A stretch of 64,000 nt of DNA, taken from the NCBI RefSeq assembly GCF_003032475.1, contig NZ_CP028369.1:2790001-2854000 (forward strand), in the 5' to 3' direction. Both the position numbers and the translations under genes were made by a program. The notes beneath the pieces were generated by a model. That model did no database searches and was not told the DNA's origin. It worked only from the letters and a program-made list of their open reading frames with translations. Positions 1 to 64,000 of this stretch are shown here, piece by piece; the stretch's first letter is position 1, and each line of letters begins with the position of its first letter. The DNA is from Streptomyces sp. P3. Lineage in GTDB: Bacteria; Actinomycetota; Actinomycetes; Streptomycetales; Streptomycetaceae.

Positions 1-374
1 GTCTGCGGGAAGAACTCGCGGTAGCGGCTCAGGGCGCTGCCCCGGCCGGGCGCGTCGGAGAAGTCGATCATGAGGGTGAGGGCGCGGACGACGCCGGTGG
101 AGCGGGAGTAACCGCCTGCGGTGGGCAGACCTTCGGACATCTGCACGGACGTGCCCCCGCTGATCATGCAGGGGGCGAGGGCGGCGGTGCGGGCCACGGC
201 GAGGGGGGCGGCGCCGGCCGTCGTCGAGCCGGGGTCCGGGGCGAGGTGTCCGCTGCCGGCGGACGAGCTGAGGGCGAGCGTCAGGACGGTGACGGAGACG
301 ACTGCGGCGGCGCGGCGCGTGCGTATCCGGCGGCGGCGAAGGTCCCGGGCAGTGCGCGCGGCCTGCGGCTGCAT
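1..374 (-). CDS. Secreted M6-family metalloprotease-like protein, N-terminal part
   Basis: The window edge cuts this gene, leaving about the first 124 codons. It starts with ATG at 374 behind an AAAGG ribosome site. The N-terminus is Arg-rich (about residues 10-25), followed by a hydrophobic stretch of V, T, L and A, which makes a typical exported signal peptide. The mature start contains APCMISGGTSVQMSEG and VRALTLMIDFSDAPG. These resemble the start of Streptomyces M6-domain (immune inhibitor A-like) metalloproteases. The zinc motif HEXXH would lie outside the window, so the catalytic call is inference from the N-terminal pattern. An extracellular protease role is likely. Confidence 0.55.
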   Translation of the reverse strand, partial: MQPQAARTARDLRRRRIRTRRAAAVVSVTVLTLALSSSAGSGHLAPDPGSTTAGAAPLAVARTAALAPCMISGGTSVQMSEGLPTAGGYSRSTGVVRALTLMIDFSDAPGRGSALSRYREFFPQ

Positions 375-760
375 GGGGGGCCTTTCGCTCCGGGCAGCCA
401 CCGGTCGCCGGCTGCGTCCTGATCACCTCCTGATCACCCTCTTTGAGGGCGCACGCGGGCGCGCGCTGGAAGAGACCGATCGTGGGTTACCGGCTGGTAC
501 GGCATTGCGGCGGGAGCGAGGCGGGGCAAGGCGAGGAGCGGTGCGGACTTCCGCGGGGGAGTCTGCCGAGGTGATCGCGCGGGGAGTCTGCCGGGGTGAT
601 CAGGGGAGCCGTGCGGCGAGCCGCTGCCGGGGAGGCCGACTGCCCGGGGGCTCGTGGCCCGGGATCACGGCGGGCGCCGGGAGGTCGAGGGGGTGCGGAG
701 TCGAGTGCGACGGGCCTGTGGTCCAGGTCACACCGAAAACTTCTGGATCCGGGAAATAAC
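375..760. other. Intergenic region with a 25-bp direct repeat, no gene seen
   Basis: This lies between the divergent protease and tetR genes. It holds two near-identical 21-bp copies (20 of 21 bases) of a GGGGAGTCTGCCG-type unit, at 556-576 and 581-601. The only open frames have no Streptomyces codon bias or ribosome site, so I see no convincing gene. The promoter and signal leader of the protease must lie near 380-480, where TGATCAC is repeated twice (420-440). Confidence 0.5.
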
Positions 761-818
761 CGGGGACGCCGTCCCCGTTTAGCTAGGTGTCCGAGTGAAA
801 CGGGGATTCGTTCCCCGG
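760..818. promoter_or_regulatory. Pair of mirrored palindromic operators before tetR
   Basis: Two copies of CGGGGA-N5-TCCCCG lie at 761-777 and 801-817, with centres 40 bp apart. The first is followed by TTT and the second preceded by AAA, so the outer 21-mers are mirror images. The inner flanks also make the longer inverted repeat TCCCCGTTT...AAACGGGGA. This spacing (about four helix turns) suits two TetR dimers bound to the same face. The likely ligand is the TetR encoded 60 bp downstream, acting on itself and on the MFS gene. The repeats are seen; the binding is inferred. Confidence 0.65.
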
Positions 819-880
819 ATCGCAGCCACAGACGTCCGTGACGCCTCTCGCGTCACACGAGCCTCAGACAGGAGTGCGCC

Positions 881-1531
881 GTGCAGACCGCGACCGCGAT
901 CCCCGTAGAGCGCAAGGCGACCCGGCCTCGCGCCGACGCCCTGCGCAACCGGGAGCGGATCGTCTCCGCCGCCCGCGAGATGTTCACCGAGTTCGGCCCC
1001 GACGTGCCGCTCGACGAGATCGCCCGCCGGGCCGGCGTGGGCAACGCCACGGTGTACCGCAACTTCCCCGACCGGGACGCGCTGGTCCGCGAGGTCGTCT
1101 GCTCGGTGCTGGACCGCACGGTCCGGGCCGGACAGACCGCCCTCGCCGAGACCGGTGACGCGTTCGAGGCGCTGGAGCGCTTCGTGCACGTCTCCGCGGA
1201 CGAGCGGATCAGCGCGCTGTGCCCGATGATCTCCAGCACCTTCGACGAGCACCACCCCGACCTCGAGGCCGCCCGCGAACGGTGTGAGCGGATCATCGAG
1301 GAGGTCATGGACCGTGCGAGGGCGGCCGGGCAGCTCAGGCCCGACGTCGGCGTGGGGGACGTGATGATCGCGGTGGCCCAGCTCAGTCGGCCCCCGGCCG
1401 GCACGGCCTGCCCGAGCGCCGACCGCTTCGTCCATCGACACCTGCAGCTGTTCCTGGACGGACTGCGGGCTCCCGCCCCCTCCGTGTTGCCGGGAGCGGC
1501 CGTGACCATGGAGGACCTGCGCCAGTGCTGA
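881..1531 (+). CDS. TetR-family transcriptional repressor
   Basis: This is a 216-residue regulator starting with GTG after an AGGAG site. The N-terminal helix-turn-helix is canonical: RERIVSAAREMF, then VPLDEIARRAGVGNATVYRNF around residues 45-65, then the tail typical of TetR. The C-terminal domain (about residues 75-195) has no recognisable ligand motif. An EmrB/QacA-type drug exporter follows 252 bp downstream on the same strand, and two palindromic operators lie just upstream. It therefore probably represses itself and the pump and is released by a small toxic ligand. The ligand cannot be told from sequence. Confidence 0.9.
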   Translation: MQTATAIPVERKATRPRADALRNRERIVSAAREMFTEFGPDVPLDEIARRAGVGNATVYRNFPDRDALVREVVCSVLDRTVRAGQTALAETGDAFEALERFVHVSADERISALCPMISSTFDEHHPDLEAARERCERIIEEVMDRARAAGQLRPDVGVGDVMIAVAQLSRPPAGTACPSADRFVHRHLQLFLDGLRAPAPSVLPGAAVTMEDLRQC

Positions 1532-1783
1532 GCGGCTGGTCCCTCCCTGACCGATTGGTTTCCCGTAGCGCAGCAGCAGTCACCACGTCAGCAGTCACCA
1601 CGCCCGAAGTCGCCGCCGAACACTCACCACCGAGAACTCGTCACCGGCCGTCACACAAGCGGGCGACCGGACGTCAGTGAAGGGACGCGGCCTCGACGCT
1701 CAGCCTCCTCTTCATCGCCGTTCATGCCTTTACGTCAGATTCTTCCGTTTTTTCCGTCACGAAGTCCCGAAGCGGGTATTCCC

Positions 1784-3331
1784 ATGTCTGAAACAGCCCA
1801 GAAGGCCTCGGCCCCGTCCTCCGGCAAGGGGGGCGGGCCGGACGCCAACCGCTGGAAAGCGCTGGCCTTCATCGCCCTCGCCCAGCTGATGGTCGTCCTC
1901 GACGCGACCATCGTGAACATCGCGATGCCCTCCGCCCAGCAGGACCTGGGCATCTCCGACGGCAACCGGCAGTGGATCGTCACCGCCTACGCCCTCGCCT
2001 TCGGTGGTCTGCTGCTGTTCGGCGGCCGCATAGCCGACCTGTGGGGCCGCAAGCGCGCCTTCGTCGTCGGCCTCGGCGGGTTCGCCGCGGCCTCCGCGCT
2101 CGGCGGCGCGGCCGTCAACGAGGCGATGATGTTCGGCGCCCGCGCGCTCCAGGGCGCGTTCGGCGCGCTGCTCGCGCCCGCCGCGCTCTCCCTGCTCGCC
2201 GTGATGTTCACCGACGCGAAGGAGCGCGCCAAGGCGTTCGGCATCTACGGTGCGATCGCCGGTGGCGGCGGCGCCGTCGGTCTGATCCTCGGCGGCTTCC
2301 TCACCGAGTACCTGGACTGGCGCTGGACGTTCTTCGTGAACATCCCGTTCGCGATCGTCGCCGCGGCCGGCGCGTACTTCGTCATCCGTGAGCCGGAGGG
2401 CGGTCGCAACCGGTCGCCGCTCGACATCCCGGGCGTCATCCTCTCCACCCTCGGTCTGGTCTCCCTGGTCTACGGCTTCACGCGCGCCGAGTCGGAGGGC
2501 TGGAGCGACTCCGTGACCATCGGCATGTTCGTCGCGGCAGCCGTCCTGCTGGCCGCCTTCGTGATCGTCGAGTCGAAGGTCAAGGCTCCGCTGCTGCCGC
2601 TGCGCGTGATCACCGAGCGCAACCGCGGCGGGATCTACCTCTCCCTCGGCCTCGCGATCATCGCGATGTTCGGCCTGTTCCTCTTCCTGACCTACTACCT
2701 GCAGATCGTGAAGGGCTACACGCCGGTCAAGACCGGTTTCGCCTTCCTCCCGATGATCGCGGGCATGATCACCGGCTCCACCCAGATCGGCACCCGTCTG
2801 ATGACCCGGGTCGCCCCGCGTCTGCTGATGGGCCCCGGCTTCCTGGTCGCCGCCCTCGGCATGCTGCTGCTGACCCGGCTGGAGATCGACTCCTCGTACA
2901 CGGCCGTGCTGATGCCGGCGATGCTGCTGCTCGGCCTCGGTATGGGTACGGCGTTCATGCCGGCCATGTCCCTGGCCACGTACGGCATCGAGCCGCGGGA
3001 CGCCGGTGTCGCCTCCGCGATGGTCAACACCTCGCAGCAGGTGGGCGGCGCGATCGGCACCGCCCTGCTGAACACCATCGCCGCGTCCGCGACGACCTCG
3101 TACATCAAGGACCACGTCGCCGGCGCCGCCACCCGGCCCCAGCAGCAGCTGGTGCAGCTGGAGGGCATGGTGCACGGCTACACGAGCGCCATCTGGTTCG
3201 CCGTCGGCATCCTGGTGGCGGCCGCCACGATCGCGCTGACCTTCATCAACGCCGGCAAGCCGGACATGGGCGCGGTCGCCGGCTCGGGGTCGAAGGACGC
3301 AGAGGACGCGGTGCCGGTGATGGTCCACTGA
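1784..3331 (+). CDS. MFS drug exporter, DHA2 (EmrB/QacA) type, 14 TM
   Basis: This is a 515-residue membrane protein with 14 predicted hydrophobic segments. MVVLDATIVNIAMPSAQQDL in TM1 is the DHA2 signature. Motif A-like GRIADLWGRKRAF follows TM2, and the motif-C region is GAIAGGGGAVGLILGGFL. It should export hydrophobic drugs by proton antiport. I chose ATG 1784 because the 20-residue extension from the upstream ATG at 1724 is unlike family N-termini, although no strong ribosome site is visible at either. It is paired with the upstream tetR. The stop codon lies inside the first unit of a 17-bp tandem repeat. Confidence 0.9.
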   Translation: MSETAQKASAPSSGKGGGPDANRWKALAFIALAQLMVVLDATIVNIAMPSAQQDLGISDGNRQWIVTAYALAFGGLLLFGGRIADLWGRKRAFVVGLGGFAAASALGGAAVNEAMMFGARALQGAFGALLAPAALSLLAVMFTDAKERAKAFGIYGAIAGGGGAVGLILGGFLTEYLDWRWTFFVNIPFAIVAAAGAYFVIREPEGGRNRSPLDIPGVILSTLGLVSLVYGFTRAESEGWSDSVTIGMFVAAAVLLAAFVIVESKVKAPLLPLRVITERNRGGIYLSLGLAIIAMFGLFLFLTYYLQIVKGYTPVKTGFAFLPMIAGMITGSTQIGTRLMTRVAPRLLMGPGFLVAALGMLLLTRLEIDSSYTAVLMPAMLLLGLGMGTAFMPAMSLATYGIEPRDAGVASAMVNTSQQVGGAIGTALLNTIAASATTSYIKDHVAGAATRPQQQLVQLEGMVHGYTSAIWFAVGILVAAATIALTFINAGKPDMGAVAGSGSKDAEDAVPVMVH

Positions 3332-3420
3332 TCCGCCCGGGCACCTGATCCGCCCGGGCACCTGATCCGCCCGGGCACCTGATCCGCCCGGGCGAGTGAC
3401 CCGCCCGGGCGACTGACCCG
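3328..3420. repeat. 17-bp tandem repeat, 5.5 copies, overlapping a stop codon
   Basis: The unit is CTGATCCGCCCGGGCAC. Copies start at 3328, 3345, 3362, 3379, 3396 and 3413 (partial). The first three are identical and the last ones drift to GTGACCCGCCCGGGCGA. Every unit carries the self-complementary GCCCGGGC. The TGA of the MFS gene is inside the first unit. The array lies between convergent genes and may work as a termination or folding element. Confidence 0.85.
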
Positions 3421-3429
3421 TCCTCGGGT

Positions 3430-3945
3430 CTAGCGGAGCCAGGGCAGGTCCGCACCCGCTTCGTTGGGCTGAAGTCCCTCGGCGATGATCTGCATGATCT
3501 CGCCGAGGGACTTCTGCTGTTCCGGGGAGAGCCGGTCGAACAGGGCGTTGCGCACGACGGCGACATGGCCCGGCGCGGCGCGTTTGAGCATGTCCAGACC
3601 AGCCTCGGTCAGTACGGCGAACTGGCCGCGCTTGTCGGAGGGGCAGTCCTCGCGGCGCACCCAGCCGTTCCTCTCCAGGCGCGCGACGGCGTGGGAGAGG
3701 CGGGAGCGGGTGATCTTGGCATGCATGGCCAGTTCGGTCATCCGCAGCCGTCGGTGGGAGGACTCGGCGAGCTTGACCAGAAGCCCGTAGTAGACGTGCG
3801 GCATGCCCGCATCACGTTGCAGCTGCCGGTCCATGTGGTCCTCGAGGAGGGTGGTGGCGTGCACGTAGGAGCGCCAGACGAGCTGCTCCTCTACGGTGAG
3901 CCAGCGGGGTTGCGGCTCGTCGACGGATGTGGATGCCTTCTTCAT
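3430..3945 (-). CDS. MarR-family transcriptional regulator
   Basis: This is a winged-helix regulator of about 171 residues from ATG 3945. In-frame GTG and ATG codons further upstream at 3954 and 4002 would lengthen it. The MarR fold is clear: LLEDHMDRQLQRDAGMPHVYYGLLVKLAES, then the recognition region MTELAMHAKITRSRLSHAVARLERNGWVRREDCPSDKRGQFAVLT. It is divergent from a DODA-type dioxygenase across an unusually AT-rich gap. It probably controls that gene and itself in response to a phenolic or oxidant signal. This pairing is common in actinobacteria; the ligand is unknown. Confidence 0.88.
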   Translation of the reverse strand: MKKASTSVDEPQPRWLTVEEQLVWRSYVHATTLLEDHMDRQLQRDAGMPHVYYGLLVKLAESSHRRLRMTELAMHAKITRSRLSHAVARLERNGWVRREDCPSDKRGQFAVLTEAGLDMLKRAAPGHVAVVRNALFDRLSPEQQKSLGEIMQIIAEGLQPNEAGADLPWLR

Positions 3946-3969
3946 GTACTCCACTGTAGACGCCCACTC

Positions 3970-4027
3970 CTTGAAGATTAAATTATTTTGGAATATGCTC
4001 ATGGGCGTTGACGTTTTATATTTCAAG
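3970..4027. promoter_or_regulatory. AT-rich divergent promoter/operator for marR and dioxygenase
   Basis: This stretch is far richer in A and T than the rest of the window. It contains an imperfect inverted repeat: CTTGAAGATTAAAT at 3970-3983, and its counterpart ending in TTTCAAG at 4021-4027. TTGAA/TTCAA half-sites separated by A/T tracts are usual for MarR-family operators. It lies between the two divergent start codons, so binding would block both promoters. Confidence 0.5.
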
Positions 4028-4094
4028 CAACCGCAGTGATCGGCGTCGTCCAGGAACCGCGGCTCGGTCCGAAAGCCTGGAAGGAGTAGCTGCC

Positions 4095-4904
4095 ATGTCC
4101 GCCGCAACTCGGGAGGACACCCTCCTCCAGGAACGCATGCCCGCGCTCTACCTCAGTCATGGCGCCCCGCCGCTCGCGGACGACCCCGTCTGGCCCGGCG
4201 AACTCGCCGCATGGTCGGCCGGTCTGCCCCGTCCCAAGGCCATCCTGATGGTCTCCGCCCACTGGGAGGAGGCCCCGCTCGCCCTCGGCGCCGTCGATCC
4301 CGTCCCCCTGGTCTACGACTTCTGGGGCTTCCCCGAGCACTACTACCAGGTGAAGTACGACGCCCCCGGCGCGCCGGAGCTCGCCGAGAGCGTGCGCAAG
4401 CTGCTGCGCGCTCCGGGCATCCCCGTGCAGGACATCCCCGACCGCGGCCTCGACCACGGCGCCTACGTCCCGCTCGTCGAGATGTTCCCGGCCGCCGACA
4501 TCCCGGTCCTGCAGATCTCCATGCCGACGCTCGACCCCGTCAAGCTCATGGACATCGGCCGCAAGCTCGCCCCGCTCCGCGACGAGGGGGTCCTGATCGT
4601 CGGCTCCGGTTTCTTCACCCACAACCTGGCCGCGCTGCGTCACCCGGGCGGGGGAGTGCCCACCTGGTCCTCGGAGTTCGACGACTGGGGCCGGCGCGCA
4701 CTGGAGACGCGCGACTGGGACGGTCTGCTCGACTTCCTCCACAAGGCCCCGGCCGGCCGGTACGCCCACCCGCGCACCGAGCATTTCGCCCCGCTCTTCG
4801 TGACCATGGGCGCCGCGGAGGTGACCGGCGAACTGGACGCGCAGAGGTCCGTGATCGACGGGTTCTGGATGGGGCTGGCGAAGCGGTCGCTGCAGTTCGG
4901 CTGA
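4095..4904 (+). CDS. DODA-type (LigB-like) extradiol ring-cleavage dioxygenase
   Basis: This 269-residue enzyme belongs to the class III extradiol/4,5-DOPA dioxygenase family. The start is ATG 4095, nine bases after a perfect AAGGAG. The metal-binding His positions of the family are visible in ALYLSHGAPP (residues 18-27), MVSAHWEEAP and LDHGAYVPLVEMFP, with GSGFFTHNL towards the C-terminal half. The length is usual. It should use Fe or Zn to open catechol-type rings, but the natural substrate in Streptomyces is unknown. The divergent marR suggests induction by an aromatic compound. Confidence 0.88.
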   Translation: MSAATREDTLLQERMPALYLSHGAPPLADDPVWPGELAAWSAGLPRPKAILMVSAHWEEAPLALGAVDPVPLVYDFWGFPEHYYQVKYDAPGAPELAESVRKLLRAPGIPVQDIPDRGLDHGAYVPLVEMFPAADIPVLQISMPTLDPVKLMDIGRKLAPLRDEGVLIVGSGFFTHNLAALRHPGGGVPTWSSEFDDWGRRALETRDWDGLLDFLHKAPAGRYAHPRTEHFAPLFVTMGAAEVTGELDAQRSVIDGFWMGLAKRSLQFG

Positions 4905-4950
4905 GGGTCCCGCGCGCGCCGGCCGACTCACCCGCGTACGTCGGCTGGGG

Positions 4951-5003
4951 CGCCGACGCGCGCCCGCCGGTCGGCTGACGGGCCCGGCGCCGGCGCGTCG
5001 GCG
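4951..5003. terminator. Possible bidirectional hairpin between convergent genes
   Basis: An 11-bp perfect inverted repeat, CGCCGACGCGC (4951-4961) and GCGCGTCGGCG (4993-5003), encloses a GC-rich stretch with smaller hairpins. It lies between the 3' ends of the dioxygenase and the acetyltransferase. There is no U tract, so terminator function is only likely from position. Confidence 0.4.
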
Positions 5004-5004
5004 C

Positions 5005-5544
5005 TCAGAGGTCCTTCTCGTACCAGGCCACGTCCCAGTAGCGATCGAACTTCCGGCCCACCTCCCGGTAGGTGCCCACGTGCCGGAACCCGAAGCGTTC
5101 GTGCAGCCGCGCGGACGCTTCGTTGGGCTGCGCGATGCCCGCGTACGCGCGGTGCAGGTCCTCGCCCGCCAGCGCCTCGAAGAGCGCCTTGTAGAGCAGC
5201 GTGCCGATGCCGCGCCGGCCGGCGTCCGGAGCGACGTAGACCGACACCTCCACCGAGGTGGAGTAGGCCGCCTTGGGGCGGTAGGGGCTGGATGTGGCGT
5301 AACCCAGGATCGCCTGTGAGACGCCGTGGATGTCCTGTGAGTCCGTTTCCGTGGCAACCATCAGGCGGTACGGCCCGTCTTCAGGGTGGGAGAGCAGCCA
5401 AGGACGTCGCTCTTCCGGACTGAAGACCGCGGTGTCGAATGTGATGGGCGTCTCACGTACGTAGTGGTTGTAGAGGCTGGTGAGGGCTTCGAGGTCATCC
5501 TCGATTCCCGGCCTGACCTGCACCTCTGTACGTTCCGACGACAT
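5005..5544 (-). CDS. GNAT N-acetyltransferase, phosphinothricin acetyltransferase-like
   Basis: This 179-residue protein starts with ATG 5544 after a strong AGGAGG. It shows the PAT/YncA-like pattern: IEDDLEALTSLYNHYVRETPITFDT, the acetyl-CoA site EVSVYVAPDAGRRGIGTLLYKALFEAL (around residues 100-126, with the R/Q-x-x-G-x-G/A motif as RRGIGT), and the C-terminal NEASARLHERFGFRHVGTYREVGRKFDRYWDVAWYEKDL. Enzymes of this subgroup acetylate phosphinothricin, methionine sulfone or related amino acids. The exact substrate is not decidable here. It is divergent from hrdD. Confidence 0.85.
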   Translation of the reverse strand: MSSERTEVQVRPGIEDDLEALTSLYNHYVRETPITFDTAVFSPEERRPWLLSHPEDGPYRLMVATETDSQDIHGVSQAILGYATSSPYRPKAAYSTSVEVSVYVAPDAGRRGIGTLLYKALFEALAGEDLHRAYAGIAQPNEASARLHERFGFRHVGTYREVGRKFDRYWDVAWYEKDL

Positions 5545-5604
5545 CGGTCCTCCTCGCGTGGTCGGACAGGGTACTGCAAGATCATCAAAATCGAGGTGCG
5601 GGTT

Positions 5605-5631
5605 GGGAATTCTGTCCTGATTCCAGTCGTT
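5605..5631 (+). promoter_or_regulatory. SigR-type promoter for hrdD
   Basis: GGGAAT at 5605-5610 is followed after exactly 18 bases by GTT at 5629-5631. This matches the published Streptomyces SigR consensus GGGAAT-N18-GTT with no mismatch. It lies about 100 bases before the hrdD start codon. From established work hrdD is a thiol-stress (SigR) target in S. coelicolor; the match here supports the same control. Confidence 0.8.
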
Positions 5632-5732
5632 GTTTCCATCAGATGCCGGGCACACGAGGAGAGTCGCAAGTTCCGAGAGTGACCGGGCGTCTGAAGGGCC
5701 ACCCGCCGAACCTCCATCGCAAGGGAGCACGC

Positions 5733-6731
5733 ATGGCAACCCGTGCCGTCGCCCGCCGCAAGTCCGCCACCGGCGAGACGAGCGGCGCGGCCCGCAGTGT
5801 TCGCGCCCATGGCGGCGAGATCGCCGACCGCGACCTGGTCGGCATGTATCTCGACGAGATCGCGCGCACACCCCTGCTCGACGCCGCGAAGGAAGTCGAG
5901 CTGTCCCAGATCATCGAGGCCGGCGTGTTCGCGCAACAGGTCCTCGACGGCGAGGAGGAGTCCAGGGCGGACGCCTCCCGCGAGGAGTTCGAGGCTCTGG
6001 TCGCGGAAAGCGAGCGGGCCAAGGACGTATTCATCCGTTCCAACCTCCGCCTGGTGGTCGCGGTCGCCCGCCGCTACCCCCGTAGCGGGCTTCCCCTCCT
6101 CGACCTCATCCAGGAGGGCAACGCGGGCCTGGTGCGCGCGGTCGAGAAGTTCGACTACCGCAAGGGCTTCAAGTTCTCCACGTACGCGACCTGGTGGATC
6201 CGTCAGGCCATCACCCGGTCGATAGCGGACCAGTCGCGCACGATCAGGCTGCCCGTCCACCTGGTGGAGGAACTCGGCCGCATCCGCCGCGTACAGCGCG
6301 AGTTCAACCGGGAGAACGGCCGTGACCCGGAGCCCGCAGAGATCGCCGCGGAGCTCGGCTCCACACCGGAGCGCGTCACCGACGTCCTGGACTGGGCCCG
6401 TGACCCGGTCTCGCTGAACATGTCGGTCGACGACCAGGGCGAGACACAGTTCGGCGACCTGCTGGAGGACACTTCCGCGGTCTCGCCCGAGCAGTCCGTC
6501 CTCACCCTGCTGCGCAGCGAGGAACTGGACGGTCTGATCGACCGTCTCGACCCGCGCACCGCCTCCATCATCAAGATGCGCTACGGCATCGACGACGGCC
6601 GCGAGCGCACTCTGACCGAGGTCGGCAAGGAGCACGGCCTGACGAGGGAGCGCATTCGTCAGATCGAGAAGCACGCCCTGCTGGAACTGAAGAAGCTGGC
6701 CCGCGACACGGGCTTCGAGGCGGCGGCGTAG
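5733..6731 (+). CDS. hrdD: RNA polymerase principal-like sigma factor HrdD
   Basis: This is a 332-residue sigma-70 group 2 factor, the length of S. coelicolor HrdD, starting with ATG after AAGGGAG. Region 1.2 is DLVGMYLDEIARTPLL. The core-binding and -10 recognition region 2 runs from SNLRLVVAVARRY through DLIQEGNAGLVRAVEKFDYRKGFKFSTYATWWIRQAI. Region 3 follows, and region 4 has TLTEVGKEHGLTRERIRQIEKHALLELK. The long acidic non-conserved region of HrdB is absent, as expected. HrdD is dispensable in known species and shares promoter specificity with HrdB. A SigR-type promoter lies upstream, so it is probably induced by thiol stress. Confidence 0.93.
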   Translation: MATRAVARRKSATGETSGAARSVRAHGGEIADRDLVGMYLDEIARTPLLDAAKEVELSQIIEAGVFAQQVLDGEEESRADASREEFEALVAESERAKDVFIRSNLRLVVAVARRYPRSGLPLLDLIQEGNAGLVRAVEKFDYRKGFKFSTYATWWIRQAITRSIADQSRTIRLPVHLVEELGRIRRVQREFNRENGRDPEPAEIAAELGSTPERVTDVLDWARDPVSLNMSVDDQGETQFGDLLEDTSAVSPEQSVLTLLRSEELDGLIDRLDPRTASIIKMRYGIDDGRERTLTEVGKEHGLTRERIRQIEKHALLELKKLARDTGFEAAA

Positions 6732-7245
6732 CGGGGCGTCGGCCCCCGACCCTGACGGGAGTTGCCGTGCAGGGCGGGCGCACCGGGTGTGCGGCACTCC
6801 GCGGCACCGTGGATCTGTACGGCGGGGGTGGCCGGCGCGGGCACTCCGCCGGGGCGGTGCGGCGTGGTGCCGGTCCGGCGGCTGTGACGTCTTCCGGACG
6901 GACGGCGGCGCGGGCGCCGGCCGATTCGGGTTGGCTCGCCTGGCCCGCGACGTGGGCGGAGGACGCGCGGAGGCCGGTTCGCATCGGTCGCGCACGGCCG
7001 GCCGACCGTTGCGGGCCGGCTGCGGGCGTGCTGTGGTGTGGGGTTTTCCGCCCGCGTGCGCCGGGCGGGCGGGGACCGCGCAAACATGGCGCGGGAACGC
7101 CGCTTCAATCGACGGAAGCGGGGAAAAAGACTTCTGAGCACGGGAGTTCAGGCCGACCGGACCCTGCAGCTCTTTCCGAGATCTTCGCACCACGCGAGTG
7201 AGCCACGTCCCGACGCACATCCCCCCGGTGCCGGGACTGTCCAGA
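6732..7245. other. Long gap after hrdD without a convincing gene
   Basis: About 0.5 kb of sequence lies between hrdD and the hairpin at 7246. Several open frames cross it, but none has a ribosome site together with normal codon bias. The segment 7075-7200 has a locally lower GC content, with GGGGAAAAAGAC near 7120. Combined with the downstream hairpin this could be a small RNA. I have a memory, not checkable here, of a conserved small RNA in this neighbourhood in other Streptomyces. Confidence 0.35.
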
Positions 7246-7294
7246 GCCGGGCTTCGGCGCCTCTCCCCCCAGGCGCCGGAGCCCGGCCCCTTTT
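7246..7294 (+). terminator. Strong hairpin with T tract between hrdD and tetR
   Basis: The left arm GCCGGGCTTCGGCGCC (7246-7261) pairs with GGCGCCGGAGCCCGGC (7272-7287) over 16 bp with a single G-T pair. The loop is 10 bases, and CCCCTTTT follows. This is the best intrinsic-terminator shape in the first 11 kb. It sits more than 500 bases after hrdD, so it may end an independent transcript. Confidence 0.7.
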
Positions 7295-7402
7295 CGACGC
7301 GCGGGTTAGCCGGTGCACACGCCCGGCCTTCGACCGCGCCGCACGCGAGCACGCCGAGAGGCGGGGCACCCCGTACCTGAACCACGGGGTGGCCCGCCCG
7401 AA

Positions 7403-7417
7403 TGGCAGATTGTGCCA
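7403..7417. promoter_or_regulatory. Palindromic operator TGGCA-N5-TGCCA before tetR
   Basis: The perfect inverted repeat TGGCAGATTGTGCCA lies 20 bases before the GTG start of the TetR gene, where a promoter -10 region should be. It is a likely autoregulatory site. The repeat is seen; the binding is inferred. Confidence 0.55.
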
Positions 7418-7437
7418 CATGGGCATAGCCTGCCGAC

Positions 7438-8436
7438 GTGATCAGCTCGACCCCCTCCGCCGGTTCGGCTTCGCTGACCGAGCGGCGCAAAGCGGCGACC
7501 CGAATGGAGATCGCCCGGGCGGCGGCCGCCCTCTTCGCCAGTCGGGGCCTGAAGGCGACCCGCGCCGAGGACATCGCCCAGGCCGCGGGCATCGCCCCGC
7601 GGACGTTCTACCGGTACTTCGCGACGAAGGAGGAGGCGGTCGCCCCTCTCTACTCGGCGGGCGCCGAGCGCTGGGCGGAGGCGCTGCGCGAGGCCCCGGC
7701 CGAACTGCCGGTTCCGCAGGCTCTCGAACACGCCGTGCAGCACACCCTCGTCACCGGCCGCGGAGTCTCGGCGGCCTCCTGGGAATGGGTGCGCACGCTG
7801 ATCCGGCTAGCCGGCGCGAGCCCCGCCCTCGGGAAGGTGTGGGCGGAGGTCTGCCACACCTCCGAGACCACGATCGCCGAGGTGCTGGCGGAACGGGCGG
7901 CGGCCACCGGGCGCAGGACGTCCTCCCCGACGGCCGCACCCTCTGCCGCCGCCAGAACCGCCGACGCTCCCGCCGCGCCCGGCACTTCGGACGGGGCCGG
8001 TGCCTCTGGCGGGCCGGGTACTTCGGGTGGGACCGGCGCTTCGGAGTGGCTCGGCAATTCGGGCGGGGCGGACGCTTCGGACGGACTCGGTGCCGCGGAT
8101 GGGGTCGACGCCGTAGAGGGGACCGCTGTCGCAGACGTCGCCGCCGACTTGATCGAGGGCCCTGACGTGCCCGGCGCCCCCGTCCCCGGCACATCTCCCG
8201 GCGCCCCCGTCCCCGGCACGTCTCCCGGCGCCCCCGTCCGCGGCGCGTCTCCTGCCTCCCCCCGCCAACGCTTCACGGCCGCGGTGGCCACAGCCGCCGT
8301 CCGGGTCGCGGTGGAGAGCTGGGCGGCGACCGACGCAGCGCCGACCGGTTCGCAGGGCCCGGCCGAGCTGGCGCTGCACAACCTGCGGGCTCTGCACGGG
8401 TTCGGGTGGGAAACGACACCGGCGAAGCGAATGTGA
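7438..8436 (+). CDS. TetR-family regulator with a long low-complexity insertion
   Basis: This 332-residue protein is about 110-130 residues longer than a usual TetR. The DNA-binding domain is normal: EIARAAAALFASRGLKATRAEDIAQAAGIAPRTFYRYFATKEEAV (residues 24-68). The C-terminal domain starts normally to about residue 160. It is then interrupted by a stretch of A, G, S, T, P and D (about 161-276) and resumes as RQRFTAAVATAAVRVAVESW. Within the insertion, PGAPVPGTS or close variants occur three times (245-271), from a 27-bp DNA repeat. The start is GTG with no clear ribosome site. Position next to hrdD suggests a relative of SCO3201, a TetR linked to development in S. coelicolor (from memory). 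Its targets are unknown. Confidence 0.82.
   Translation: MISSTPSAGSASLTERRKAATRMEIARAAAALFASRGLKATRAEDIAQAAGIAPRTFYRYFATKEEAVAPLYSAGAERWAEALREAPAELPVPQALEHAVQHTLVTGRGVSAASWEWVRTLIRLAGASPALGKVWAEVCHTSETTIAEVLAERAAATGRRTSSPTAAPSAAARTADAPAAPGTSDGAGASGGPGTSGGTGASEWLGNSGGADASDGLGAADGVDAVEGTAVADVAADLIEGPDVPGAPVPGTSPGAPVPGTSPGAPVRGASPASPRQRFTAAVATAAVRVAVESWAATDAAPTGSQGPAELALHNLRALHGFGWETTPAKRM
8170..8250 (+). repeat. 27-bp tandem repeat inside tetR, three copies
   Basis: The units 8170-8196, 8197-8223 and 8224-8250 begin CCCGGCGCCCCCGTCC and encode PGAPVPGTS or close variants. They lie in frame within the disordered insertion of the TetR protein. Copy number should be variable between strains. Confidence 0.85.
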
Positions 8437-8450
8437 CGCGGGGCACCCCC

Positions 8451-8485
8451 GGCCCGGATCACCGTCTGTGGCCCGGATCACCGTC
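8451..8485. repeat. Two 16-bp direct repeats at convergent gene ends
   Basis: GGCCCGGATCACCGTC occurs at 8451-8466 and again at 8470-8485, period 19. The second copy spans the stop codon of the WYL regulator. As with the array at 3328, a short tandem duplication sits at a convergent 3' end. Confidence 0.8.
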
Positions 8486-9560
8486 CCCGGCTCGGGCGGC
8501 CGTGGGCCGTGTCCGGGGCTGCCGCTTCCGCGTCGTTCGGCGACCCGGTTTCTGCCGCCCGGCCCAGGCGTCCGCTCAACTCCCTTGCGCAGTCCACCAG
8601 TTCCTGCGGCTCCCGGACCGAGAACTCGTACCCCAGCATGGCGAACCGGACCACCACCCACTCCACCGGATCGCTCGTGGTCCCCCGCAGCCGGCATCGG
8701 CGCGCACCGCCGTCCGGCCCGCCGTCCTCCCCGTCTTCCGGCTCGGGCGGGTCCGCCGTGACCGACGCGCTCAGCCAGGACGGCAGCCGGGACGCCACCA
8801 GCTCGGCGGGTGCGTCGAAGGTGACGTCGTACGCGTACTCGTCCAGGTCGGGGCGTTGTTGGATGGACCGCCGCAGGTATTCCGCCGCACTGCCCGTCGG
8901 CATTTCGCGCGGCGCGAAGCGGGAGCCGGTCGCGAAGGGGTCCCGGACCCGGTCGACACGGAAGGTCCGCCAGTCCTCGCGGTCGAGGTCGTACGCCACG
9001 AGGTACCAGCGCCGGCCCGTCGACACCAGCCGGTAGGGCTCGGTCAGCCGCCGCGACTCCGTGCCGTCCTTCGCGCGGTAGGCGAACCGCAGCCGCTCGT
9101 GCCCGGCGACCGTCGAGGCCATGACGGTCAGCGTCTCGGGTGCGATGCTCGCGCCGTCCCCGCTGGTCAACGGTGTGGTCGCGGCCTGGAGGGTGGAGAC
9201 GCGGTGGCGCAGTCTGGCCGGCAGCACCTGTTCCAGTTTGGCGAGGGCCCGTACGGAGGCCTCGTCGACGCCCTCCAGCGCGTGCCCCGCGCCGGCCCGC
9301 AGGCCGACGGCGATCGCCACGGCCTCCTCGTCGTCGAGCACGAGCGGCGGCATCGCTTTACCCGCGACCAGCCGGTATCCGCCGTCCGAGCCCTTGCTGG
9401 CCTCGACGGGATACCCGATTTCGCGCAGCCGGTCGATGTCCCGCCGGACCGTGCGTCGGGAGACCCCGAGGCGGTCCGCGAGCTCGCCGCCGGGCCATTC
9501 ACGGGGTGTCTGGAGGATGGAGAGGAGTTGCAGCAGCCGAGCCGGAGTGTCCGTCGTCAT
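8478..9560 (-). CDS. WYL-domain transcriptional regulator (HTH_11-WYL)
   Basis: This is a 360-residue protein from ATG 9560. The N-terminal winged helix-turn-helix reads ARLLQLLSILQTPREWPGGELADRLGVSRRTVRRDIDRLREIGYPVEA (residues 6-55). The WYL domain is clear, with ESRRLTEPYRLVSTGRRWYLVAYDLDREDWRTFRVDRV (about 175-215); the W-Y-L triplet is exact. A WCX-like C-terminal extension follows. WYL domains sense small ligands or nucleic acid. It is divergent from an MFS exporter only 61 bp away, so it most likely controls that gene. No ribosome site is visible and the mRNA may be leaderless. Confidence 0.9.
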   Translation of the reverse strand: MTTDTPARLLQLLSILQTPREWPGGELADRLGVSRRTVRRDIDRLREIGYPVEASKGSDGGYRLVAGKAMPPLVLDDEEAVAIAVGLRAGAGHALEGVDEASVRALAKLEQVLPARLRHRVSTLQAATTPLTSGDGASIAPETLTVMASTVAGHERLRFAYRAKDGTESRRLTEPYRLVSTGRRWYLVAYDLDREDWRTFRVDRVRDPFATGSRFAPREMPTGSAAEYLRRSIQQRPDLDEYAYDVTFDAPAELVASRLPSWLSASVTADPPEPEDGEDGGPDGGARRCRLRGTTSDPVEWVVVRFAMLGYEFSVREPQELVDCARELSGRLGRAAETGSPNDAEAAAPDTAHGRPSRGR

Positions 9561-9581
9561 GCTTCGAGAATGCCGCACCAC

Positions 9582-9611
9582 TAGGACATGATCTGACCTA
9601 TTGCGGTCCTA
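9582..9611. promoter_or_regulatory. Inverted repeat TAGGAC-N18-GTCCTA in divergent promoter
   Basis: TAGGAC at 9582-9587 and GTCCTA at 9606-9611 form a perfect 6-bp inverted repeat with an 18-base spacer. It fills most of the 61-bp gap between the WYL regulator and the MFS gene. It is a plausible operator that would cover both promoters. Confidence 0.5.
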
Positions 9612-9621
9612 CAGTCACACC

Positions 9622-11214
9622 ATGAACGACACGGACACCTCCACCGGGAACGAGAACGAGGCCGCGCCCGTCGCTCGGGCCACCGACACAGGAACCGCCG
9701 CCACGGCATCGGGCTCGCCGGGCGACCGCCGCCGCTGGTTCGCGCTCGCGATCGTGATGACCGCGGCTTTCATGGACCTCGTCGACGTCACCATCGTCAA
9801 CATCGCGATCCCCTCCATCCGGGAGGACGCGGGCGCGTCCTGGAGCCAGATCCAGTGGATCACCGCCGGTTACGCGCTCGCCTTCGCTGCCGGGCTCATC
9901 ACGGGCGGCCGGCTCGGCGACATCCACGGCCGCAAGCGGCTGTTCCTCATCGGCATCGGCGGCTTCACCCTCGCCAGCGCGCTGTGCGGCTTCGCGGTGA
10001 ACCCGGACATGCTGGTCGCCTCCCGCATCCTGCAGGGCGGCATGGCGGCGATGATGGTCCCGCAGGTGCTGTCGATCGTGCACGCCACCTTCCCGGCGCA
10101 CGAGCGGGGGAAGGTGTTCGGGCTCTTCGGCGCGATCGTGGGGCTGGGAGCCGTCTCCGGTCCGCTGCTCGGCGCGCTGCTGACGGAGTGGAACCTGTTC
10201 GGGTTGGAGTGGCGGCCGATCTTCCTGATCAACCTGCCGGTCGGCATCGCGGGACTGATCCTCGGCAGCCGGTTCATCACGGAGTCCAAGGCCCCGAAGG
10301 CGCTGAAGCTGGACCTGGTGGGCGTCGTCCTGGTGACCCTCGGTCTGCTCATGCTCCTGTACCCGCTCACCCGCGGCCGTGAGCTGGGCTGGCCGGTGTG
10401 GGGGTTCGTCTCGATGGCGGGCGCGCTGGGAGTCTTCGCCGCGCTGGTCGCCTACGAGCGGCGCAAGGGCGCACGGGACGGCTCGCCGCTGATCGAGCTC
10501 TCCCTCTTCCGCGTGCGGAGCTTCGCGGCGGGCGTCGCCGTGCAGACCGTCTTCGGGATCGGCCTCGGCGTCTTCTTCCTGGTGTGGACGCTGTACATGC
10601 AGACCGGCCTCGGCTGGAGCCCGCTGAAGGCGGGGCTGACCGGTGTCCCGTTCTCGATCGCGGTGTCGGCGGCCGCCGGGATGTCCGTACAGCAGCTGAC
10701 TCCGCGCTTCGGACGCAAGGTGCTTCAGGCGGGCGCCCTGACGATGACCGTCGGCGTGCTCCTCTACATCTGGGAATCCGAGCGTTACGGCCTCGGCATC
10801 GCACCCTGGCAGATGGCGCTGCCGCTGGTCGTGATGGGCGCGGGCATGGGCCTGATCTTCGCCCCGCTGACCGACGCGGTGCTGTCGGAGGTGCCGCGCG
10901 AGCACGCCGGCTCGGCGTCCGGACTCATCAACACCGTGCAGCAGATGGGCAATGCGCTCGGTCTGGGACTCGTCGCGGTGGTCTTCTTCGGCGAGATCGG
11001 CGACCGGCTGACCCCGGCCGAGGTCGGCCCCACCTTCGTCAACGCCTTCCAGCACGCGCTGGGCTGGGTGGCGCTGGTGATGTTCGGGATCTTCCTGCTG
11101 ATGTTCGCTCTGCCGAAGCGGTCGGCGCAGCACCTGGAGGGCTTCGAGGACATCCCGGAGGCGGGCTCCTCCGAGGAGCCGGAGCGGGAGAAGGAGCGCG
11201 AGTTCGCCGGCTGA
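9622..11214 (+). CDS. MFS drug exporter, DHA2 (EmrB/QacA) type
   Basis: This 530-residue protein has 14 hydrophobic segments. MDLVDVTIVNIAIPSIREDA in TM1 is the family signature, GRLGDIHGRKRLFLIG is motif A, and FGAIVGLGAVSGPLLGALL contains motif C. N-terminal residues 1-35 are polar, rich in T, A and E. The C-terminal tail is highly acidic and basic (EEPEREKERE). It should export toxic compounds with proton antiport. ATG 9622 has no ribosome site, but a start 12 bases after a CTACAG-like -10 suggests a leaderless message. It is probably under the divergent WYL regulator. Confidence 0.9.
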   Translation: MNDTDTSTGNENEAAPVARATDTGTAATASGSPGDRRRWFALAIVMTAAFMDLVDVTIVNIAIPSIREDAGASWSQIQWITAGYALAFAAGLITGGRLGDIHGRKRLFLIGIGGFTLASALCGFAVNPDMLVASRILQGGMAAMMVPQVLSIVHATFPAHERGKVFGLFGAIVGLGAVSGPLLGALLTEWNLFGLEWRPIFLINLPVGIAGLILGSRFITESKAPKALKLDLVGVVLVTLGLLMLLYPLTRGRELGWPVWGFVSMAGALGVFAALVAYERRKGARDGSPLIELSLFRVRSFAAGVAVQTVFGIGLGVFFLVWTLYMQTGLGWSPLKAGLTGVPFSIAVSAAAGMSVQQLTPRFGRKVLQAGALTMTVGVLLYIWESERYGLGIAPWQMALPLVVMGAGMGLIFAPLTDAVLSEVPREHAGSASGLINTVQQMGNALGLGLVAVVFFGEIGDRLTPAEVGPTFVNAFQHALGWVALVMFGIFLLMFALPKRSAQHLEGFEDIPEAGSSEEPEREKEREFAG

Positions 11215-11320
11215 GCATGAGCAGTCCGTGGTCTGATCCCGGGGCCGATCCACGGCTCGTCGGCCGAGCCCGAATCGCGGGTGAACCCGGGTTCGCAGGC
11301 CGAGCCGCTGATCGCGTACC

Positions 11321-11363
11321 CGGCGAGGGGCCCGTCACCGCAACGGTGACGGGCCCCTCGCCG
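11321..11363 (+). terminator. Perfect 20-bp hairpin terminator after the MFS gene
   Basis: The arms 11321-11340 and 11344-11363 are perfect reverse complements (CGGCGAGGGG... and ...CCCCTCGCCG) around a CAA loop. There is no T tract, as is usual in Streptomyces. It separates the MFS gene from the fru operon. Confidence 0.75.
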
Positions 11364-11410
11364 CGTCGGTGACCCTCGCGGGATCGGAACGACATCGAAG
11401 GACGGCCATG

Positions 11411-11430
11411 CCCGTTCATGCCCGTTCATG
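11411..11430 (+). repeat. Two 10-bp direct repeats at the left edge of the fruR operator
   Basis: CCCGTTCATG occurs twice in tandem at 11411-11430. It is followed by the related CCCGAACTTG, which starts the operator half-site. It may be an additional weak regulator site. Confidence 0.6.
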
Positions 11431-11495
11431 CCCGAACTTGTTTACTTCTTGGAAATCCGGGCGTAGTCTCCGGGGCGAAACCACAAGTTCGGGCA
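11429..11495. promoter_or_regulatory. fru operon promoter with two operator half-sites
   Basis: TGCCCGAACTTGT (11429-11441) is repeated as its exact reverse complement ACAAGTTCGGGCA (11483-11495), 13 of 13 bases. The two sites flank a promoter-like region: TTTACT at 11441-11446, a 17-base spacer, and TAGTCT at 11464-11469. This suits repression by looping or by cooperative binding of the DeoR-type regulator encoded 32 bases downstream. Release by fructose-1-phosphate would be expected from known FruR/DeoR systems. Confidence 0.7.
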
Positions 11496-11527
11496 CAAAG
11501 TGCGGTAGTGGTGGGAGGGGAGCGGAC

Positions 11528-12289
11528 ATGTACGCACCGGAGCGGCAGCAGGAGATCCTGCGGCTCGCCCGCGACGCCGGCCGGGTGGACGTCCTGTCGC
11601 TCGCCGAGGAGTTCCAGGTCACCGCGGAGACGATCCGCCGCGACCTGAAGGCCCTCGACCGCGCCGGCCTGGTGCGCCGCGTCCACGGCGGCGCCATACC
11701 GGTCGGACGCCTCGACTTCGAGCCGGACCTCGCCGAACGCGAGGGAACCTCGATCGACGAGAAGGACCGTATCGCCAGGGCGGCCCTCGCCGAACTGCCC
11801 GCCGAGGGCACGATGATCCTCGACGCCGGCACGACGGTGGCCCGTCTGGCCGCGGCCCTGCCGCTGGAGGCCGAGCTCACCGTCGTCACCCACAGCCTGC
11901 CCATCGCGGCCCGTCTTGCGGACCACCCCGGGATGCAGCTCCACCTCGTCGGCGGGCGCGTACGGCACCGCACGCGCGCCGCCGTGGACGCCTGGGCGCT
12001 GCGCGCGTACGGCGAGATCCGCGCCGACGTCCTGTTCGTCGCAGCCAACGGCTTCTCCGCCGAGCACGGCCTGACCACACCCGACCTCGCCGAGGCCGCG
12101 GTGAAGAGGGCAGCCGTCGCGGCCGCACGACGCGTGGTGCTGCTCGCCGACTCCTCCAAGCACGGCCAGGAACACTTCGCCCGCTTCGGCGACCTGAGCG
12201 ACGTGGACCTGCTGATCACCGACAGCGGGCTCAGCGACGACGACACGGCCGCCGTCGAGCGCGGCGGCACGGAAGTGATACGAGCATGA
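11528..12289 (+). CDS. fruR: DeoR-family repressor of the fructose operon
   Basis: This is a 253-residue DeoR-type protein starting with ATG after GGGAGGGGAG. The helix-turn-helix is RQQEILRLARDAGRVDVLSLAEEFQVTAETIRRDLKALDRAGLVRRVHGGA (residues 6-56). The sugar-phosphate sensor domain contains MILDAGTTVARLAAAL and the C-terminal VLLADSSKHGQEHF typical of DeoR sensors. It overlaps fruK by four bases (ATGA), so the two are translationally coupled. In S. coelicolor the equivalent gene heads fruRKA. Two exact operator half-sites lie just upstream. Confidence 0.9.
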   Translation: MYAPERQQEILRLARDAGRVDVLSLAEEFQVTAETIRRDLKALDRAGLVRRVHGGAIPVGRLDFEPDLAEREGTSIDEKDRIARAALAELPAEGTMILDAGTTVARLAAALPLEAELTVVTHSLPIAARLADHPGMQLHLVGGRVRHRTRAAVDAWALRAYGEIRADVLFVAANGFSAEHGLTTPDLAEAAVKRAAVAAARRVVLLADSSKHGQEHFARFGDLSDVDLLITDSGLSDDDTAAVERGGTEVIRA

Positions 12290-13326
12290 GCGGCACCAGT
12301 GGCGCCAACGGCAGGAATGACGCAGGCGGCGTCAGGGGAGCCAACGGCGGGAACGGTGCCGCCGTGGACGGTGCGGGCGTGATCCTCACTGTCACCCCCA
12401 ACCCCTCCCTCGACCGTACCTACGAGGTTCCCGCTCTGGACCGTGGCGAGGTCATCCGCGCCACCGGTGAGCGGATGGACCCGGGCGGCAAGGGCGTGAA
12501 CGTGTCGCGCGCGGTCGCCGCCACCGGGCGGCGCACGGTCGCCGTGCTGCCCCTGGGCGGCGCACCGGGCGCGCTCGTCGCCGAACTGCTCGACGCGCAG
12601 GGCATCGAGGTCGCGCCGGTCCCGGTCGCCGGAGCCACCCGCTCGAACATCGCCCTCGCCGAGTCGGACGGCGTCCTGACGAAGATCAACGCGCCCGGTC
12701 CGGAGCTGTCCGCCGAGGAACAGGAACGGCTCCTGGAGACGGTGCGCGAGCAGTCGCGCGGCGCGGACTGGATCGCCTGCTGCGGAAGCCTGCCCCGCGG
12801 GCTCACGCCCTCCTGGTACGCCGAGGTGGTCGCCCGTGCGCACGCCGGAGGCGCGCGCATCGCGCTGGACACCTCGGGGCGTGCGCTGCTCGAGGCGCTG
12901 CGCGAGCGGCCCGATGTCGTCAAGCCGAACGCCGAGGAGCTCGCGGAGGCCGTCGGACGCCCCCTCGCGACAGTCGGCGACGCGGTGAAGGCCGCCGAGG
13001 AACTGCGCGCAATGGGCGCCCGCGCCGTACTCGCCAGCCTGGGCGCCGACGGGCAGCTGCTCGTGGAGGACACCGGCACCTGGTTCGCGAGCGCCCGCGT
13101 GGACGTCGTACGCAGCAACGTCGGAGCGGGCGACTCCTCCCTCGCCGGCTTCCTCGTCGCCGGCGGCAGCGGCCCGGCGGCGCTCGCCTCCGCCGTCGCA
13201 CACGGCGCGGCCGCCGTCCAGCTGCCCGGCAGCGTGATGCCGACCCCGTCCGACCTGGACCCGGCGGCGGTGAGGGTCACGGCACAGGTGCCGGTGGACC
13301 GTCGTCTCGAGGAGCCGGTCTCATGA
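12286..13326 (+). CDS. fruK: 1-phosphofructokinase
   Basis: This is a PfkB-family sugar kinase that phosphorylates fructose-1-phosphate to fructose-1,6-bisphosphate. VILTVTPNPSLDRTYEV starts the conserved fold, MDPGGKGVNVSRAVA is PfkB signature 1, KINAPGPELS follows, and the catalytic NVGAGDSSLAGF holds the Asp general base. The reading frame from ATG 12286 adds a Gly/Asn-rich leader of about 30 residues that other FruK proteins lack. Either the leader is real or translation starts at GTG 12379. The ATGA overlap with fruR favours 12286. It follows fruR and precedes fruA in one operon. Confidence 0.92.
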   Translation: MSGTSGANGRNDAGGVRGANGGNGAAVDGAGVILTVTPNPSLDRTYEVPALDRGEVIRATGERMDPGGKGVNVSRAVAATGRRTVAVLPLGGAPGALVAELLDAQGIEVAPVPVAGATRSNIALAESDGVLTKINAPGPELSAEEQERLLETVREQSRGADWIACCGSLPRGLTPSWYAEVVARAHAGGARIALDTSGRALLEALRERPDVVKPNAEELAEAVGRPLATVGDAVKAAEELRAMGARAVLASLGADGQLLVEDTGTWFASARVDVVRSNVGAGDSSLAGFLVAGGSGPAALASAVAHGAAAVQLPGSVMPTPSDLDPAAVRVTAQVPVDRRLEEPVS

Positions 13327-13622
13327 CGACCCACGCGCTTCCCTCGGCGCTCGGCGGACCGGCCCGTGAACGGCGAGACGTCCCGTCACCCGCCGCCCCC
13401 TACGGACGGCAGGGCGTCCTGAGCCGCCGTGCCGACCAGGGGAAGCAGGACCCGAGCCCTCCTGCGACCCCCCGGAGGCGGGGCTTCCCCGGCCCCGCCT
13501 CCGACCTTCCCGGACCGCCCGACGCAGTTCACCGAACCCCCGTCCCGGCCCGCCTCCCCGTCCCCTCTCCCGCCCACCACACCACGCCCCGCGCGATACG
13601 CGTGCGAAGGAGCCCGCGATGA
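13323..13622 (+). CDS. Possible bridging ORF between fruK and fruA
   Basis: A 99-codon frame begins with ATG overlapping the fruK stop (ATGA) and ends with TGA overlapping the fruA ATG (ATGA). It therefore fills the 292-base gap exactly. The product is rich in Pro, Arg and Ala, has no recognisable domain and may not be a functional protein. Passage of ribosomes through it could couple fruK to fruA, although fruA has its own good AAGGAG at 13607. It is offered as a weak candidate only. Confidence 0.25.
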   Translation: MTTHALPSALGGPARERRDVPSPAAPYGRQGVLSRRADQGKQDPSPPATPRRRGFPGPASDLPGPPDAVHRTPVPARLPVPSPAHHTTPRAIRVRRSPR

Positions 13623-15802
13623 GCGACATGATCACCGCGGATCTGGTCGATCTCGACCTGTCCGCCGAAACGAAGGAAGCGGCGGCGCGGTCCCTCGCCG
13701 AGCGCATGGTGGCCCTCGGCCGGGTGACCGACCTCGAGGGCTTCCTCGCCGACGTGGCCGCCCGCGAGGCCCAGATGCCGACCGGTCTCGACGGCGGCAT
13801 CGGCATCCCGCACTGCCGCAGCGCCCACGTCACCGAGCCGACCCTCGCCTTCGGCCGCAGCGCGGAGGGCGTCGACTTCGGCGCCGCGGACGGCCCCGCC
13901 GACCTGATCTTCCTCATCGCCGCCCCCGCCGGCGCCGACGACGCCCACCTGACGATCCTGTCGTCCCTGGCCCGCCAGCTGATGAACGCCGAGTTCACCG
14001 ACGCGTTGCGCGCGGCGGGCGACCCGGCGGGCGCGGCGGCGCTGATCCGCGGCGAGCATGCCCCGGCGGCCACGCCGCCAGAGACCTCCGAGACGGCGCA
14101 CACCTCCACGGCTCCTGAGGCCCCCGCAGCCGAGGCCGCGGACACCCCCGCAGGCGAGGCCGCGGACGCCCCCACCGCCGAGGCCGCACCCGAAGGCGCC
14201 TCCGCAGACTCCGTGCCGGCGTCGGCGGCGGCCTCCGCCGACGCCGGCACGGCTCCCGCCGCCGACCCGGCCGCCCCCGCTCCGGCGAGCGGCCGCCCCT
14301 TCCGGATCGTCGCCGTCACCTCCTGCCCCACCGGCATCGCCCACACCTACATGGCGGCGGAGTCCCTGGAGAACGCGGGACGGGAGGCGGGCGTCGACCT
14401 GGTCGTGGAGACGCAGGGCTCGGCCGGGTTCACCCGGCTCGACCCGGCGGTCATCGCCGACGCGGACGGCGTGATCTTCGCCCACGACGTGCCCGTACGG
14501 GAGAAGGAACGGTTCGCCGGCAAGCCGACCGTCGATGTCGGCGTGAAGGCCGGCATCAACAAGCCCGCCCAGCTGATCGCCGACGTGCGCGGCAAAGCCG
14601 AGCGCGGCGAGGTCACGGCGAGCGCCCGGGGCGGCGGCACGCCCGTCGAGCGGGCCGGTGAGTCCGGCGACGGCTACGGCACCAAGCTCCGCAAGTGGCT
14701 GATGACGGGCGTCAGTTACATGGTCCCGTTCGTCGCCGCGGGCGGTCTGCTGATCGCTCTGGGCTTCGCGATCGGCGGCTGGGAGATCAACAAGGCGCCC
14801 TCGGTCATGGAGCATTTCTCCTGGACCCAGGTCGACAGCTGGGGCGCCCTGCTGTTCCAGACCGGCGGGGTCGCCTTCGGCTTCCTCATCCCGGTTCTCG
14901 CCGGCTACATCGCCTACGGCATGGCCGACCGCCCCGGACTCGTCCCCGGCTTCGTCGGCGGAATGATCGCCTCCAACATCGCGGCCGGCTTCCTCGGCGG
15001 CCTGGTCGCCGGTCTGCTGGCGGGCGGTGTCGTCCTCGCGATCCAGCGCGTCAGGATTCCGCCGGTGCTGCGCGGCATCATGCCGGTGGTGGTGCTCCCG
15101 CTGATCTCCTCGCTGGTCGTCGGCTTCCTGATGTTCGTGGTCGTGGGCAAGCCCATCGCCGAGGCGCAGAAGGGCATGACGGACTGGCTGGCCGGTCTGT
15201 CCGGCGCCAACGCCGTCCTGCTGGGCGTGCTGCTCGGCCTGATGATGTGCTTCGACCTCGGCGGCCCGGTCAACAAGGTCGCGTACGCCTTCGCCACGGC
15301 CGGCATCGCCGTCCAGGACCCCAGCGACTCGGCGATGAAGGTCATGGCCGCCGTGATGGCGGCGGGCATGGTCCCGCCGCTGGGCATGGCGCTCGCGACC
15401 GTCGTCCGCAAGAAGCTCTTCACCCCGACCGAACGCGAGAACGGCAAGGCCGCCTGGGTGCTGGGCGCGTCCTTCATCTCCGAGGGCGCGATCCCGTTCG
15501 CCGCCGCCGACCCGCTGCGCGTCATCCCCGCCTCGATGGCGGGCGGCGCGGTCACCGGCGCCCTGTCGATGGCCTTCGGCGCCACCCTGCGCGCCCCGCA
15601 CGGCGGCATCTTCGTGGTTCCGCTGATCGGCAGCCCGTTCCTGTACCTGCTCGCCGTCGCGGCGGGCGTGTGCGTGACGACGGCCGTGGTCGTCGTCCTC
15701 AAGGGCCTGCGCAAGCCGCTCGCCGGTGCGGGGGCGACGGAACCCGGTACGACGGAAGAGGCCGCGGCCACGCCAGGACCGAAGCACCCGGTGGCCGCCT
15801 GA
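13619..15802 (+). CDS. fruA: PTS fructose transporter, EIIABC fusion
   Basis: This 727-residue permease takes up fructose and phosphorylates it to fructose-1-phosphate using HPr. The EIIA domain (about 1-145) has the phospho-His in GGIGIPHCRS (His65). An Ala/Pro/Glu-rich linker covers about 146-222. The EIIB domain has the phospho-Cys in VAVTSCPTGIAHTYMAAE (Cys236). EIIC begins near 350 with KLRKWLMTGVSYMVPFVAAGGLL and spans about nine hydrophobic segments, with FDLGGPVNKVAY. ATG 13619 has AAGGAG six bases upstream. It is the last gene of fruRKA and feeds FruK. Confidence 0.93.
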   Translation: MSDMITADLVDLDLSAETKEAAARSLAERMVALGRVTDLEGFLADVAAREAQMPTGLDGGIGIPHCRSAHVTEPTLAFGRSAEGVDFGAADGPADLIFLIAAPAGADDAHLTILSSLARQLMNAEFTDALRAAGDPAGAAALIRGEHAPAATPPETSETAHTSTAPEAPAAEAADTPAGEAADAPTAEAAPEGASADSVPASAAASADAGTAPAADPAAPAPASGRPFRIVAVTSCPTGIAHTYMAAESLENAGREAGVDLVVETQGSAGFTRLDPAVIADADGVIFAHDVPVREKERFAGKPTVDVGVKAGINKPAQLIADVRGKAERGEVTASARGGGTPVERAGESGDGYGTKLRKWLMTGVSYMVPFVAAGGLLIALGFAIGGWEINKAPSVMEHFSWTQVDSWGALLFQTGGVAFGFLIPVLAGYIAYGMADRPGLVPGFVGGMIASNIAAGFLGGLVAGLLAGGVVLAIQRVRIPPVLRGIMPVVVLPLISSLVVGFLMFVVVGKPIAEAQKGMTDWLAGLSGANAVLLGVLLGLMMCFDLGGPVNKVAYAFATAGIAVQDPSDSAMKVMAAVMAAGMVPPLGMALATVVRKKLFTPTERENGKAAWVLGASFISEGAIPFAAADPLRVIPASMAGGAVTGALSMAFGATLRAPHGGIFVVPLIGSPFLYLLAVAAGVCVTTAVVVVLKGLRKPLAGAGATEPGTTEEAAATPGPKHPVAA

Positions 15803-15971
15803 CCGCTGCCGAGCCCCCGGGCCCCGGGCCTGCGGTCCCGGCCCCGGGCCTGCGGCCTCCTGCACTGCCGTTTCCGCGAGGGGCGACCGCGGATATCCGC
15901 CGTTGTGCGTGACCTGCGAGATTCGTCACGGTCCGGGGCCGAAGTCCCGGGCCGTGGTGTGTACTGGCGGT

Positions 15972-16253
15972 ATGCCCGTGCATCTCACGCCCGCACAGTT
16001 GACGGCCCTGACCGTTCTCGCCGCGGCGTCCGTCGTCTGGCTGCTCGTCCTGACCCGGGTCCTGCGCCGTATGCGGGCACGCGCCGCGGCTCACGCGGCC
16101 CTGCGCGCCGTTCCGGGCATCCCCGCCCTTCCCGCTCTTCCCGTCCTTGGAGGGCGGGAACGGACCGGACCCCACCGGGAGACCGTCGAACTGACCGTGG
16201 CGGAGGAGGACGCGTTCGCGGGCCTCGTGCGCCGGCTCGGCGACGGACGCTGA
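15972..16253 (+). CDS. Small single-pass membrane protein, unknown function
   Basis: This 93-residue protein has one hydrophobic segment (about residues 8-28: LTALTVLAAASVVWLLVLTRVL). A basic stretch RRMRARAAAHAALR follows, which should be cytoplasmic, and then a soluble tail with ELTVAEEDAFAGLVRRL. Codon use is typical of the genome. The ribosome site is weak. No family is recognised. It stands alone between fruA and the opposite-strand DUF6227 gene. Confidence 0.6.
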   Translation: MPVHLTPAQLTALTVLAAASVVWLLVLTRVLRRMRARAAAHAALRAVPGIPALPALPVLGGRERTGPHRETVELTVAEEDAFAGLVRRLGDGR

Positions 16254-16283
16254 TCCCCCGCCGGACGCTCCCGCTCCCTCTCC

Positions 16284-17030
16284 TCAGGAGACCTGGGCCG
16301 CCCGGCGCTCCATCGCGTCGCGTGCCGCGTCCTCCGACGCGTACACCTCGCACATGTGACGACCGTCGGGCGTGGCCGTGTGCTCGACCTCCCACAGGGA
16401 GATCTCCCGGCCGTCGCGCAGCAGGAAGGCGTGCTCGTAGAGCGAGTAGCCGAGGCCGATCCGGCCCGCGCGGCAAGGACGTCCGAAAGCCTGGGTGATC
16501 TGGTGCGCGAACGCCGACTTCAGCAGCGCGGTCGTGTCCGTGTCGGGCTGATCGGGGTTCTCCGCACGGCGCAGCAGCCTGCGCGCGTGGTCCGCCGAGT
16601 CGTCCGGTACGTACGTGTGCCGGGGCGCGGGCACCGGCGACAGCTGTACCAGTACCGGCAGTTCGAAGTCCGGCGTGTCCGACGGCAGGGGCAGCCGGGC
16701 GGTGGCGGCGCGCAGCTCCTCCTCGTCGACGTACACCTCGTGCTGCGGCTCGCTGCCCGGCGCGGTGTTGTGCACCAGCTCCCACAGCGTGAGCGCGCAG
16801 CCGTCGGCCAGCAGCCAGGTGTGCCGGTAGGTCTCCCGGTGCAGGCCCGCGCTGTGGTGCGCCGAGTGCAGGGAACTGTCGTGGGCCAGCGCGCAGTCGA
16901 GCCGGCGCAGGGCCTCGTCGGGCAGTTCGAAGGAGTTCAGGGCGCGACCCAGCAGTCGCGCGAGGTGCTCCTCCGGAGACTCGGGCGACTCGGCTGGTTC
17001 GTACGCTGTGGTCTCGTACGGAACGCTCAA
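16284..17030 (-). CDS. DUF6227 family protein (TTG start)
   Basis: This is a 248-residue soluble protein with two similar halves, each with a W-LL/FLL-x-DG-x-x-x-x-LWE pattern: TWLLADGCALTLWELVHNTA near residue 75 and AFLLRDGREISLWEVEHTAT near 210. The halves are probably duplicated. I recognise it as the Streptomyces-restricted DUF6227 family of unknown function. The start is TTG 17030, preceded by GGGAG at good spacing; no ATG or GTG fits the conserved N-terminus. No operon partner. Confidence 0.75.
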   Translation of the reverse strand: MSVPYETTAYEPAESPESPEEHLARLLGRALNSFELPDEALRRLDCALAHDSSLHSAHHSAGLHRETYRHTWLLADGCALTLWELVHNTAPGSEPQHEVYVDEEELRAATARLPLPSDTPDFELPVLVQLSPVPAPRHTYVPDDSADHARRLLRRAENPDQPDTDTTALLKSAFAHQITQAFGRPCRAGRIGLGYSLYEHAFLLRDGREISLWEVEHTATPDGRHMCEVYASEDAARDAMERRAAQVS

Positions 17031-17196
17031 GGTTTCTCCCGGCGTTGCTGCATGTCACCTTGTGGGTGCATACCGTAGCCCCTCGGTCGGACATCATGTC
17101 CGGGAACCGAGAAAACGTACGTCGAGGAAAACGCTCGGGCCGCGCGATCGGTTCCCGCACGGCCCGACGGACCCTCAAAAACCGCCGGTCATACGG

Positions 17197-18426
17197 TCAG
17201 ATTGCGCTGCCGGCCGTCCACTCGGCCCACGACAGGTTCCACCCGTTGAGCCCGTTGTCCGGGGCCACCGTCTTGTCGGGGGAGTTCTTGACGACCACCA
17301 CGTCACCGATCAACGACTGGTCGTAGAACCATTTGGCGGGCGTGTCGCCCCGCGCGCCCTGCACGTCGGCGAGCCCCACGCACCCGTGGCTGGTGCCGGT
17401 GCGGCCGAAGGGCGGATTGCCCTTCCTGTACCAGTAGTTGCCGTGGAGGAACGTCCCGGACGCGGTCAGCCGCATGGCGTGCGGTACGTCCGGGATGTCG
17501 TACTCGGAGCCCAGGTCGACCGTCCGGCTGTTCATACGCGTCTGCGTGAACTTCTCGGAGATCACCATGCGGCCGTTGTACGTGGTGTGCTCGGCGTCGC
17601 CCGACGAGATCGGGATCGCCTTCAGCGTCCGGCCGTCCCGCACGACCGTCATGGTCTGCGTGTTCACGTCGACCGTGGAGACCTGTGAACGCCCGACCGT
17701 GAAGGTGACAGTCTTCTTCTGCACGCCGTGGAGACCGTTCGCGCCCTCCACCCCGTCCAGGTCGATCTTCATCGTGACCTTGGAGCCGGCCTTCCAATAC
17801 TCCTCGGGCCGGAAGTCCAGCCGCTGCGCTCCGAACCAGTGCCCCACCACCTGCTGTCCGCTGCTGGAGGTGACCGTGATGTGCGACTGCACGGTTTTCC
17901 GGTCGCCGATGGCCTTGTCGAAGGTGAACGACACCGGCATCCCCACGCCCACCGTCGTGCCGTTGTCCGGTGTGTACGTGCCGATGAAGCTGTCGGCCGA
18001 AGAGACTGTGGTGAAAGTGGAGTTGGCGGCGGCCGTCCTGCCACTCGGGTCCTTCGCGGCCGCCGATATCCGGTACTTCGTCCCGCGCTCCAGCTGTTCC
18101 TTCGGCTTCCAGTTGCCGCCGTCCGCCGACAGGACGCCCTCGACGGCCTGCCCTGACCCGGCCACCGTCATCCGCACCTCGGTGAGTCTGCCCTCGCTGA
18201 CCTTCACCCCGGTCGTGTTGATCGACGCGCCCGTCGAGCCGTCCTTCGCCGAGATGACGATCTTCGCGGTGGACGTCCTGACGGCGCTCGCGCCGTCCTT
18301 GCCACCCTTGGCGTCGTCGTCCTCGGCACTGGCGCTGCCCCCGCAGGCGGTCAGGGTCAGGGCGCCGACGATCAGGGCCGCACAGGCTCCCACTGCGCGC
18401 CGCGCTGCTTTGTCCGCCGTTGTCAC
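17197..18426 (-). CDS. L,D-transpeptidase lipoprotein with Ig-like domains
   Basis: This is a 409-residue envelope enzyme making 3-3 peptidoglycan cross-links. The GTG 18426 start has GGAG seven bases upstream. The signal peptide ends in the lipobox LTAC (Cys28), so it is membrane-anchored. Two Ig-like domains follow (about 50-270, the second with YTPDNGTTVGVGMPVSFTFD). The YkuD catalytic domain comes next, with FLHGNYWYRKGNPPFG and the nucleophile motif SHGCVGL near residue 348. This is the architecture of mycobacterial LdtMt2-type enzymes. The upstream region holds a 12-bp direct repeat. Confidence 0.92.
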   Translation of the reverse strand: MTTADKAARRAVGACAALIVGALTLTACGGSASAEDDDAKGGKDGASAVRTSTAKIVISAKDGSTGASINTTGVKVSEGRLTEVRMTVAGSGQAVEGVLSADGGNWKPKEQLERGTKYRISAAAKDPSGRTAAANSTFTTVSSADSFIGTYTPDNGTTVGVGMPVSFTFDKAIGDRKTVQSHITVTSSSGQQVVGHWFGAQRLDFRPEEYWKAGSKVTMKIDLDGVEGANGLHGVQKKTVTFTVGRSQVSTVDVNTQTMTVVRDGRTLKAIPISSGDAEHTTYNGRMVISEKFTQTRMNSRTVDLGSEYDIPDVPHAMRLTASGTFLHGNYWYRKGNPPFGRTGTSHGCVGLADVQGARGDTPAKWFYDQSLIGDVVVVKNSPDKTVAPDNGLNGWNLSWAEWTAGSAI

Positions 18427-18740
18427 GGGCTGCTCCAACTTCGTGCGAGGTGAGTGATCCGCTCCGGTATCCGATCCGTTATCCGATCCGGTACGTGGAC
18501 AAGGAGGGAGCCGGTGGCCCACGGGGTTCCCTCCGGTCCCGGTTGGCACCGTCGCGTGACAGAACCCGGACAATGGCCCTCGGAGCGCCCGTCGCGGCGA
18601 CCATCACCCGTCCCGGAGCGCCCGTCAGCGGTGACAACCGCTTGTGGGCGAGCGCCCGTTGTCGGCCTGTCGGCCTGCGTACCGCTTCGCGGGCGACGGC
18701 CGTGTCCGGCCCGGGGACGACCGCCCTTCCCGGCGCACGC
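18427..18740. other. Intergenic region upstream of the transpeptidase
   Basis: It contains the transpeptidase promoter. TATCCGATCCG is repeated at 18468-18478 and 18480-18490 (period 12) within a longer run of ATCCG-type elements (18456-18492). No gene is supported between 18500 and 18740. Confidence 0.5.
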
Positions 18741-19781
18741 TCACGAGCCGTCGGACGACTCCCCGTACAACTCCCCGTACGACGGCCAGGTCCCGCCCGG
18801 CACGTCCACCGACTCGGCGGCGCGCACGGCCCGCACGATCGCCCGCGTCACCATGTCCGCGCCCGCCGCGAGCACGTCGTTCAGGGCGAGCGGGTTGCCG
18901 GGGTCTAGCGGACGCGTGCCCGTCGCCAGTGTGAAGACCGTGTCGCCGTCATGGAGCAGGTGCACCGGCCGCACGGCGCGCGCGATGCCGTCGTGCGCCG
19001 TCCCCGCCAGCTTCTGCGCCTGCGCCTTCGACAGGTCCGCGTCGGTGGCAACCACCGCGAGCGTCGTGTTGAGCGGCGCAGGGGCGTTCCTCGCGGCGCT
19101 CTCGGCCAGCCGACGGCGCGCGGCCTCGTGCACCCGCGCCCGAGGGTAGGTCACGCGCCCCTGGAACAGCTCTCCGTACAACACCCCGGTCTCCGGATCC
19201 AGCACCGATCCCACGGCGTTGGCCACCACCAGCGCGGCCACTGTGATCCCCGACGCGAGGACGACGCCTGCGGTGCCCACTCCACCCTTCATCGCTCCGA
19301 CGGCCGCGCCCGTGCCCGCGCCGACGCACCCCTGCGGCACCGGAGCTCCGGGTTCGCAGGCGGCGGCGGCCTCCACGGCCGCCCGGCCGGTGGCCGCGTC
19401 CGGCCGGGCCCGGAAGTCGCCGCCCCGACCCAGGTCGAAGACGCAGGCTGCCGGGACCACCGGCACGACGTGCCGCGGGTCCGGGCCGACGGGGATCCCG
19501 CGGCCCTGCTCCTCCAGCCAGGCCATCACACCGGACGCCGCGTCCAGCCCGTAGGCGCTGCCGCCGGTCAGCACGATCGCCTCGACCCGCTGGACCAGGT
19601 TGCGTGGATCGAGGGCGTCGGTCTCCTTGGTGCCGGGACCGCCGCCGCGTACGTCGACGGCGGCCACGGCACCGCCTTCCGGCGCGAGGACGACCGTGGC
19701 TCCGGTCAGCCAACCGTCGCCCGTCCGCGTGGCGTGCCCCACCCGCAGGCCGGCGACATCCGTCAGAGCGTCAACTGTCAT
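18741..19781 (-). CDS. P1-family (S58) peptidase, DmpA/NylC-like Ntn hydrolase
   Basis: This 346-residue protein belongs to the self-processing P1 family. It starts with ATG 19781 at TVDALTDVAGLRVGHATR. GGGPGTKETDALDP and VLTGGSAYGLDAASGVMAWLEEQGRG are the hallmarks of the large-subunit part. The autocleavage site is LNTTLAVVATDADLSKAQA near residue 254; cleavage before the Thr after Asn would expose the nucleophile. Relatives are aminopeptidases or amide and nylon-oligomer hydrolases. The substrate is not predictable. No signal peptide is present, so it is cytoplasmic. Confidence 0.9.
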   Translation of the reverse strand: MTVDALTDVAGLRVGHATRTGDGWLTGATVVLAPEGGAVAAVDVRGGGPGTKETDALDPRNLVQRVEAIVLTGGSAYGLDAASGVMAWLEEQGRGIPVGPDPRHVVPVVPAACVFDLGRGGDFRARPDAATGRAAVEAAAACEPGAPVPQGCVGAGTGAAVGAMKGGVGTAGVVLASGITVAALVVANAVGSVLDPETGVLYGELFQGRVTYPRARVHEAARRRLAESAARNAPAPLNTTLAVVATDADLSKAQAQKLAGTAHDGIARAVRPVHLLHDGDTVFTLATGTRPLDPGNPLALNDVLAAGADMVTRAIVRAVRAAESVDVPGGTWPSYGELYGESSDGS

Positions 19782-19821
19782 GGTGGCAGTCTCGCCCAGC
19801 ACGCCGGTCTCCCGGCTGCAC

Positions 19822-21198
19822 TCAGCCCTCCCGGCTCTCCGGCGCTTCCAGGCTCGTTCCCGCCGCAGCGCCCTTCCCCGCCTCCGCGTCCTTCCCGGCC
19901 TTCGCGCCCTTCCCGGCCTTCGCGTCCTTCCCGGCCTTCGCGCCCTCTCTCGCCTCCGCGTCCTTCCCCGCCGCCCGGTACTCCCGTGCCGACGTGTGCG
20001 CCGTCAGTGTCGTCCCGGCCGCGACCGCCAGTGCCGTCACCAGGCCCGCCGCCGGAACCGCCCACTCGCCCAGGAAGGTGCAGCAGATCACCAGCAACGC
20101 GGTGACCGGCAGCACCGACTGCTGGGCGGTGCCCACCTTGAAGTGCCGTGCGTGCAAGGCCCAGACCGTCGCCAGGAACAGTGCCGTCGGCAGCGTCACC
20201 GCAGCCGACGCGGCCGTCGTCGAGAGGTGGGCCTCGCCGATGGCCTGCTCGACGGCGACCTCCAGACCCGCGCCGATCGCGGCGGCGGAGGCGAAGACGA
20301 AGTAGTGCCCGTACCCCCACATGAACGCCTGCCTGCTGGTGCGCAGATGGCCGTGGATGGGCACCACGAAGTAGATCCACCAGGCGGCGAAGACGATCAG
20401 CAGCCCGCCCACCGCGATCGGCAGCAGCTCGCCCAACGCGTCGTTCTCGTCGATGCCGGACTTCACCGCGACCGTGGCCGCCGCGATCGTCTCGCCCAGC
20501 ACGATGATCGTGAACAGCCCGTACCGCTCCGCGATGTGATGCGGATGCCAGGACGTCGGCCGGTCCTTCTCGGCGTAGAGCGGCACGCACACCTCCACCA
20601 CCGCCATCGCCAGGAACAGCCATGTCCTGCCGCTCTCGGGCAGCATCAGCAGCCCCAGCCAGCCGACCTGGCAGACCAGCACGCCGCCCGCGTACCGCAG
20701 CGCGGCCGTCCGCTCCGCGCCCTCCGTCGACAGCGCCACGCGCAGCCACTGGGAGGACATGGCCACGCGCATGATGGCGTAGCCCAGCCAGACGGCCAGG
20801 AACTCGTGGTCCTCGAACGCCCGGGACACCCCCGCGGCGAGCACCAGCACTCCGGCGATCTGCACCAGCGTGACGATGCGGAAGAGGACGTCGTCGTTGT
20901 CGTAGGCCGAGGCGAACCAGGTGAAGTTCATCCAGGCCCACCAGATGGCGAAGAAGACCATCGCGTAGTTGAGGATTCCCTCGCCAGCGTGGGACTCCGC
21001 AACGGAGTGGACCAGTTGGACGCCCGCCTGGGCGACGGCGACCACGAAGCAGAGATCGAAGAAGAGCTCGAGCGGCGAGGCCACCCGATGCGCCTCGTCC
21101 CTGCCGCGCGAGGTGAGCCTGCGCACCGGTCTCCTGCGGGCGGGGGTGGGGACAGGTGCGCCGGAGGGGGAGGCCGGCCGAGTCGTACGGGGCGTCAT
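19822..21198 (-). CDS. LtrA-like (low temperature requirement A) membrane protein
   Basis: This 458-residue protein has many hydrophobic helices. The LtrA signature covers SPLELFFDLCFVVAVAQAG (residues 41-60), FFAIWWAWMNFTWFASAYDNDD, and HIAERYGLFTIIVLGETI. The role of LtrA proteins is unclear; low-temperature growth in Listeria is the only phenotype I know. The C-terminal 45 residues are an odd Lys/Ala/Gly/Asp repeat (KAGKDA- and KAGKGA-like units) encoded by an 18-bp DNA repeat. This is a soluble, charged tail unlike the family. The start is ATG 21198. Confidence 0.88.
   Translation of the reverse strand: MTPRTTRPASPSGAPVPTPARRRPVRRLTSRGRDEAHRVASPLELFFDLCFVVAVAQAGVQLVHSVAESHAGEGILNYAMVFFAIWWAWMNFTWFASAYDNDDVLFRIVTLVQIAGVLVLAAGVSRAFEDHEFLAVWLGYAIMRVAMSSQWLRVALSTEGAERTAALRYAGGVLVCQVGWLGLLMLPESGRTWLFLAMAVVEVCVPLYAEKDRPTSWHPHHIAERYGLFTIIVLGETIAAATVAVKSGIDENDALGELLPIAVGGLLIVFAAWWIYFVVPIHGHLRTSRQAFMWGYGHYFVFASAAAIGAGLEVAVEQAIGEAHLSTTAASAAVTLPTALFLATVWALHARHFKVGTAQQSVLPVTALLVICCTFLGEWAVPAAGLVTALAVAAGTTLTAHTSAREYRAAGKDAEAREGAKAGKDAKAGKGAKAGKDAEAGKGAAAGTSLEAPESREG
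19872..19970 (-). repeat. 18-bp tandem repeat in the C-terminal tail of the LtrA-like gene
   Basis: About 5.5 units of CCTTCCCGGCCTTCGCGC (plus-strand sense) start at 19872, 19890, 19908, 19926, 19944 and 19962. The middle three copies are almost identical. Each encodes six residues such as GAKAGK. Length polymorphism is likely. Confidence 0.85.
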
Positions 21199-21338
21199 GG
21201 GCCCCAGCACAGCAGATAACCGCGGGAAAATCCTCTGCGCGAGCCACCCGCCGTCGGCCGTCGGCAGCCGCGCCGCGGAGTTCGCGTCGGACGGCCCGGC
21301 CCGGGCGGGGCCGGTGGGCGGGGCCGTACTCTGGAGGC

Positions 21339-21521
21339 ATGAGCAGCCCCTCCGCCTCCGAGCCGCGCGACCCGAAGACCGCGTTGAACTTCGACGACCC
21401 GCTGGACCGGCAGTCCTCGGACGACACCGACCAGGGGTGGGGCGAGCGCCCGGCCGCCGACGGCGACAGCGCCGCGGACCTCAGGCGCTTCCTCGACGAG
21501 AAGCCGCCCCACCACATCTGA
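21339..21521 (+). CDS. Conserved small acidic protein of unknown function
   Basis: This 60-residue hydrophilic protein contains DPKTALNFDDPLDRQSSDDTDQGWGERP, and ADLRRFLDEKPPHHI at the C-terminus. It looks like a small protein widespread in Streptomyces that I have seen annotated only as hypothetical. It has no transmembrane segment or cysteine. GGAGG stands just one base before the ATG, too close for a normal ribosome site. A TACTCT -10-like hexamer seven bases upstream suggests a leaderless mRNA. It may act as an unfolded partner-binding peptide, but nothing shows this. Confidence 0.65.
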   Translation: MSSPSASEPRDPKTALNFDDPLDRQSSDDTDQGWGERPAADGDSAADLRRFLDEKPPHHI

Positions 21522-21600
21522 GGCCGCACAGGCCGTACAGGCCCGGCCGGCCGCAACGGCTGCCGGACGCCCTTCCGCGAGGCCCCCGGCAGCGCCGCCG

Positions 21601-22068
21601 CTACCGCTGGCTGTGGCCGTTGCCCCGCTGGGCGACCAGGGCGTCGCGGATCTCCTTGAGCACCTCCAGCTCGGTCACCTCGATGATCTCCCGCGTGCCC
21701 TCCTTGGCCTTCCTGCGGGCCTCGACCCTCGCCAGGTACTTGGCCATCGGCAGGACCATCAGGAAGTAGACGACCGCCGCGGTGATCACGAACGTGAGGG
21801 TCGCGCCGAGGACGGACCCCCACAGGATCCGGACACCGGTCGCGCTGTCTCCCGTCCCGGTGCAGGGCCCCTTGACGCAGGAGTAGTAGCTGTCCAGGTT
21901 CTTGGTGCCGACGGTTCCGATGACCGGGTTGATGATCCCCTTCACGACCGAGTTGACGATGTTCGTGAAGGCCGCGCCGATCACCACCGCGACGGCCAGG
22001 TCGACGACGTTGCCACGCATCAGGAACGCTTTGAAACCTTGCAGGACGCTTGCCTTCTGTTCGCTCAC
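21601..22068 (-). CDS. mscL: Large-conductance mechanosensitive channel MscL
   Basis: This 155-residue pentameric channel opens under membrane tension to release solutes on osmotic downshock. TM1 contains [37 protein letters not shown] (residues 13-49). A periplasmic loop follows with two Cys residues (YYSCVKGPC), then TM2 near residues 75-98 ([24 protein letters not shown]) and a charged cytoplasmic helix. The start is GTG 22068 with GAGGAG about ten bases upstream. No operon. Confidence 0.93.
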
Positions 22069-22188
22069 CTGGGGGACACTCCTCGCATGTGCAGGTTGTG
22101 GAACAAACAGCTCCGCAACCTACGTCAACGCTCGACGGGCGTGTCCAGCGAGGTCCCGTTGACGAGACCCCCAAGGGGAGACCTGACG

Positions 22189-22917
22189 TCACCACAGGGC
22201 CACCGAAAGCCGCGCAGCGGCGCTCGCGCCCGCCAGGCGTGCCGCTGTCGACCGGGGCACCGACAGCACGACCAGCGCGCCCGCGTCACTGACCGGCCCG
22301 GGACCCCCGGCCGGGGCGTCCAGCGGCTCGGGCACCTTGGTCACGAGTGCTCCACGGGCGATCAGCCGGGCCGTGCCGCCCCGCGCCGTCTGCTCGGCGG
22401 CGATGACGTCCACCCGGTCACCGGGGCGCAGCAGCCGGACGGCGGCGGCGTCGGCGATCCGCACCGGGGCCGACACCTTCCGGGCGGCGTGCGCGCCGGG
22501 TGAGGGGGCGTGCAGTGCCGACCGCGCGCGGTCGGGCGGGCTTGTGCTGCTCCGTTCCGACGGGTGCCCGCGCACCGGATCACCGATCCGAGGCCCGGCC
22601 GCGACCAGCGCGACGGCGGTGACGGCGAGACCGACCGCGAGGGCGCGCCTACGACCTCGGGCCGGCCGGCCCACCGGACCCAGCCGGTACCGCCCGCCGC
22701 GAACCCGCACCGGAGGAAAGGGCGGCACCTCCCGGTTGGCGGGCGTCTCCGCACCCGGCGGTCGCGAGGACGCCGGGGACGGGGACGACGTAGGGAACGG
22801 TGCCGAAGGGAAGAACGGGCGGCCGGGTGACGGATCCGAGAGGGAGGCCGCGGGACGGACGGGCCTGGCGGGAAGCGGTGCGGAAGGCAGGGGAGCGGAG
22901 GGAGGCGTAAGGGACAC
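22189..22917 (-). CDS. SAF-domain (CpaB/RcpC-like) protein
   Basis: This protein of about 242 residues starts from GTG 22917; the start is uncertain because a longer frame to 23007 is open. The N-terminal 100 residues are Pro/Ser-rich and poorly conserved. A basic segment and one transmembrane helix follow (ALAVGLAVTAVALVAAG). After it comes a SAF-type domain: KVSAPVRIADAAAVRLLRPGDRVDVIAA and GALVTKVP. This organisation matches the CpaB/RcpC family linked to Flp/tad pilus assembly, but no tad genes are nearby, so the job is unclear. Confidence 0.65.
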   Translation of the reverse strand: MSLTPPSAPLPSAPLPARPVRPAASLSDPSPGRPFFPSAPFPTSSPSPASSRPPGAETPANREVPPFPPVRVRGGRYRLGPVGRPARGRRRALAVGLAVTAVALVAAGPRIGDPVRGHPSERSSTSPPDRARSALHAPSPGAHAARKVSAPVRIADAAAVRLLRPGDRVDVIAAEQTARGGTARLIARGALVTKVPEPLDAPAGGPGPVSDAGALVVLSVPRSTAARLAGASAAARLSVALW

Positions 22918-23183
22918 GACGGGTTCACCACCTGCGACGAGGGACGTGCTTGCACAGCCACGATGGGCCTTCGCGGCGGCCCTCGCCGGAGCCGGTGGAC
23001 CAGTCACGGATTGTGGACAACTCCCTCACCCGAACGAGGAGTTCCGCCCCCGCGGCCTACACGGCTCCCGCGGCTACGTGGCCCCCCTATACCCCCAGTG
23101 CCCCCGCGACCTCCAGGGCTCCCGCGGCCCCCCGCAACCCCCACGCCCCCGGCCTCCGCCGCCCCCCGTCCCCACCCCCGTGG
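22918..23183. other. C-rich intergenic stretch
   Basis: The stretch 23040-23183 on the plus strand is dominated by C runs (CCCCC blocks separated by GCG, CTC or ACG) with several CCCGCGGC-type repeats. Any translation here is Pro-rich and unlikely to be a real protein. It sits between mtnP and the SAF gene, upstream of the latter. Confidence 0.4.
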
Positions 23184-24026
23184 CTACGGCAGCTCGAACC
23201 CCGGGTTCATGCCGCCCAGTGCGTTGCCGCACCGGCAGTTGCGGTCCTGCGTCGACGGCAGCGCGGCCACCGCGTCGAACAGCACGCCCCGCAGCCGGTC
23301 CACGTTCGCCGCGAACACCCGCAGCACTTCCTCGTGGGAGACGCCCTCGCCGCTCTCGGCGCCCGCGTCCAGATCGGTGACCAGGGTCAACGTGGTGTAG
23401 CAGAGCTCGAGTTCACGGGCCAGCGCCGCTTCCGGGTGGCCCGTCATGCCCACCACCGACCAGCCCTGCGCCTGGTGCCACAACGATTCGGCACGGGTGG
23501 AGAACCTCGGCCCCTCGATCACGACGAGGGTTCCGGCGTCCACCGGTTCCCACTCGCGGCCGCGTGCCGCCTTGAGCGCCGCGGCCCGTCCGGTGGGGCA
23601 GTAGGGGTCGGCCAGCGACACGTGCACCACCTGGGGCACCGTGCCGTCGGGCAGCGGCAGTCCGTCGAAGTAGGTCCCGGTCCGCGACTTGGTGCGGTCG
23701 ACCAGCTGGTCGGGCACGAGGAGCGTGCCGGGCCCGTACTCGGGGCGCAGGCCGCCCACCGCGCACGGGCCGAGGACCTGACGCACCCCGACCGAGCGCA
23801 GCGCCCACAGGTTGGCGCGGTAGTTGATGCGGTGGGGCGGCAGATGGTGGCCGCGTCCGTGCCGGGGCAGGAAGGCGACCCGCCGGCCTGCCACCTCGCC
23901 GAGGAAGAGGGAGTCGCTGGGCGGTCCGTAGGGGGTGTCGACCTGGAGTTCGGTCACGTCGTCCAGGAACGAGTAGAGGCCGGATCCCCCGATGACACCG
24001 ATCTCTGCGTTCGCCTTGTTCGCCAT
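23184..24026 (-). CDS. mtnP: S-methyl-5'-thioadenosine phosphorylase
   Basis: This 280-residue PNP/MTAP-family enzyme phosphorolyses methylthioadenosine (from polyamine or autoinducer synthesis) to adenine and methylthioribose-1-phosphate. IGVIGGSGLYSFLDD (residues 9-23) is the phosphate-site start. FLPRHGRGHHLPPHRINYRANLWAL carries the family signature. VVIEGPRFSTRAESLWHQAQGWSVVGMTGHPEAALARELELCY holds the base and ribose contacts. It could also act on inosine-type nucleosides; this family is hard to split by sequence. The start is ATG 24026. Confidence 0.88.
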   Translation of the reverse strand: MANKANAEIGVIGGSGLYSFLDDVTELQVDTPYGPPSDSLFLGEVAGRRVAFLPRHGRGHHLPPHRINYRANLWALRSVGVRQVLGPCAVGGLRPEYGPGTLLVPDQLVDRTKSRTGTYFDGLPLPDGTVPQVVHVSLADPYCPTGRAAALKAARGREWEPVDAGTLVVIEGPRFSTRAESLWHQAQGWSVVGMTGHPEAALARELELCYTTLTLVTDLDAGAESGEGVSHEEVLRVFAANVDRLRGVLFDAVAALPSTQDRNCRCGNALGGMNPGFELP

Positions 24027-24111
24027 GCGTCGCACCCTAACCGCACGGCGGAACGCCGAGGACCCCGCCGTCGGACGACGACAGGGTCCCGTAAGAAAGG
24101 CGAAAGGCGTC

Positions 24112-24438
24112 CTACGCGGCGGAGCTGCTGCCGGCGGAGGTGCCGCTGCTCGACGACTTGGAGTCCGAGGACGACGACGAGCTCGTGCTCGACGACTTCG
24201 CGTCGGAACCGGACGTCGACGACTTCGAGGACGACGACGCCGGCGAGCTGCTCGACGAGGAGCCGCGGCTGTCGTTGCGGTAGAAACCGGAGCCCTTGAA
24301 GACGATGCCGACGGCGGAGAACACCTTCTTGAGGCGGCCACCGCAGTTGGGGCACTCGGTCAGGGCATCGTCGGTGAACTTCTGCACCGCCTCGAGGCCC
24401 TCGCCGCACTCGGTGCACTGGTACTGATAGGTCGGCAC
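24112..24438 (-). CDS. FmdB-type zinc-ribbon protein, Ruc-like
   Basis: This 108-residue protein begins MPTYQYQCTECG. Two CxxC pairs (Cys8-Cys11 and Cys29-Cys32) make an FmdB/CxxC_CxxC_SSSS zinc ribbon. From about residue 60 the tail is almost pure Ser with Asp, Lys, Thr and Ala. This is the architecture of the mycobacterial Rv0991c product Ruc, a redox-regulated chaperone that unfolds and becomes active when the zinc cysteines are oxidised. The GTG start has AGGAGG upstream, and a CIRCE element overlaps that region, matching HrcA control known for Rv0991c. Function by homology is inference. Confidence 0.85.
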   Translation of the reverse strand: MPTYQYQCTECGEGLEAVQKFTDDALTECPNCGGRLKKVFSAVGIVFKGSGFYRNDSRGSSSSSSPASSSSKSSTSGSDAKSSSTSSSSSSDSKSSSSGTSAGSSSAA

Positions 24439-24448
24439 TGTCTTCCTC

Positions 24449-24475
24449 CTGGCACTCTCACTCAGTGAGTGCTAA
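24449..24475 (-). promoter_or_regulatory. CIRCE element (HrcA operator) upstream of the FmdB/Ruc-like gene
   Basis: On the minus strand the sequence is TTAGCACTC, nine bases, then GAGTGCCAG. The HrcA consensus is TTAGCACTC-N9-GAGTGCTAA, so 16 of 18 arm positions match and the spacer is exact. It lies 11-37 bases before the GTG start and touches the ribosome site. HrcA binding here would give heat-shock induction together with groE. Confidence 0.85.
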
Positions 24476-24505
24476 CGACGGTCTATCTTGACGCATTCCC
24501 CGGGT

Positions 24506-25798
24506 TCAGTCCACTGTCACCGGCACGCGGTGACCGACGCCACGTGCGACGGTGCGTTCGCGGGGGCGCGTCGCCAGCCGCGACCGCAGGGCCAGCAGGG
24601 TGATCAGGGCCAGCACCGTGCCGCCCGCCGGGACCAGGAAACCGGAGCCGCCCCAGAGGCGGTCCTCGAGCTGTCCGGCGATCGTGACGGCGGCCGCCTG
24701 GCCGAGCGCCACCGCGCCGGTCAGCCAGGTGAACGCCTCCGTGCGGGCGCCGGCCGGGACCAGGCCCTCGACCAGGGTGTAGCCGGTGATCAGCGCGGGC
24801 GCGATGCACATGCCGACCAGCAGGCCGAGGCCCGCCAGCACGAGCACCGAGTGCGCCGCCCACAGCCCGGAGGCGACGAGCGCCAGCGCGGCGTAGGCGA
24901 CGACCAGACGCCGCCGCGGAGCGGCCTTCCAGGCGACGGCGCCGCAGACCAGGCCGGAGAGCATGTTGCCCGCGGCGAAGGTGCCGTAGAGGACGCCGTT
25001 GAGGCCGGGTGCGCCGATGGACTCGGTGAACGCGGCCAGCGAGACCTGCATGCCGCCGAAGACGGAGCCGATGCCCAGGAAGGTCACGACCAGCACGCGC
25101 ACACCGGGGACGCGCAGGGCCGAGGTGTGCTCCACGCGCGCGTGCCCGGCGGGGGCGACCTGGGGCTGCGTGCTCCGCTGCGCGGCGAACAGCAGCCCGC
25201 CGAGCAGGGTCAGCGAGGCCTCGGTGAGCAGACCCGCGGCCGGGTGCACGGCGGTGCACAGGGCGGTCGCGAGCAGCGGGCCCAGGACGAAGGTGAGCTC
25301 GTCGGTGACGGACTCGAAGGCGGCCGCGGTGGTCATCAGGGGCGAGCCCTTGAGCCGCACACCCCAGCGGGCCCGCACCATGGGGCCGACCTGCGGCACC
25401 GAGGCGCCCGTGGGCACGGCCGCCGCGAACACCGCCCACAGCGGCGCGTGGGCGAGGGCGAGGGTGGTGAGCGCCAGGCCCGACACGGTGTGCACGAGGA
25501 CGCCGGGGACCAGTACGGCGCGCTGCCCGTAACGGTCGGCGAGACGGCCGCTCCAGGGCGCGAACAGCGCCATGGAGACACCGGTGACGGCCGCGGCGGC
25601 GCCGGCCGCGCCGTAGGAGCCGGTGGTGTGCTGCACGAGCAGCACGATGGAGAGGGTGAGCATCGCGAACGGCTGGCGGGCGGCGAAGCCGGGCAGCAGG
25701 AACGTCCAGGCGCCGCGGGTGCGCAGCAGTTGCCCGTATCCCGGGCGGGCGGAGGCCGACGAGTCGCTCGACGGCTCGGTGGTGACCGTGGATGCCAC
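24506..25798 (-). CDS. MFS transporter, about 12 TM
   Basis: This 430-residue membrane protein starts from GTG 25798 behind AAAGG. The segments FLLPGFAARQPFAMLTLSIVLLVQH, APWSGRLADRYGQRAVLVPG (motif A) and VPQVGPMVRARW fit the DHA1-like major facilitator subgroup common in actinobacteria. The FmdB-like gene lies downstream on the same strand, but the CIRCE site in between argues for separate transcription. Substrate unknown; efflux is likely. A region of about 290 bases to the antiporter gene lies upstream. Confidence 0.85.
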   Translation of the reverse strand: MASTVTTEPSSDSSASARPGYGQLLRTRGAWTFLLPGFAARQPFAMLTLSIVLLVQHTTGSYGAAGAAAAVTGVSMALFAPWSGRLADRYGQRAVLVPGVLVHTVSGLALTTLALAHAPLWAVFAAAVPTGASVPQVGPMVRARWGVRLKGSPLMTTAAAFESVTDELTFVLGPLLATALCTAVHPAAGLLTEASLTLLGGLLFAAQRSTQPQVAPAGHARVEHTSALRVPGVRVLVVTFLGIGSVFGGMQVSLAAFTESIGAPGLNGVLYGTFAAGNMLSGLVCGAVAWKAAPRRRLVVAYAALALVASGLWAAHSVLVLAGLGLLVGMCIAPALITGYTLVEGLVPAGARTEAFTWLTGAVALGQAAAVTIAGQLEDRLWGGSGFLVPAGGTVLALITLLALRSRLATRPRERTVARGVGHRVPVTVD

Positions 25799-26088
25799 GG
25801 CCCGTGCCTTTCTGCCGCCTGGTAGCGCGCCCGTGCGGGGGCGCCGAGAGCTGTCCTCTTGCGCGTGCTGCGGTAGATGCCGGTCTCCGCTGCGAGGGGT
25901 GTCCCGGCCGCCATACGGTCGCGCCAGCTCTGCGTCAGGCAGAGTTGGTTCGATCAAAGTGCCCCTTCATCCTACAGGGATCAAGGGGCACTCCACCTGT
26001 GAAAAGGAGCACCGCAGAGCCGGTCGTCCTCGGAAACGCGGGGGTGTGAACGGTGGGAAACACGTGCTTAACGGGTGTCGCCGCCGGC
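25799..26088. other. Intergenic region, upstream of the MFS gene
   Basis: It contains the MFS promoter. The stretch 25955-26000 is relatively A/T-rich and includes AAAGTGCCCCTTCATCC and GATCAAGGGGCACTCC, which make the imperfect inverted repeat AGTGCCCCTT...AAGGGGCACT (25959-25968 and 25983-25992). This is a likely regulator site. No gene is supported. Confidence 0.5.
25959..25992. promoter_or_regulatory. 10-bp inverted repeat upstream of the MFS gene
   Basis: AGTGCCCCTT (25959-25968) and AAGGGGCACT (25983-25992) are perfect reverse complements, 14 bases apart. The site lies in a less GC-rich stretch 160-195 bases upstream of the MFS start and about 100 bases past the antiporter stop. It could be an operator or, read from the antiporter, a terminator stem without T tract. 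Confidence 0.5.
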
Positions 26089-27588
26089 TCAGCGGGTGTC
26101 GCCGCCGGTGCCCAGCCATCCGGCGAGCTTGCCGCCGTGCCCGACGGCGCGCAACCGCTTCTCGGCCGCGTCGCGGACCGGGTCGGTGGCCACGACGAGG
26201 AGTTCGTCGCCGTGCCGCAGGACGGTCGCCGGCAGCGGCACGAACGACGTCCCGTCGCGCACGACGAGGGTGACGGCGGCTCCGGCCGGCAGCCGCAGCT
26301 CGTCGACCTCGACGCCGTGCATCTTCGATCCCTCGGGGATCGCCACGGACAGCAGGTGCCCGCGCAGCCGCTCCAGCGGCGCCGACTCGATGCCCAGGTC
26401 GGCGGCCTCGGGGTCGCCGCCCAGCCGCAGCGTGCGCGCCAGCCAGGGCAGTGTCGGCCCCTGGACCAGGGTGTATACGACGACCAGGACGAAGACGATG
26501 TTGAAGATGCGGCGGCTGGCGTCGACGCCGTTCACCATGGGGATCGTCGCCAGGATGATGGGCACGGCGCCGCGCAGTCCCGCCCAGGACATCAGCGTCT
26601 GCTCCTGCCAGGGGACCCGGAACGGGGTCAGGCACAGCACGACGCTGAGCGGTCGGGCGACCATGGTCAGCACCAGGCCGATGACGAGCGCGGGCAGCAC
26701 GTCGTCGCCGAGCTCGTGCGGGGTGACCAGCAGGCCGAGCAGGACGAACATCCCGATCTGGGCGATCCAGCCGAGGCCGTCGGCGAACCCGCGGGTGGCG
26801 GGCCAGTGCGGCAGTTTGGCGTTGCCCATCACCATCGAGGCGAGGTAGACGCCGAGGAAGCCGCTGCCGTGCGCCAGCGAGCCGGCCGCGTACGCGGTGA
26901 CCGCGATCGCCATGACGGCGATCGGGTAGAGGCCGGAGGCGGGCAGTGCCACGTGCCGCAGGCCCCAGGAGCCCAGCCAGCCGACCGCGAGGCCGATGGC
27001 GGCGCCGATCGCCAGCTCCAGCAGTATCTCGGCCAGAAGCAGGTACCAGTGCTCGACGGGGCCGGCCGTGGAGAAGGCGACGACCAGGATGACCACCGGG
27101 GCGTCGTTGAAGCCGGACTCGGCCTCCAGGGTGCCCGTCACGCGGGCGGGCAGGGGGATCTTGCGCAGGACGGAGAAGACCGCCGCCGCGTCCGTCGAGG
27201 ACACCACCGCGCCGATGATCAGCGCCTGCCGCCATTCCAGCCCCGTCACGAAGTGCGCGGCCGTGGCCGTGACGCCGACGCTCACCGCGACCCCGACCAG
27301 TGCCAGCGCCGTGGCGGAGGGCAGGACCGGCCGGATCTCCTTCCACTTCGTGCCCAGGCCGCCCTCGGCGAGGATCACGACCAGGGCGGCGTAGCCGATG
27401 ACCTGGGTCAGTTCGGCGCTGTCGAAGTGGATGTCGCCGATGCCGTCCTGGCCCATGGCGATGCCGATCCCCAGGTAGACGAGCAGGCTGGGGAGCCCGC
27501 TGCGCGAGGAGATCCGGACCGCTGCGACGGCGACGAGCAGCACGAGGGAGCAGGCGAGCAGGAGCTGGTTGAGGTGGTGGACGGTCAG
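26089..27588 (-). CDS. K+/H+ antiporter (CPA1 family) with TrkA-C domain, probable CTG start
   Basis: This CPA1-type antiporter has about 12-13 hydrophobic segments (residues 5-400) and a C-terminal TrkA-C (RCK_C) domain, GSKMHGVEVDELRLPAGAAVTLVVRD...GDELLVVATDP. The ion-binding region is SSTDAAAVFSVLRK with ESGFNDAP. It resembles NhaP2/CvrA-type potassium/proton antiporters. The usual N-terminus, TVHHLNQLLLACSLVLLVAVAAV, is present only if translation begins at CTG 27588. A TGA lies four codons further upstream and no ATG, GTG or TTG intervenes. The alternative GTG 27543 would cut TM1. AAGGGA precedes the CTG at seven bases. Confidence 0.85.
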   Translation of the reverse strand: MTVHHLNQLLLACSLVLLVAVAAVRISSRSGLPSLLVYLGIGIAMGQDGIGDIHFDSAELTQVIGYAALVVILAEGGLGTKWKEIRPVLPSATALALVGVAVSVGVTATAAHFVTGLEWRQALIIGAVVSSTDAAAVFSVLRKIPLPARVTGTLEAESGFNDAPVVILVVAFSTAGPVEHWYLLLAEILLELAIGAAIGLAVGWLGSWGLRHVALPASGLYPIAVMAIAVTAYAAGSLAHGSGFLGVYLASMVMGNAKLPHWPATRGFADGLGWIAQIGMFVLLGLLVTPHELGDDVLPALVIGLVLTMVARPLSVVLCLTPFRVPWQEQTLMSWAGLRGAVPIILATIPMVNGVDASRRIFNIVFVLVVVYTLVQGPTLPWLARTLRLGGDPEAADLGIESAPLERLRGHLLSVAIPEGSKMHGVEVDELRLPAGAAVTLVVRDGTSFVPLPATVLRHGDELLVVATDPVRDAAEKRLRAVGHGGKLAGWLGTGGDTR

Positions 27589-27865
27589 CGGCGGTTCCCT
27601 TCACCGGCGCGCGCGCCTCGGGCACGGGCGCACATGTGCACTGGTCACATAGGACACGAAGCTGCACGCCCCGAGCCCCAGGTACTTCATTACCTTACCT
27701 AACTCTTGACGATTTCTTGACACTCCGCGACGTGAGATCGAACATCGTTCCGGGCCGGTACCCGACTCCGCGTCAAGTGGCGCGAACCCCTGCGCCTATG
27801 GTTGCTCCAGCGCTCATTCAAAGGACAGCCCGCCTGCCGCTCGCGTTAGGACAGCAAGGACAGCG

Positions 27866-30658
27866 ATGCCCCCCAACACCACCGCCACATCGGGTGACAA
27901 GCCCGTCAAGTCCGGCAGGAAGAAGGGGCGCAAAGCCCGTTTGATCGTTCTTGTACTGGTGCTGGCGATCATCGGAGGCATCGCCTACGGCGCCTACTGG
28001 TCCGTCAGCACGGTCCGCGCGTCCTTCCCGCAGACCACCGGTTCGATCACGCTCAAGGGCCTCTCCGGGCCCGTGAGCGTCCAGCGGGACGGCTACGGCA
28101 TCCCGCAGATCTACGCGGACTCCGACGCCGACCTGTTCATGGCGCAGGGGTATGTGCAGGCCCAGGACCGGTTCTACGAGATGGACGTCCGCCGGCACAT
28201 GACCTCCGGGCGGCTGTCGGAGATGTTCGGCAAGAGCCAGGTCGACAACGACGAGTTCCTGCGCACCCTGGGCTGGGACCGGATCGCCAAGAACGAGTAC
28301 GACGGCAAGCTGTCGGACTCGACCAAGAAGTACCTCCAGGCGTACGCCAAGGGCGTCAACGCCTACCTCGAGGGCAAGGACGGCGCGGACATCTCGCTGG
28401 AGTACGCGGCCCTGGGGTTCACCAACGACTACAAGCCCGCCGAGTGGACCCCGGTCGACTCGGTGTCCTGGCTGAAGGCGATGGCCTGGGACCTGCGCGG
28501 CAACATGCAGGACGAGATCGACCGCGCCCTGATGACCAGCCGCCTCGGCGGGCAGCAGATCGCCGAACTGTACCCGGAGTACCGCCCCTCCGGCAGCAAC
28601 CAGCCGATCGTCCAGGAAGGGCAGTACGACAAGCTGACCCAGACGTTCGAGCAGAGCGACGGCGACGGCGGCCGCGGATCCGGCAACGGAAGCGGCTCCG
28701 GCTCCGGCGGCTCTTCCGGTAACGGCGACACCTCGGGCGGCTCGGGTTCAGCCCTGCAGAGCCAGCTCTCGGGCCTCTACGACGTCCTGGACGACCTGCC
28801 CACCGCCGTCGGCGTGAACGGCAACGGCATCGGCTCCAACAGCTGGGTCGTCGGCGGCGAGCACACGATCACGGGCAAGCCGCTGCTGGCCAACGACCCG
28901 CACCTGTCGGCGTCGCTGCCCTCCGTCTGGTACCAGATGGGCCTGCACTGCCGGAAGGTCTCGAGCGCGTGCCGGTACGACGTCGCCGGCTACACCTTCG
29001 CGGGGATGCCCGGCGTGGTGATAGGCCACAACGCGGACATCTCCTGGGGCATGACCAACTCCGGCGTCGACGTCACCGACCTCTACCTGGAGAAGCTCTC
29101 CGGGGACGACGGCTACCAGTACGACGGCAAGGTGAAGCCGTTCCGCACGCGCGAGGAGACCATCAAGGTCGCCGGCGGCGACTCCAAGAAGATCGTCGTC
29201 CGGCAGACCGAGGACGGGATGCCCCTGCTGTCCGACCGGGCCGACGAACTCGTCGACGTCGGCAAGCGGGCCGAGGTCGTGGGCGAGGCGCCCGACCGCG
29301 GCGACGGTTACGGCGTGGCACTGAAGTGGACCGCCCTGGAGGAGGGCACCACCATGGACGCCGTCTTCGCCATGAACAAGGCGAAGGACTGGAACGACTT
29401 CCGCAAGGCGGCCGAGCTCTTCGACGTGCCCTCGCAGAACCTCGTCTACGCCGACGTCAAGAACCACATCGGCTACCAGCTGCCCGGCAAGATCCCCACG
29501 CGCGCGAAGGGCGTCGACGGCTCGATCCCGGCGGAGGGCTGGGACTCCAGGTACCGGTGGCGGCAGTACATCAAGTTCGACGAGCTGCCCTACGAGTACG
29601 ACCCCGCGCGCGGGTACATCGTCACCGCCAACCAGGCAGTGATCGACAAGGACAAGTACCCCTACACGCTCACCACGGACTGGGGCTACGGCGCACGCAG
29701 CCAGCGGATCACCGACCTGATCAAGGGCAAGATCAAGGGCGGCGGCAAGGTCTCCACCGACGACATGCGCCAGATGCAGATGGACGACGACAGCCAGGTC
29801 GCGAAGCTGCTGAGGCCGTACCTGCTGAAGATCAACCTGAAGGACCCCGACGTCCGTGAGGCGCAGGACCTCCTGCAGGGCTGGGACTACAGCCAGGACG
29901 CCGACTCGGCGGCCGCCGCCTACTTCAACGCGGTCTGGCGCAACATCCTGAAGCTGGCCTTCGGCAACAAGCTGCCCAAGGAGCTGCGTGTCGAGGGCCA
30001 GTGCCTGTGGGTCGACCCGGTCAACACCACCGGTCCCGTCGACGACACGGACAAGGTCCGCGAGTGCGGGCAGCGCGAAGCCGACCAGGCGCAGCCGGAC
30101 GGCGGCGACCGCTGGTTCGAGGTGGTGCGCTCACTCGTGGAGAAGAAGACCAGCCCGTGGTGGACGACGCCCGCCGTCGGCACCCGCCCCGAGGCCGTCA
30201 ACGACCGGGACAAGCTGTTCGAGCGGGCCATGATCGACGCACGCTGGGAGCTGACCGCGAAGCTCGGCAAGGACATCGACACCTGGAGCTGGGGCCGGCT
30301 GCACCGCCTGTTCCTGAAGAACCAGACCCTGGGCACCAGCGGACCCGGCTTCCTGCAGTACATCCTCAACCGGGGCCCCTGGAAGCTCGGCGGCGGCGAG
30401 GCGACGGTCGACGCGACCGGCTGGAACGCGGCCGGCGGCTACGGAGTGGTGTGGGTGCCGTCGATGCGGATGGTGGTCAACCTCGACGACCTCGACAAGT
30501 CGAAGTGGATCAACCTCACCGGTGCCTCGGGGCACGCCTTCAGCGCCCACTACACCGACCAGACGGGCAAGTGGGCCGACGGTGAGCTGCTCGACTGGTC
30601 CTTCCGCAAGAAGGCGGTCGACGGCAGCACGGTCGACACCCTGGTGCTCGAACCCTGA
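27866..30658 (+). CDS. Penicillin acylase-family Ntn hydrolase, membrane-anchored
   Basis: This 930-residue protein is a member of peptidase family S45. A basic N-terminus and one transmembrane helix (residues 25-45: LIVLVLVLAIIGGIAYGAYW) act as a signal anchor. The alpha-chain has RDGYGIPQIYADSDADLFMAQGYVQAQDRFYEMD. A Gly/Ser-rich spacer (265-295) precedes the self-cleavage site GIG-SNSW, with catalytic Ser324, followed by NDPHLSASLPSVWYQ. Relatives are penicillin, cephalosporin and N-acyl-homoserine-lactone acylases; this one could quench signals or hydrolyse lipopeptides. The ATG is preceded by AAGGA. A perfect terminator follows. Confidence 0.92.
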   Translation: MPPNTTATSGDKPVKSGRKKGRKARLIVLVLVLAIIGGIAYGAYWSVSTVRASFPQTTGSITLKGLSGPVSVQRDGYGIPQIYADSDADLFMAQGYVQAQDRFYEMDVRRHMTSGRLSEMFGKSQVDNDEFLRTLGWDRIAKNEYDGKLSDSTKKYLQAYAKGVNAYLEGKDGADISLEYAALGFTNDYKPAEWTPVDSVSWLKAMAWDLRGNMQDEIDRALMTSRLGGQQIAELYPEYRPSGSNQPIVQEGQYDKLTQTFEQSDGDGGRGSGNGSGSGSGGSSGNGDTSGGSGSALQSQLSGLYDVLDDLPTAVGVNGNGIGSNSWVVGGEHTITGKPLLANDPHLSASLPSVWYQMGLHCRKVSSACRYDVAGYTFAGMPGVVIGHNADISWGMTNSGVDVTDLYLEKLSGDDGYQYDGKVKPFRTREETIKVAGGDSKKIVVRQTEDGMPLLSDRADELVDVGKRAEVVGEAPDRGDGYGVALKWTALEEGTTMDAVFAMNKAKDWNDFRKAAELFDVPSQNLVYADVKNHIGYQLPGKIPTRAKGVDGSIPAEGWDSRYRWRQYIKFDELPYEYDPARGYIVTANQAVIDKDKYPYTLTTDWGYGARSQRITDLIKGKIKGGGKVSTDDMRQMQMDDDSQVAKLLRPYLLKINLKDPDVREAQDLLQGWDYSQDADSAAAAYFNAVWRNILKLAFGNKLPKELRVEGQCLWVDPVNTTGPVDDTDKVRECGQREADQAQPDGGDRWFEVVRSLVEKKTSPWWTTPAVGTRPEAVNDRDKLFERAMIDARWELTAKLGKDIDTWSWGRLHRLFLKNQTLGTSGPGFLQYILNRGPWKLGGGEATVDATGWNAAGGYGVVWVPSMRMVVNLDDLDKSKWINLTGASGHAFSAHYTDQTGKWADGELLDWSFRKKAVDGSTVDTLVLEP

Positions 30659-30669
30659 GCGACTCTGCG

Positions 30670-30709
30670 GACGACGGGCCCTCCACGCGCGCGTGGAGGG
30701 CCCGTCGTC
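30670..30709. terminator. Perfect 40-bp palindrome, bidirectional terminator
   Basis: The 20-base arms 30670-30689 (GACGACGGGCCCTCCACGCG) and 30690-30709 are exact reverse complements with no spacer. The palindrome lies between the convergent ends of the acylase and cyclo-ligase genes, 11 and 4 bases from their stops. It should terminate both transcripts. Confidence 0.85.
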
Positions 30710-30712
30710 GTC

Positions 30713-31327
30713 TCAGGCGAAGCGGCGCACCCCGGACGGGGTGACCACCGCGTGCACCGGCCGGTCGTGCGGCTCCGCCGGCAGACGGCCGACGACCTCG
30801 TCGTCGTACAGGAGCACCACCAGCGAGGGACGTGCGCCGACGGCCGCCAGCCGGGCCAGCACACGGTCGTACGATCCGCCGCCGCGCCCCAGCCGCATGC
30901 CGCCCGCGTCGACCGCGAGGCCGGGCAGCAGCACCACGTCCGCGTCCGTCACCGCGTCCGGGCCGAGGCGTTCGCCCGTCGGCTCCAGCAGGGCCGTCCT
31001 GCCGCCGTGCCGGACCGGCGCGAGCGAGCCCTCCCCGGCGTACGTGCCCCAGTCCAGGTCGTTGTCCGGCAGCAGGGCGGGGAGCAGGACGCGCACGCCC
31101 CGCGCGTGCAGCGCGTCCAGCAGCGTCAGGGTGCCGGGTTCGCCGCCCACGGAGACGTACGCCGCCACCGTGCGGGCGTGCGCCAACTCGGGCAGTTCTC
31201 CCGCGCGCTCGGCCAGCGCGAGGGCCGCCGTGCGCACGTCGTCGGTCGTCAACGCGTTCCGCGCGGCGAGGAAACCCCGTCGCAACGTACGTTTGTCAGG
31301 CTCCGGTTCGCCTTCGAGATGGCTCAT
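30713..31327 (-). CDS. 5-formyltetrahydrofolate cyclo-ligase
   Basis: This 204-residue enzyme uses ATP to convert 5-formyl-THF to 5,10-methenyl-THF in folate metabolism. KRTLRRGFLAARNALT begins the family fold. VGGEPGTLTLLDALHARGVRVLLPALL covers the substrate region. LLPGLAVDAGGMRLGRGGGSYDRVLARL is the ATP-binding signature near residues 133-160. The start is ATG 31327 with GGGAG five bases upstream. It is divergent from galU; in actinobacteria these two genes are often neighbours. Confidence 0.9.
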   Translation of the reverse strand: MSHLEGEPEPDKRTLRRGFLAARNALTTDDVRTAALALAERAGELPELAHARTVAAYVSVGGEPGTLTLLDALHARGVRVLLPALLPDNDLDWGTYAGEGSLAPVRHGGRTALLEPTGERLGPDAVTDADVVLLPGLAVDAGGMRLGRGGGSYDRVLARLAAVGARPSLVVLLYDDEVVGRLPAEPHDRPVHAVVTPSGVRRFA

Positions 31328-31452
31328 GTGTCGCTCCCGCACCGCTTGCGCACCGCTCGCGCGGCACTCCCACACGCTTCAATATGTTCATATGATCATG
31401 AATTGAGCAGAGTCACAGATTCCTCTCAAAGTCACCGGATAGTGTTGCCGCC

Positions 31453-32364
31453 ATGACTCAGTCGCACCCACGGATCAGCAAGGCTGTCATCCCCGCAGCC
31501 GGTCTCGGCACCCGGTTCCTGCCGGCGACCAAGGCCACTCCCAAGGAGATGCTGCCGGTCGTGGACAAGCCCGCTATCCAGTACGTGGTCGAGGAGGCCG
31601 TCTCCGCCGGCCTCGACGACGTCCTCATGGTCACCGGCCGCAACAAGCGCCCCCTCGAGGACCACTTCGACCGCAACTACGAACTCGAGTCGGCGCTGCA
31701 GAAGAAGGGCGACGCCGCGCGGCTCGCCAAGGTGCAGCAGTCCAGCGACCTCGCGACGATGCACTACGTGCGCCAGGGCGACCCCAGGGGCCTCGGCCAC
31801 GCCGTCCTGTGCGCGGCCCCGCACGTCGGACAGGAGCCGTTCGCCGTCCTGCTCGGCGACGACCTGATCGACCCCCGCGACCCGCTGCTCCGGCGGATGA
31901 TCGAGGTGCGGGAGCAGCACGGCGGCAGCGTAGTGGCCCTCATGGAGGTCGCCCCCGAGCAGATCCACCTCTACGGCTGCGCGGCCGTGGAGACCACCGT
32001 GGACGGCGACGTCGTCAAGGTGACCGGCCTGGTGGAGAAGCCGGACCCGGCGGACGCCCCGTCGAACTACGCCATCATCGGCCGCTATGTGCTCGACCCG
32101 GGCGTGTTCGGCGTGCTCCGCGAGACCGAGCCCGGCCGCGGCGGCGAGATCCAGCTCACCGACGCCCTCCAGCAGCTCGCACTGGACGAGAAGGCCGGCG
32201 GTCCGGTGCACGGCGTCGTCTTCAAGGGCCGCCGCTATGACACCGGTGACCGCGGCGACTATCTGCGTGCCATTGTCAGACTCGCGTGCGAACGTGAGGA
32301 TCTGGGTCCGGACTTCCGGTCCTGGCTTCGCCGTTACGTCACAGAGGAGATGCAGCAACTTTGA
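31453..32364 (+). CDS. galU: UTP-glucose-1-phosphate uridylyltransferase
   Basis: This 303-residue nucleotidyltransferase makes UDP-glucose from UTP and glucose-1-phosphate for cell-wall glycans and trehalose. The GalU signature is complete: AAGLGTRFLPATKATPKEMLPVVDKPAIQYVVEEAVSAG (residues 15-53), then GLGHAVLCAAPHVGQEPFAVLLGDDLID and LVEKPDPADAPSNYAIIGRYVL. It overlaps the TTG start of glp by four bases, so galU and glp are translationally coupled. The gap upstream (31380-31410) is A/T-rich, with the palindromic TCATATGA. Confidence 0.94.
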   Translation: MTQSHPRISKAVIPAAGLGTRFLPATKATPKEMLPVVDKPAIQYVVEEAVSAGLDDVLMVTGRNKRPLEDHFDRNYELESALQKKGDAARLAKVQQSSDLATMHYVRQGDPRGLGHAVLCAAPHVGQEPFAVLLGDDLIDPRDPLLRRMIEVREQHGGSVVALMEVAPEQIHLYGCAAVETTVDGDVVKVTGLVEKPDPADAPSNYAIIGRYVLDPGVFGVLRETEPGRGGEIQLTDALQQLALDEKAGGPVHGVVFKGRRYDTGDRGDYLRAIVRLACEREDLGPDFRSWLRRYVTEEMQQL

Positions 32365-33686
32365 GCACCGCCGCGCCCCACCCCGCCGCCCAGGACCGCC
32401 TCTGGTCGGTGGACGAGCATCTGGACGACATCCTCGCCGCCGTCCGCCCGCTGGAGCCCATCGAGCTGCAACTGCCCGACGCGCAGGGCTGCGTGCTCGT
32501 CGAGGACGTCATGGTGCCGGTCGCGCTGCCGCCCTTCGACAACAGCTCCATGGACGGCTACGCGGTACGGGTCGCGGACATCGCGGGCGCGAGCGAGGAG
32601 TTCCCCGCGGCACTGGACGTCGTCGGGGACATCGCGGCGGGACACCAGGCCGGCCTGCTGCACGTGGGACCCGGCCAGGCCGCCCGCATCATGACCGGCG
32701 CCCCGCTGCCCGGCGGCGCGGAGACCGTCGTCCCCGTGGAGTGGACCGACGGCGGGCTCGGCGAGGGCCCGGTCGCCGGGATGCGGGCCCGCAGCCTCGC
32801 CCCCGAGCAGGCCTGCGGGCAGGTGCGCGTGTACCGGCCCGCCGCGGCACGCGCGCACGTCCGCGCGAAGGGCAGCGACGTGCGGGCGGGGGACCGGGCC
32901 CTCGAAGCCGGCACCGTCCTCGGCCCGCCCCAGATCGCCCTGCTCGCCGCGATCGGCCGCGGCTCGGTGCGCGTGCACCCGCGCCCGCGCGTGGTCGTGA
33001 TGTCCACCGGCAGCGAACTCGTCCAGCCCGGCGAGACGCTCGGCAGCGGCCAGATCTACGACTCCAACAGCTTCGCCCTCACCGCCGCCGCCCGCGACGC
33101 CGGGGCCATCGCCTACCGGGTCGGCGCGGTCGCCGACGACGCCGACACCCTGCGCTCCACCATCGAGGACCAGCTCGTGCGCGCCGACCTCCTGGTCACC
33201 ACGGGCGGGGTCAGCGTCGGCGCGTACGACGTCGTCAAGGAGGCCCTGGAGCACGTCGGCGACGAGGACGAGGAGGGCGGCGGTGTCGAGTTCCGCAAAC
33301 TCGCCATGCAGCCCGGCAAGCCCCAGGGCTTCGGCACCGTCGGCCCCGACCACACCCCGCTGCTGGCCCTGCCCGGCAACCCCGTGTCGTCGTACGTCTC
33401 CTTCGAGCTCTTCGTGCGGCCCGCCATCCGCACCCTCATGGGACTCGACGACGTCCACCGGCCCACCACGCGCGCGAAGCTGACCGCCGACGAGCCGCTG
33501 ACCTCTCCGAAGGGCCGCAGACAGTTCCTGCGCGCCACGTACACAGACGGCGCCGTCCGCCCGGTCGGCGGCGCCGGCTCCCACCTGGTCGCCGCCCTGG
33601 CGCACGCCGACGCGCTGATCGTCGTCCCCGAGGACACCGAGCTGGTCGAGCCGGGCGCCGACGTCGAGGTGGTCCTCCTCGGCTGA
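32361..33686 (+). CDS. glp: Gephyrin-like molybdotransferase Glp (MoeA-type)
   Basis: This 441-residue MoeA-family protein inserts molybdate into molybdopterin. It starts with TTG inside the galU stop (TTGA), with GAGGAG upstream. LPPFDNSSMDGYAVRVAD, IMTGAPLPGGAETVVPVE, VVMSTGSELVQPGE, DLLVTTGGVSVGAYDVVKEAL and ALPGNPVSSYVSFELFVRPA mark the four MoeA subdomains. In Corynebacterium, Glp also links FtsZ to the membrane receptor GlpR, and the receptor homologue sepX lies four genes downstream here. The protein therefore probably has both cofactor and cell-division roles; the second is inference from homology. Confidence 0.9.
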   Translation: MSTAAPHPAAQDRLWSVDEHLDDILAAVRPLEPIELQLPDAQGCVLVEDVMVPVALPPFDNSSMDGYAVRVADIAGASEEFPAALDVVGDIAAGHQAGLLHVGPGQAARIMTGAPLPGGAETVVPVEWTDGGLGEGPVAGMRARSLAPEQACGQVRVYRPAAARAHVRAKGSDVRAGDRALEAGTVLGPPQIALLAAIGRGSVRVHPRPRVVVMSTGSELVQPGETLGSGQIYDSNSFALTAAARDAGAIAYRVGAVADDADTLRSTIEDQLVRADLLVTTGGVSVGAYDVVKEALEHVGDEDEEGGGVEFRKLAMQPGKPQGFGTVGPDHTPLLALPGNPVSSYVSFELFVRPAIRTLMGLDDVHRPTTRAKLTADEPLTSPKGRRQFLRATYTDGAVRPVGGAGSHLVAALAHADALIVVPEDTELVEPGADVEVVLLG

Positions 33687-33772
33687 GACCTCCTGGTTGG
33701 GGGTACCGTGTCGCGCACAACAGGCCACCGCGCCGCACCGCGCCGGGCCCGGACCGGGAGCGCCACACGACC

Positions 33773-34252
33773 ATGAGCACGCAGGACCGACTGACGCACA
33801 TCGATGACGCGGGCGCCGCCCGCATGGTCGACGTCTCCGGCAAGGACGTCACCTCCCGCACCGCACGGGCCAGCGGACGCGTCCTCGTCTCGCCCCGCGT
33901 GGTCGAGCTGCTGCGGGGCGAAGGGGTCCCCAAGGGGGACGCGCTGGCCACCGCGCGGATCGCGGGCATCATGGGCGCCAAGCGCACCCCCGACCTGATC
34001 CCGCTGTGCCACCCGCTCGCCGTCTCCGGTGTGAAACTGGACCTGTCGGTCGCGGACGACGCCGTGGAGATCACCGCCACGGTGAAGACGACGGACCGCA
34101 CGGGCGTCGAGATGGAGGCCCTCACCGCGGTCTCCGTCGCAGCCCTCACCGTGATCGACATGATCAAGGCGGTCGACAAGAAAGCCGTCATCTCGGACGT
34201 GCGCGTGGAGGAGAAGACGGGCGGCAAGTCGGGCGACTGGAGCCGGACATGA
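33773..34252 (+). CDS. moaC: Cyclic pyranopterin monophosphate synthase MoaC
   Basis: This 159-residue enzyme of molybdenum cofactor synthesis converts 3',8-cyclo-GTP to cyclic pyranopterin. Conserved blocks are RMVDVSGKDVTSRTARASG, ARIAGIMGAKRTPDLIPLCHPL (active-site Cys-His) and VKTTDRTGVEMEALTAVSVAALTVIDMIKAVDK. The length is typical. It overlaps mog by four bases (ATGA). GGGAG stands 12 bases before the ATG. Confidence 0.95.
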   Translation: MSTQDRLTHIDDAGAARMVDVSGKDVTSRTARASGRVLVSPRVVELLRGEGVPKGDALATARIAGIMGAKRTPDLIPLCHPLAVSGVKLDLSVADDAVEITATVKTTDRTGVEMEALTAVSVAALTVIDMIKAVDKKAVISDVRVEEKTGGKSGDWSRT

Positions 34253-34806
34253 CACAGGACGCGAATCCCGACGCGTCGGCGGGCGGCGCGCTGCTTGCGC
34301 TGCTCGCGCCGTACAGCGCGCTGGTGGTCACCGCGTCCAACCGCGCGGCCGCGGGCGTCTACGAGGACAGGGGCGGCCCGCTGATCGCCGAGGGCCTGCG
34401 CGGTCTCGGGTTCGCGGTCGACGGCCCGCAGGTGGTGCCGGACGGCGACCCGGTCGAGGCCGCGCTGCGGGCCGGCGTCGAGGCGGGCTACGACGTGATC
34501 GTCAGCACCGGCGGCACCGGCGTCTCGCCCACCGACCGCACGCCGGAGGCCACCCGCGCGGTGCTCGACCTGGAGATCCCGGGCATCGCCGAGGCCGTAC
34601 GGGCGTACGGCCGCGACAAGACGCCCACGGCGGCGCTCTCCCGCGGACTGGCCGGCGTGGCGGGCGGCACGCTGATCGTCAACCTGCCGGGATCGACCGG
34701 GGGAGTGAAGGACGGCCTCGCCGTCCTGGAGCCCCTGCTGATCCACGCCGTCGACCAGATCCGGGGCGGCGACCACCCCGGACCGAGCCGGGGAGGTGCG
34801 AGCTGA
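34249..34806 (+). CDS. mog: Molybdopterin adenylyltransferase / MogA-MoaB family
   Basis: This 185-residue protein adenylylates molybdopterin before molybdate insertion. The motif ALVVTASNRAAAGVYEDRGGP (around residues 23-43) is followed by DVIVSTGGTGVSPTDRTPEATRAVL and TLIVNLPGSTGGVKDGLAVL, the MPT-binding signatures. It overlaps moaC upstream (ATGA) and the next gene downstream (CTGA), so glp, moaC, mog and the acetyltransferase form one tight operon. Confidence 0.92.
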   Translation: MTQDANPDASAGGALLALLAPYSALVVTASNRAAAGVYEDRGGPLIAEGLRGLGFAVDGPQVVPDGDPVEAALRAGVEAGYDVIVSTGGTGVSPTDRTPEATRAVLDLEIPGIAEAVRAYGRDKTPTAALSRGLAGVAGGTLIVNLPGSTGGVKDGLAVLEPLLIHAVDQIRGGDHPGPSRGGAS

Positions 34807-35444
34807 ACAGCCCGTCCTGGCCCGTGGAACTGGTGGAGGGCGACATCGTCCTGCGGCCCATAAAGCTGCGCGACCAGCGGGTCTGGCGCGAGGTCAACCA
34901 GCGCAACCGGGACTGGCTGCGCCCCTGGGAGGCGACCATCCCACCGCCCGCGCCGAGCGGCCCGATCGCGCACCGGCCGACCTACCGTCAGATGGTCCGA
35001 CACCTGCGCACCGAGGCGCACGCCGGACGGATGCTGCCGTTCGTCATCGAGTACCAGGGGCGGCTCGTCGGGCAGTTGACCGTCGCGGGGATCACCTGGG
35101 GCTCCATGTGCTCCGGACACGTCGGTTACTGGGTGGACGAGTCGGTGGCCGGCCGCGGCGTGATGCCGACCGCCGTGGCGCTCGTCGTCGACCACTGTTT
35201 CCGCACCGTCGGACTGCACCGCATCGAGGTCTGCATTCGGCCCGAGAACGGGCCCAGCCGCCGGGTGGTGGAGAAACTCGGATTCCGCGAGGAAGGGCTG
35301 CGGCCGCGCTATCTCCACATCGACGGGGCCTGGCGGGACCACCTCGTGTTCGCGCTGACGGCGGAGGAGGTCCCGGAGGGTCTGCTGAGCCGGTGGCGGC
35401 GCACCCGCTCCACCAGCGTCCCCCGCGACCACCGCAACGCCTGA
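34803..35444 (+). CDS. RimJ-like GNAT acetyltransferase, probable CTG start
   Basis: This 213-residue protein belongs to the RimJ/RimL-type N-acetyltransferases: ELVEGDIVLRPIKLRDQRVWREVNQRNRDWLRPW, then GYWVDESVAGRGVMPTAVALVVDHCF (acetyl-CoA site), and HRIEVCIRPENGPSRRVVEKLGFREEGLRPRYLHIDGAWRDHLVFAL. Likely starts are CTG 34803, overlapping the mog stop as CTGA with GGGGAGG six bases upstream, or GTG 34824, which has no ribosome site. The CTG gives the start NSPSWPVELVEG seen, as I recall, in relatives. The substrate is probably an N-terminal amine. Confidence 0.82.
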   Translation: MNSPSWPVELVEGDIVLRPIKLRDQRVWREVNQRNRDWLRPWEATIPPPAPSGPIAHRPTYRQMVRHLRTEAHAGRMLPFVIEYQGRLVGQLTVAGITWGSMCSGHVGYWVDESVAGRGVMPTAVALVVDHCFRTVGLHRIEVCIRPENGPSRRVVEKLGFREEGLRPRYLHIDGAWRDHLVFALTAEEVPEGLLSRWRRTRSTSVPRDHRNA

Positions 35445-35733
35445 ACCGATCGCCGAGCCGGTCGCCGAGCCGATCGCCTGATCACGAAGCCCCGCCCCCG
35501 ACCGTCCGGCACCGAACACCCTCGGGGAATGCCGACCGGATTGGCCACGGTCCGGGAAATTGAATAAGTGTTCGAAAATGATCGGAGGTTGACCATCTGG
35601 GGCGGGGAATTCGCGCCCTCGGCGGCCTGCTGATCGCATCGGTCACAAAAAAGTTCGAAATATCAGCCGGATCGTGCGACACACCGACTCAATTGGCGGA
35701 TGGCCTCACGCAAACCCCTCTACCGTGTGAGGC
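35445..35733. other. Intergenic region before sepX
   Basis: The part 35550-35680 is A/T-rich for this genome (GAATAAGTGTTCGAAAATGATCGG, CACAAAAAAGTTCGAAATATCAG). GTTCGAAA occurs at 35569-35576 and 35653-35660. It holds the sepX promoter, and I see no gene. TACCGT at 35721-35726 could serve as -10 for a leaderless message starting at GTG 35734. Confidence 0.5.
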
Positions 35734-37050
35734 GTGAGCAGCAGCGGCCTCATCTACGCAGTCATCGTCGGGGCCTGGGCCGCCTACTTGGTGCCTATGT
35801 GGCTCCGTAGGCAGGACGAGCTGAACGAGGCCCGTCCGACGGAACGCTTCAGTACCGCCATCCGGCTGCTGTCCGGACGGGCGGGTATGGAGCGCCGGTA
35901 CGCCAGGGACCTGAAGGCGCGTTCCACCGAGGAGGGGGAGCCCGTCGCCGACGCCTCGGACGCCGTCACCGACTCGGTGGACGTCCGGGCCTTCGCCATG
36001 CCCCCGACCCGTCCGCAGGCGACGGCACACGTCCACGAACGCGGCCAGGACCGGGGCGTGGACCGCGGCGGGGACCGTGGCCAGGAGCGAGCGCCGGGCC
36101 GCTCGGAGCCGTCGCGGGAGCAGACCCGTGAACAGGACCGTGAGCAGGTGCGTGAGCAGGTGCGCGAACCGGCGGGACGGGCCGCGCGGGAACAGCGCGA
36201 GCAGAACGCCCGGCGTGCGGCCTCCGCGCAGGCTGCCGCTGCCCGCGCCCAGCGCTCGAAGTCGCTCGCCCGCCGTCGGCGCACCACCGTGATGCTCTTC
36301 TTCGCCTTCACCATCGGCGCGATCGTCGCGGCGGTCGGCGGGCTCGCCTTCCTCTGGGCGCCCGCCGTTCCCGCCGTCCTGCTCAGCGCGTACATCGGGT
36401 ACCTGCGCGCCCAGGAGCGCCGCCGCTTCGCGTTCCAGATGGACCGCAGGCGCGCCGAGGTCGCCGCGCAGCGGCTGCGGGAGCGTCAGCCGCGCCGGCG
36501 CGCGCCCGCCCCGGCGAACGCACCGTCCGCCGACCCCGGCCCCGACGCCGGCGCAGAGGAACCGCACGCGGGCCCCGAACCGCAGACCGACCCGGGCCTG
36601 CTGGCGCTCGCCGCGGACCGCAGGGCGCTCGTCGAACAGACCGACCACGCCGAGTGGATCGACCAGCAGCGCGAGCGGCAACGCCGCCCCGGCCACGGCG
36701 ACAGCTGGGACCCCGTCCCGGTGCCGCTGCCGACGTATGTGACGGCTCCGGTCGCGCCCCGGGCGACCTCCGACGTGGATCTCGGAGCGGCGGACGCCTG
36801 GAGCTCGGCCCGCTCCAGCTCGGTCGCCCCCGAGCACGAGACGGCGGACGCCGACGACGCGTCGGCCGCCGGGCCGGACGACCCCGACGGTGCGCGGGAC
36901 GGCGCGGCGACGGAGGACAGGGGCGCGGAGGACGGCGAACGCAGCGACGCCCGGCGCGCGGCCTCGGCCCGGCGCTCCCGCGAGCGCGGACGCACCCCGC
37001 TGTTCGACCAGTACGAGGACGGCGAGCGTCGGCGGGCCGCCAACGAATGA
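35734..37050 (+). CDS. sepX: Divisome membrane protein SepX/GlpR
   Basis: This 438-residue protein starts with GTG at SSSGLIYAVIVGAWAAYLVPMWLRRQDELNEARPTERFSTAIRLL, the conserved N-terminal transmembrane segment and signature of the family. A long Arg/Glu/Gln-rich linker (about 85-180; EQTREQDREQVREQVREP) is probably coiled coil. Two more hydrophobic segments lie near 185-230, and an acidic disordered tail follows. Streptomyces SepX acts in hyphal septation; corynebacterial GlpR is the membrane receptor for Glp. The glp gene is four genes upstream, supporting a Glp-SepX link. No strong ribosome site is visible. Confidence 0.85.
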   Translation: MSSSGLIYAVIVGAWAAYLVPMWLRRQDELNEARPTERFSTAIRLLSGRAGMERRYARDLKARSTEEGEPVADASDAVTDSVDVRAFAMPPTRPQATAHVHERGQDRGVDRGGDRGQERAPGRSEPSREQTREQDREQVREQVREPAGRAAREQREQNARRAASAQAAAARAQRSKSLARRRRTTVMLFFAFTIGAIVAAVGGLAFLWAPAVPAVLLSAYIGYLRAQERRRFAFQMDRRRAEVAAQRLRERQPRRRAPAPANAPSADPGPDAGAEEPHAGPEPQTDPGLLALAADRRALVEQTDHAEWIDQQRERQRRPGHGDSWDPVPVPLPTYVTAPVAPRATSDVDLGAADAWSSARSSSVAPEHETADADDASAAGPDDPDGARDGAATEDRGAEDGERSDARRAASARRSRERGRTPLFDQYEDGERRRAANE

Positions 37051-37130
37051 TCTCCGGCGTCCCGCCTCCGGCCTCGGGGAACGGATTTCCAAGCACGCCG
37101 ACGGGGATGCTAGAGTTTCACTCGTTGCAA

Positions 37131-37204
37131 GGGCCTGTGGCGCAGTCCGGTAGCGCACCTCGTTCGCATCGAGGGGGTCTGGGGTTCAAATCCCCACAGG
37201 TCCA
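37131..37204 (+). tRNA. tRNA-Ala, anticodon CGC
   Basis: The acceptor arm GGGCCTG (37131-37137) pairs with CAGGTCC (37197-37203) and includes G3-T70, the alanine identity pair. The D arm GCGC/GCGC, anticodon stem CCTCG/CGAGG with loop TTCGCAT (anticodon at 37165-37167), and T arm TGGGG-TTCAAAT-CCCCA complete the cloverleaf. The discriminator is A37204 and the terminal CCA is not encoded. It reads GCG codons. Confidence 0.95.
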
Positions 37205-37215
37205 CCGCAGCTCAG

Positions 37216-37250
37216 AACCCCTGCCGGGGAGACCCGGCAGGGGTTCTTTG
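37216..37250 (+). terminator. Hairpin terminator after tRNA-Ala
   Basis: AACCCCTGCCGGG (37216-37228) and CCCGGCAGGGGTT (37233-37245) form a perfect 13-bp stem with a GAGA tetraloop, followed by CTTTG. It starts 12 bases after the tRNA. Confidence 0.9.
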
Positions 37251-37371
37251 GTGTCGTGCAGCGGTGAAGTACAGCAACCGCTCCTCCCGGGCGGGGCCTG
37301 AGGCCGCGTGAGCAGCCCCGGGCGCCGAGGGAGTGCGAGGAGGCGAGCGGCCCCTCAGAGGGCGAGCGGCC

Positions 37372-37878
37372 TCACGGGGTGAGCGACTTGGCGAAGCAGC
37401 GGCTCGCGTCGTAGGCGCGGTAGTAGCCGAACTTCGTGCACGGTTCGTACCCGCTGGAGGTGTACAGGGCGATCGCCTCCGGCTGCTCGGTGCCGGTCTC
37501 CAGCACCATCCGGATACGGCCCGCGTCCCGCGCGCTCTCCTCCAGCGCGGTGAGCATCCGTCGCGCGAGACCGCGTCCGCGCATGTCCCGCACCACGAAC
37601 ATCCGCTTCAGCTCGGCGTCGCCGTCCTGGTTGCCCTCGCCGTTCTCGTCCTGGCCGCGCCAGCCGCCGGTGGCGACCGGGCGGTCGGCCTCGTCGTAGG
37701 CGATGAGATAGACGCCGCGTGGCGACTGGAAGTCGGAGGGCGCAAGGACGGTGGCGTCGCCGCCGTCGCCGTATCGCTCGTGGTACTCGGCCTGGACCTC
37801 GTCGTTGAGCTTGACCGCGTCGGGATGGTCGAAGGGGACCGGACGTATTCTCACGCCGAACACAGTACGTGTAGGCAC
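37372..37878 (-). CDS. GNAT-family N-acetyltransferase
   Basis: This protein of about 168 residues starts from GTG 37878; a second GTG at 37863 is also possible. VRIRPVPFDHPDAVKLNDEVQAEYHERYGDGG opens a typical GNAT fold. LKRMFVVRDMRGRGLARRMLTALEESARDAG is the acetyl-CoA site with RGRGLA, and ALYTSSGYEPCTKFGYYRAYDASRCFAKSL ends it. It belongs to an actinobacterial clade often without assigned substrate. It is divergent from xthA with about 80 bases between. Confidence 0.85.
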   Translation of the reverse strand: MPTRTVFGVRIRPVPFDHPDAVKLNDEVQAEYHERYGDGGDATVLAPSDFQSPRGVYLIAYDEADRPVATGGWRGQDENGEGNQDGDAELKRMFVVRDMRGRGLARRMLTALEESARDAGRIRMVLETGTEQPEAIALYTSSGYEPCTKFGYYRAYDASRCFAKSLTP

Positions 37879-37958
37879 AACCCAACCTTCGGCGCCCCCG
37901 TGCGGCAGGGAAGGGGACCAGGTCCGGCCCGGCGACCCGCGGCCGGTATCGTGCCCGG

Positions 37959-38762
37959 GTGCTGACCGTGACCTCCGTGAACGTGAATGGACTCCGCGCC
38001 GCCGCGAAGAAGGGCTTCGTCGAGTGGCTCGCGGACACCTCCGCCGACGTGCTGTGCCTGCAGGAGGTGCGAGCCGAGCCGGAGCAGCTGCCGGAGGCGG
38101 TCCGGGCCCCCGAGGGATGGCACGTCACCCATGCCCCGGCCGCCGCCAAGGGCCGCGCCGGCGTCTCCCTCTACACCCGCCGTGAGCCGGACGCCGTCCG
38201 CGTCGGCTTCGGCTCGTCCGAGTTCGACGGGTCCGGCCGCTATCTGGAGGCCGACCTGCCCGGTGTGACGGTCGCCTCCCTGTACCTGCCCTCCGGCGAG
38301 GTGGGCACCGAACGGCAGGACGAGAAGCTCCGCTTCATGGGCGAGTTCCTCGCGTACCTCAAGGAGCTGCGCGCCCGCGCCGCCGCCGACGGCCGTGAGG
38401 TCCTCGTCTGCGGCGACTGGAACATCGCCCACCAGCAGGCGGACCTGAAGAACTGGCGCGCCAACGCCAAGAACTCCGGCTTCCTGCCCGAGGAGCGCGC
38501 CTGGCTCACCCGGGTCCTCACCCCGACGGACGGCGGCTACGTCGACGTCGTACGCGAACTGCACCCGGACACGACGGGCCCGTACACCTGGTGGTCCTAC
38601 CGGGGACGGGCCTTCGACAACGACTCAGGTTGGCGCATCGACCTTCAGGTGGCGACGCCCGGTCTCGCGGCCAGGGCCGTCAAGGCGCTGGTGGAGCGGG
38701 CCGCCACACACGCCGAGCGCTGGTCGGACCATGCCCCGGTGACCGTGGTCTTCGACCTGTAG
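37959..38762 (+). CDS. xthA: Exodeoxyribonuclease III / AP endonuclease
   Basis: This 267-residue EEP-fold nuclease repairs abasic sites. VTSVNVNGLRAAAKKGFVEWLADTSADVLCLQEVRAE (residues 4-40) includes the catalytic Asn and Glu; YLPSGEVG, VLVCGDWNIAHQQADLKNW and WSYRGRAFDNDSGWRIDLQVATPGLA complete the fold, and ERWSDHAPVTV provides the terminal Asp-His. The length is usual. GTG 37959 lacks a ribosome site, but a TATCGT -10-like hexamer seven bases upstream suggests leaderless translation. Confidence 0.93.
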   Translation: MLTVTSVNVNGLRAAAKKGFVEWLADTSADVLCLQEVRAEPEQLPEAVRAPEGWHVTHAPAAAKGRAGVSLYTRREPDAVRVGFGSSEFDGSGRYLEADLPGVTVASLYLPSGEVGTERQDEKLRFMGEFLAYLKELRARAAADGREVLVCGDWNIAHQQADLKNWRANAKNSGFLPEERAWLTRVLTPTDGGYVDVVRELHPDTTGPYTWWSYRGRAFDNDSGWRIDLQVATPGLAARAVKALVERAATHAERWSDHAPVTVVFDL

Positions 38763-38788
38763 AGCGCCCGGTGGCCGCCGCGGCCCCG

Positions 38789-39433
38789 TCAGTTCTCCTT
38801 GCGCAGCCGTCGGTCCAGGGCGAGGGAGACCTCCGCCTCGACGACGCTGCGGGCCAGGGGGCGCAGGCGGGGGAGTTCCTGTTCGGTGGCGTGGCGCAGG
38901 ATCAGGTCGGTGAAGAGTTCGGCGAGCGCGTCGGCGTGGGCGCGCACGCGCACGCCCGCCGCCAGGACCTCCGCGAGCGGGATGCCCTCGCGGACCAGGG
39001 CGGCGGAGACGTCCAGCAGCCGGCGGCTGATGTGGACGATCTCGTCGCCGTCGGTGCCCAGATAGCCGAGTTCGAGGGCGGTGGCGAGGTTCTCCGGGGT
39101 GACCTGGCCCTCGAAGCGGGCGGCGAGCTCCTCGGGGGTGAGGCGGACCGGCTCCTCCTCGGTGGGGCCGCCGACGCCGATGAGGTCGGCGACGTCGCGG
39201 CCCTGGTCGAGGGCGTCCGCCAGCTCCGCGATGCCGGTGAGGGTGTGGCCGCGCTCCAGCAGGGCCGCGATGGTCCGCAGCCGGGCCAGGTGATGGTCGT
39301 CGTACCAGGCGATACGGCCCTCGCGGCGGGGCGGCGCGAGCAGCTTGCGTTCGCGGTAGAAGCGCAGGGTGCGCACCGTGATGCCGGCCTCGGCGGCCAG
39401 TTCCTCCGCTCGGTACTCCCTCTTCTCCGTCAC
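38789..39433 (-). CDS. MerR-family transcriptional regulator
   Basis: This 214-residue regulator starts with GTG 39433. The winged-helix part is YRAEELAAEAGITVRTLRFYRERKLLAPPRREGRIAWYDDHHLARLRTIAALLERGHTLTGIAELADA (residues 7-75), followed by a dimerisation helix and a C-terminal domain of about 110 residues (LTPEELAARF...). There is no metal-binding cysteine. It is divergent from the monooxygenase operon across 135 bases and is the obvious candidate to control it. A TACCG-C-CGGTA palindrome at 39451-39461 lies close to its own start. Confidence 0.9.
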   Translation of the reverse strand: MTEKREYRAEELAAEAGITVRTLRFYRERKLLAPPRREGRIAWYDDHHLARLRTIAALLERGHTLTGIAELADALDQGRDVADLIGVGGPTEEEPVRLTPEELAARFEGQVTPENLATALELGYLGTDGDEIVHISRRLLDVSAALVREGIPLAEVLAAGVRVRAHADALAELFTDLILRHATEQELPRLRPLARSVVEAEVSLALDRRLRKEN

Positions 39434-39450
39434 GGCCGAAGCCTATGTTG

Positions 39451-39532
39451 TACCGCCGGTAACTTTCCTTTTCCCGGCCCTACCCATCGGTACGGAGCTG
39501 CTCTACGCTCCCATTGCGCCAGTATTCACTGG
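39451..39532. promoter_or_regulatory. Two palindromes between merR and the monooxygenase operon
   Basis: TACCGCCGGTA (39451-39461) is a perfect inverted repeat near the merR start. CCAGTATTCACTGG (39519-39532; arms CCAGT/ACTGG around ATTC) is a second one, 37 bases before the monooxygenase ATG. Either may be the operator; the sequence alone does not tell which protein binds. Confidence 0.5.
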
Positions 39533-39568
39533 CAGAGTCGCGAGAGTCGCACGGCAGGAGGTGTCGGG

Positions 39569-41080
39569 ATGACCGAACACGTACGGGTGGCGGTGATCGG
39601 GTCCGGCTTCGGCGGGCTGGGGGCCGCCGTGCGGCTGCGCCGGGAGGGAATCACCGACTTCGTGATCCTGGAACGGGCGAGCAGCGTCGGCGGGACCTGG
39701 CGGGACAACAGCTACCCCGGCTGCGCCTGCGACGTGCCCTCCCATCTGTACTCCTTCTCCTTCGCCCCGAACCCCGAGTGGCCGCGCACCTTCTCCGGGC
39801 AGGAGCACATCCGCGCCTATCTGGAGCACGTCACGGACGTCTTCGGGCTGCGGCCGCACCTGCGGCTCGACTCCGAAGTACTGCGGATGACCTGGGACGC
39901 GCAGGAGCTGCGCTGGGACGTCGAGACGAGCGCGGGGCGCTACTTCGCCGACGTCGTCGTGTCGGCCACCGGGCCGCTGTCCGACCCGAAGATCCCGGAG
40001 ATCCCCGGCCTCGGCTCCTTCCCCGGCAAGGTCTTCCACTCCGCCCGCTGGGACCACGACGCCGACCTCGCCGGGCAGCGCGTCGCCATGGTCGGCACCG
40101 GCGCCTCCGCCATCCAGATCGTGCCCGCCCTCCAGCCCGACGTCTCCCGGCTGACGCTGTTCCAGCGCACCCCGCCGTGGGTGATGCCCCGCGTCGACCG
40201 GGCGATCAGCGGCGCGGAGCGCGCCCTGCACCGTGCCCTGCCCGTCACCGCGCAGGCGCGCCGGGGGCTGCTGTGGGGCATCCGGGAACTGCAGGTCCAG
40301 GCGTTCACCAAGCGGCCGAACCAGCTCGGTCTCGTGGAGAGGCTCGCCCGGCAGAACATGGCCCGTGTCATCAAGGACCCGGCCCTGCGGGCCAAGCTCA
40401 CCCCGGACTACCGCATCGGCTGCAAGCGGATCCTGCTGTCCAGCGCCTATTACCCGGCCCTCGCACAGCCCAACGTGGACGTCGTCGCGAGCGGGCTGAG
40501 CGAGGTGCGCGGGTCCACACTGGTCGCCGCCGACGGCAGCGAGGCCGAGGCGGACGTGATCGTCTTCGGTACCGGCTTCCATGTGACCGACATGCCGATC
40601 GCCGACCGGGTGGTGGGTGCCGAGGGGCGGACGCTGGCGGAGAGCTGGAAGGACGGCATGGAGGCCCTGCGCGGCGCCTCCGCCGCCGGCTTCCCGAACT
40701 GGATGACGATCATCGGCCCCAACACGGGCCTCGGGAACTCCTCCATGATCCTCATGATCGAGTCGCAGTTGAACTACCTGGCCGACTATCTGCGCCAGCT
40801 GGACGTCCTCGGCGGCCGGGCGGCACTGGACGCCCGCCCGAGCGCCGTGCACGCCTGGAACCGCCGGGTGCAGGACCGGATGCGGCGCACGGTGTGGAAC
40901 ACCGGCGGCTGCACCAGCTGGTACCTGGACGCGAACGGCCGCAACACCACCGTCTGGCCGGGCACCACCTCCGAGTTCAGGCGGGCGACGCGACGGGTGG
41001 ACCTCGCCGAGTACGAGGTCCTGCGCGCGCCCGCGGCCCCGGCCGCCCCGCGCGCGGCCGGCAGCGAGGTGACGGCGTGA
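39569..41080 (+). CDS. Flavin-dependent monooxygenase, Baeyer-Villiger type
   Basis: This 503-residue enzyme starts with ATG after AGGAGGTG. The FAD site is VAVIGSGFGGLGAAVRLRREG (residues 7-27). The NADPH site is RVAMVGTGASAIQIVPAL near 172-189. Between them FPGKVFHSARWD is the Baeyer-Villiger fingerprint FxGxxxHxxxW, with Ser where Thr is usual. WMTIIGPNTGLGNSSMILMIESQ and the WYLDANGRNTTVWPG tail match actinobacterial ketone monooxygenases, including MymA. GTGA overlap with the next gene shows coupling. It should oxidise ketones or fatty-acid-derived substrates. Confidence 0.9.
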   Translation: MTEHVRVAVIGSGFGGLGAAVRLRREGITDFVILERASSVGGTWRDNSYPGCACDVPSHLYSFSFAPNPEWPRTFSGQEHIRAYLEHVTDVFGLRPHLRLDSEVLRMTWDAQELRWDVETSAGRYFADVVVSATGPLSDPKIPEIPGLGSFPGKVFHSARWDHDADLAGQRVAMVGTGASAIQIVPALQPDVSRLTLFQRTPPWVMPRVDRAISGAERALHRALPVTAQARRGLLWGIRELQVQAFTKRPNQLGLVERLARQNMARVIKDPALRAKLTPDYRIGCKRILLSSAYYPALAQPNVDVVASGLSEVRGSTLVAADGSEAEADVIVFGTGFHVTDMPIADRVVGAEGRTLAESWKDGMEALRGASAAGFPNWMTIIGPNTGLGNSSMILMIESQLNYLADYLRQLDVLGGRAALDARPSAVHAWNRRVQDRMRRTVWNTGGCTSWYLDANGRNTTVWPGTTSEFRRATRRVDLAEYEVLRAPAAPAAPRAAGSEVTA

Positions 41081-41952
41081 GCGCCCGCCGCGATCTGACC
41101 GCCGTCTCCGCCGACGGCACGTCCCTGCACGTCGAGGTGTACGGCCCGCAGGGCGCGCCCGCCGTCGTCCTCGCGCACGGCTGGACCTGTTCGACCGCGT
41201 TCTGGGCGGACCAGATCCGGGACCTCGCCGCCGACCACCGCGTCATCGCCTACGACCAGCGCGGCCACGGCCGCACCCCGGCCGGCCCGGTGTGCAGCAC
41301 GGACACGCTGGCCGACGATCTGGAGGCGGTGCTCACCGCGACGCTCGCGCGCGGCGAGAAGGCCGTGATCGCCGGGCACTCGATGGGCGGCATGACGGTC
41401 CTCGCGGCGGCCGGCAGGGACACCTTCAGGGAGCATGCGGCGGCGGTCCTGCTGTGCAGCACCGGCGCCTCGGGGCTGGTCGCCGAGTCCACCGTGCTGC
41501 CCCTGCGGCCCGGCCGGCTGCGGACCTGGCTGACCGGGCACGTCCTCGGCTCGAGGGCGCCCCTCGGACCGGTCACGCCCGTCGCGAAGCGGATCCTCAA
41601 GTACGCCACGATGGGCGCCGGTGCCGCCCCGCACATGGTGGACGCGTGCGCCCGCATCGTGCACGCCTGTCCGCGCAAGGTGCGGCACGCCTGGTCGAAC
41701 GTGTTGAGCCTGCTCGATCTCGACCACCGCGTACGGGAGTTGAGCGTGCCGACGGCGGTGATCGTCGGCACCGGCGACCGGCTCACCCCGCCGGTGCACG
41801 CCCACCGGATCGCCGCGGCGCTGCCGCACTGCCTCGGCGTCACCGAACTGCCCGGCCTCGGCCATATGACGCCGGTCGAGGCGCCCGGGCTGGTCACCGG
41901 CCGGATCAGGCAACTCGTCACCACCTACTCGCAGTTGAAGGAGGGCGCATGA
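41077..41952 (+). CDS. Alpha/beta-fold hydrolase
   Basis: This 291-residue protein has the hydrolase core: VVLAHGWTCSTAFWADQIRDLAADHRVIAYDQRGHGRT (oxyanion HGW and strand 4), the nucleophile elbow AGHSMGGMTVLAA (Ser near residue 107), the acid in VIVGTGDRLTPP and the His in LPGLGHMTPVEAP. It overlaps both neighbours (GTGA upstream, ATGA downstream). With the Baeyer-Villiger enzyme upstream, it may hydrolyse the ester or lactone product; this is inference from order. Confidence 0.9.
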   Translation: MSARRDLTAVSADGTSLHVEVYGPQGAPAVVLAHGWTCSTAFWADQIRDLAADHRVIAYDQRGHGRTPAGPVCSTDTLADDLEAVLTATLARGEKAVIAGHSMGGMTVLAAAGRDTFREHAAAVLLCSTGASGLVAESTVLPLRPGRLRTWLTGHVLGSRAPLGPVTPVAKRILKYATMGAGAAPHMVDACARIVHACPRKVRHAWSNVLSLLDLDHRVRELSVPTAVIVGTGDRLTPPVHAHRIAAALPHCLGVTELPGLGHMTPVEAPGLVTGRIRQLVTTYSQLKEGA

Positions 41953-42833
41953 GCAGGGTGAGCCTCGAGGGACAGGTCGCCGTCATCACCGGGGCCGCGC
42001 GCGGCGTGGGCGAACTGCTGGCCCGCAAACTCTCCGCGCGGGGCGCGAGGATCGCGCTGGTCGGTCTGGAGCCGGACGCGCTCAAGCAGGTCTCCGAGCG
42101 GCTGCACGGCGACAGCGACCACTGGTACGCCGACGTCACCGACCACGAGGCGATGGCCCGGGTCGCGGCGGAGGTGAAGGAACGCTTCGGCAAGGTGGAC
42201 ATCGTGGTCGCCAACGCGGGCGTGGCCAACGGCGGCCCGTTCGCCGACTCCGATCCGCAGTCCTGGCGGCGGGTCGTCGAGGTGAACCTGATCGGCTCGG
42301 CGGTCACCGGGCGAGCCTTCCTGCCGTTGCTCAGGGAGAGCCGCGGCTATCTCCTGCAGATCGCCTCGCTGGCCGCGGTCACCCCGGCGCCGATGATGAC
42401 GGCGTACTGCGCGTCCAAGGCGGGCGTGGAGGCGTACGCGCACTGCCTGCGCGCCGAAGTCGGCCACCAGGGCGTACGGGTGGGCGTCGGCTATCTGTCG
42501 TGGACCGACACCGACATGGTGCGCGGGGCCGATCAGGACGAGGTGATGCGGGAGTTGCGGCAGCGGCTGCCCTGGCCGGCGAACAAGACGTACCCGCTCG
42601 GCCCGGCCGTCGACCGGCTCGTGGCCGGCATCGAGCGGCGTGCGGCGCATGTGTACGGGCAGGGGTGGCTGCGCGGCATGCAGGGCGTGCGCGGATATCT
42701 GCCGGGTCTCATCGGGACGGTCGGACAGCGCGAGATGCGGCGGTTCGCGCCACGGCTGCAGGGGATGCGGACGGGGCTGGTGGGCGCGGGCGGCTCCGCC
42801 GACGAGGAGTCGAGGGCTACGCAGCGTAGTTGA
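41949..42833 (+). CDS. Short-chain dehydrogenase/reductase
   Basis: This 294-residue SDR has the cofactor site VAVITGAARGVGELLARKLSARGA (TGxxxGxG; residues 10-33), ADVTDHEAM, VANAGVANGG, and the catalytic IASLAAVTPAPMMTAYCASKAGVEAY (Ser, Tyr, Lys). The region after 195 is longer than in basic SDRs, as in the SadH-like group. It is the last gene of the coupled monooxygenase-hydrolase-SDR unit. It probably interconverts the alcohol and ketone that feed the monooxygenase. A 12-bp hairpin follows at 42868. Confidence 0.9.
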   Translation: MSRVSLEGQVAVITGAARGVGELLARKLSARGARIALVGLEPDALKQVSERLHGDSDHWYADVTDHEAMARVAAEVKERFGKVDIVVANAGVANGGPFADSDPQSWRRVVEVNLIGSAVTGRAFLPLLRESRGYLLQIASLAAVTPAPMMTAYCASKAGVEAYAHCLRAEVGHQGVRVGVGYLSWTDTDMVRGADQDEVMRELRQRLPWPANKTYPLGPAVDRLVAGIERRAAHVYGQGWLRGMQGVRGYLPGLIGTVGQREMRRFAPRLQGMRTGLVGAGGSADEESRATQRS

Positions 42834-42867
42834 TCGACATGCGTTCCGTGACCGCCCGTGTGAATCT

Positions 42868-42896
42868 GGTCGAGGCCCCACCACGGGGCCTCGACC
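42868..42896 (+). terminator. Perfect 12-bp hairpin after the SDR gene
   Basis: GGTCGAGGCCCC (42868-42879) and GGGGCCTCGACC (42885-42896) pair fully around ACCAC. It ends the operon and lies 30 bases before the start of the next small gene, so it might also act as a 5' leader structure. Confidence 0.7.
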
Positions 42897-42925
42897 CCCC
42901 TCATCTCCTACAGGAGTGAACCCAC

Positions 42926-43201
42926 ATGGGTATGAAGGACAAGTTCCAGGACCAGACCGAACAGTGGCAGCAGCAGGCCAAGCAGAAGGCCCAGCAGGCC
43001 AAGGAGCAGGTCCAGCAGCGCGGCGGCAAGCAGCGCCCGGGCGAGCGCCCCGGCGAGCGTCCCGCGGACCGCTCCGGCGACCGTCCGGGCGAGCGTCCGG
43101 GCGAGCGCTCCGGTCAGCGTCCCGGTGAGCGTCCCGGCCAGGACACCGAGCGGATGCGGCGCGAGGACGACGACCGTCTCGCGCACGACTACGACATGTA
43201 G
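42926..43201 (+). CDS. Small hydrophilic protein with PGER repeats
   Basis: This 91-residue protein starts with ATG after CAGGAG. The first 35 residues (KFQDQTEQWQQQAKQKAQQA, then KEQVQQ) are Gln/Lys-rich and should form an amphipathic or coiled helix. Residues 38-74 consist of PGER-type repeats (RPGERPGERPADRSGDRPGE and onward), encoded by a degenerate 12-bp DNA repeat. An acidic end DTERMRREDDDRLAHDYDM follows. No family is recognised; it resembles stress-type disordered proteins in composition. It has its own terminator. Confidence 0.7.
   Translation: MGMKDKFQDQTEQWQQQAKQKAQQAKEQVQQRGGKQRPGERPGERPADRSGDRPGERPGERSGQRPGERPGQDTERMRREDDDRLAHDYDM
43034..43140 (+). repeat. Degenerate 12-bp coding repeat (PGER units)
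   Basis: About nine units resembling CCGGGCGAGCGT or CCCGGCGAGCGC run in frame from 43034. Third-position changes between units suggest an old array kept at the protein level. Confidence 0.75.
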
Positions 43202-43232
43202 TCGCCGCTGACGAGCCGGCCCAGGCCGGCGA

Positions 43233-43266
43233 CTCGGGGCGCCCTTCTCCCAAGGGGCGCCCCGAG
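43233..43266. terminator. Hairpin between the small protein gene and tricorn gene
   Basis: CTCGGGGCGCCC (43233-43244) pairs with GGGCGCCCCGAG (43255-43266). It lies between convergent genes and can serve both. Confidence 0.8.
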
Positions 43267-43290
43267 CGCTTTCCGTCTCGGCTTTCCGTC

Positions 43291-46200
43291 TCAGCCTTCC
43301 GCGTCGCGCGGCGGCAGCCGCGGCCGGGACCGGTCGGGCACGCCGGTGAGGTCCGGCGGCGTCGCCGGGGGTGTGAGGGTGAGCAGGTCCAGGGCCAGCC
43401 GTACGGCGTCGTCGAGTTGGGCGTAGCGGCCCTCGGCCCAGTCGAGCGGGGTGCGCAGGGCCTCCAGGTCGGGGGTCACGCCCCGGTTCTCCACCGACCA
43501 GCCGTACGCGTCGAACCAGGCCGCGTTCATCGGGACGGTGATGACGGTGCCGTCGCCGAGCTGATGGCGGCCGGTCATGCCGACCACACCGCCCCAGGTG
43601 CGCTGGCCGACCACCGGGCCCAGTTTCAGCAGCTTGAAGGCGGCCGCGATCATGTCGCCGTCCGAGGAGGTCGCCTCGTCGGCGAGCGCCACCACCGGAC
43701 CTCGCGGCGCGTTCGAGGCGTATGACACCGGCTGGGCGTCGCGGGTGAGGTCCCAGCCGAGGATCGTGCGTGTCAGTTTCTCCACGACCAACTCACTGAT
43801 GTGGCCGCCCGCGTTGCCACGCACGTCCACGATCAGCGCGGGTCTGGAGACCTCCATGCGCAGGTCGCGGTTGAACTGGGCCCAGCCCGAGCCGCCCATG
43901 TCGGGGATGTGCAGGTAGCCGCAGCGGCCGCCGCTCAACTCGCGGACGACGGCCCGGCGTTTGGCGACCCAGTCCTGGTAGCGCAGGGGGCGTTCGTCGA
44001 CGAGCGGGACGACGGCGACCCGCCGCGCGCGGCCCGCCTCGCCTTCGGCCGGGGCGAAGGTCAGCTCGACCGTGGTGCCGCCGGCCCCGGCCAGCAGCGG
44101 GTACGGGCCGGTCACCGGATCGACCGCCCGGCCGTCGACGTGGGTGAGCACCGCGCCCTCGCGGATGCCGGTGCCGGCCAGCGGCGAGCGGGCCTTGGAG
44201 TCGGAGGAGTCGCCGGGCAGGATCCGGCGGACGGTCCAACCGGCTTCCCGGCGGACGAGGTTGGCGCCGAGCAGGCCCTGGAGGCGCTGGTAGTGCGGCG
44301 GTCCCTCGTTGCGGCGGGCGGCGGTGACATAGGCGTGGGAGGTGCCGAGTTCGCCCAGCACCTCGCGCAGCAGGTCCGCGAACTCGTCGGGGGAAGCGAC
44401 GCGTTCGACGAGCGGGCGGTACTGGTCGAGCACCGCGCCCCAGTCGATGCCGCACATTCCGGGGTCCCAGAAGTAGGCGCGGATCAGCCGGCCGGCCTCC
44501 TCGTACGCCTGTCGCCATTCGGCGCCGGGGTCCACCTCGTGCAGGATGCGCCGCAGGTCGATCCAGACGGTGGAGTCGGGGTCACCGGTCTCGGCCGAGG
44601 GCACCGCCCGCAGGTCGCCCTCGTCGACGACGACCAGCCGGGTGCCGTCACCGCTGAGCGCGAACCAGTCGAGGTGGTCGACGAGTTCGGACCTCCTGGC
44701 CTTGCCGATGCTGAAGTGCTCCAGCGTCGGACGGCCGCTGGTGTCGTCCGGGTTCGCGAACGTCTCGCCCAGCGCGCCGGAGATCGGCCAGCGCAGCCAC
44801 ACCAGTCCGCCGCCCGCGACCGGGTGCAGGGCGGAGTACTTGGACGCCGGCACGGGGAAGGGGGTGACCCGGCTCTCCAGCCCTTCGGCCTCGACGGTCA
44901 CGGTCCCGTCGCCGGTCTCACCGCCCTCGCCGTCCTGCAGCGGGTCCAGTCCGCCGGCGGCCGGACGGCCTTCGGGGGTCAGTGCGAAGGGCGAGGGGGT
45001 GGCGGAGGACAGCGGCACCAGGTAGGGGCGGCAGCCCAGCGGGAAGGACAGGTCGCCGGTGTGCACGTCGTACACCGGGTCGAAGCCGCGCCAGGACAGG
45101 AACGCGAGGTAGCGGCCGTCCCGGGTGAAGACCGGGTTCTCGTCCTCGAACCGTCCGTCGGTGACGTCGACGATCAGCCGTTCGCCGTTCGCCACGCCGG
45201 GCACGCGGGCCATCTTGATCTGCCGCAGGGAGCGCCCGATGCCCGGGTGCGACCAGGTCAGCCAGCTGCCGTCCGGCGAGAACGCCAGGTCGCGGACGGG
45301 ACCGTTGACCGAGGCGATCAGCTCGGTGACCACGTCGGCGGCGGCCTGCGCGGGGGAGCCGACTGCGGGGTCCTCGCGCACGTCGACGAGCAGCAGCCGG
45401 CCGTCGTGCGAGGCGATCGCCAGCCGTTCGCCCTCAGGGTCGGACACCATCTCGAGGACCCGTCCGAGCGTCCCGGAGACCGGCCTGCGCGGTGCGCGGT
45501 CGCCGCTGGCGCGCGGCAGGCAGGCGATCTCGACGGCGTCCTCGCCCTCCGCGTCGGTGATGTAGGCGACCTGGCCGCCCGAGCCGAGCATCTCCGGCAG
45601 CCGCACCCGCACCCCGGGCGTGTCGGTGATCGTCCGGGCGGGCCCGTCCCGGTGGGTCAGCCAGTAGAGGCTGCCGCGGACGACGACGGCGCTCGCGCGT
45701 CCCGTCTCGTCGACGGAGATGCCGTCCACGTGCTGGGCGGCCGGGATCTGGTACGGCCGCCGCCCGGCCCGCGGCCCGCCGAGGCGCACGTCGAGGCGGC
45801 GCGGCACGGAGCCGGCGGCCAGGTCGTCGACGATCCACAGCTCGCCGGCGCACTGGTAGACGACGCGGGTGCCGTCGCCGGCGGCGTGCCGGGCGTAGAA
45901 GGCGTCGTGGTCGGTGTGCCGGCGCAGGTCGGAGCCGTCGTGGGCGCAGGAGTACAGGTTGCCGACGCCCTCGTGGTCGGAGAGGAAGGCGATGCGGTCG
46001 CCGACGAAGAGCGGGCAGGCGAGGTGCCCGTCGAGGCCTTCCAGCAGCCGCCGTCCGTGCAGCCACAGGCGGCCGGTGGCGCCGCCCCGGTAGCGCTTCC
46101 AGCCGGCCGGTTCGTGCGGGGGAGTGCCGGTGAGCAGGAGGGTGCGGCGCTCGCCGTCGACGTCGGACACCTGGAGGTCGGAGACCGGGCCCCAGGGGAG

Positions 46201-46596
46201 CTTGTGGCCGGGTGAGCCGTCGGTGGGGACCTTGTAGGACCAGGTGAAGTAGGAGAACGGCTCGCCGTGGGAGGCGACGGCGAGGATGTCGGCGTTCCCG
46301 TCCGGGTCGGGGGGCGTCCAGCCGCGGACCTGGGTGTCGGAGCTGCCCCAGTAGGTGAGGCGCCGCCCCGGACCGCCGTCCACCGGGACCACGTGGATCT
46401 CCGGGACCAGGCTGCGCCAGCTCGTGTACGCGATGAGGCGGCCGTCGGGGGAGAAGCGGGGGTGTCCGGCCTTGGTGCGGTCGACGGTGAGCCGCCAGGC
46501 CCGTCCGGGGTCGTCGAGGGGGGTCAGCCAGAGGTCGTCCTCGGCCACGAAGCACAACAGGTCACCGCTGAGATGGGGCAGACGCAGATAGCTCAC
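43291..46596 (-). CDS. Tricorn protease homologue
   Basis: This 1101-residue protein has tricorn length. It starts with GTG 46596 at SYLRLPHLSGDLLCFVAEDDLWL, the start of the six-blade propeller (about 1-300), followed by a seven-blade propeller (about 310-650). A helical segment, a PDZ domain (about 760-850) and the C-terminal serine-protease core follow. ELGTSHAYV holds the likely catalytic His and ADEATSSDGDMIAAAFK (near residue 970) the nucleophile Ser. It should degrade peptides in the cytoplasm downstream of the proteasome. GGGGAG touches the start codon, an unusually short spacing. Confidence 0.92.
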   Translation of the reverse strand: MSYLRLPHLSGDLLCFVAEDDLWLTPLDDPGRAWRLTVDRTKAGHPRFSPDGRLIAYTSWRSLVPEIHVVPVDGGPGRRLTYWGSSDTQVRGWTPPDPDGNADILAVASHGEPFSYFTWSYKVPTDGSPGHKLPWGPVSDLQVSDVDGERRTLLLTGTPPHEPAGWKRYRGGATGRLWLHGRRLLEGLDGHLACPLFVGDRIAFLSDHEGVGNLYSCAHDGSDLRRHTDHDAFYARHAAGDGTRVVYQCAGELWIVDDLAAGSVPRRLDVRLGGPRAGRRPYQIPAAQHVDGISVDETGRASAVVVRGSLYWLTHRDGPARTITDTPGVRVRLPEMLGSGGQVAYITDAEGEDAVEIACLPRASGDRAPRRPVSGTLGRVLEMVSDPEGERLAIASHDGRLLLVDVREDPAVGSPAQAAADVVTELIASVNGPVRDLAFSPDGSWLTWSHPGIGRSLRQIKMARVPGVANGERLIVDVTDGRFEDENPVFTRDGRYLAFLSWRGFDPVYDVHTGDLSFPLGCRPYLVPLSSATPSPFALTPEGRPAAGGLDPLQDGEGGETGDGTVTVEAEGLESRVTPFPVPASKYSALHPVAGGGLVWLRWPISGALGETFANPDDTSGRPTLEHFSIGKARRSELVDHLDWFALSGDGTRLVVVDEGDLRAVPSAETGDPDSTVWIDLRRILHEVDPGAEWRQAYEEAGRLIRAYFWDPGMCGIDWGAVLDQYRPLVERVASPDEFADLLREVLGELGTSHAYVTAARRNEGPPHYQRLQGLLGANLVRREAGWTVRRILPGDSSDSKARSPLAGTGIREGAVLTHVDGRAVDPVTGPYPLLAGAGGTTVELTFAPAEGEAGRARRVAVVPLVDERPLRYQDWVAKRRAVVRELSGGRCGYLHIPDMGGSGWAQFNRDLRMEVSRPALIVDVRGNAGGHISELVVEKLTRTILGWDLTRDAQPVSYASNAPRGPVVALADEATSSDGDMIAAAFKLLKLGPVVGQRTWGGVVGMTGRHQLGDGTVITVPMNAAWFDAYGWSVENRGVTPDLEALRTPLDWAEGRYAQLDDAVRLALDLLTLTPPATPPDLTGVPDRSRPRLPPRDAEG

Positions 46597-46713
46597 CTCC
46601 CCATGCTTTTCCGGGGGATGGACCGGAGCAACTTATGACAAAAGCGCGTCGCGGACGATCATGTGGCGATCACCGGAAGGCCGGGTGGGTGCCCGGGTGA
46701 GCGAGGACACGTA

Positions 46714-46726
46714 CGAAACTGTTTCG
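46714..46726. promoter_or_regulatory. Palindrome CGAAAC-T-GTTTCG before tetR/MMPL
   Basis: A perfect 13-bp inverted repeat followed by a further TTTCG lies 77 bases before the ATG of the TetR gene. A/T-rich GAAAC/GTTTC cores are frequent in TetR sites controlling exporters. A likely autoregulatory operator. Confidence 0.55.
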
Positions 46727-46802
46727 TTTCGCGACGGGATGCGCTACATTCGGCGTGTGCGAACAGGAGACTGTGGCGGTGCGGAGTGGGAAGGTGAGCG
46801 CA

Positions 46803-47411
46803 ATGACCGAGGTCGCAACGGCGCGTCGTAGCCGCATCACTCCCGAGCGCGAGGCCGAGCTGTACGAGGCCGTCCTCGAACTCCTCCGCGAAGTCGGCTA
46901 CGACGCCCTCACCATGGACGCCGTCGCCGCCCGCACCAGGTCCAGCAAGGCGACGCTCTACCGCCAGTGGGGCGGCAAGCCCGAGCTGGTGGCCAAGGCG
47001 GTCCGGCACGGCAAGCCGGGCGGCTCCCTCGGCGCGATCGACACCGGGTCGCTCAGAGGCGACATGCACGCTCTCACCCTGCGTTCGGACGACTGCCAGA
47101 TGGAGCAGAACTCCGCACTCATGCGAGGGCTGGCCATGGCCGTCCACGACAACCCGGACCTGCTGAAGGCGTTCAAGGAACACCTCGTCGAACCGGAGCT
47201 GGCCGAGTTCCGGCGGGTGCTGTCACGGGCGATCGACCGGGGGGAAGTCCGCGCGGACAACCCCGCGACCGAGTTCGTGATGCACATGATGATCGGGGCG
47301 TTCGCGGCCCGGACGCTGCTCGACGAGCAGCCCCCTACGCAGGACTTCCTCCTCTCGTACATCGACGCCGTGGTGCTCCCCGCCCTCTGCGCGCCGAACC
47401 CCACCACCTGA
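46803..47411 (+). CDS. TetR-family regulator of the MMPL exporter
   Basis: This is a 202-residue protein from ATG 46803. The HTH is ELYEAVLELLREVGYDALTMDAVAARTRSSKATLYRQWGGKPELVAKAV (residues 20-68), and a TetR_C-type domain follows with FRRVLSRAIDRGEVRADNPATEF. The MMPL exporter gene starts 147 bases downstream on the same strand, so the two probably form a repressor-pump unit with the palindrome upstream. Confidence 0.9.
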   Translation: MTEVATARRSRITPEREAELYEAVLELLREVGYDALTMDAVAARTRSSKATLYRQWGGKPELVAKAVRHGKPGGSLGAIDTGSLRGDMHALTLRSDDCQMEQNSALMRGLAMAVHDNPDLLKAFKEHLVEPELAEFRRVLSRAIDRGEVRADNPATEFVMHMMIGAFAARTLLDEQPPTQDFLLSYIDAVVLPALCAPNPTT

Positions 47412-47558
47412 CCGTCCCCACGGTCCGCCCCACCTGACGTCACCGCTCGGTCGTCGGGCCGATCACCCCTGCCTCCCCGCCGGGTTGGTCAACCCTGCCC
47501 CCGGTGCCGCGCCGTAACCGCGGCCCCTACACCACGACCTGACCGGGAGTACGCCTCC

Positions 47559-49769
47559 GTGGCCACGTTCCTCTATCGACTCGGCCGGCTCGCCTTCCGC
47601 CGCCGCCACTTCGTCGCCCTCATGTGGGTCGCGCTGCTGACCCTCGCCGGCGTCGGCGCCGCCTCCGCGCCCGCCGCCGGGACGACCTCCTTCTCCATAC
47701 CGGGAGTCGAGGCCCAGAAGGCCTTCGACCTGCTGGAACAGCGCTTCCCCGGAGCCAGTGCCGACGGCGGGACCGGGCGCGTCGTCTTCAAGGCGCCCGA
47801 CGGCCAGAAGATGACCGATCCCGCCAACAGGGCGACCGTCGACAGGACGGTCAAGGCCCTGCGTGACGGCTCCGAGGTCACCTCCGTCACCGACCCCTTC
47901 ACGACGAACGCCGTGAGCAAGGACGGGACGGTCGCCTACACCTCCGTCAAGTACGACGTCCCCGGCATGGAGCTGCAGGACTCGACGCGGGACGCCCTCG
48001 AGGCGGCCGGCGACACGGCCCGGGCCACCGGACTGACCGTCGACGTCGGAGGCGACGCCCTCCAGGTCGCGGCCGAACCCGGTGCGATCGGCGAGGTCGT
48101 CGGTCTCGCGATCGCCGCCGTGGTCCTCGTCCTCACCCTGGGCTCGCTGGTCGCGGCCGGGCTGCCGCTGCTCACCGCGATCGTCGGCGTCGGCATCGGC
48201 GTCTCGACCATCACCGTCCTCGCCAAGGCGCTCGACCTCGGCGACACCACCTCCACCCTCGCGTTGATGATCGGCCTCGCGGTCGGCATCGACTACGCGT
48301 TGTTCATCGTCTCCCGCTACCGCAGCGAGCTCGCCGAGGGCCGGGACCGCGAGGAGGCGGTCGGCCGCGCCACCGGCACCGCCGGCTCGGCCGTCGTCTT
48401 CGCCGGCCTCACGGTCGTCATCGCCCTGGCCGGCCTCGCGGTCGTCGACGTGCCGATGCTGACCAAGATGGGCCTCGCCGCGGCGGGCACGGTCGTGGTC
48501 GCCGTCCTCATCGCGCTGACCATGATCCCGGCGCTGCTCGGCTATGCGGGCGGCAAGGTCAGGGCCACCGGCGAGAAGCGCAGGCCGGCCGCCGCGAAGG
48601 GCGATCAGGGCGAGCGGACCAAGCCCGGCCCGGGCGTCCGCTGGGCGAGCTTCGTCATCCGCCGTCCGGCCGCCGTGCTGCTGCTCGGCGTGGTCGGTCT
48701 CGGCGCGATCGCCGTCCCGGCCACCCAGCTGGAGCTGGGTCTGCCCGACGACGGCTCGCAGCCGACGTCGACGACGCAGCGCCGGGCCTACGACCTGCTG
48801 TCGGAAGGCTTCGGCCCGGGATTCAACGGCCCTCTGATGATCGTGGTCGACGCCGCGGACAGCGACGACCCCAAGGCCGCGGCCGCCTCGGTGACCGACG
48901 GGATCAAGAAGCTCGGGGACGTCGCGACGGTCACCCCGGCGATGTTCAACAAGGCCGGCGACACCGCCACCATCACCGTGATCCCCGGCTCCAAGCCGTC
49001 CTCGACCCGGACCGAGGACCTGGTGCACGCCATCCGTGACCAGGGCGCCGACGTCAGGGCCGACACCGGTGCGCAGGTGCTGGTCACCGGCACCACCGCG
49101 ATGAACATCGACTTCTCGCAGAAGCTCAACGACGCGCTGATCCCGTATCTGGGCCTGGTCGTCGGCCTGGCGTTCCTGCTGCTGATCGTGGTCTTCCGCT
49201 CCCTCCTGGTCCCGCTGAAGGCGGCCCTCGGCTTCCTGCTCAGCGTGCTGGCCGCGCTCGGCGCCGTGGTCGCGGTCTTCCAGTGGGGCTGGCTCGGCGG
49301 CCTGATCGGCGTCGAGGAGACCGGCCCGATCATGTCGATGACGCCGATCTTCATGGTGGGCGTGGTCTTCGGCCTCGCGATGGACTACGAGGTGTTCCTC
49401 GTGACCCGGATGCGGGAGGCGTACGTCCACGGCGAGAGCCCGAGCCAGGCCATCGTCACCGGCTTCCGGCACAGCGCCAAGGTGGTGGTCGCCGCCGCGA
49501 TCATCATGATGGCCGTGTTCGGCGGCTTCATCAGCTCCAGCGAGGCCATCATCAAGACGATCGGCTTCGGCCTCGCGATCGCCGTCTTCTTCGACGCGTT
49601 CGTGGTCCGCATGGCGATCGTCCCGGCGGTGCTCGCGCTGCTCGGGAAGAAGGCCTGGTGGCTGCCGAAGTGGCTGGACCGCGCCCTGCCCGACGTGGAC
49701 GTCGAGGGAGAGGGACTGCGCACCCCCTCCGACGCGGGCGACGAGAACCGCGAACCGGTCCGCGTCTGA
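47559..49769 (+). CDS. MMPL-family RND exporter
   Basis: This 736-residue membrane protein has two MMPL repeats. TM1 is followed by an extracytoplasmic domain (about 45-175) and TM2-6 with GLAVGIDYALFIVSRYRSEL (the conserved GxxxDY). After 365 comes the second half, with VFGLAMDYEVFLVTRMREAYV near 605. The Asp-Tyr pairs are the proton-relay residues of the family. MMPL proteins export lipids, pigments or siderophores. The start is GTG 47559 with GGGAG ten bases upstream. Paired with the upstream tetR; a T-tract terminator follows. Confidence 0.92.
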   Translation: MATFLYRLGRLAFRRRHFVALMWVALLTLAGVGAASAPAAGTTSFSIPGVEAQKAFDLLEQRFPGASADGGTGRVVFKAPDGQKMTDPANRATVDRTVKALRDGSEVTSVTDPFTTNAVSKDGTVAYTSVKYDVPGMELQDSTRDALEAAGDTARATGLTVDVGGDALQVAAEPGAIGEVVGLAIAAVVLVLTLGSLVAAGLPLLTAIVGVGIGVSTITVLAKALDLGDTTSTLALMIGLAVGIDYALFIVSRYRSELAEGRDREEAVGRATGTAGSAVVFAGLTVVIALAGLAVVDVPMLTKMGLAAAGTVVVAVLIALTMIPALLGYAGGKVRATGEKRRPAAAKGDQGERTKPGPGVRWASFVIRRPAAVLLLGVVGLGAIAVPATQLELGLPDDGSQPTSTTQRRAYDLLSEGFGPGFNGPLMIVVDAADSDDPKAAAASVTDGIKKLGDVATVTPAMFNKAGDTATITVIPGSKPSSTRTEDLVHAIRDQGADVRADTGAQVLVTGTTAMNIDFSQKLNDALIPYLGLVVGLAFLLLIVVFRSLLVPLKAALGFLLSVLAALGAVVAVFQWGWLGGLIGVEETGPIMSMTPIFMVGVVFGLAMDYEVFLVTRMREAYVHGESPSQAIVTGFRHSAKVVVAAAIIMMAVFGGFISSSEAIIKTIGFGLAIAVFFDAFVVRMAIVPAVLALLGKKAWWLPKWLDRALPDVDVEGEGLRTPSDAGDENREPVRV

Positions 49770-49792
49770 CGCGTCGGACCGTCCGAAAGACC

Positions 49793-49841
49793 GCCGGTGA
49801 GGGCTCCGTGGGGACGGGGCGCCCTCACCGGCCTTTTTCTT
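49793..49841 (+). terminator. Intrinsic terminator after the MMPL gene
   Basis: GCCGGTGAGGGC (49793-49804) pairs with GCCCTCACCGGC (49821-49832) and is followed by CTTTTTCTT. This is a classical rho-independent terminator with a U tract, rare in this genome. Confidence 0.92.
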
Positions 49842-50077
49842 CGCGGCCCGCTCTGTGACCCACTATCGGGTGACGGCCTCAGGCGCGCGGGCCGCGCGGG
49901 GCCGGTGGCCCAACGGGTCCGGTGTGTTCAGGACATAGATGGACATGGAAGGCTACTGTCACCGGAATGTGCATGATTCGTAACGTGCAGTGGTATTGAG
50001 CCACTTGGGGCGGGCCGGCTGGGCCAATCTGGTTCTGCGGCCGAGGGGCCGCACACCGCACCAAGCAAGGAGACCTT
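49842..50077. other. Promoter region of the lamin-tail gene
   Basis: The region 49920-50000 is less GC-rich (GGACATAGATGGACATGGAAGG, GTGCATGATTCGTAACGTGC) and must hold the promoter. AAGGAG at 50067 is the ribosome site of the next gene. No other gene is seen. Confidence 0.5.
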
Positions 50078-50617
50078 GTGTCCGTTTCCTCTGTTTCCGC
50101 CCGTCGTCTCACCGCCGTCGCGATCGTCGCCGCCGCTGTGACCGGGGCGGCGACACTGCCGGCGTCGGCCACCGCGACCTCGCGTCCGAACCGGCCGCAG
50201 GTCGAGATCAGCGCAGTGCACTACGACGCCCCGGGTCGCGACGACCGCTCGGCCTTCTCCCTGAACAAGGAGTGGGTGGAGCTCACCAACACCACCCGTC
50301 ACGCCGTCAACCTGGACGGGTGGACGCTCTCCGACGACCGCGGCGACAAGTACACCTTCCGCCACTACCGCCTGGCCCCGCGCTCCACGGTGCGCGTCCA
50401 CACCGGCATCGGCCGCGACACCCGCAGCGACCTGTACCAGGACCGCCGTCGCGAGGTGTGGGACAACCGCTCCGACACCGCCACCCTGCGCGACGACCAC
50501 GGCCGCCGCGTGGACCAGGAGTCCTGGGGCCACAACCGTCACCACGGCGACGACCGCCACCACGGCCACGACCGCCACCACGGCGACGACCGCCGCCACG
50601 GCCACGACCACCGCTGA
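50078..50617 (+). CDS. Secreted lamin-tail-domain protein with His/Asp-rich tail
   Basis: This 179-residue exported protein starts with GTG five bases after AAGGAG. Residues 1-32 form a signal peptide ending in ASA. A lamin-tail (LTD) beta domain follows: VEISAVHYDAPGRDDRSAFSLNKEWVELTNTTRHAVNLDGWTLSDDRGDKYTF. DTATLRDDHGRRVDQESWGH ends the domain. The last 25 residues repeat HHGDDR/HHGHDR units and look able to bind metal. LTD proteins in bacteria are often extracellular or linked to nucleases; no nuclease domain is present here. Confidence 0.85.
   Translation: MSVSSVSARRLTAVAIVAAAVTGAATLPASATATSRPNRPQVEISAVHYDAPGRDDRSAFSLNKEWVELTNTTRHAVNLDGWTLSDDRGDKYTFRHYRLAPRSTVRVHTGIGRDTRSDLYQDRRREVWDNRSDTATLRDDHGRRVDQESWGHNRHHGDDRHHGHDRHHGDDRRHGHDHR
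50540..50614 (+). repeat. 18-bp repeat encoding the HHGDDR/HHGHDR tail
   Basis: Four units (50540, 50558, 50576, 50594) of CACCACGGCGACGACCGC or close variants run in frame to the stop codon. Each encodes six residues rich in His and Asp. Confidence 0.85.
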
Positions 50618-50704
50618 CCCGGCCCCACCACGCGCGGCGCGCCCGACCCCTTGCGGGGCGGGCGCGTCGCCATGTCATGCCGCGGACCCTCCCGCGGCCG
50701 GTGC

Positions 50705-52669
50705 TCAGTTGGTGAAGACGATGTACTTCCAGGCGCCGTGCGTCGTCGCGTTGACGTTGTCGCCGGAGGAGCCGTCGATGTACGACGAGCGGATCCGGGC
50801 GCGGATGCCCGCCTCGCCCGGCGCCTCCAGTGTGACGGCGGACTTCCCGTTGGGGCCCACCGGGAAGTACTGGGACCCGGAGTCGTACCAGGAACCCTGG
50901 TAGTAGACCTGGATCTGCAGGCGCTGCTGGCGGCCCGCGTAGTAGTTCATGGTCGTGGTGAACAACGGGTCGGTGTTCTTGCGGAAGTAGGAGTACGTCG
51001 TGGAGCCGATCCGCCCCGTCTTGTAGTGCCGGGAGACGGCGGTCGAGACCTTCGCGTAGGCGCCCGCGGTGGACTTCGCGGTCTTCTCGGCGCTGCGCGC
51101 GTCGCCCGCGAAGACGGCGGTGACGGCCGTGTCGCGGGTCATGTCGACGACCACCGACAGGTTGCCCTGCGAGTTGACCTTCGCGTTCTTGACCAGCTTC
51201 TTCGGCTTGTCGGAGCCGGCGGGGTCCACGTAGATCGCCACCGTGCGGTTCTTGTACGTCGCGCCCAGATGCGCCGTGAACGTCACGTCCTTGCCGTACG
51301 CGTACAGCTTGGCGTTGTTGGTGACGCTGAGCGCGGTCGCCTTGCGCGAGACGGCCACCGTGTCGGAGCCGACGGTGGCCGCGTGGGTGGCGTCGCCCGC
51401 GAAGAACACCCGGTAGGTGACCTTGCCGCCGGCGGGCGGGACGTCCGTGAAGGAGAACGAGCCGTCGGCCTTGGTCTTGACGGCGGCGAGGACCTTGCCG
51501 CCCGGCGACTCCAGGTCCGCCCGGGTCACCTTGAGGGCGGTGCCCGCCGGAAGCGGCGTCGCCGAGGTCAGTCTGCCGGTGACGGTGAGCTTCTTGGCGC
51601 GTTCCGCCTTGGCCGGTGCCGTCACCTTCAGCGCCGGCAGCTCCCTGACCGGGTCCGTCAGCGCGCGCAGGGTGAAGACGTCGGCGGTGTTGACGGAGAC
51701 CGCGAACACCCGGCTGCTGTCCGGCGCCCAGGCGAGCGCGCCGTCCACGAGGGTGTCGGCGCCGCTGCTGTTGCCGGTGTTGGGGAAGTCGTACTCCCGC
51801 ACCGGCGTCGTCGCGCCCGGCCGGATGATGTGGACGTCGGGGTCGTACGAGGAGAAGCTGCCGCCCGCGACGCTGCCGTCGGGTGCGACCCGCACGGCGT
51901 TCGGGTACGCGTCGATGGCGTAGCCGGGCTGCTCGGCGAGGTCGGTGGCCGAGTAGGCGCCGAGGCCGTAGCCGAACTCGGGCGAGCCCCACGAGGTGAG
52001 GACCTGCTTGCCGTCGGGCGTCAGGTCCAGCTGCCTCACGGAGGAGTCCATGTAGCCCTTGGCCCGCAGCGTGGCTCCGTCGGCCGAGAGGTCGTAGACG
52101 GCGACCCGGCCGCCGTTGCCCGCCACCAGCACGCCCGGGACGGCCGGGTCGGCGCCCAGGAGAGCGGCGCCGGAGAAGTCGGCGTCCCCGCGCTGGGAGA
52201 GGTGGACGACGGGTTCGGCGCCGGAGACGTCGAGCGAGCCGATGTCGGAGCCGTAGCCGAACCAGATCCGGCCGTCCACGACCTCCAGGTCGCCCGGAGC
52301 CGCCCCCACCGGGTAGCTGGCGGTCTCGGTGTACGTCCCCGTCTCCACCGAGACGATCCTGTTGCCGTTCTTGACGGCCGCGTACACCTGCCCGGAGTCG
52401 GCGGACAGTGCGAGGCCGCTCACGCCGGACAACCCGGTCAGGGTCGCCTTGACGGCGCCCGCGTAGTCGGTGACGACGATCTTGCCGCCGCGCGGGTCGG
52501 AGACGTAGACCCGCTGGTGGACGCCGTCCACGACGATGTCGCCGACCGACTCCACCGGAAGGACGTTGGCGGAGTCGGCCACGGCCACTCCCGCCGAACC
52601 CGCGGCGAGTACCGCGGAGCTGAGAACGACCGCGAGCGTCGTCGCGGCCGAGATGCTGCGCCTGCGCAC
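50705..52669 (-). CDS. Secreted beta-propeller/Ig-like repeat protein
   Basis: This 654-residue exported protein starts from GTG 52669, with GGGGG 11 bases upstream. A basic start and hydrophobic stretch (RRRSISAATTLAVVLSSAVL) form the signal peptide. Residues 40-330 contain YVTN-like propeller repeats (VYVSDPRGGKIVVTDYAGAV, GLALSADSGQVYAAVKNGNRIVSVETG). Ig-like domains at about 345-540 (LKVTAPAKAERAKKLTVTGRL; KATALSVTNNAKLYAYGKDVTFTAHL) precede a C-terminal beta domain. It probably acts as a cell-surface or extracellular binding protein. No catalytic motif is visible. Confidence 0.85.
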   Translation of the reverse strand: MRRRSISAATTLAVVLSSAVLAAGSAGVAVADSANVLPVESVGDIVVDGVHQRVYVSDPRGGKIVVTDYAGAVKATLTGLSGVSGLALSADSGQVYAAVKNGNRIVSVETGTYTETASYPVGAAPGDLEVVDGRIWFGYGSDIGSLDVSGAEPVVHLSQRGDADFSGAALLGADPAVPGVLVAGNGGRVAVYDLSADGATLRAKGYMDSSVRQLDLTPDGKQVLTSWGSPEFGYGLGAYSATDLAEQPGYAIDAYPNAVRVAPDGSVAGGSFSSYDPDVHIIRPGATTPVREYDFPNTGNSSGADTLVDGALAWAPDSSRVFAVSVNTADVFTLRALTDPVRELPALKVTAPAKAERAKKLTVTGRLTSATPLPAGTALKVTRADLESPGGKVLAAVKTKADGSFSFTDVPPAGGKVTYRVFFAGDATHAATVGSDTVAVSRKATALSVTNNAKLYAYGKDVTFTAHLGATYKNRTVAIYVDPAGSDKPKKLVKNAKVNSQGNLSVVVDMTRDTAVTAVFAGDARSAEKTAKSTAGAYAKVSTAVSRHYKTGRIGSTTYSYFRKNTDPLFTTTMNYYAGRQQRLQIQVYYQGSWYDSGSQYFPVGPNGKSAVTLEAPGEAGIRARIRSSYIDGSSGDNVNATTHGAWKYIVFTN

Positions 52670-53203
52670 AGAAATGGGAACCCCCAGGAAAAGAGCCCGG
52701 TGTGTCCGCCGGGCGTGATGAAGCGCCTGCGTCCCCCCTTCGCACCCGCAGCGGGCGCGTGAACGCGGCAGAGCAGCAGCGTATGGCATGCCAATGACAA
52801 CAGGGGCGCGATTTCCGCGCAGCGCGCGACGCCTACCGGACAATCCCGTGTCCTCGCGGACCGGGGCCTCCTGGCGCACGATGTCGTCCGGGCGGCGGCC
52901 GGCGATCCGCGCGCCTCTTCCCTGTCCGTGCTCGCGCACGCCCTCGTCCTGCGAGCGCAGACCCGCGCCGAACTCGCCCTGGTCGCAGCGCTGCGCGAGT
53001 CGTCGGTCCTGGCCGGGGCCGCCGCCCGGGGTTGTTCGGCAAAAAGCGGTCCGGGGTGGCGCCCCGTCGCCGCGGGGCTGCCGGTCGTCGGAACGGGTCT
53101 GCTGTTCGACCCGGGCCGACGTCCGCCGGCCGGGGACGTCCGCTGGGTGCGGCCGCCCGTTGCGGGGCGCACCCTGGAAGCAGAGGCTTCGGAGGTGGCC
53201 GTC
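52670..53203. other. Gap between the propeller gene and DUF1876 gene
   Basis: About 530 bases separate the divergent genes. A frame open upstream of the DUF1876 gene (from about 52928) has no ribosome site or recognisable domain; I see no supported gene. The propeller gene promoter must lie in 52690-52800, where the sequence is less repetitive. Confidence 0.45.
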
Positions 53204-53491
53204 ATGACGCACACCGCAACACGCACCACAGTCGGATGGCATGTCGAGCTGGAGTTCGAGGAGGACGACCGGCACACGCGTGCGGCCGCGCTGGTACGGC
53301 TGCCCGACGGGACCGAGGTGCGGTCCCAGGGGCACGCCAGCCGGCACACCGTGGACGCGGACCAGCCCCGGGTCGGCGAGGAGATCGCCGGCGCCCGCGC
53401 GCTCAACGAGCTCGCCATGCAACTGCTGACCAAGGCGCACACCGAGATCGACGACGCCTCGGGACGGACGTCGCACTCGATCAACGTGTAG
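53204..53491 (+). CDS. DUF1876 (dsRBD-like) small protein
   Basis: This 95-residue protein starts with ATG after GGAGGTGG. TTVGWHVELEFEEDDRHTRAAALVRLPDGTEVRSQGHASRH and the helix EIAGARALNELAMQLLTKAHTEID match DUF1876, a family common in actinobacteria whose function is unknown. Its fold is said to resemble a double-stranded RNA-binding domain; I cannot confirm RNA binding here. It ends 34 bases before the stop of the convergent hydrolase gene. Confidence 0.85.
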   Translation: MTHTATRTTVGWHVELEFEEDDRHTRAAALVRLPDGTEVRSQGHASRHTVDADQPRVGEEIAGARALNELAMQLLTKAHTEIDDASGRTSHSINV

Positions 53492-53524
53492 ACGCCGCAG
53501 CGGCAGCGGCGGCCACCGCGACCG

Positions 53525-54694
53525 TCACGATGTCGCCGCGGTCGCCGTCCGCAGCGCCCGGAGCAGTGCCTGTGCCCGCGGGTCCGCCGTCACGCTCGTC
53601 CGGAAACCGTTGGTGACATAGGCGAAGGCGATCCCCGACTCCGGGTCGGCGAGGCCGAGGGCGCCGCCGCGGCCCGGGTGGCCGAAGGCGCCGGGGGACA
53701 GCAGCGGGGAGACGGCGCCGTGCAGCATGGGGCCGAGGCCGAACCGGGTGTTCACCACCAGGACCCGGTCCGGGCCCGACGACTGCTCGCCGCGCGCGAG
53801 TTCCACCGTCTTCGGCCGCAGCAGCCGCACCCCGCCCTCCACCTCGCCGATCAGCGACGCGTAGAAGCGGGCGAGGCCCTCGGCGGTCGCGATGCCGTTG
53901 GAGGCGGGCAGGGCGGCGGCCCGGTACGCGGCGTCGTTCTCGTCGGGCAGCGGGGTGATCGCGGCGAAGGCGCGGCGGGTGAGGGAGGCCGGATCGGCGT
54001 AGGCGGCCGTGACGGCGGGCCTGGGCCGGGTCCTCAGCGTGCCGGTCTGCGCCGGCGCCTCGACCTGGCCCACGCGCCCCGCGCGCCCGCGCAGCGCCGC
54101 CGGCAGTCCGAGCCACAGGTCGGCGCCGAGCGGCCGGGCGATCTCGTCGGCGATCCACTCGCCGACCGGCCGTCCGGTGATCCGCCGTACCAGTTCGCCG
54201 GTCAGCCAGCTGTAGGTCTGCGCGTGGTAGCCGTGGTCCGTCCCGGGCTCCCAGACCGGCGCCTGTGCCGCGACCGCCGCCGCGCCGAGGTCGGGGTCGG
54301 CGGCCTCCGCGGGCGTCAGCGGCCGGTCGAGGACCGGCACGCCCGCGCGGTGTGCGAGGACATGCCGTACGAGGGTGCGCTCCTTGCCGGCCGCCTTGTA
54401 CTCGGGCCAGTACGTTCCCACGGGCGCGTCCAGGTCCAGCTCGCCGCGCTGGTGCAGCAGCAGGAGGCCGGCGGCGACCACGCCCTTGGTCGCCGAGCGC
54501 ACGATCTGGGCGGTGCCTTGCTCCCAGGGGGCCGTGCCGTCGACGTCCTTCGTGCCGCCCCACAGGTCGACGACCTTGCGGCCGTCCCGGTAGACGGCGA
54601 CCGCCGCGCCCCGGTCGCCGAGCGCCTCGAAGTTCCGTGCGAACGCCTCCCGGACCGGCTCGAAGCCCTCGGCCACCGCACCGTTCACGTCCAC
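53525..54694 (-). CDS. Serine hydrolase, beta-lactamase class C/EstB family
   Basis: This 389-residue cytoplasmic protein starts with GTG 54694. The SxxK motif is Ser67-Ala-Thr-Lys70 (VRSATKGVVAAGLLLLHQRG). The Tyr motif region is DHGYHAQTYSWLTGELVRRITGRPVGEWI. HPGRGGALGLADPESGIAFAYVTNGF has the HxG-type motif. Such proteins are usually esterases or D-amino-acid peptidases rather than true beta-lactamases, and no signal peptide is present. It lies 76 bases downstream of ohr on the same strand, perhaps by readthrough. Confidence 0.88.
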   Translation of the reverse strand: MDVNGAVAEGFEPVREAFARNFEALGDRGAAVAVYRDGRKVVDLWGGTKDVDGTAPWEQGTAQIVRSATKGVVAAGLLLLHQRGELDLDAPVGTYWPEYKAAGKERTLVRHVLAHRAGVPVLDRPLTPAEAADPDLGAAAVAAQAPVWEPGTDHGYHAQTYSWLTGELVRRITGRPVGEWIADEIARPLGADLWLGLPAALRGRAGRVGQVEAPAQTGTLRTRPRPAVTAAYADPASLTRRAFAAITPLPDENDAAYRAAALPASNGIATAEGLARFYASLIGEVEGGVRLLRPKTVELARGEQSSGPDRVLVVNTRFGLGPMLHGAVSPLLSPGAFGHPGRGGALGLADPESGIAFAYVTNGFRTSVTADPRAQALLRALRTATAATS

Positions 54695-54770
54695 GCCCGC
54701 ACGTCCTCTCGCAGTTCGCCTTCGACTCCTCGGGGAACGCCCGGGGCTGGGCTGCGATTCCTTCGTCCCG

Positions 54771-55253
54771 TCAGCCGAGAATGATCGTTACATCGATGTT
54801 GCCGCGCGTGGCGTTCGAGTACGGGCACACCTGGTGCGCCGCGTCCACCAGCTTCTCCGCGAGACCCGGGTCCAGGACGGGGAGCGAGACGCTGAGCGCG
54901 ACCGCGAGCCCGTAGCCCTTGGTGCTGTTGGGGCCGATCCCGACCTTGGCCGCCACCGTCGACCCCGTCAGGTCGTAGCCCGCACGGTTGCCGACCAGGA
55001 TCAGCGCGTTGTGGAAGCAGGAGCTGTAGCCGGCCGCGAAGAGCTGTTCCGGGTTGGTGCCGTTGCCGTCGCCGCCCAGCTGCGGCGGCATCGCCACCTT
55101 CAGCTCGATCTGGCCGTCCTGACTGGTCACGAACCCGTCGCGGCCCCCGTGCGCGGTGGCCTCGGCGACGTACATGATCTTCGTCGGACGGGTGTCGGCG
55201 GTGCCGGCCGTCCCGGCGGTCTCGGTCGTAGCGGCTGCGGCGCCCTCTGTCAC
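54771..55253 (-). CDS. ohr: Organic hydroperoxide resistance protein (Ohr)
   Basis: This 160-residue thiol peroxidase reduces organic hydroperoxides. The two redox cysteines are in GYSSCFHNAL (Cys79) and HQVCPYSNATRGN (Cys143), the normal Ohr arrangement. The start is GTG 55253 six bases after GGGAGG. The first 20 residues (an Ala/Thr/Gly-rich stretch) are an extension that most Ohr proteins lack. The ohrR gene lies upstream on the same strand, 206 bases away. Confidence 0.93.
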   Translation of the reverse strand: MTEGAAAATTETAGTAGTADTRPTKIMYVAEATAHGGRDGFVTSQDGQIELKVAMPPQLGGDGNGTNPEQLFAAGYSSCFHNALILVGNRAGYDLTGSTVAAKVGIGPNSTKGYGLAVALSVSLPVLDPGLAEKLVDAAHQVCPYSNATRGNIDVTIILG

Positions 55254-55280
55254 GGCGGTCCCTCCCCAAACATCTTCCCC

Positions 55281-55311
55281 AATTGCATCGTGCACAAGGT
55301 ACCGGCCGGTA
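55281..55311. promoter_or_regulatory. Candidate OhrR operator region before ohr
   Basis: TGCA-TCG-TGCA (55284-55294) and the 12-bp palindrome TACCGGCCGGTA (55300-55311) lie 30-60 bases upstream of the ohr start. AATTGCAT resembles the AATT core of OhrR boxes. These are candidates only. Confidence 0.4.
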
Positions 55312-55459
55312 GGTAGGTGCGTCCCGGGGAGGGGCAGATAACCCTCGGTAACTTCGCCTCGGGCCGCGGACGTGTCCGGCCGGCCGGACAGGCCGCCACA
55401 GGGGGAGTCCCGGCGGGTGCGCGCGTGGGGGTGGGTCAGCGGGCACGCGGGGGTGGGTC

Positions 55460-55930
55460 CTAGCGGGCGCGGTCCGCCATCGGGTGCGCCCGCTCCGCGA
55501 GGCCCCACAGCTCCTCGCGCAGCCGCGCGACCTCCGCCGTGTCCAGTCCCGTCGCGGCGAGCAGCGCCCCGGGGACGCGCTCCGCACGCCCCTTCAGCTC
55601 CTCGCCGCGACCGGTGCACGCCACCAGCACCGAGCGCTCGTCGTGCGCCGCCCGCTCCCGGCGCACCAGCCCCGCCGCCTCCAGGCGCTTCAGCAGCGGC
55701 GACATCGTGCCGTAGTCCAGCCGCAGCGCGGACGCCAGGTCCTTGACCCTCGTCTCGCCGCGCTCCCACAGCAGCAGGAGCACGAGGTACTGCGGGTAGG
55801 TCAGGCCCAGCTCCTCCAGCAGCGGCCGGTAGGCGGCCGTCACCGCGCGCTGGGCCGCGTACAGCGCGAAACACAGCTGCTCGTCGAGGAGCAGCAGCGA
55901 GCGGTCGGCGGCGGGTTCCTCGTCAGTCAC
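55460..55930 (-). CDS. ohrR: MarR-family peroxide sensor OhrR
   Basis: This 156-residue repressor carries the reactive cysteine Cys20 in LDEQLCFALYAAQRAVTAAYRPLLEELGLTYPQYLVLLLLWE, diagnostic for OhrR. The winged helix is VKDLASALRLDYGTMSPLLKRLEAAGLVRRERAAHDERSVLVACT. Organic hydroperoxides oxidise Cys20 and release DNA. The GTG start overlaps the cbiO stop as GTGA, so ohrR is translationally coupled to the metal transporter operon while also preceding ohr. This arrangement is unusual. Confidence 0.92.
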   Translation of the reverse strand: MTDEEPAADRSLLLLDEQLCFALYAAQRAVTAAYRPLLEELGLTYPQYLVLLLLWERGETRVKDLASALRLDYGTMSPLLKRLEAAGLVRRERAAHDERSVLVACTGRGEELKGRAERVPGALLAATGLDTAEVARLREELWGLAERAHPMADRAR

Positions 55931-56721
55931 CCGCCCATTGTGGCGGAGCGCGGGTCGAACCCGAAGGGCAGCTCCAGGCGATGGGCGCGCATGAGGGCGT
56001 CGTCCGCGAGCAGCTCGCCCGTCGGGCCGTCCGCCGCGATCACGCCCTCGCTGAGGATCAGGGCGCGTGAGCAGAGCTCCAGGGCGTACGGCAGGTCGTG
56101 GGTGACCATCAGCACCGTGACGTCCAACCCCCGCAGGATGTCGGCCAGTTCGCGCCGGGAGGCGGGGTCGAGGTTGGAGGACGGCTCGTCCAGGACGAGG
56201 ATCTCCGGCTCCATGGCGAGGACCGTCGCGACGGCCACCCGGCGCCGCTGCCCGAAGGAGAGGTGGTGCGGCGGACGGTCCTTGAACTCCGCCATGCCCA
56301 CCTGCGCGAGCGCGTGGTCGACCCGCGCCTCCAGCGCGGCCCCCTTCAGTCCGGCCGCCGCCGGTCCGAACGCCACGTCCTCGCGGACGGTCGGCATGAA
56401 CAGCTGGTCGTCCGGGTCCTGGAAGACGATGCCGACCTTGCGTCGGATCTCGGCCATGTGCCGCTTGTCCACGGGCAGTCCGGCCACCGTCACCGTGCCG
56501 GTGCCGCCGGTCAGGATGCCGTTGAGGTGCAGCACGAGCGTCGTCTTGCCGGCGCCGTTCGGCCCGAGCAGCGCGACCCGTTCCCCGCGCGCGACGGAGA
56601 AGTCCACACCGAACAGGGCCTGGTGGCCGTCCGGGTAGGCGAAGGCCAGACCGGCCACGTCGAGGGAGGCCGGCCCGTCGGGGGAGGCCGCCAGGTCGGG
56701 GGAAGCCGTCACGTCAGTCAC
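55927..56721 (-). CDS. cbiO: Cobalt/nickel ECF transporter ATPase
   Basis: This ABC ATPase has about 264 residues. An alternative ATG at 56730 overlaps the preceding gene slightly more. Walker A is LLGPNGAGKTTLVLHLNG, the Q-loop region is VGIVFQDPDDQLFMPTVREDVAFGP, the signature motif is HLSFGQRRRVAVATVLAMEPEILVLDEPSSNLDP (with SFGQ for SGGQ), and the switch His is in VLMVTHDLPYAL. It energises the CbiM-CbiQ transporter from the cytoplasmic side. GTGA overlaps cbiQ upstream and ohrR downstream. Confidence 0.93.
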   Translation of the reverse strand: MTDVTASPDLAASPDGPASLDVAGLAFAYPDGHQALFGVDFSVARGERVALLGPNGAGKTTLVLHLNGILTGGTGTVTVAGLPVDKRHMAEIRRKVGIVFQDPDDQLFMPTVREDVAFGPAAAGLKGAALEARVDHALAQVGMAEFKDRPPHHLSFGQRRRVAVATVLAMEPEILVLDEPSSNLDPASRRELADILRGLDVTVLMVTHDLPYALELCSRALILSEGVIAADGPTGELLADDALMRAHRLELPFGFDPRSATMGG

Positions 56722-57479
56722 AGGACCCATCCCAACACGCAGACGACGAGAGCGGCGAACGGGAGGGTCAGCGCGTACGACCACTGGGCCCGGGAGGCGG
56801 TCACCTCGTCGATCACCGGCATGGAACCGGCGTACCCCCGGCTGATCATGGCCAGGTGCACGCGTTCGCCCCGCTCGTAGGAGCGGATGAACAGTGCGCC
56901 CGCCGACTTCGCGAGCACCCCCCAGTGCCGCACCCCGCGGGCCTCGAAACCGCGTGACTCCCGGGCGATCCGCATGCGCCGCATCTCGTCCGCGATGACG
57001 TCCCCGTAGCGGATCATGAAGGAGGCGATCTGCACGAGCAGGGGCGGCAGTCTCAGCCGCTGCAACCCGAGCAGCAGCTCCCGCAGTTCGGTGGTGGACG
57101 CCAGCAGCACGGACGCGGCGACGCCCAGGGTGCCCTTCGCGAGCACGTTCCAGGCACCCCACAGTCCGTCGACGCTGAGGGACAGCCCGAGGACGTCCAT
57201 CCGCTCGCCCTCGGCCACGAACGGCATCAGCACGGCGAACGCGACGAACGGCGCCTCGATCAGCAGCCGCTTCAGCAGGAGGCCGGCGGGCACGCGCGCG
57301 CGATGCGCGACGAACGCCAGCAGCAGCGCGTACAGGCCGAACGCCCACATCGCCTCCCGGGGCGTCGACACCACGACGACCACGAACGCGAGGACGGCGG
57401 CCAGTTTGGTGTGCGGCGGCAGACCGTGCACGGGTGAGTGTCCGTGCAGGTAGAGCCGGTGGGCGTGGCCTGCTCCCAT
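56718..57479 (-). CDS. cbiQ: Cobalt/nickel ECF transporter transmembrane protein CbiQ
   Basis: This 253-residue protein has about five hydrophobic segments: LAAVLAFVVVVVSTP, AFGLYALLLAFVAH, LIEAPFVAFAVLMPFV and others. The coupling helices ASFMIRYGDVIADEMRRMRIARESRGF and LFIRSYERGERVHLAMISRGY carry the ARESRG-type motif that contacts the ATPase. It begins MGAGHAHRLYLHG, His-rich, and lies five bases after cbiM. Confidence 0.92.
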   Translation of the reverse strand: MGAGHAHRLYLHGHSPVHGLPPHTKLAAVLAFVVVVVSTPREAMWAFGLYALLLAFVAHRARVPAGLLLKRLLIEAPFVAFAVLMPFVAEGERMDVLGLSLSVDGLWGAWNVLAKGTLGVAASVLLASTTELRELLLGLQRLRLPPLLVQIASFMIRYGDVIADEMRRMRIARESRGFEARGVRHWGVLAKSAGALFIRSYERGERVHLAMISRGYAGSMPVIDEVTASRAQWSYALTLPFAALVVCVLGWVL

Positions 57480-57484
57480 GGCCG

Positions 57485-58552
57485 TCAGACGTTCTCTACG
57501 GCCGTGGGGGACGCGTCGGCGCCGCGTCGCCTGCGCACCGTCCAGAACATCGCGCTGCCCCCGACGACGGTCACGCCGACGCCGATGACGCCGGCGAGGC
57601 CGCCGGACAGGCGGGCGTTCGTCACGTCCTTGACGCCGTAGTCGGCGAGCGGGGAGTCGGAGGTCGCGTGCTTCTCGGTCTTCGCGTCGATGCCCTTGTC
57701 GGCGGCGACCTTCTCCAGGCCGTCGGGGCTCGCGGAGGCGTAGAAGCTGACGAATCCGGCCAGTACGAGGGAGGTGACGAGGCCCGTCGCCCACAGCGTG
57801 CGCCGGGACGTGCGCGCCGCCACCGGGGCGGCGGGCCCGGTGGGCGCCCTGCCGGCCGCCGGGGCGTCGACGAGTTCGCCGTTCACCCGCAGCCGGAGTT
57901 TCTGTCGCAGGTCACGGGCGCCGTGGACCAGATCCGGGCGCACGGCGAGCACGGCGCCGACGGTCAGCGCGGTGATCGCCGCCTCGCCGACGCCGATCAG
58001 CACGTGCACGCCGATCATGGCGGTGGCGACCTTGCCGATGGCCACGTGGGTGGTGCCGCCGATCCAGTACAGGAACGTGAAGGCCACGGCGGCGGCGGGC
58101 ACGGACAGCACGGCGGCGACGAAGGACGCGGCCGTGACGGACCGGCGGCTGCGCGGCAGCACCTTCACCAGGCCCCGGAAGACGGCGTAGGCGACGACCG
58201 TCGTCACGATGGCCATGTCGGTGATGTTCACGCCGAGGGCGGTGAGTCCGCCGTCGGCGAAGAGGACGCCCTGCATGAGCAGGACCACGGACACGCACAG
58301 GATCCCGGTGAAGGGGCCGACGAGTATCGCGGCGAGCGCACCGCCGAGCAGATGGCCGCTGGTCCCCGCCGCGACGGGGAAGTTGAGCATCTGCACGGCG
58401 AAGATGAAGGCCGCGACGAGGCCGGCCAGCGGCGCGGTCCGGTCGTCGAGCTCACGGCGCGCGCCGCGCAGGCTCACGGCGATGGCGCCGGCGGCCACGA
58501 CACCGGTCACGGCGGAGGTCGGGGCGTTGATGAATCCGTCGGGTACGTGCAC
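57485..58552 (-). CDS. cbiM: Cobalt/nickel ECF substrate-binding protein CbiM-CbiN fusion
   Basis: This 355-residue membrane protein begins MHVPDGFIN; the His at position 2 is the metal ligand of CbiM/NikM, which supports GTG 58552 as start. HLLGGALAAILVGPFTG holds a further conserved His. The last 110 residues are a CbiN-like module: one transmembrane helix, then ASPDGLEKVAADKGID, the PDGLE signature, and a final helix. Fused M-N units are known for nickel and cobalt transporters. The Nur-like box upstream suggests nickel. Confidence 0.92.
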   Translation of the reverse strand: MHVPDGFINAPTSAVTGVVAAGAIAVSLRGARRELDDRTAPLAGLVAAFIFAVQMLNFPVAAGTSGHLLGGALAAILVGPFTGILCVSVVLLMQGVLFADGGLTALGVNITDMAIVTTVVAYAVFRGLVKVLPRSRRSVTAASFVAAVLSVPAAAVAFTFLYWIGGTTHVAIGKVATAMIGVHVLIGVGEAAITALTVGAVLAVRPDLVHGARDLRQKLRLRVNGELVDAPAAGRAPTGPAAPVAARTSRRTLWATGLVTSLVLAGFVSFYASASPDGLEKVAADKGIDAKTEKHATSDSPLADYGVKDVTNARLSGGLAGVIGVGVTVVGGSAMFWTVRRRRGADASPTAVENV

Positions 58553-58573
58553 CCGACGATGATAGGGGCTTGA

Positions 58574-58588
58574 TGCGAACTATTCGCA
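58574..58588. promoter_or_regulatory. Nur-like box upstream of cbiM
   Basis: TGCGA-ACTAT-TCGCA is a perfect inverted repeat 22 bases before the cbiM start. It matches the Nur (nickel-responsive Fur) pattern tGCaa-N5-ttGCA in spacing and in the conserved GC pairs. It would give repression by nickel. Confidence 0.6.
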
Positions 58589-58623
58589 AGAGCGAGAATC
58601 TTGTGTATCGCAGGGTGTTGCAG

Positions 58624-58637
58624 TGCGACGCATCGCA
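58624..58637. promoter_or_regulatory. Second TGCGA/TCGCA palindrome
   Basis: TGCGA-CGCA-TCGCA repeats the same half-sites with a four-base spacer, 49 bases from the first. It lies in the divergent region before ssgE and may be an additional regulator site. Confidence 0.45.
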
Positions 58638-58746
58638 CAGATGAGATCCGTCTGCTCGGACGAGCGTATTACGGCAGATATGGGACATTGGAGGGGAGTG
58701 GACGCACAGCTTCCGCACAGGTCACGCTGCGTGAGAGGGTCGGCCG

Positions 58747-59130
58747 ATGTCTGTAGTCGAACAGTACGCGCGAGCCCATATCGTCACGGACGCCGACCAG
58801 GTCGAGGAGGAACGGACGGCCGTTCCCGTCGTCCTGCGCTACGACCCGGACAGCGACCCCCGCTCGGTACGGGTCGGACTGCCCGACCGGCACGAGTGGA
58901 CGTTCTCCCGAACGCTCCTCGAACAGGGCCTGCGCGCCCCGGCCGGCACCGGAGAGGTCCGGGTGTGGCCGTGCGGGCGCGTCCAGGCGATCGTGGAGTT
59001 CCATTCCCCTGACGGCGTCTCGGTCGTCCAGTTCGAGTCGAAGACGCTGCTGCGCTTCCTGCGCCGCACCTACACGGCCACCGCCGCCAAGGGCTCGGCC
59101 ACGGCGCGGCAGCAGCCCGTCAGCCACTAG
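58747..59130 (+). CDS. ssgE: SsgA/SsgB-family sporulation protein, SsgE-like
   Basis: This 127-residue SALP-family protein contains PVVLRYDPDSDPRSVRVGLPDRHEWTFSRTLLEQGLRAPAGTGEVRVWPCGRVQAIVEFHSPDGVSVVQFESKTLLRFLRRTY, the complete family fold. SALPs steer septum formation, autolysis and spore separation in Streptomyces. The position next to two penicillin-binding proteins matches ssgE in S. coelicolor, from memory; other SALP subtypes cannot be excluded without alignment. The ATG at 58747 has GAGAGGG in front. Confidence 0.85.
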   Translation: MSVVEQYARAHIVTDADQVEEERTAVPVVLRYDPDSDPRSVRVGLPDRHEWTFSRTLLEQGLRAPAGTGEVRVWPCGRVQAIVEFHSPDGVSVVQFESKTLLRFLRRTYTATAAKGSATARQQPVSH

Positions 59131-59239
59131 GGCGTGTCCCGGGCCCGGTGACACACCTTCCGGGACCCCGGGACGGCGGGACCCCGGGATCGCGAGAACG
59201 GGACGGGGCCCGCCGGCGCCGTCCCCGAGGGGCCGGCCG

Positions 59240-60910
59240 TCAGCCGCCCAGGCGCAGCAGCGACGCCACGATCGGGCCGGCCGTGTCCCCGCCGTGGCCG
59301 CCCGCCTGGACGACTCCCGCGGCCGCCAGGTCGCCCCGGTAGGCGGTGAACCAGCCGTTGGGCTTGTCCTGGTTGTCGACCTCCGCGGAACCCGTCTTGG
59401 CGCCGTAGTCGGGGCCGAGGCCGGACATCGCCTCGGCGGCGGTGCCGGCCGCGGCGGTGTAGTTCATCAGCTCCCGCAGCTGGGACAGCGTGGCCGCCGA
59501 CATGGTGCGGGAGGCCTTCGCCAGCGTGCGGTCGTCCACCGACGGGGCGACCAGGTACGGCTGGTGGAAGGAGCCCGACTTCACGGTCGCGGCGACCGAC
59601 GCCATGTTCAGCGGGTTCATCCGGACCCCGCCCTGGCCGATCAGCGACGCCGCCATCTGAGCCTTCGACTGCACCGGCACCGAACCGTCGAAGGACGGGA
59701 CCCCGATCGCCCAGTTGTTCATCGACAGACCGAACACCTGCTGCGCCTGCTTGGTCAGGCTGTCGTCGTCCAGCTCCGGCGCCTGGCTGATGAAGGCGGT
59801 GTTGCAGGAGCGCGCGAAACTCGCCTTGAACGTGCCGTCCTTGATCTCGAAGTCGTCGTCGTTGTGGAACTTCCAGCCGCCGTAGGTGAACGTCTTGGGG
59901 CAGGGGTGCGTCTTGTCCGCCGACGCCAGCTCCTTCTCGATGAGCAGCGAGGACGTGACGACCTTCATCGTCGAGCCGGGCGCCAGCGAGCCGTTGAACG
60001 CGGTGTTGAAGCCGTGACCGGCGTTGGCCACCGCGAGGATCTCGCCCGTGGAGGGGCGCAGCACGACGACCGACGACTTCGCGGTCTTCGCCACCTGCTG
60101 CTCGGCGGCCGCCTGGAGGGCCGGGCTCAGCGTGGTCTTCACGGTGCCCGGAGTGCCCTTGCTCAGCTCCAGCAGCGTCTTGTCGGAGACCTTCTTCGCC
60201 TTGGCCGCCTTGCCGCGGACGACCTGGAGCTCGACGCCCGCCTTGCCGCCCGCCTTCTTCCCGTACTTCTCCCGCAACCCGTCCAGGACGGGCGCCAGAG
60301 AGGGGTACTTCGCGACGCTGAGCTCACCGCCGTCGCGGTCGACGGCCTTGACCGGCGGAGTGCCCGCCGCACCGGTGACGAGCCGGTCGCCGTCCTGCAG
60401 ATCCGGGTGGACGACCGACGCGTGCCAGTCGACCTGCGCCTTGCCGTTCTTCGGGTTGCGGACCACGGTGAGCGAGCTGGCGTACGACAGCGGCTTGCTG
60501 ACGTCCTTGTACGTCACCGTGCCCTTCACCGTGAACGGGATTCTGGTGCCCGTGGCCTCGCCGGCGCTGAGGGCGACGCCGGTGACATGGGCGTCCTTGC
60601 CGTAGCCGGTCAGCAGGGCGGAGGCGGCCGCGGCATCGTCCGTGACGGCGGCCGCCCGGGCCACCTCGCCCCCCTGCCAGGCCGTGAGGAACCGCTGGGC
60701 CACGGCCTTGGCCTCGTCCGCCGACGGGGGGTCGGTCCGGAACCTGAGCACCTCTCGGCGGTCCCCGGAGGAACCGTCGAGGGCCGCCGCCCCGCCGTAC
60801 AGCGCGTAGACGCCGATTCCGGCGCCCGCGACCACGACGGCGATCATGCCGCCCACCACGGCGGGACGCCGCCTGCTGCGTTGCTCTTCGACGCGCCTTC
60901 TCTTGCCCAC
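59240..60910 (-). CDS. Penicillin-binding protein, class B with NTF2-like domain
   Basis: This 556-residue protein starts with GTG 60910. One transmembrane anchor (GGMIAVVVAGAGIGVYALYGG) is followed by a MecA_N/NTF2-like domain (about 60-160), a PBP dimerisation-like region and the transpeptidase domain: APGSTMKVV (Ser near 315), SFARSCNTAF (SxN near 371) and GAKTGSAE (KTG near 504). It should cross-link peptidoglycan at the cell surface. The next gene upstream is a paralogue with the same architecture, pointing to duplication. The gap to ssgE is convergent. Confidence 0.92.
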   Translation of the reverse strand: MGKRRRVEEQRSRRRPAVVGGMIAVVVAGAGIGVYALYGGAAALDGSSGDRREVLRFRTDPPSADEAKAVAQRFLTAWQGGEVARAAAVTDDAAAASALLTGYGKDAHVTGVALSAGEATGTRIPFTVKGTVTYKDVSKPLSYASSLTVVRNPKNGKAQVDWHASVVHPDLQDGDRLVTGAAGTPPVKAVDRDGGELSVAKYPSLAPVLDGLREKYGKKAGGKAGVELQVVRGKAAKAKKVSDKTLLELSKGTPGTVKTTLSPALQAAAEQQVAKTAKSSVVVLRPSTGEILAVANAGHGFNTAFNGSLAPGSTMKVVTSSLLIEKELASADKTHPCPKTFTYGGWKFHNDDDFEIKDGTFKASFARSCNTAFISQAPELDDDSLTKQAQQVFGLSMNNWAIGVPSFDGSVPVQSKAQMAASLIGQGGVRMNPLNMASVAATVKSGSFHQPYLVAPSVDDRTLAKASRTMSAATLSQLRELMNYTAAAGTAAEAMSGLGPDYGAKTGSAEVDNQDKPNGWFTAYRGDLAAAGVVQAGGHGGDTAGPIVASLLRLGG

Positions 60911-61053
60911 TGCGTGCGATCCTCCGGATCCCCAGGGGCTTCCCCCCGCCCCGTTGCCCTCGTTGCCCTCACCGACCCCAACGACGGCAACAGCCTAGAG
61001 TCCCGTCCGGTGGATGTGACGTCATAGGTGACGTCGGCCACTCCGGTTCCGGT

Positions 61054-62688
61054 TCAGCCGGCCCGCAGCACCTCCGCGACGATCGGCCCCGACGCGTCGA
61101 CTCCGTGGCCGCCGTCCTGGGTCATCGCGGCGGCCGCCACGTCGCCCCGGTAGCCGGTGAACCAGCTGTCGGACCGGGCCTGTCCGTCGACCTCGGCGGA
61201 GCCGGTCTTCGCGCCGATGCGGCCGCCCAGACCGGCCATGACCTGGGCCGCGGTGCCGCTGGTCGCGGTGCGGTTCATCATGGAGCGCAACTGCTGGACG
61301 GTGCTCGCCGACAGGCCCTTCGCGCGGGCCGGGTCGCGGCCGTCGAGGCTCAGCGGCACGATCACCGGCTGCCGGAAGGCGCCGGTCATCGCGGTCGCGG
61401 TCACCGAGGCCATGTTCAGCGGGTTCATCTGGACCTTGCCCTGGCCGATCAGGCCGGCCGCGGTGTCCGGGCCGCCGGCCGCCGGGACGGAGCCGTCGAA
61501 CGACGGGATGCCGGTCTGCCAGTCGAGGCCGATCCCGAAGCGGTCCCGGGCCTCGTTCGTCAGCGAGTCGACCTTCACCTCGTCCGCGAACTTCACGAAC
61601 GCCGTGTTGCAGGAGCGGGCGAAGCTCTCGGAGAGGGTCGCGCCCTCGTCGGGCTTCATGCCCTTGATGTTCTTGAAGGTCTGGCTCTCGGAGACGGCCG
61701 AGGACGGGCACGGCGCGGGCCCGTTCGCGGTGGTGAGCCCGCTGTCGATGAGGGTGGCCGCGCTGACGATCTTCATGGTGGAGCCGGGCGCGACCTCGCC
61801 CAGGAACGCGGCGTTCCAGCCGTCGGCGCGGTTGTTGGCGACGGCCAGGATCTCGCCGGTGCTCGGCTCGAGGGCCACCACCGACGACTCGGGGTGCTTT
61901 TGGACCGCCTTCTCCGCCGCCGCCTGCACGCGCGCGCTGAGGGTGGTGGGCAGCTTGCCCGCCTTGCCCTCGGCGAGCGTCAGCAGTGAGGTGTCGGCGG
62001 TGTCGGGGGTGGCGTGCCGGATCGCCAGCTCGACGCCCGGCGTCCCGCCCGCCTTCGCCCCGTACTTCGTGCGCAGCTGGTCCAGGACCGGTCCCAGGGA
62101 GGGGTACTTCTCCTTCGTCAGCACCTTGCCGTCCCGGTCCACCGCCTCGATCGACGGCGCCGACGAGTCGCCCGTGACCAGGGTGTCGTCCATGCTCTTG
62201 AGCGCGGGATGGACGACCGACGGCTGCCAGTCGACCAGCGCCCTGCCGGTGGTGACGCCCCGCACGACCGTCAGCCGGCTCCGGTAGGCGAGCGGCTTGG
62301 ACTTCCCGTCGTAGGACACCGTCGCCTTCACGGAGAAGGGCACACTGTCGCCGACCGGGCTGCCCGGTGTGATCTGCACGCCCGTGATGTGCGCGGCCTG
62401 GCCGTACGAGGTCAGCAGCGGCCCGGCCTTCGCCGCGTTGTCGGTGAGATCGGCGGCGGCCGAGGCCTGCCCCTTCTCCCAGGCCGCGAAGAACGCGGCG
62501 CTGGTGTCCTTCACCTCGGAGTCGCTCGGTGGTCCGCTCTTCACGGCCACCGGCTCGGCGCCTCCCGGCCCGCCGCTCCCGTCGGTGTCGCTGAGCGCGC
62601 TCACGATGTTGAAGGCTCCATAGCCGGCCCCGCCCACCATCACCGCTAACGCCGAGCCGACTATGGCCGCCTTGGCCCCCTTGCGCAT
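61054..62688 (-). CDS. Penicillin-binding protein, paralogue of the neighbouring one
   Basis: This 544-residue protein from ATG 62688 has a membrane anchor (AAIVGSALAVMVGGAGYGAF), an NTF2-like domain (about 50-160) and a transpeptidase domain with APGSTMKIV (Ser near 304), SFARSCNTAF (near 359) and GAKTGSAE (near 494). It matches the downstream PBP over its full length, so the pair arose by tandem duplication. A perfect 22-bp palindrome lies 44-65 bases upstream of the start and probably controls it. Confidence 0.92.
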   Translation of the reverse strand: MRKGAKAAIVGSALAVMVGGAGYGAFNIVSALSDTDGSGGPGGAEPVAVKSGPPSDSEVKDTSAAFFAAWEKGQASAAADLTDNAAKAGPLLTSYGQAAHITGVQITPGSPVGDSVPFSVKATVSYDGKSKPLAYRSRLTVVRGVTTGRALVDWQPSVVHPALKSMDDTLVTGDSSAPSIEAVDRDGKVLTKEKYPSLGPVLDQLRTKYGAKAGGTPGVELAIRHATPDTADTSLLTLAEGKAGKLPTTLSARVQAAAEKAVQKHPESSVVALEPSTGEILAVANNRADGWNAAFLGEVAPGSTMKIVSAATLIDSGLTTANGPAPCPSSAVSESQTFKNIKGMKPDEGATLSESFARSCNTAFVKFADEVKVDSLTNEARDRFGIGLDWQTGIPSFDGSVPAAGGPDTAAGLIGQGKVQMNPLNMASVTATAMTGAFRQPVIVPLSLDGRDPARAKGLSASTVQQLRSMMNRTATSGTAAQVMAGLGGRIGAKTGSAEVDGQARSDSWFTGYRGDVAAAAMTQDGGHGVDASGPIVAEVLRAG

Positions 62689-62731
62689 GGTCCGCGTCCT
62701 CCCCGTATCCCCGTGGCGACCCTCCCGGGCC

Positions 62732-62753
62732 TTTTCTGAACGCGTTCAGAAAA
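62732..62753. promoter_or_regulatory. Perfect 22-bp palindrome upstream of the PBP gene
   Basis: TTTTCTGAACG (62732-62742) and its exact reverse complement CGTTCAGAAAA (62743-62753) meet at a central CG. Central-CG palindromes are typical of LacI-family operators. The site lies 44-65 bases before the PBP start, inside the expected promoter. It is also downstream of the pmt stop but has no U tract in that direction. Confidence 0.6.
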
Positions 62754-62813
62754 CCGCGCTCAGCCTCACAGTAAGCGCTAACCGGGCGGACGGGGCGGGA
62801 GTTTCCGCAATCG

Positions 62814-64000
62814 TTAGACCCACGTGTCCAGCCACATCCGTGAACGCCAGTCGTCGATCGGGATGGCCTGGCCGGTGTAGAGGGGCCAGAAGTAGATGAA
62901 GTTCCAGGCGATCAGCAGGACCAGGACGCCCGCGCCCGTGGCGCCCGCCACCCGGCGGGTGTCGCTGGAGCCCGGTGGGCCGACGAGGGCGCCGATCATC
63001 ATCGCCACCGCCAGACACAGGAACGGCAGGAAGACCACGGCGTAGAAGAGGAAGATCGTGCGTTCCTGGTACATGAACCACGGCAGGTAGCCGGCCGCGA
63101 CGGCGCAGACGATCGCGCCCGCCCGCCAGTCACGGCGGAACAGCCAGCGCCACAGCACGAACAGCACCGCGAAGCAGGCCGCCCACCACAGCAGCGGGGT
63201 GCCGATGGCCAGCACCTCCCGCGCGCACTTCTCGCCCGCGTCCGCCGGGCAGCCGTCCACACCGGGCGCCGGCGACTCGTAGAAGTAGGAGACCGGGCGG
63301 CCGAGGACGAGCCAGCTCCACGGGTTCGACTGGTACGTGTGCGGCGACGTCAGGTGGGTGTGGAACTCGTAGACCTCGTGCTCGTAGTGCCACAGGCTGC
63401 GCCACCAGTCGGGGAACAGCCACGTCCAGCTGCCGCCCCTGCCGTCGGTCGCCGCCCAGTTGCGGTAGTAGCCGCCCCTGCCGTCCGCGGCGGACAGGAT
63501 CCAGCCCGTCCACGACACCAGGTACGTGACCAGCGCGACCGGCACCGTCGCCAGGAACGCGAAGCCCGTGTCCCGCTTCAGCACCGCCAGGTACGGACGC
63601 CGGGCGCCCGCCACCTTGCGCGAGCCGACGTCCCACAACACCGTCATCAGGCAGAACGCCACCATGATGTACAGGCCGTTCCACTTCGTGCCGATGGCCA
63701 GGCCCAGCATCAGGCCCGCCCCCCAGCGCCAGGGGCGCCACCCGATGCGGGTCGTCTCCGCGAGGTGCGCGTCCGGACGGCAGCGGCCGTCGGCGTCCGG
63801 CTCGAGCGCCGCGGCGAGTCGCGCGCGGGCCCAGTCCCGGTCGGCGACCAGACAGCCGAACGCCGCCAGCACGAAGAACATCAGCACCCCGTCGAGCAGG
63901 GCCGTGCGGCTCATCACGAAGTGCAGGCCGTCCACCGCCATCAGCGCGCCCGCGAGACAGCCGAGGAACGTGGAGCGGAAGAGGCGGCGGCCGATCCGGC
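62814..64000 (-). CDS. pmt: Protein O-mannosyltransferase (PMT family), C-terminal part
   Basis: The window edge removes the N-terminus, leaving about 395 codons. RSTFLGCLAGALMAVDGLHFVMSRTALLDGVLMFFVLAAFGCLVADRDWAR is the conserved PMT membrane block. GLAIGTKWNGLYIMVAFCLMTVLWD and WYR/YNWA-type periplasmic loops follow, with multiple transmembrane segments to PWFMYQERTIFLFYAVVFLPFLCLAV. The ending YFWPLYTGQAIPIDDWRSRMWLDTWV is usual for actinobacterial PMTs, which transfer mannose from polyprenyl phosphate to secreted proteins. Confidence 0.93.
   Translation of the reverse strand, partial: RIGRRLFRSTFLGCLAGALMAVDGLHFVMSRTALLDGVLMFFVLAAFGCLVADRDWARARLAAALEPDADGRCRPDAHLAETTRIGWRPWRWGAGLMLGLAIGTKWNGLYIMVAFCLMTVLWDVGSRKVAGARRPYLAVLKRDTGFAFLATVPVALVTYLVSWTGWILSAADGRGGYYRNWAATDGRGGSWTWLFPDWWRSLWHYEHEVYEFHTHLTSPHTYQSNPWSWLVLGRPVSYFYESPAPGVDGCPADAGEKCAREVLAIGTPLLWWAACFAVLFVLWRWLFRRDWRAGAIVCAVAAGYLPWFMYQERTIFLFYAVVFLPFLCLAVAMMIGALVGPPGSSDTRRVAGATGAGVLVLLIAWNFIYFWPLYTGQAIPIDDWRSRMWLDTWV

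Follow-up and report, generated by a model that had tools for sequence, protein, structure and literature searches.

A ruc/fmdB-type gene in the Streptomyces genome analyzed here carries, directly before its ribosome-binding site, an HrcA operator (CIRCE element) that overlaps an exact SigR consensus promoter. The reading that we favor, with a probability of roughly 0.78, draws on these sites and on analogy with a mycobacterial system: ruc would be started from the SigR promoter under an HrcA-bound CIRCE, with heat derepressing and disulfide stress activating the gene, and its protein would act as a redox holdase. The original prediction for this locus placed both the gene and the CIRCE at the correct coordinates; the overlapping SigR promoter is a second part that it overlooked, and the case for HrcA-controlled ruc is stronger than it had stated. 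Features are collected in Table 1, and positions refer to the window, i.e., the whole 64-kb stretch of DNA that was analyzed, where so indicated.

Table 1. Features of the ruc locus, in window positions.
Feature	Positions	Strand	Details
ruc/fmdB-type gene, 108 aa	24112..24438	(-)	zinc ribbon, residues 1-40, and Ser-rich tail
Ribosome-binding site	24443..24450	(-)	AGGAGGAA; overlaps last two CIRCE bases
CIRCE (HrcA operator, predicted)	24449..24475	(-)	TTAGCACTC-N9-GAGTGCCAG; 16/18 consensus bases
SigR-type promoter	24474..24499	(-)	-35 GGAAT 24499-24495, 18-nt spacer, -10 GTT 24476-24474
Putative superimposed housekeeping promoter	24485..24513	(-)	TGGACT 24513-24508, 17 nt, CAAGAT 24490-24485
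14-bp hairpin 3' of ruc, before MTAP gene	24059..24090	(-)	no T-run

The gene begins with GTG, and its product had been described as an FmdB/Ruc-like zinc ribbon with two CxxC pairs and a poly-Ser tail. Profile searches bear out this description: the 108-residue protein matches Zn_ribbon_8 of Pfam (E 9.2e-16) and TIGR02605, FmdB/CxxC_CxxC_SSSS (E 3.6e-21), both above the curated cut-offs, with cysteines at positions 8, 11, 29, and 32 and serine at 32 of the last 50 residues. The zinc ribbon is a known fold, and disorder is to be expected of a Ser-rich tail; the C-terminal tail found here is hydrophilic and of disordered type, judged by composition alone. The search for PDB relatives returned none with a meaningful E-value (best E 1.2). 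Among the best 120 of 8000 scored homologues, all named organisms are Streptomyces, and the four cysteines lie at identical positions in 60/60 orthologues sampled from the class. From gene order, the S. coelicolor locus is tentatively SCO3187, for which no mention was found in the open-access papers searched.

The protein resembles M. tuberculosis Ruc (Rv0991c) in its MPTY N-terminus, in a zinc-ribbon N-terminal part with cysteines 8, 11, 29, and 32 (numbers taken from primer names), and in a disordered, hydrophilic C-terminus (PMC7448276). A mycobacterial relative (L160, which is not Rv0991c itself) is identical to the Streptomyces protein at 39 of 58 N-terminal residues, while the tail sequence and the CIRCE spacer differ between Streptomyces and mycobacterial Ruc. 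Judged by sequence, the gene is the Streptomyces ortholog of ruc. Its product is probably an oxidation-activated holdase chaperone, in analogy to the M. tuberculosis protein, whose cysteines bind zinc and whose oxidized form prevents aggregation of a model protein (PMC7448276), and zinc binding and oxidation-activated anti-aggregation activity can thus be predicted for it. As several close homologues are annotated as FmdB family transcriptional regulators, the protein might instead be a regulator of that type, as many database names have it. We consider this improbable, because such names are transferred labels, the M. tuberculosis relative showed chaperone activity (PMC7448276), an operator held in common with groES, groEL, and hrcA-dnaJ fits protein quality control, and zinc ribbons were the only families above curated cut-offs among the best 25 of 37 Pfam matches and in the TIGR02605 search.

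A near-perfect CIRCE directly before the ribosome site had been predicted, and it is present as described. Read 5' to 3', the minus strand from 24475 to 24449 is TTAGCACTC-ACTGAGTGA-GAGTGCCAG, a 9-9-9 inverted repeat that lies 10 nt 5' of the GTG start and has two mismatches to the consensus TTAGCACTC-N9-GAGTGCTAA. It is the sole match at up to three mismatches in the window, and 100 dinucleotide shuffles gave none. The two mismatches might be taken to mark a decayed or non-functional site, but this is highly improbable, since both GCACTC/GAGTGC cores are exact and retained across the family, and the elements of this genome that precede groES, groEL, and hrcA show one to three mismatches each. 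The spacer of the element (24458-24466) repeats a GAGTGA/GAGTCA half-site in 29/31 fetched Streptomyces loci, giving a nested, shorter inverted repeat. This third GAGTG half-site was considered as a feature and set aside because some Streptomyces lack it (ACCGAAGCA, CACAGGGAA).

Just upstream, the promoter before ruc is an exact match to the published SigR consensus, GGAATN18GTT (PMC2375139), which is also given in the form GGAAT-N18-19-GTT (PMC9205884). The TT of its -10 box GTT is common to the CIRCE, and with two bases shared, HrcA and SigR polymerase could not easily bind together. The SigR input to ruc may already stand in published lists of SigR targets.

Genes of the HrcA and of the SigR-RsrA type are both found in this genome. 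HrcA is present (PF01628, E 2.6e-59), and when up to three mismatches are allowed, the whole genome (9.85 Mb) contains six CIRCE sites. The other five precede groES (two), a second groEL (two), and hrcA-dnaJ (one, with three mismatches), targets that were identified by profile searches for the Cpn10, Cpn60, DnaJ, and HrcA families; ruc is therefore the sole non-classical CIRCE target found in the genome. Its operator is the same as that of the groES, groEL, and hrcA-dnaJ regulon of actinobacteria, but ruc differs from these classical targets in that a search up to 250 nt from each of the other CIRCE sites gave no SigR-type motif. The genome also encodes RsrA (TIGR03988, above the cut-off), next to an ORF with sigma-70 regions 2 and 4. 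The pattern GGAAT-N18-GTT matches 76 times, compared to nine matches for a reversed control pattern, and two of its sites served as positive controls, both being expected SigR targets: one at 759223-759198, 5' of the sigma-70 ORF (regions 2 and 4) adjoining rsrA, and one at window 5606-5631 on the plus strand, 5' of an ORF (5643-6731) for a primary-type sigma factor that is presumably HrdD-like. hrdD is a known SigR target (PMC9205884). Relative to the SigR regulon of Streptomyces coelicolor, ruc shares the exact GGAATN18GTT promoter and is set apart by the position of that promoter under an HrcA operator.

These elements suggest how the gene could be controlled. HrcA bound to the CIRCE would block the SigR -10 box and the start site; heat or unfolded protein would remove HrcA and so derepress the gene, and disulfide stress would free SigR from RsrA and so activate it, in keeping with the release of SigR upon RsrA oxidation (PMC5472188). 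Both signals would be needed for full ruc expression. As protein damage would remove HrcA and thiol oxidation would supply SigR, the chaperone would be made most when both occur, and its highest synthesis would coincide with the conditions able to switch it on by oxidation. The same arrangement is described for M. tuberculosis ruc, which is HrcA-repressed and SigH-induced, its HrcA site and its ECF sigma promoter overlapping each other (PMC7448276), and the Streptomyces gene is thus most likely the same device, with SigR in place of its ortholog SigH. We infer HrcA-dependent expression and redox chaperone activity in Streptomyces from this analogy. The control of Streptomyces ruc is a known kind of system and no new mechanism, and as such it is well supported.

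To assess how far the arrangement extends among close relatives, we surveyed Streptomyces and family genomes for the two sites. The CIRCE core together with an MP-T-Y protein start was found in 196/199 Streptomyces (193/194 good-quality genomes), and the composite GGAAT-N17-19-GTT-N-CIRCE core in 189/199 (186/194 good-quality genomes), once per genome in the Streptomyces that matched and with a SigR spacer of 18 nt in nearly all of the matches listed. Across the family, CIRCE and start occur in 145/150 genomes and 15/16 genera, so that the motif, whose loss in close relatives was to count against the original prediction, is retained. Since the CIRCE is kept in this way and the genome has an hrcA gene, membership of ruc in the Streptomyces HrcA regulon, as the original prediction proposed, is supported as the best reading. 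The SigR-CIRCE composite (with a gap of 1-4 nt) is present in 116/150 family genomes and 13/16 genera; the exact form is missing in 34/150, and these misses cluster in few genera. In one genus (g323), the 30 fetched loci have a -35 box of GGAAT in nine and GAAAT in 21, and the GTT is kept in 30/30. In Streptomyces, conservation of the SigR boxes does not exceed that of much of their spacer, and the count for this genus alone therefore cannot separate selection from shared descent. One family genome (G830 of genus g319, family f1) has two composites with starts, on contigs 4 and 11, which is possibly a duplication of ruc or of the assembly.

The spacer itself contains a second conserved pattern. 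The columns CA--AT-G are invariant in 52/52 distinct family spacers, in which other columns vary, as well as in 30/30 loci of genus g323 and in 40/40 distinct spacers of all fetched loci, three sets that overlap and the first of which was copied by hand. T[TG]GAC occurs 16-19 nt upstream of CA--AT-G in 30/31 Streptomyces loci, and together these elements tentatively resemble the -10 and -35 boxes of a sigma-70 promoter superimposed on the SigR promoter, perhaps a weaker one that would give basal output in the derepressed state. The putative -35 and the end of the upstream MFS gene coincide in part, and this overlap may be why the element is conserved. We keep the housekeeping promoter tentative because a stricter sigma-70 consensus scan of 23900-24700 found none; the same scan found no T-run terminator. 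If HrcA alone controlled ruc from a housekeeping promoter, the SigR-like boxes would be coincidence or a relic, and the two conserved elements at sigma-70 spacing would be as expected, as would the occurrence of CIRCE without a strict SigR motif in most of the class lineages sampled. Nonetheless, we regard HrcA control of this kind as unlikely. The exact SigR consensus, with a spacer of 17-19 nt, is found in the great majority of Streptomyces as given above; it recurs at ruc in mycobacteria, Nonomuraea, Nocardioides, and Cellulomonas in other registers; the M. tuberculosis ortholog is induced by SigH (PMC7448276); and CA--AT is itself broken in at least one of the Streptomyces composites listed (G049) and the following G in at least four (G047, G105, G183, and G197). 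Control by both HrcA and SigR thus remains the reading that we prefer.

Around the coding region, the RNA structure of the 51-nt 5' leader is nothing unusual (z = 0.43). The 14-bp hairpin that follows the stop codon could act as a terminator that separates ruc from the MTAP gene behind it, and ruc may accordingly have a transcript of its own.

Beyond Streptomyces, the gene was found in 244/246 genomes of the class, and its CIRCE is widespread in related families and not special to Streptomyces, a point that the original prediction also overlooked. We sampled 60 class loci outside Streptomyces (52 genera), which come from the better-matching part of a score-ordered listing, so that families with weaker matches are hardly represented. 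Within this set of more similar orthologues, a CIRCE of at least 14/18 lies within 300 nt in 55/60 loci (22 families, 47 genera) and in the nearest 160 nt in 54/60, and one more locus has it 147 nt from the start; the best score in 1200 mononucleotide shuffles was 13/18 in the 160-nt scan. The five ruc loci without CIRCE (L100, L103, L139, L141, and L147) are in genomes that encode HrcA, as do 60/60 of those sampled, and loss of HrcA therefore does not explain them; a few lineages may have lost control by HrcA. In a phylum-wide sample, a stricter CIRCE core matched in 40/396 genomes, comprising 20 Streptomyces (20/20 sampled), five more genomes of the same class, and 15 that belong to different classes, and this is an undercount because the stricter core misses the GCAGTC variant, which makes up 32/55 left arms of the class CIRCE elements. 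We fetched ten of the 20 matches outside Streptomyces, and each of the ten encodes a Ruc-type protein whose tail is Ser-rich.

The SigR motif is distributed differently. In its strict form, it lies just upstream of the CIRCE in 5/5 loci of one family (f3), which we take as the mycobacteria because named mycobacterial records have the same composite, and in 5/50 other class loci (shuffle control for these 50: mean 0.01, maximum 1); with the motif missing in 45/50, SigR input cannot be called general. We also scanned named genomes for composites whose GTT-to-GCA gap was 2-12 nt and obtained at least 118 stretches; of these 118, 96 are directly before a Ruc-type start and 22 are not. Names are available for 80 of the stretches listed, and 67 of these are directly before a Ruc-type start, mostly in Mycobacterium, Mycolicibacterium, Mycolicibacter, and Nonomuraea, and also in Nocardioides, Cellulomonas, one Streptomyces, and some unplaced Actinomycetota. 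The 13 named negatives listed include 12 from other phyla and one from Actinomycetota (L186), and among the other nine negatives, at least two (L265 and L269) carry the mycobacterial composite, with no start found by the pattern used. The gap among the 96 is 3 nt in 64, 7 nt in 23, 11 nt in five, and 2 nt in four. It is usually 3 nt in mycobacterial records, compared to 1 nt in most Streptomyces.

Such a distribution lends itself to an evolutionary reading, which we put forward with somewhat less than even confidence, lowered in view of the class sample having been drawn from the better-matching loci. HrcA control of ruc may be an old, near-fixed trait of the class Actinomycetes, extending to other classes of the phylum, in which the promoter under the operator is exchangeable, being of housekeeping type in most families and of SigR/SigH type in others, and joined to the CIRCE in different registers (a GTT-to-GCA gap of 1 nt in most Streptomycetaceae, 3 nt in most mycobacteria, and 7 nt in Nonomuraea and Cellulomonas). 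Because the registers differ, the two-signal gate for heat and thiol stress at ruc would have come together, or been readjusted, on more than one occasion, and Streptomyces would have two promoters superimposed under a single operator.

Hsp33 is the usual redox holdase. We found it in none of the 41 Streptomyces genomes searched (0/41), which fits Ruc filling the Hsp33 role. An anticorrelation with Hsp33 has been reported for Ruc, which is likewise described as a redox-switched zinc holdase (PMC7448276); the two are unrelated in sequence. If our favored reading is true, the core stress network of Streptomyces would include a redox-switched chaperone, which would suggest how these bacteria cope in the absence of Hsp33, and a likely function could be assigned to a gene that mostly goes by the name of FmdB family protein or regulator. 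Moreover, Streptomyces would offer a harmless, tractable host for the study of one promoter that combines heat (HrcA) and disulfide (SigR) signals. The original prediction knew of no description of the CIRCE-ruc arrangement in Streptomyces, and we similarly found none in the open-access papers searched, where no paper links HrcA or SigR with FmdB in Streptomyces, or FmdB with HrcA; the main text of the Ruc paper (PMC7448276) contains neither the word Streptomyces nor FmdB (0 occurrences each).

Two further exact SigR consensus sites occur in the window. One, at 3990-4015 on the plus strand, is near the start of a 4,5-DOPA-dioxygenase-like ORF (4008-4904, below the family cut-off), which is possibly a further SigR target. 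The other, at 54736-54761 on the minus strand, lies approximately 40 nt before a minus-strand GTG (54694), and on visual inspection the frame from this GTG resembles a serine hydrolase of beta-lactamase type.
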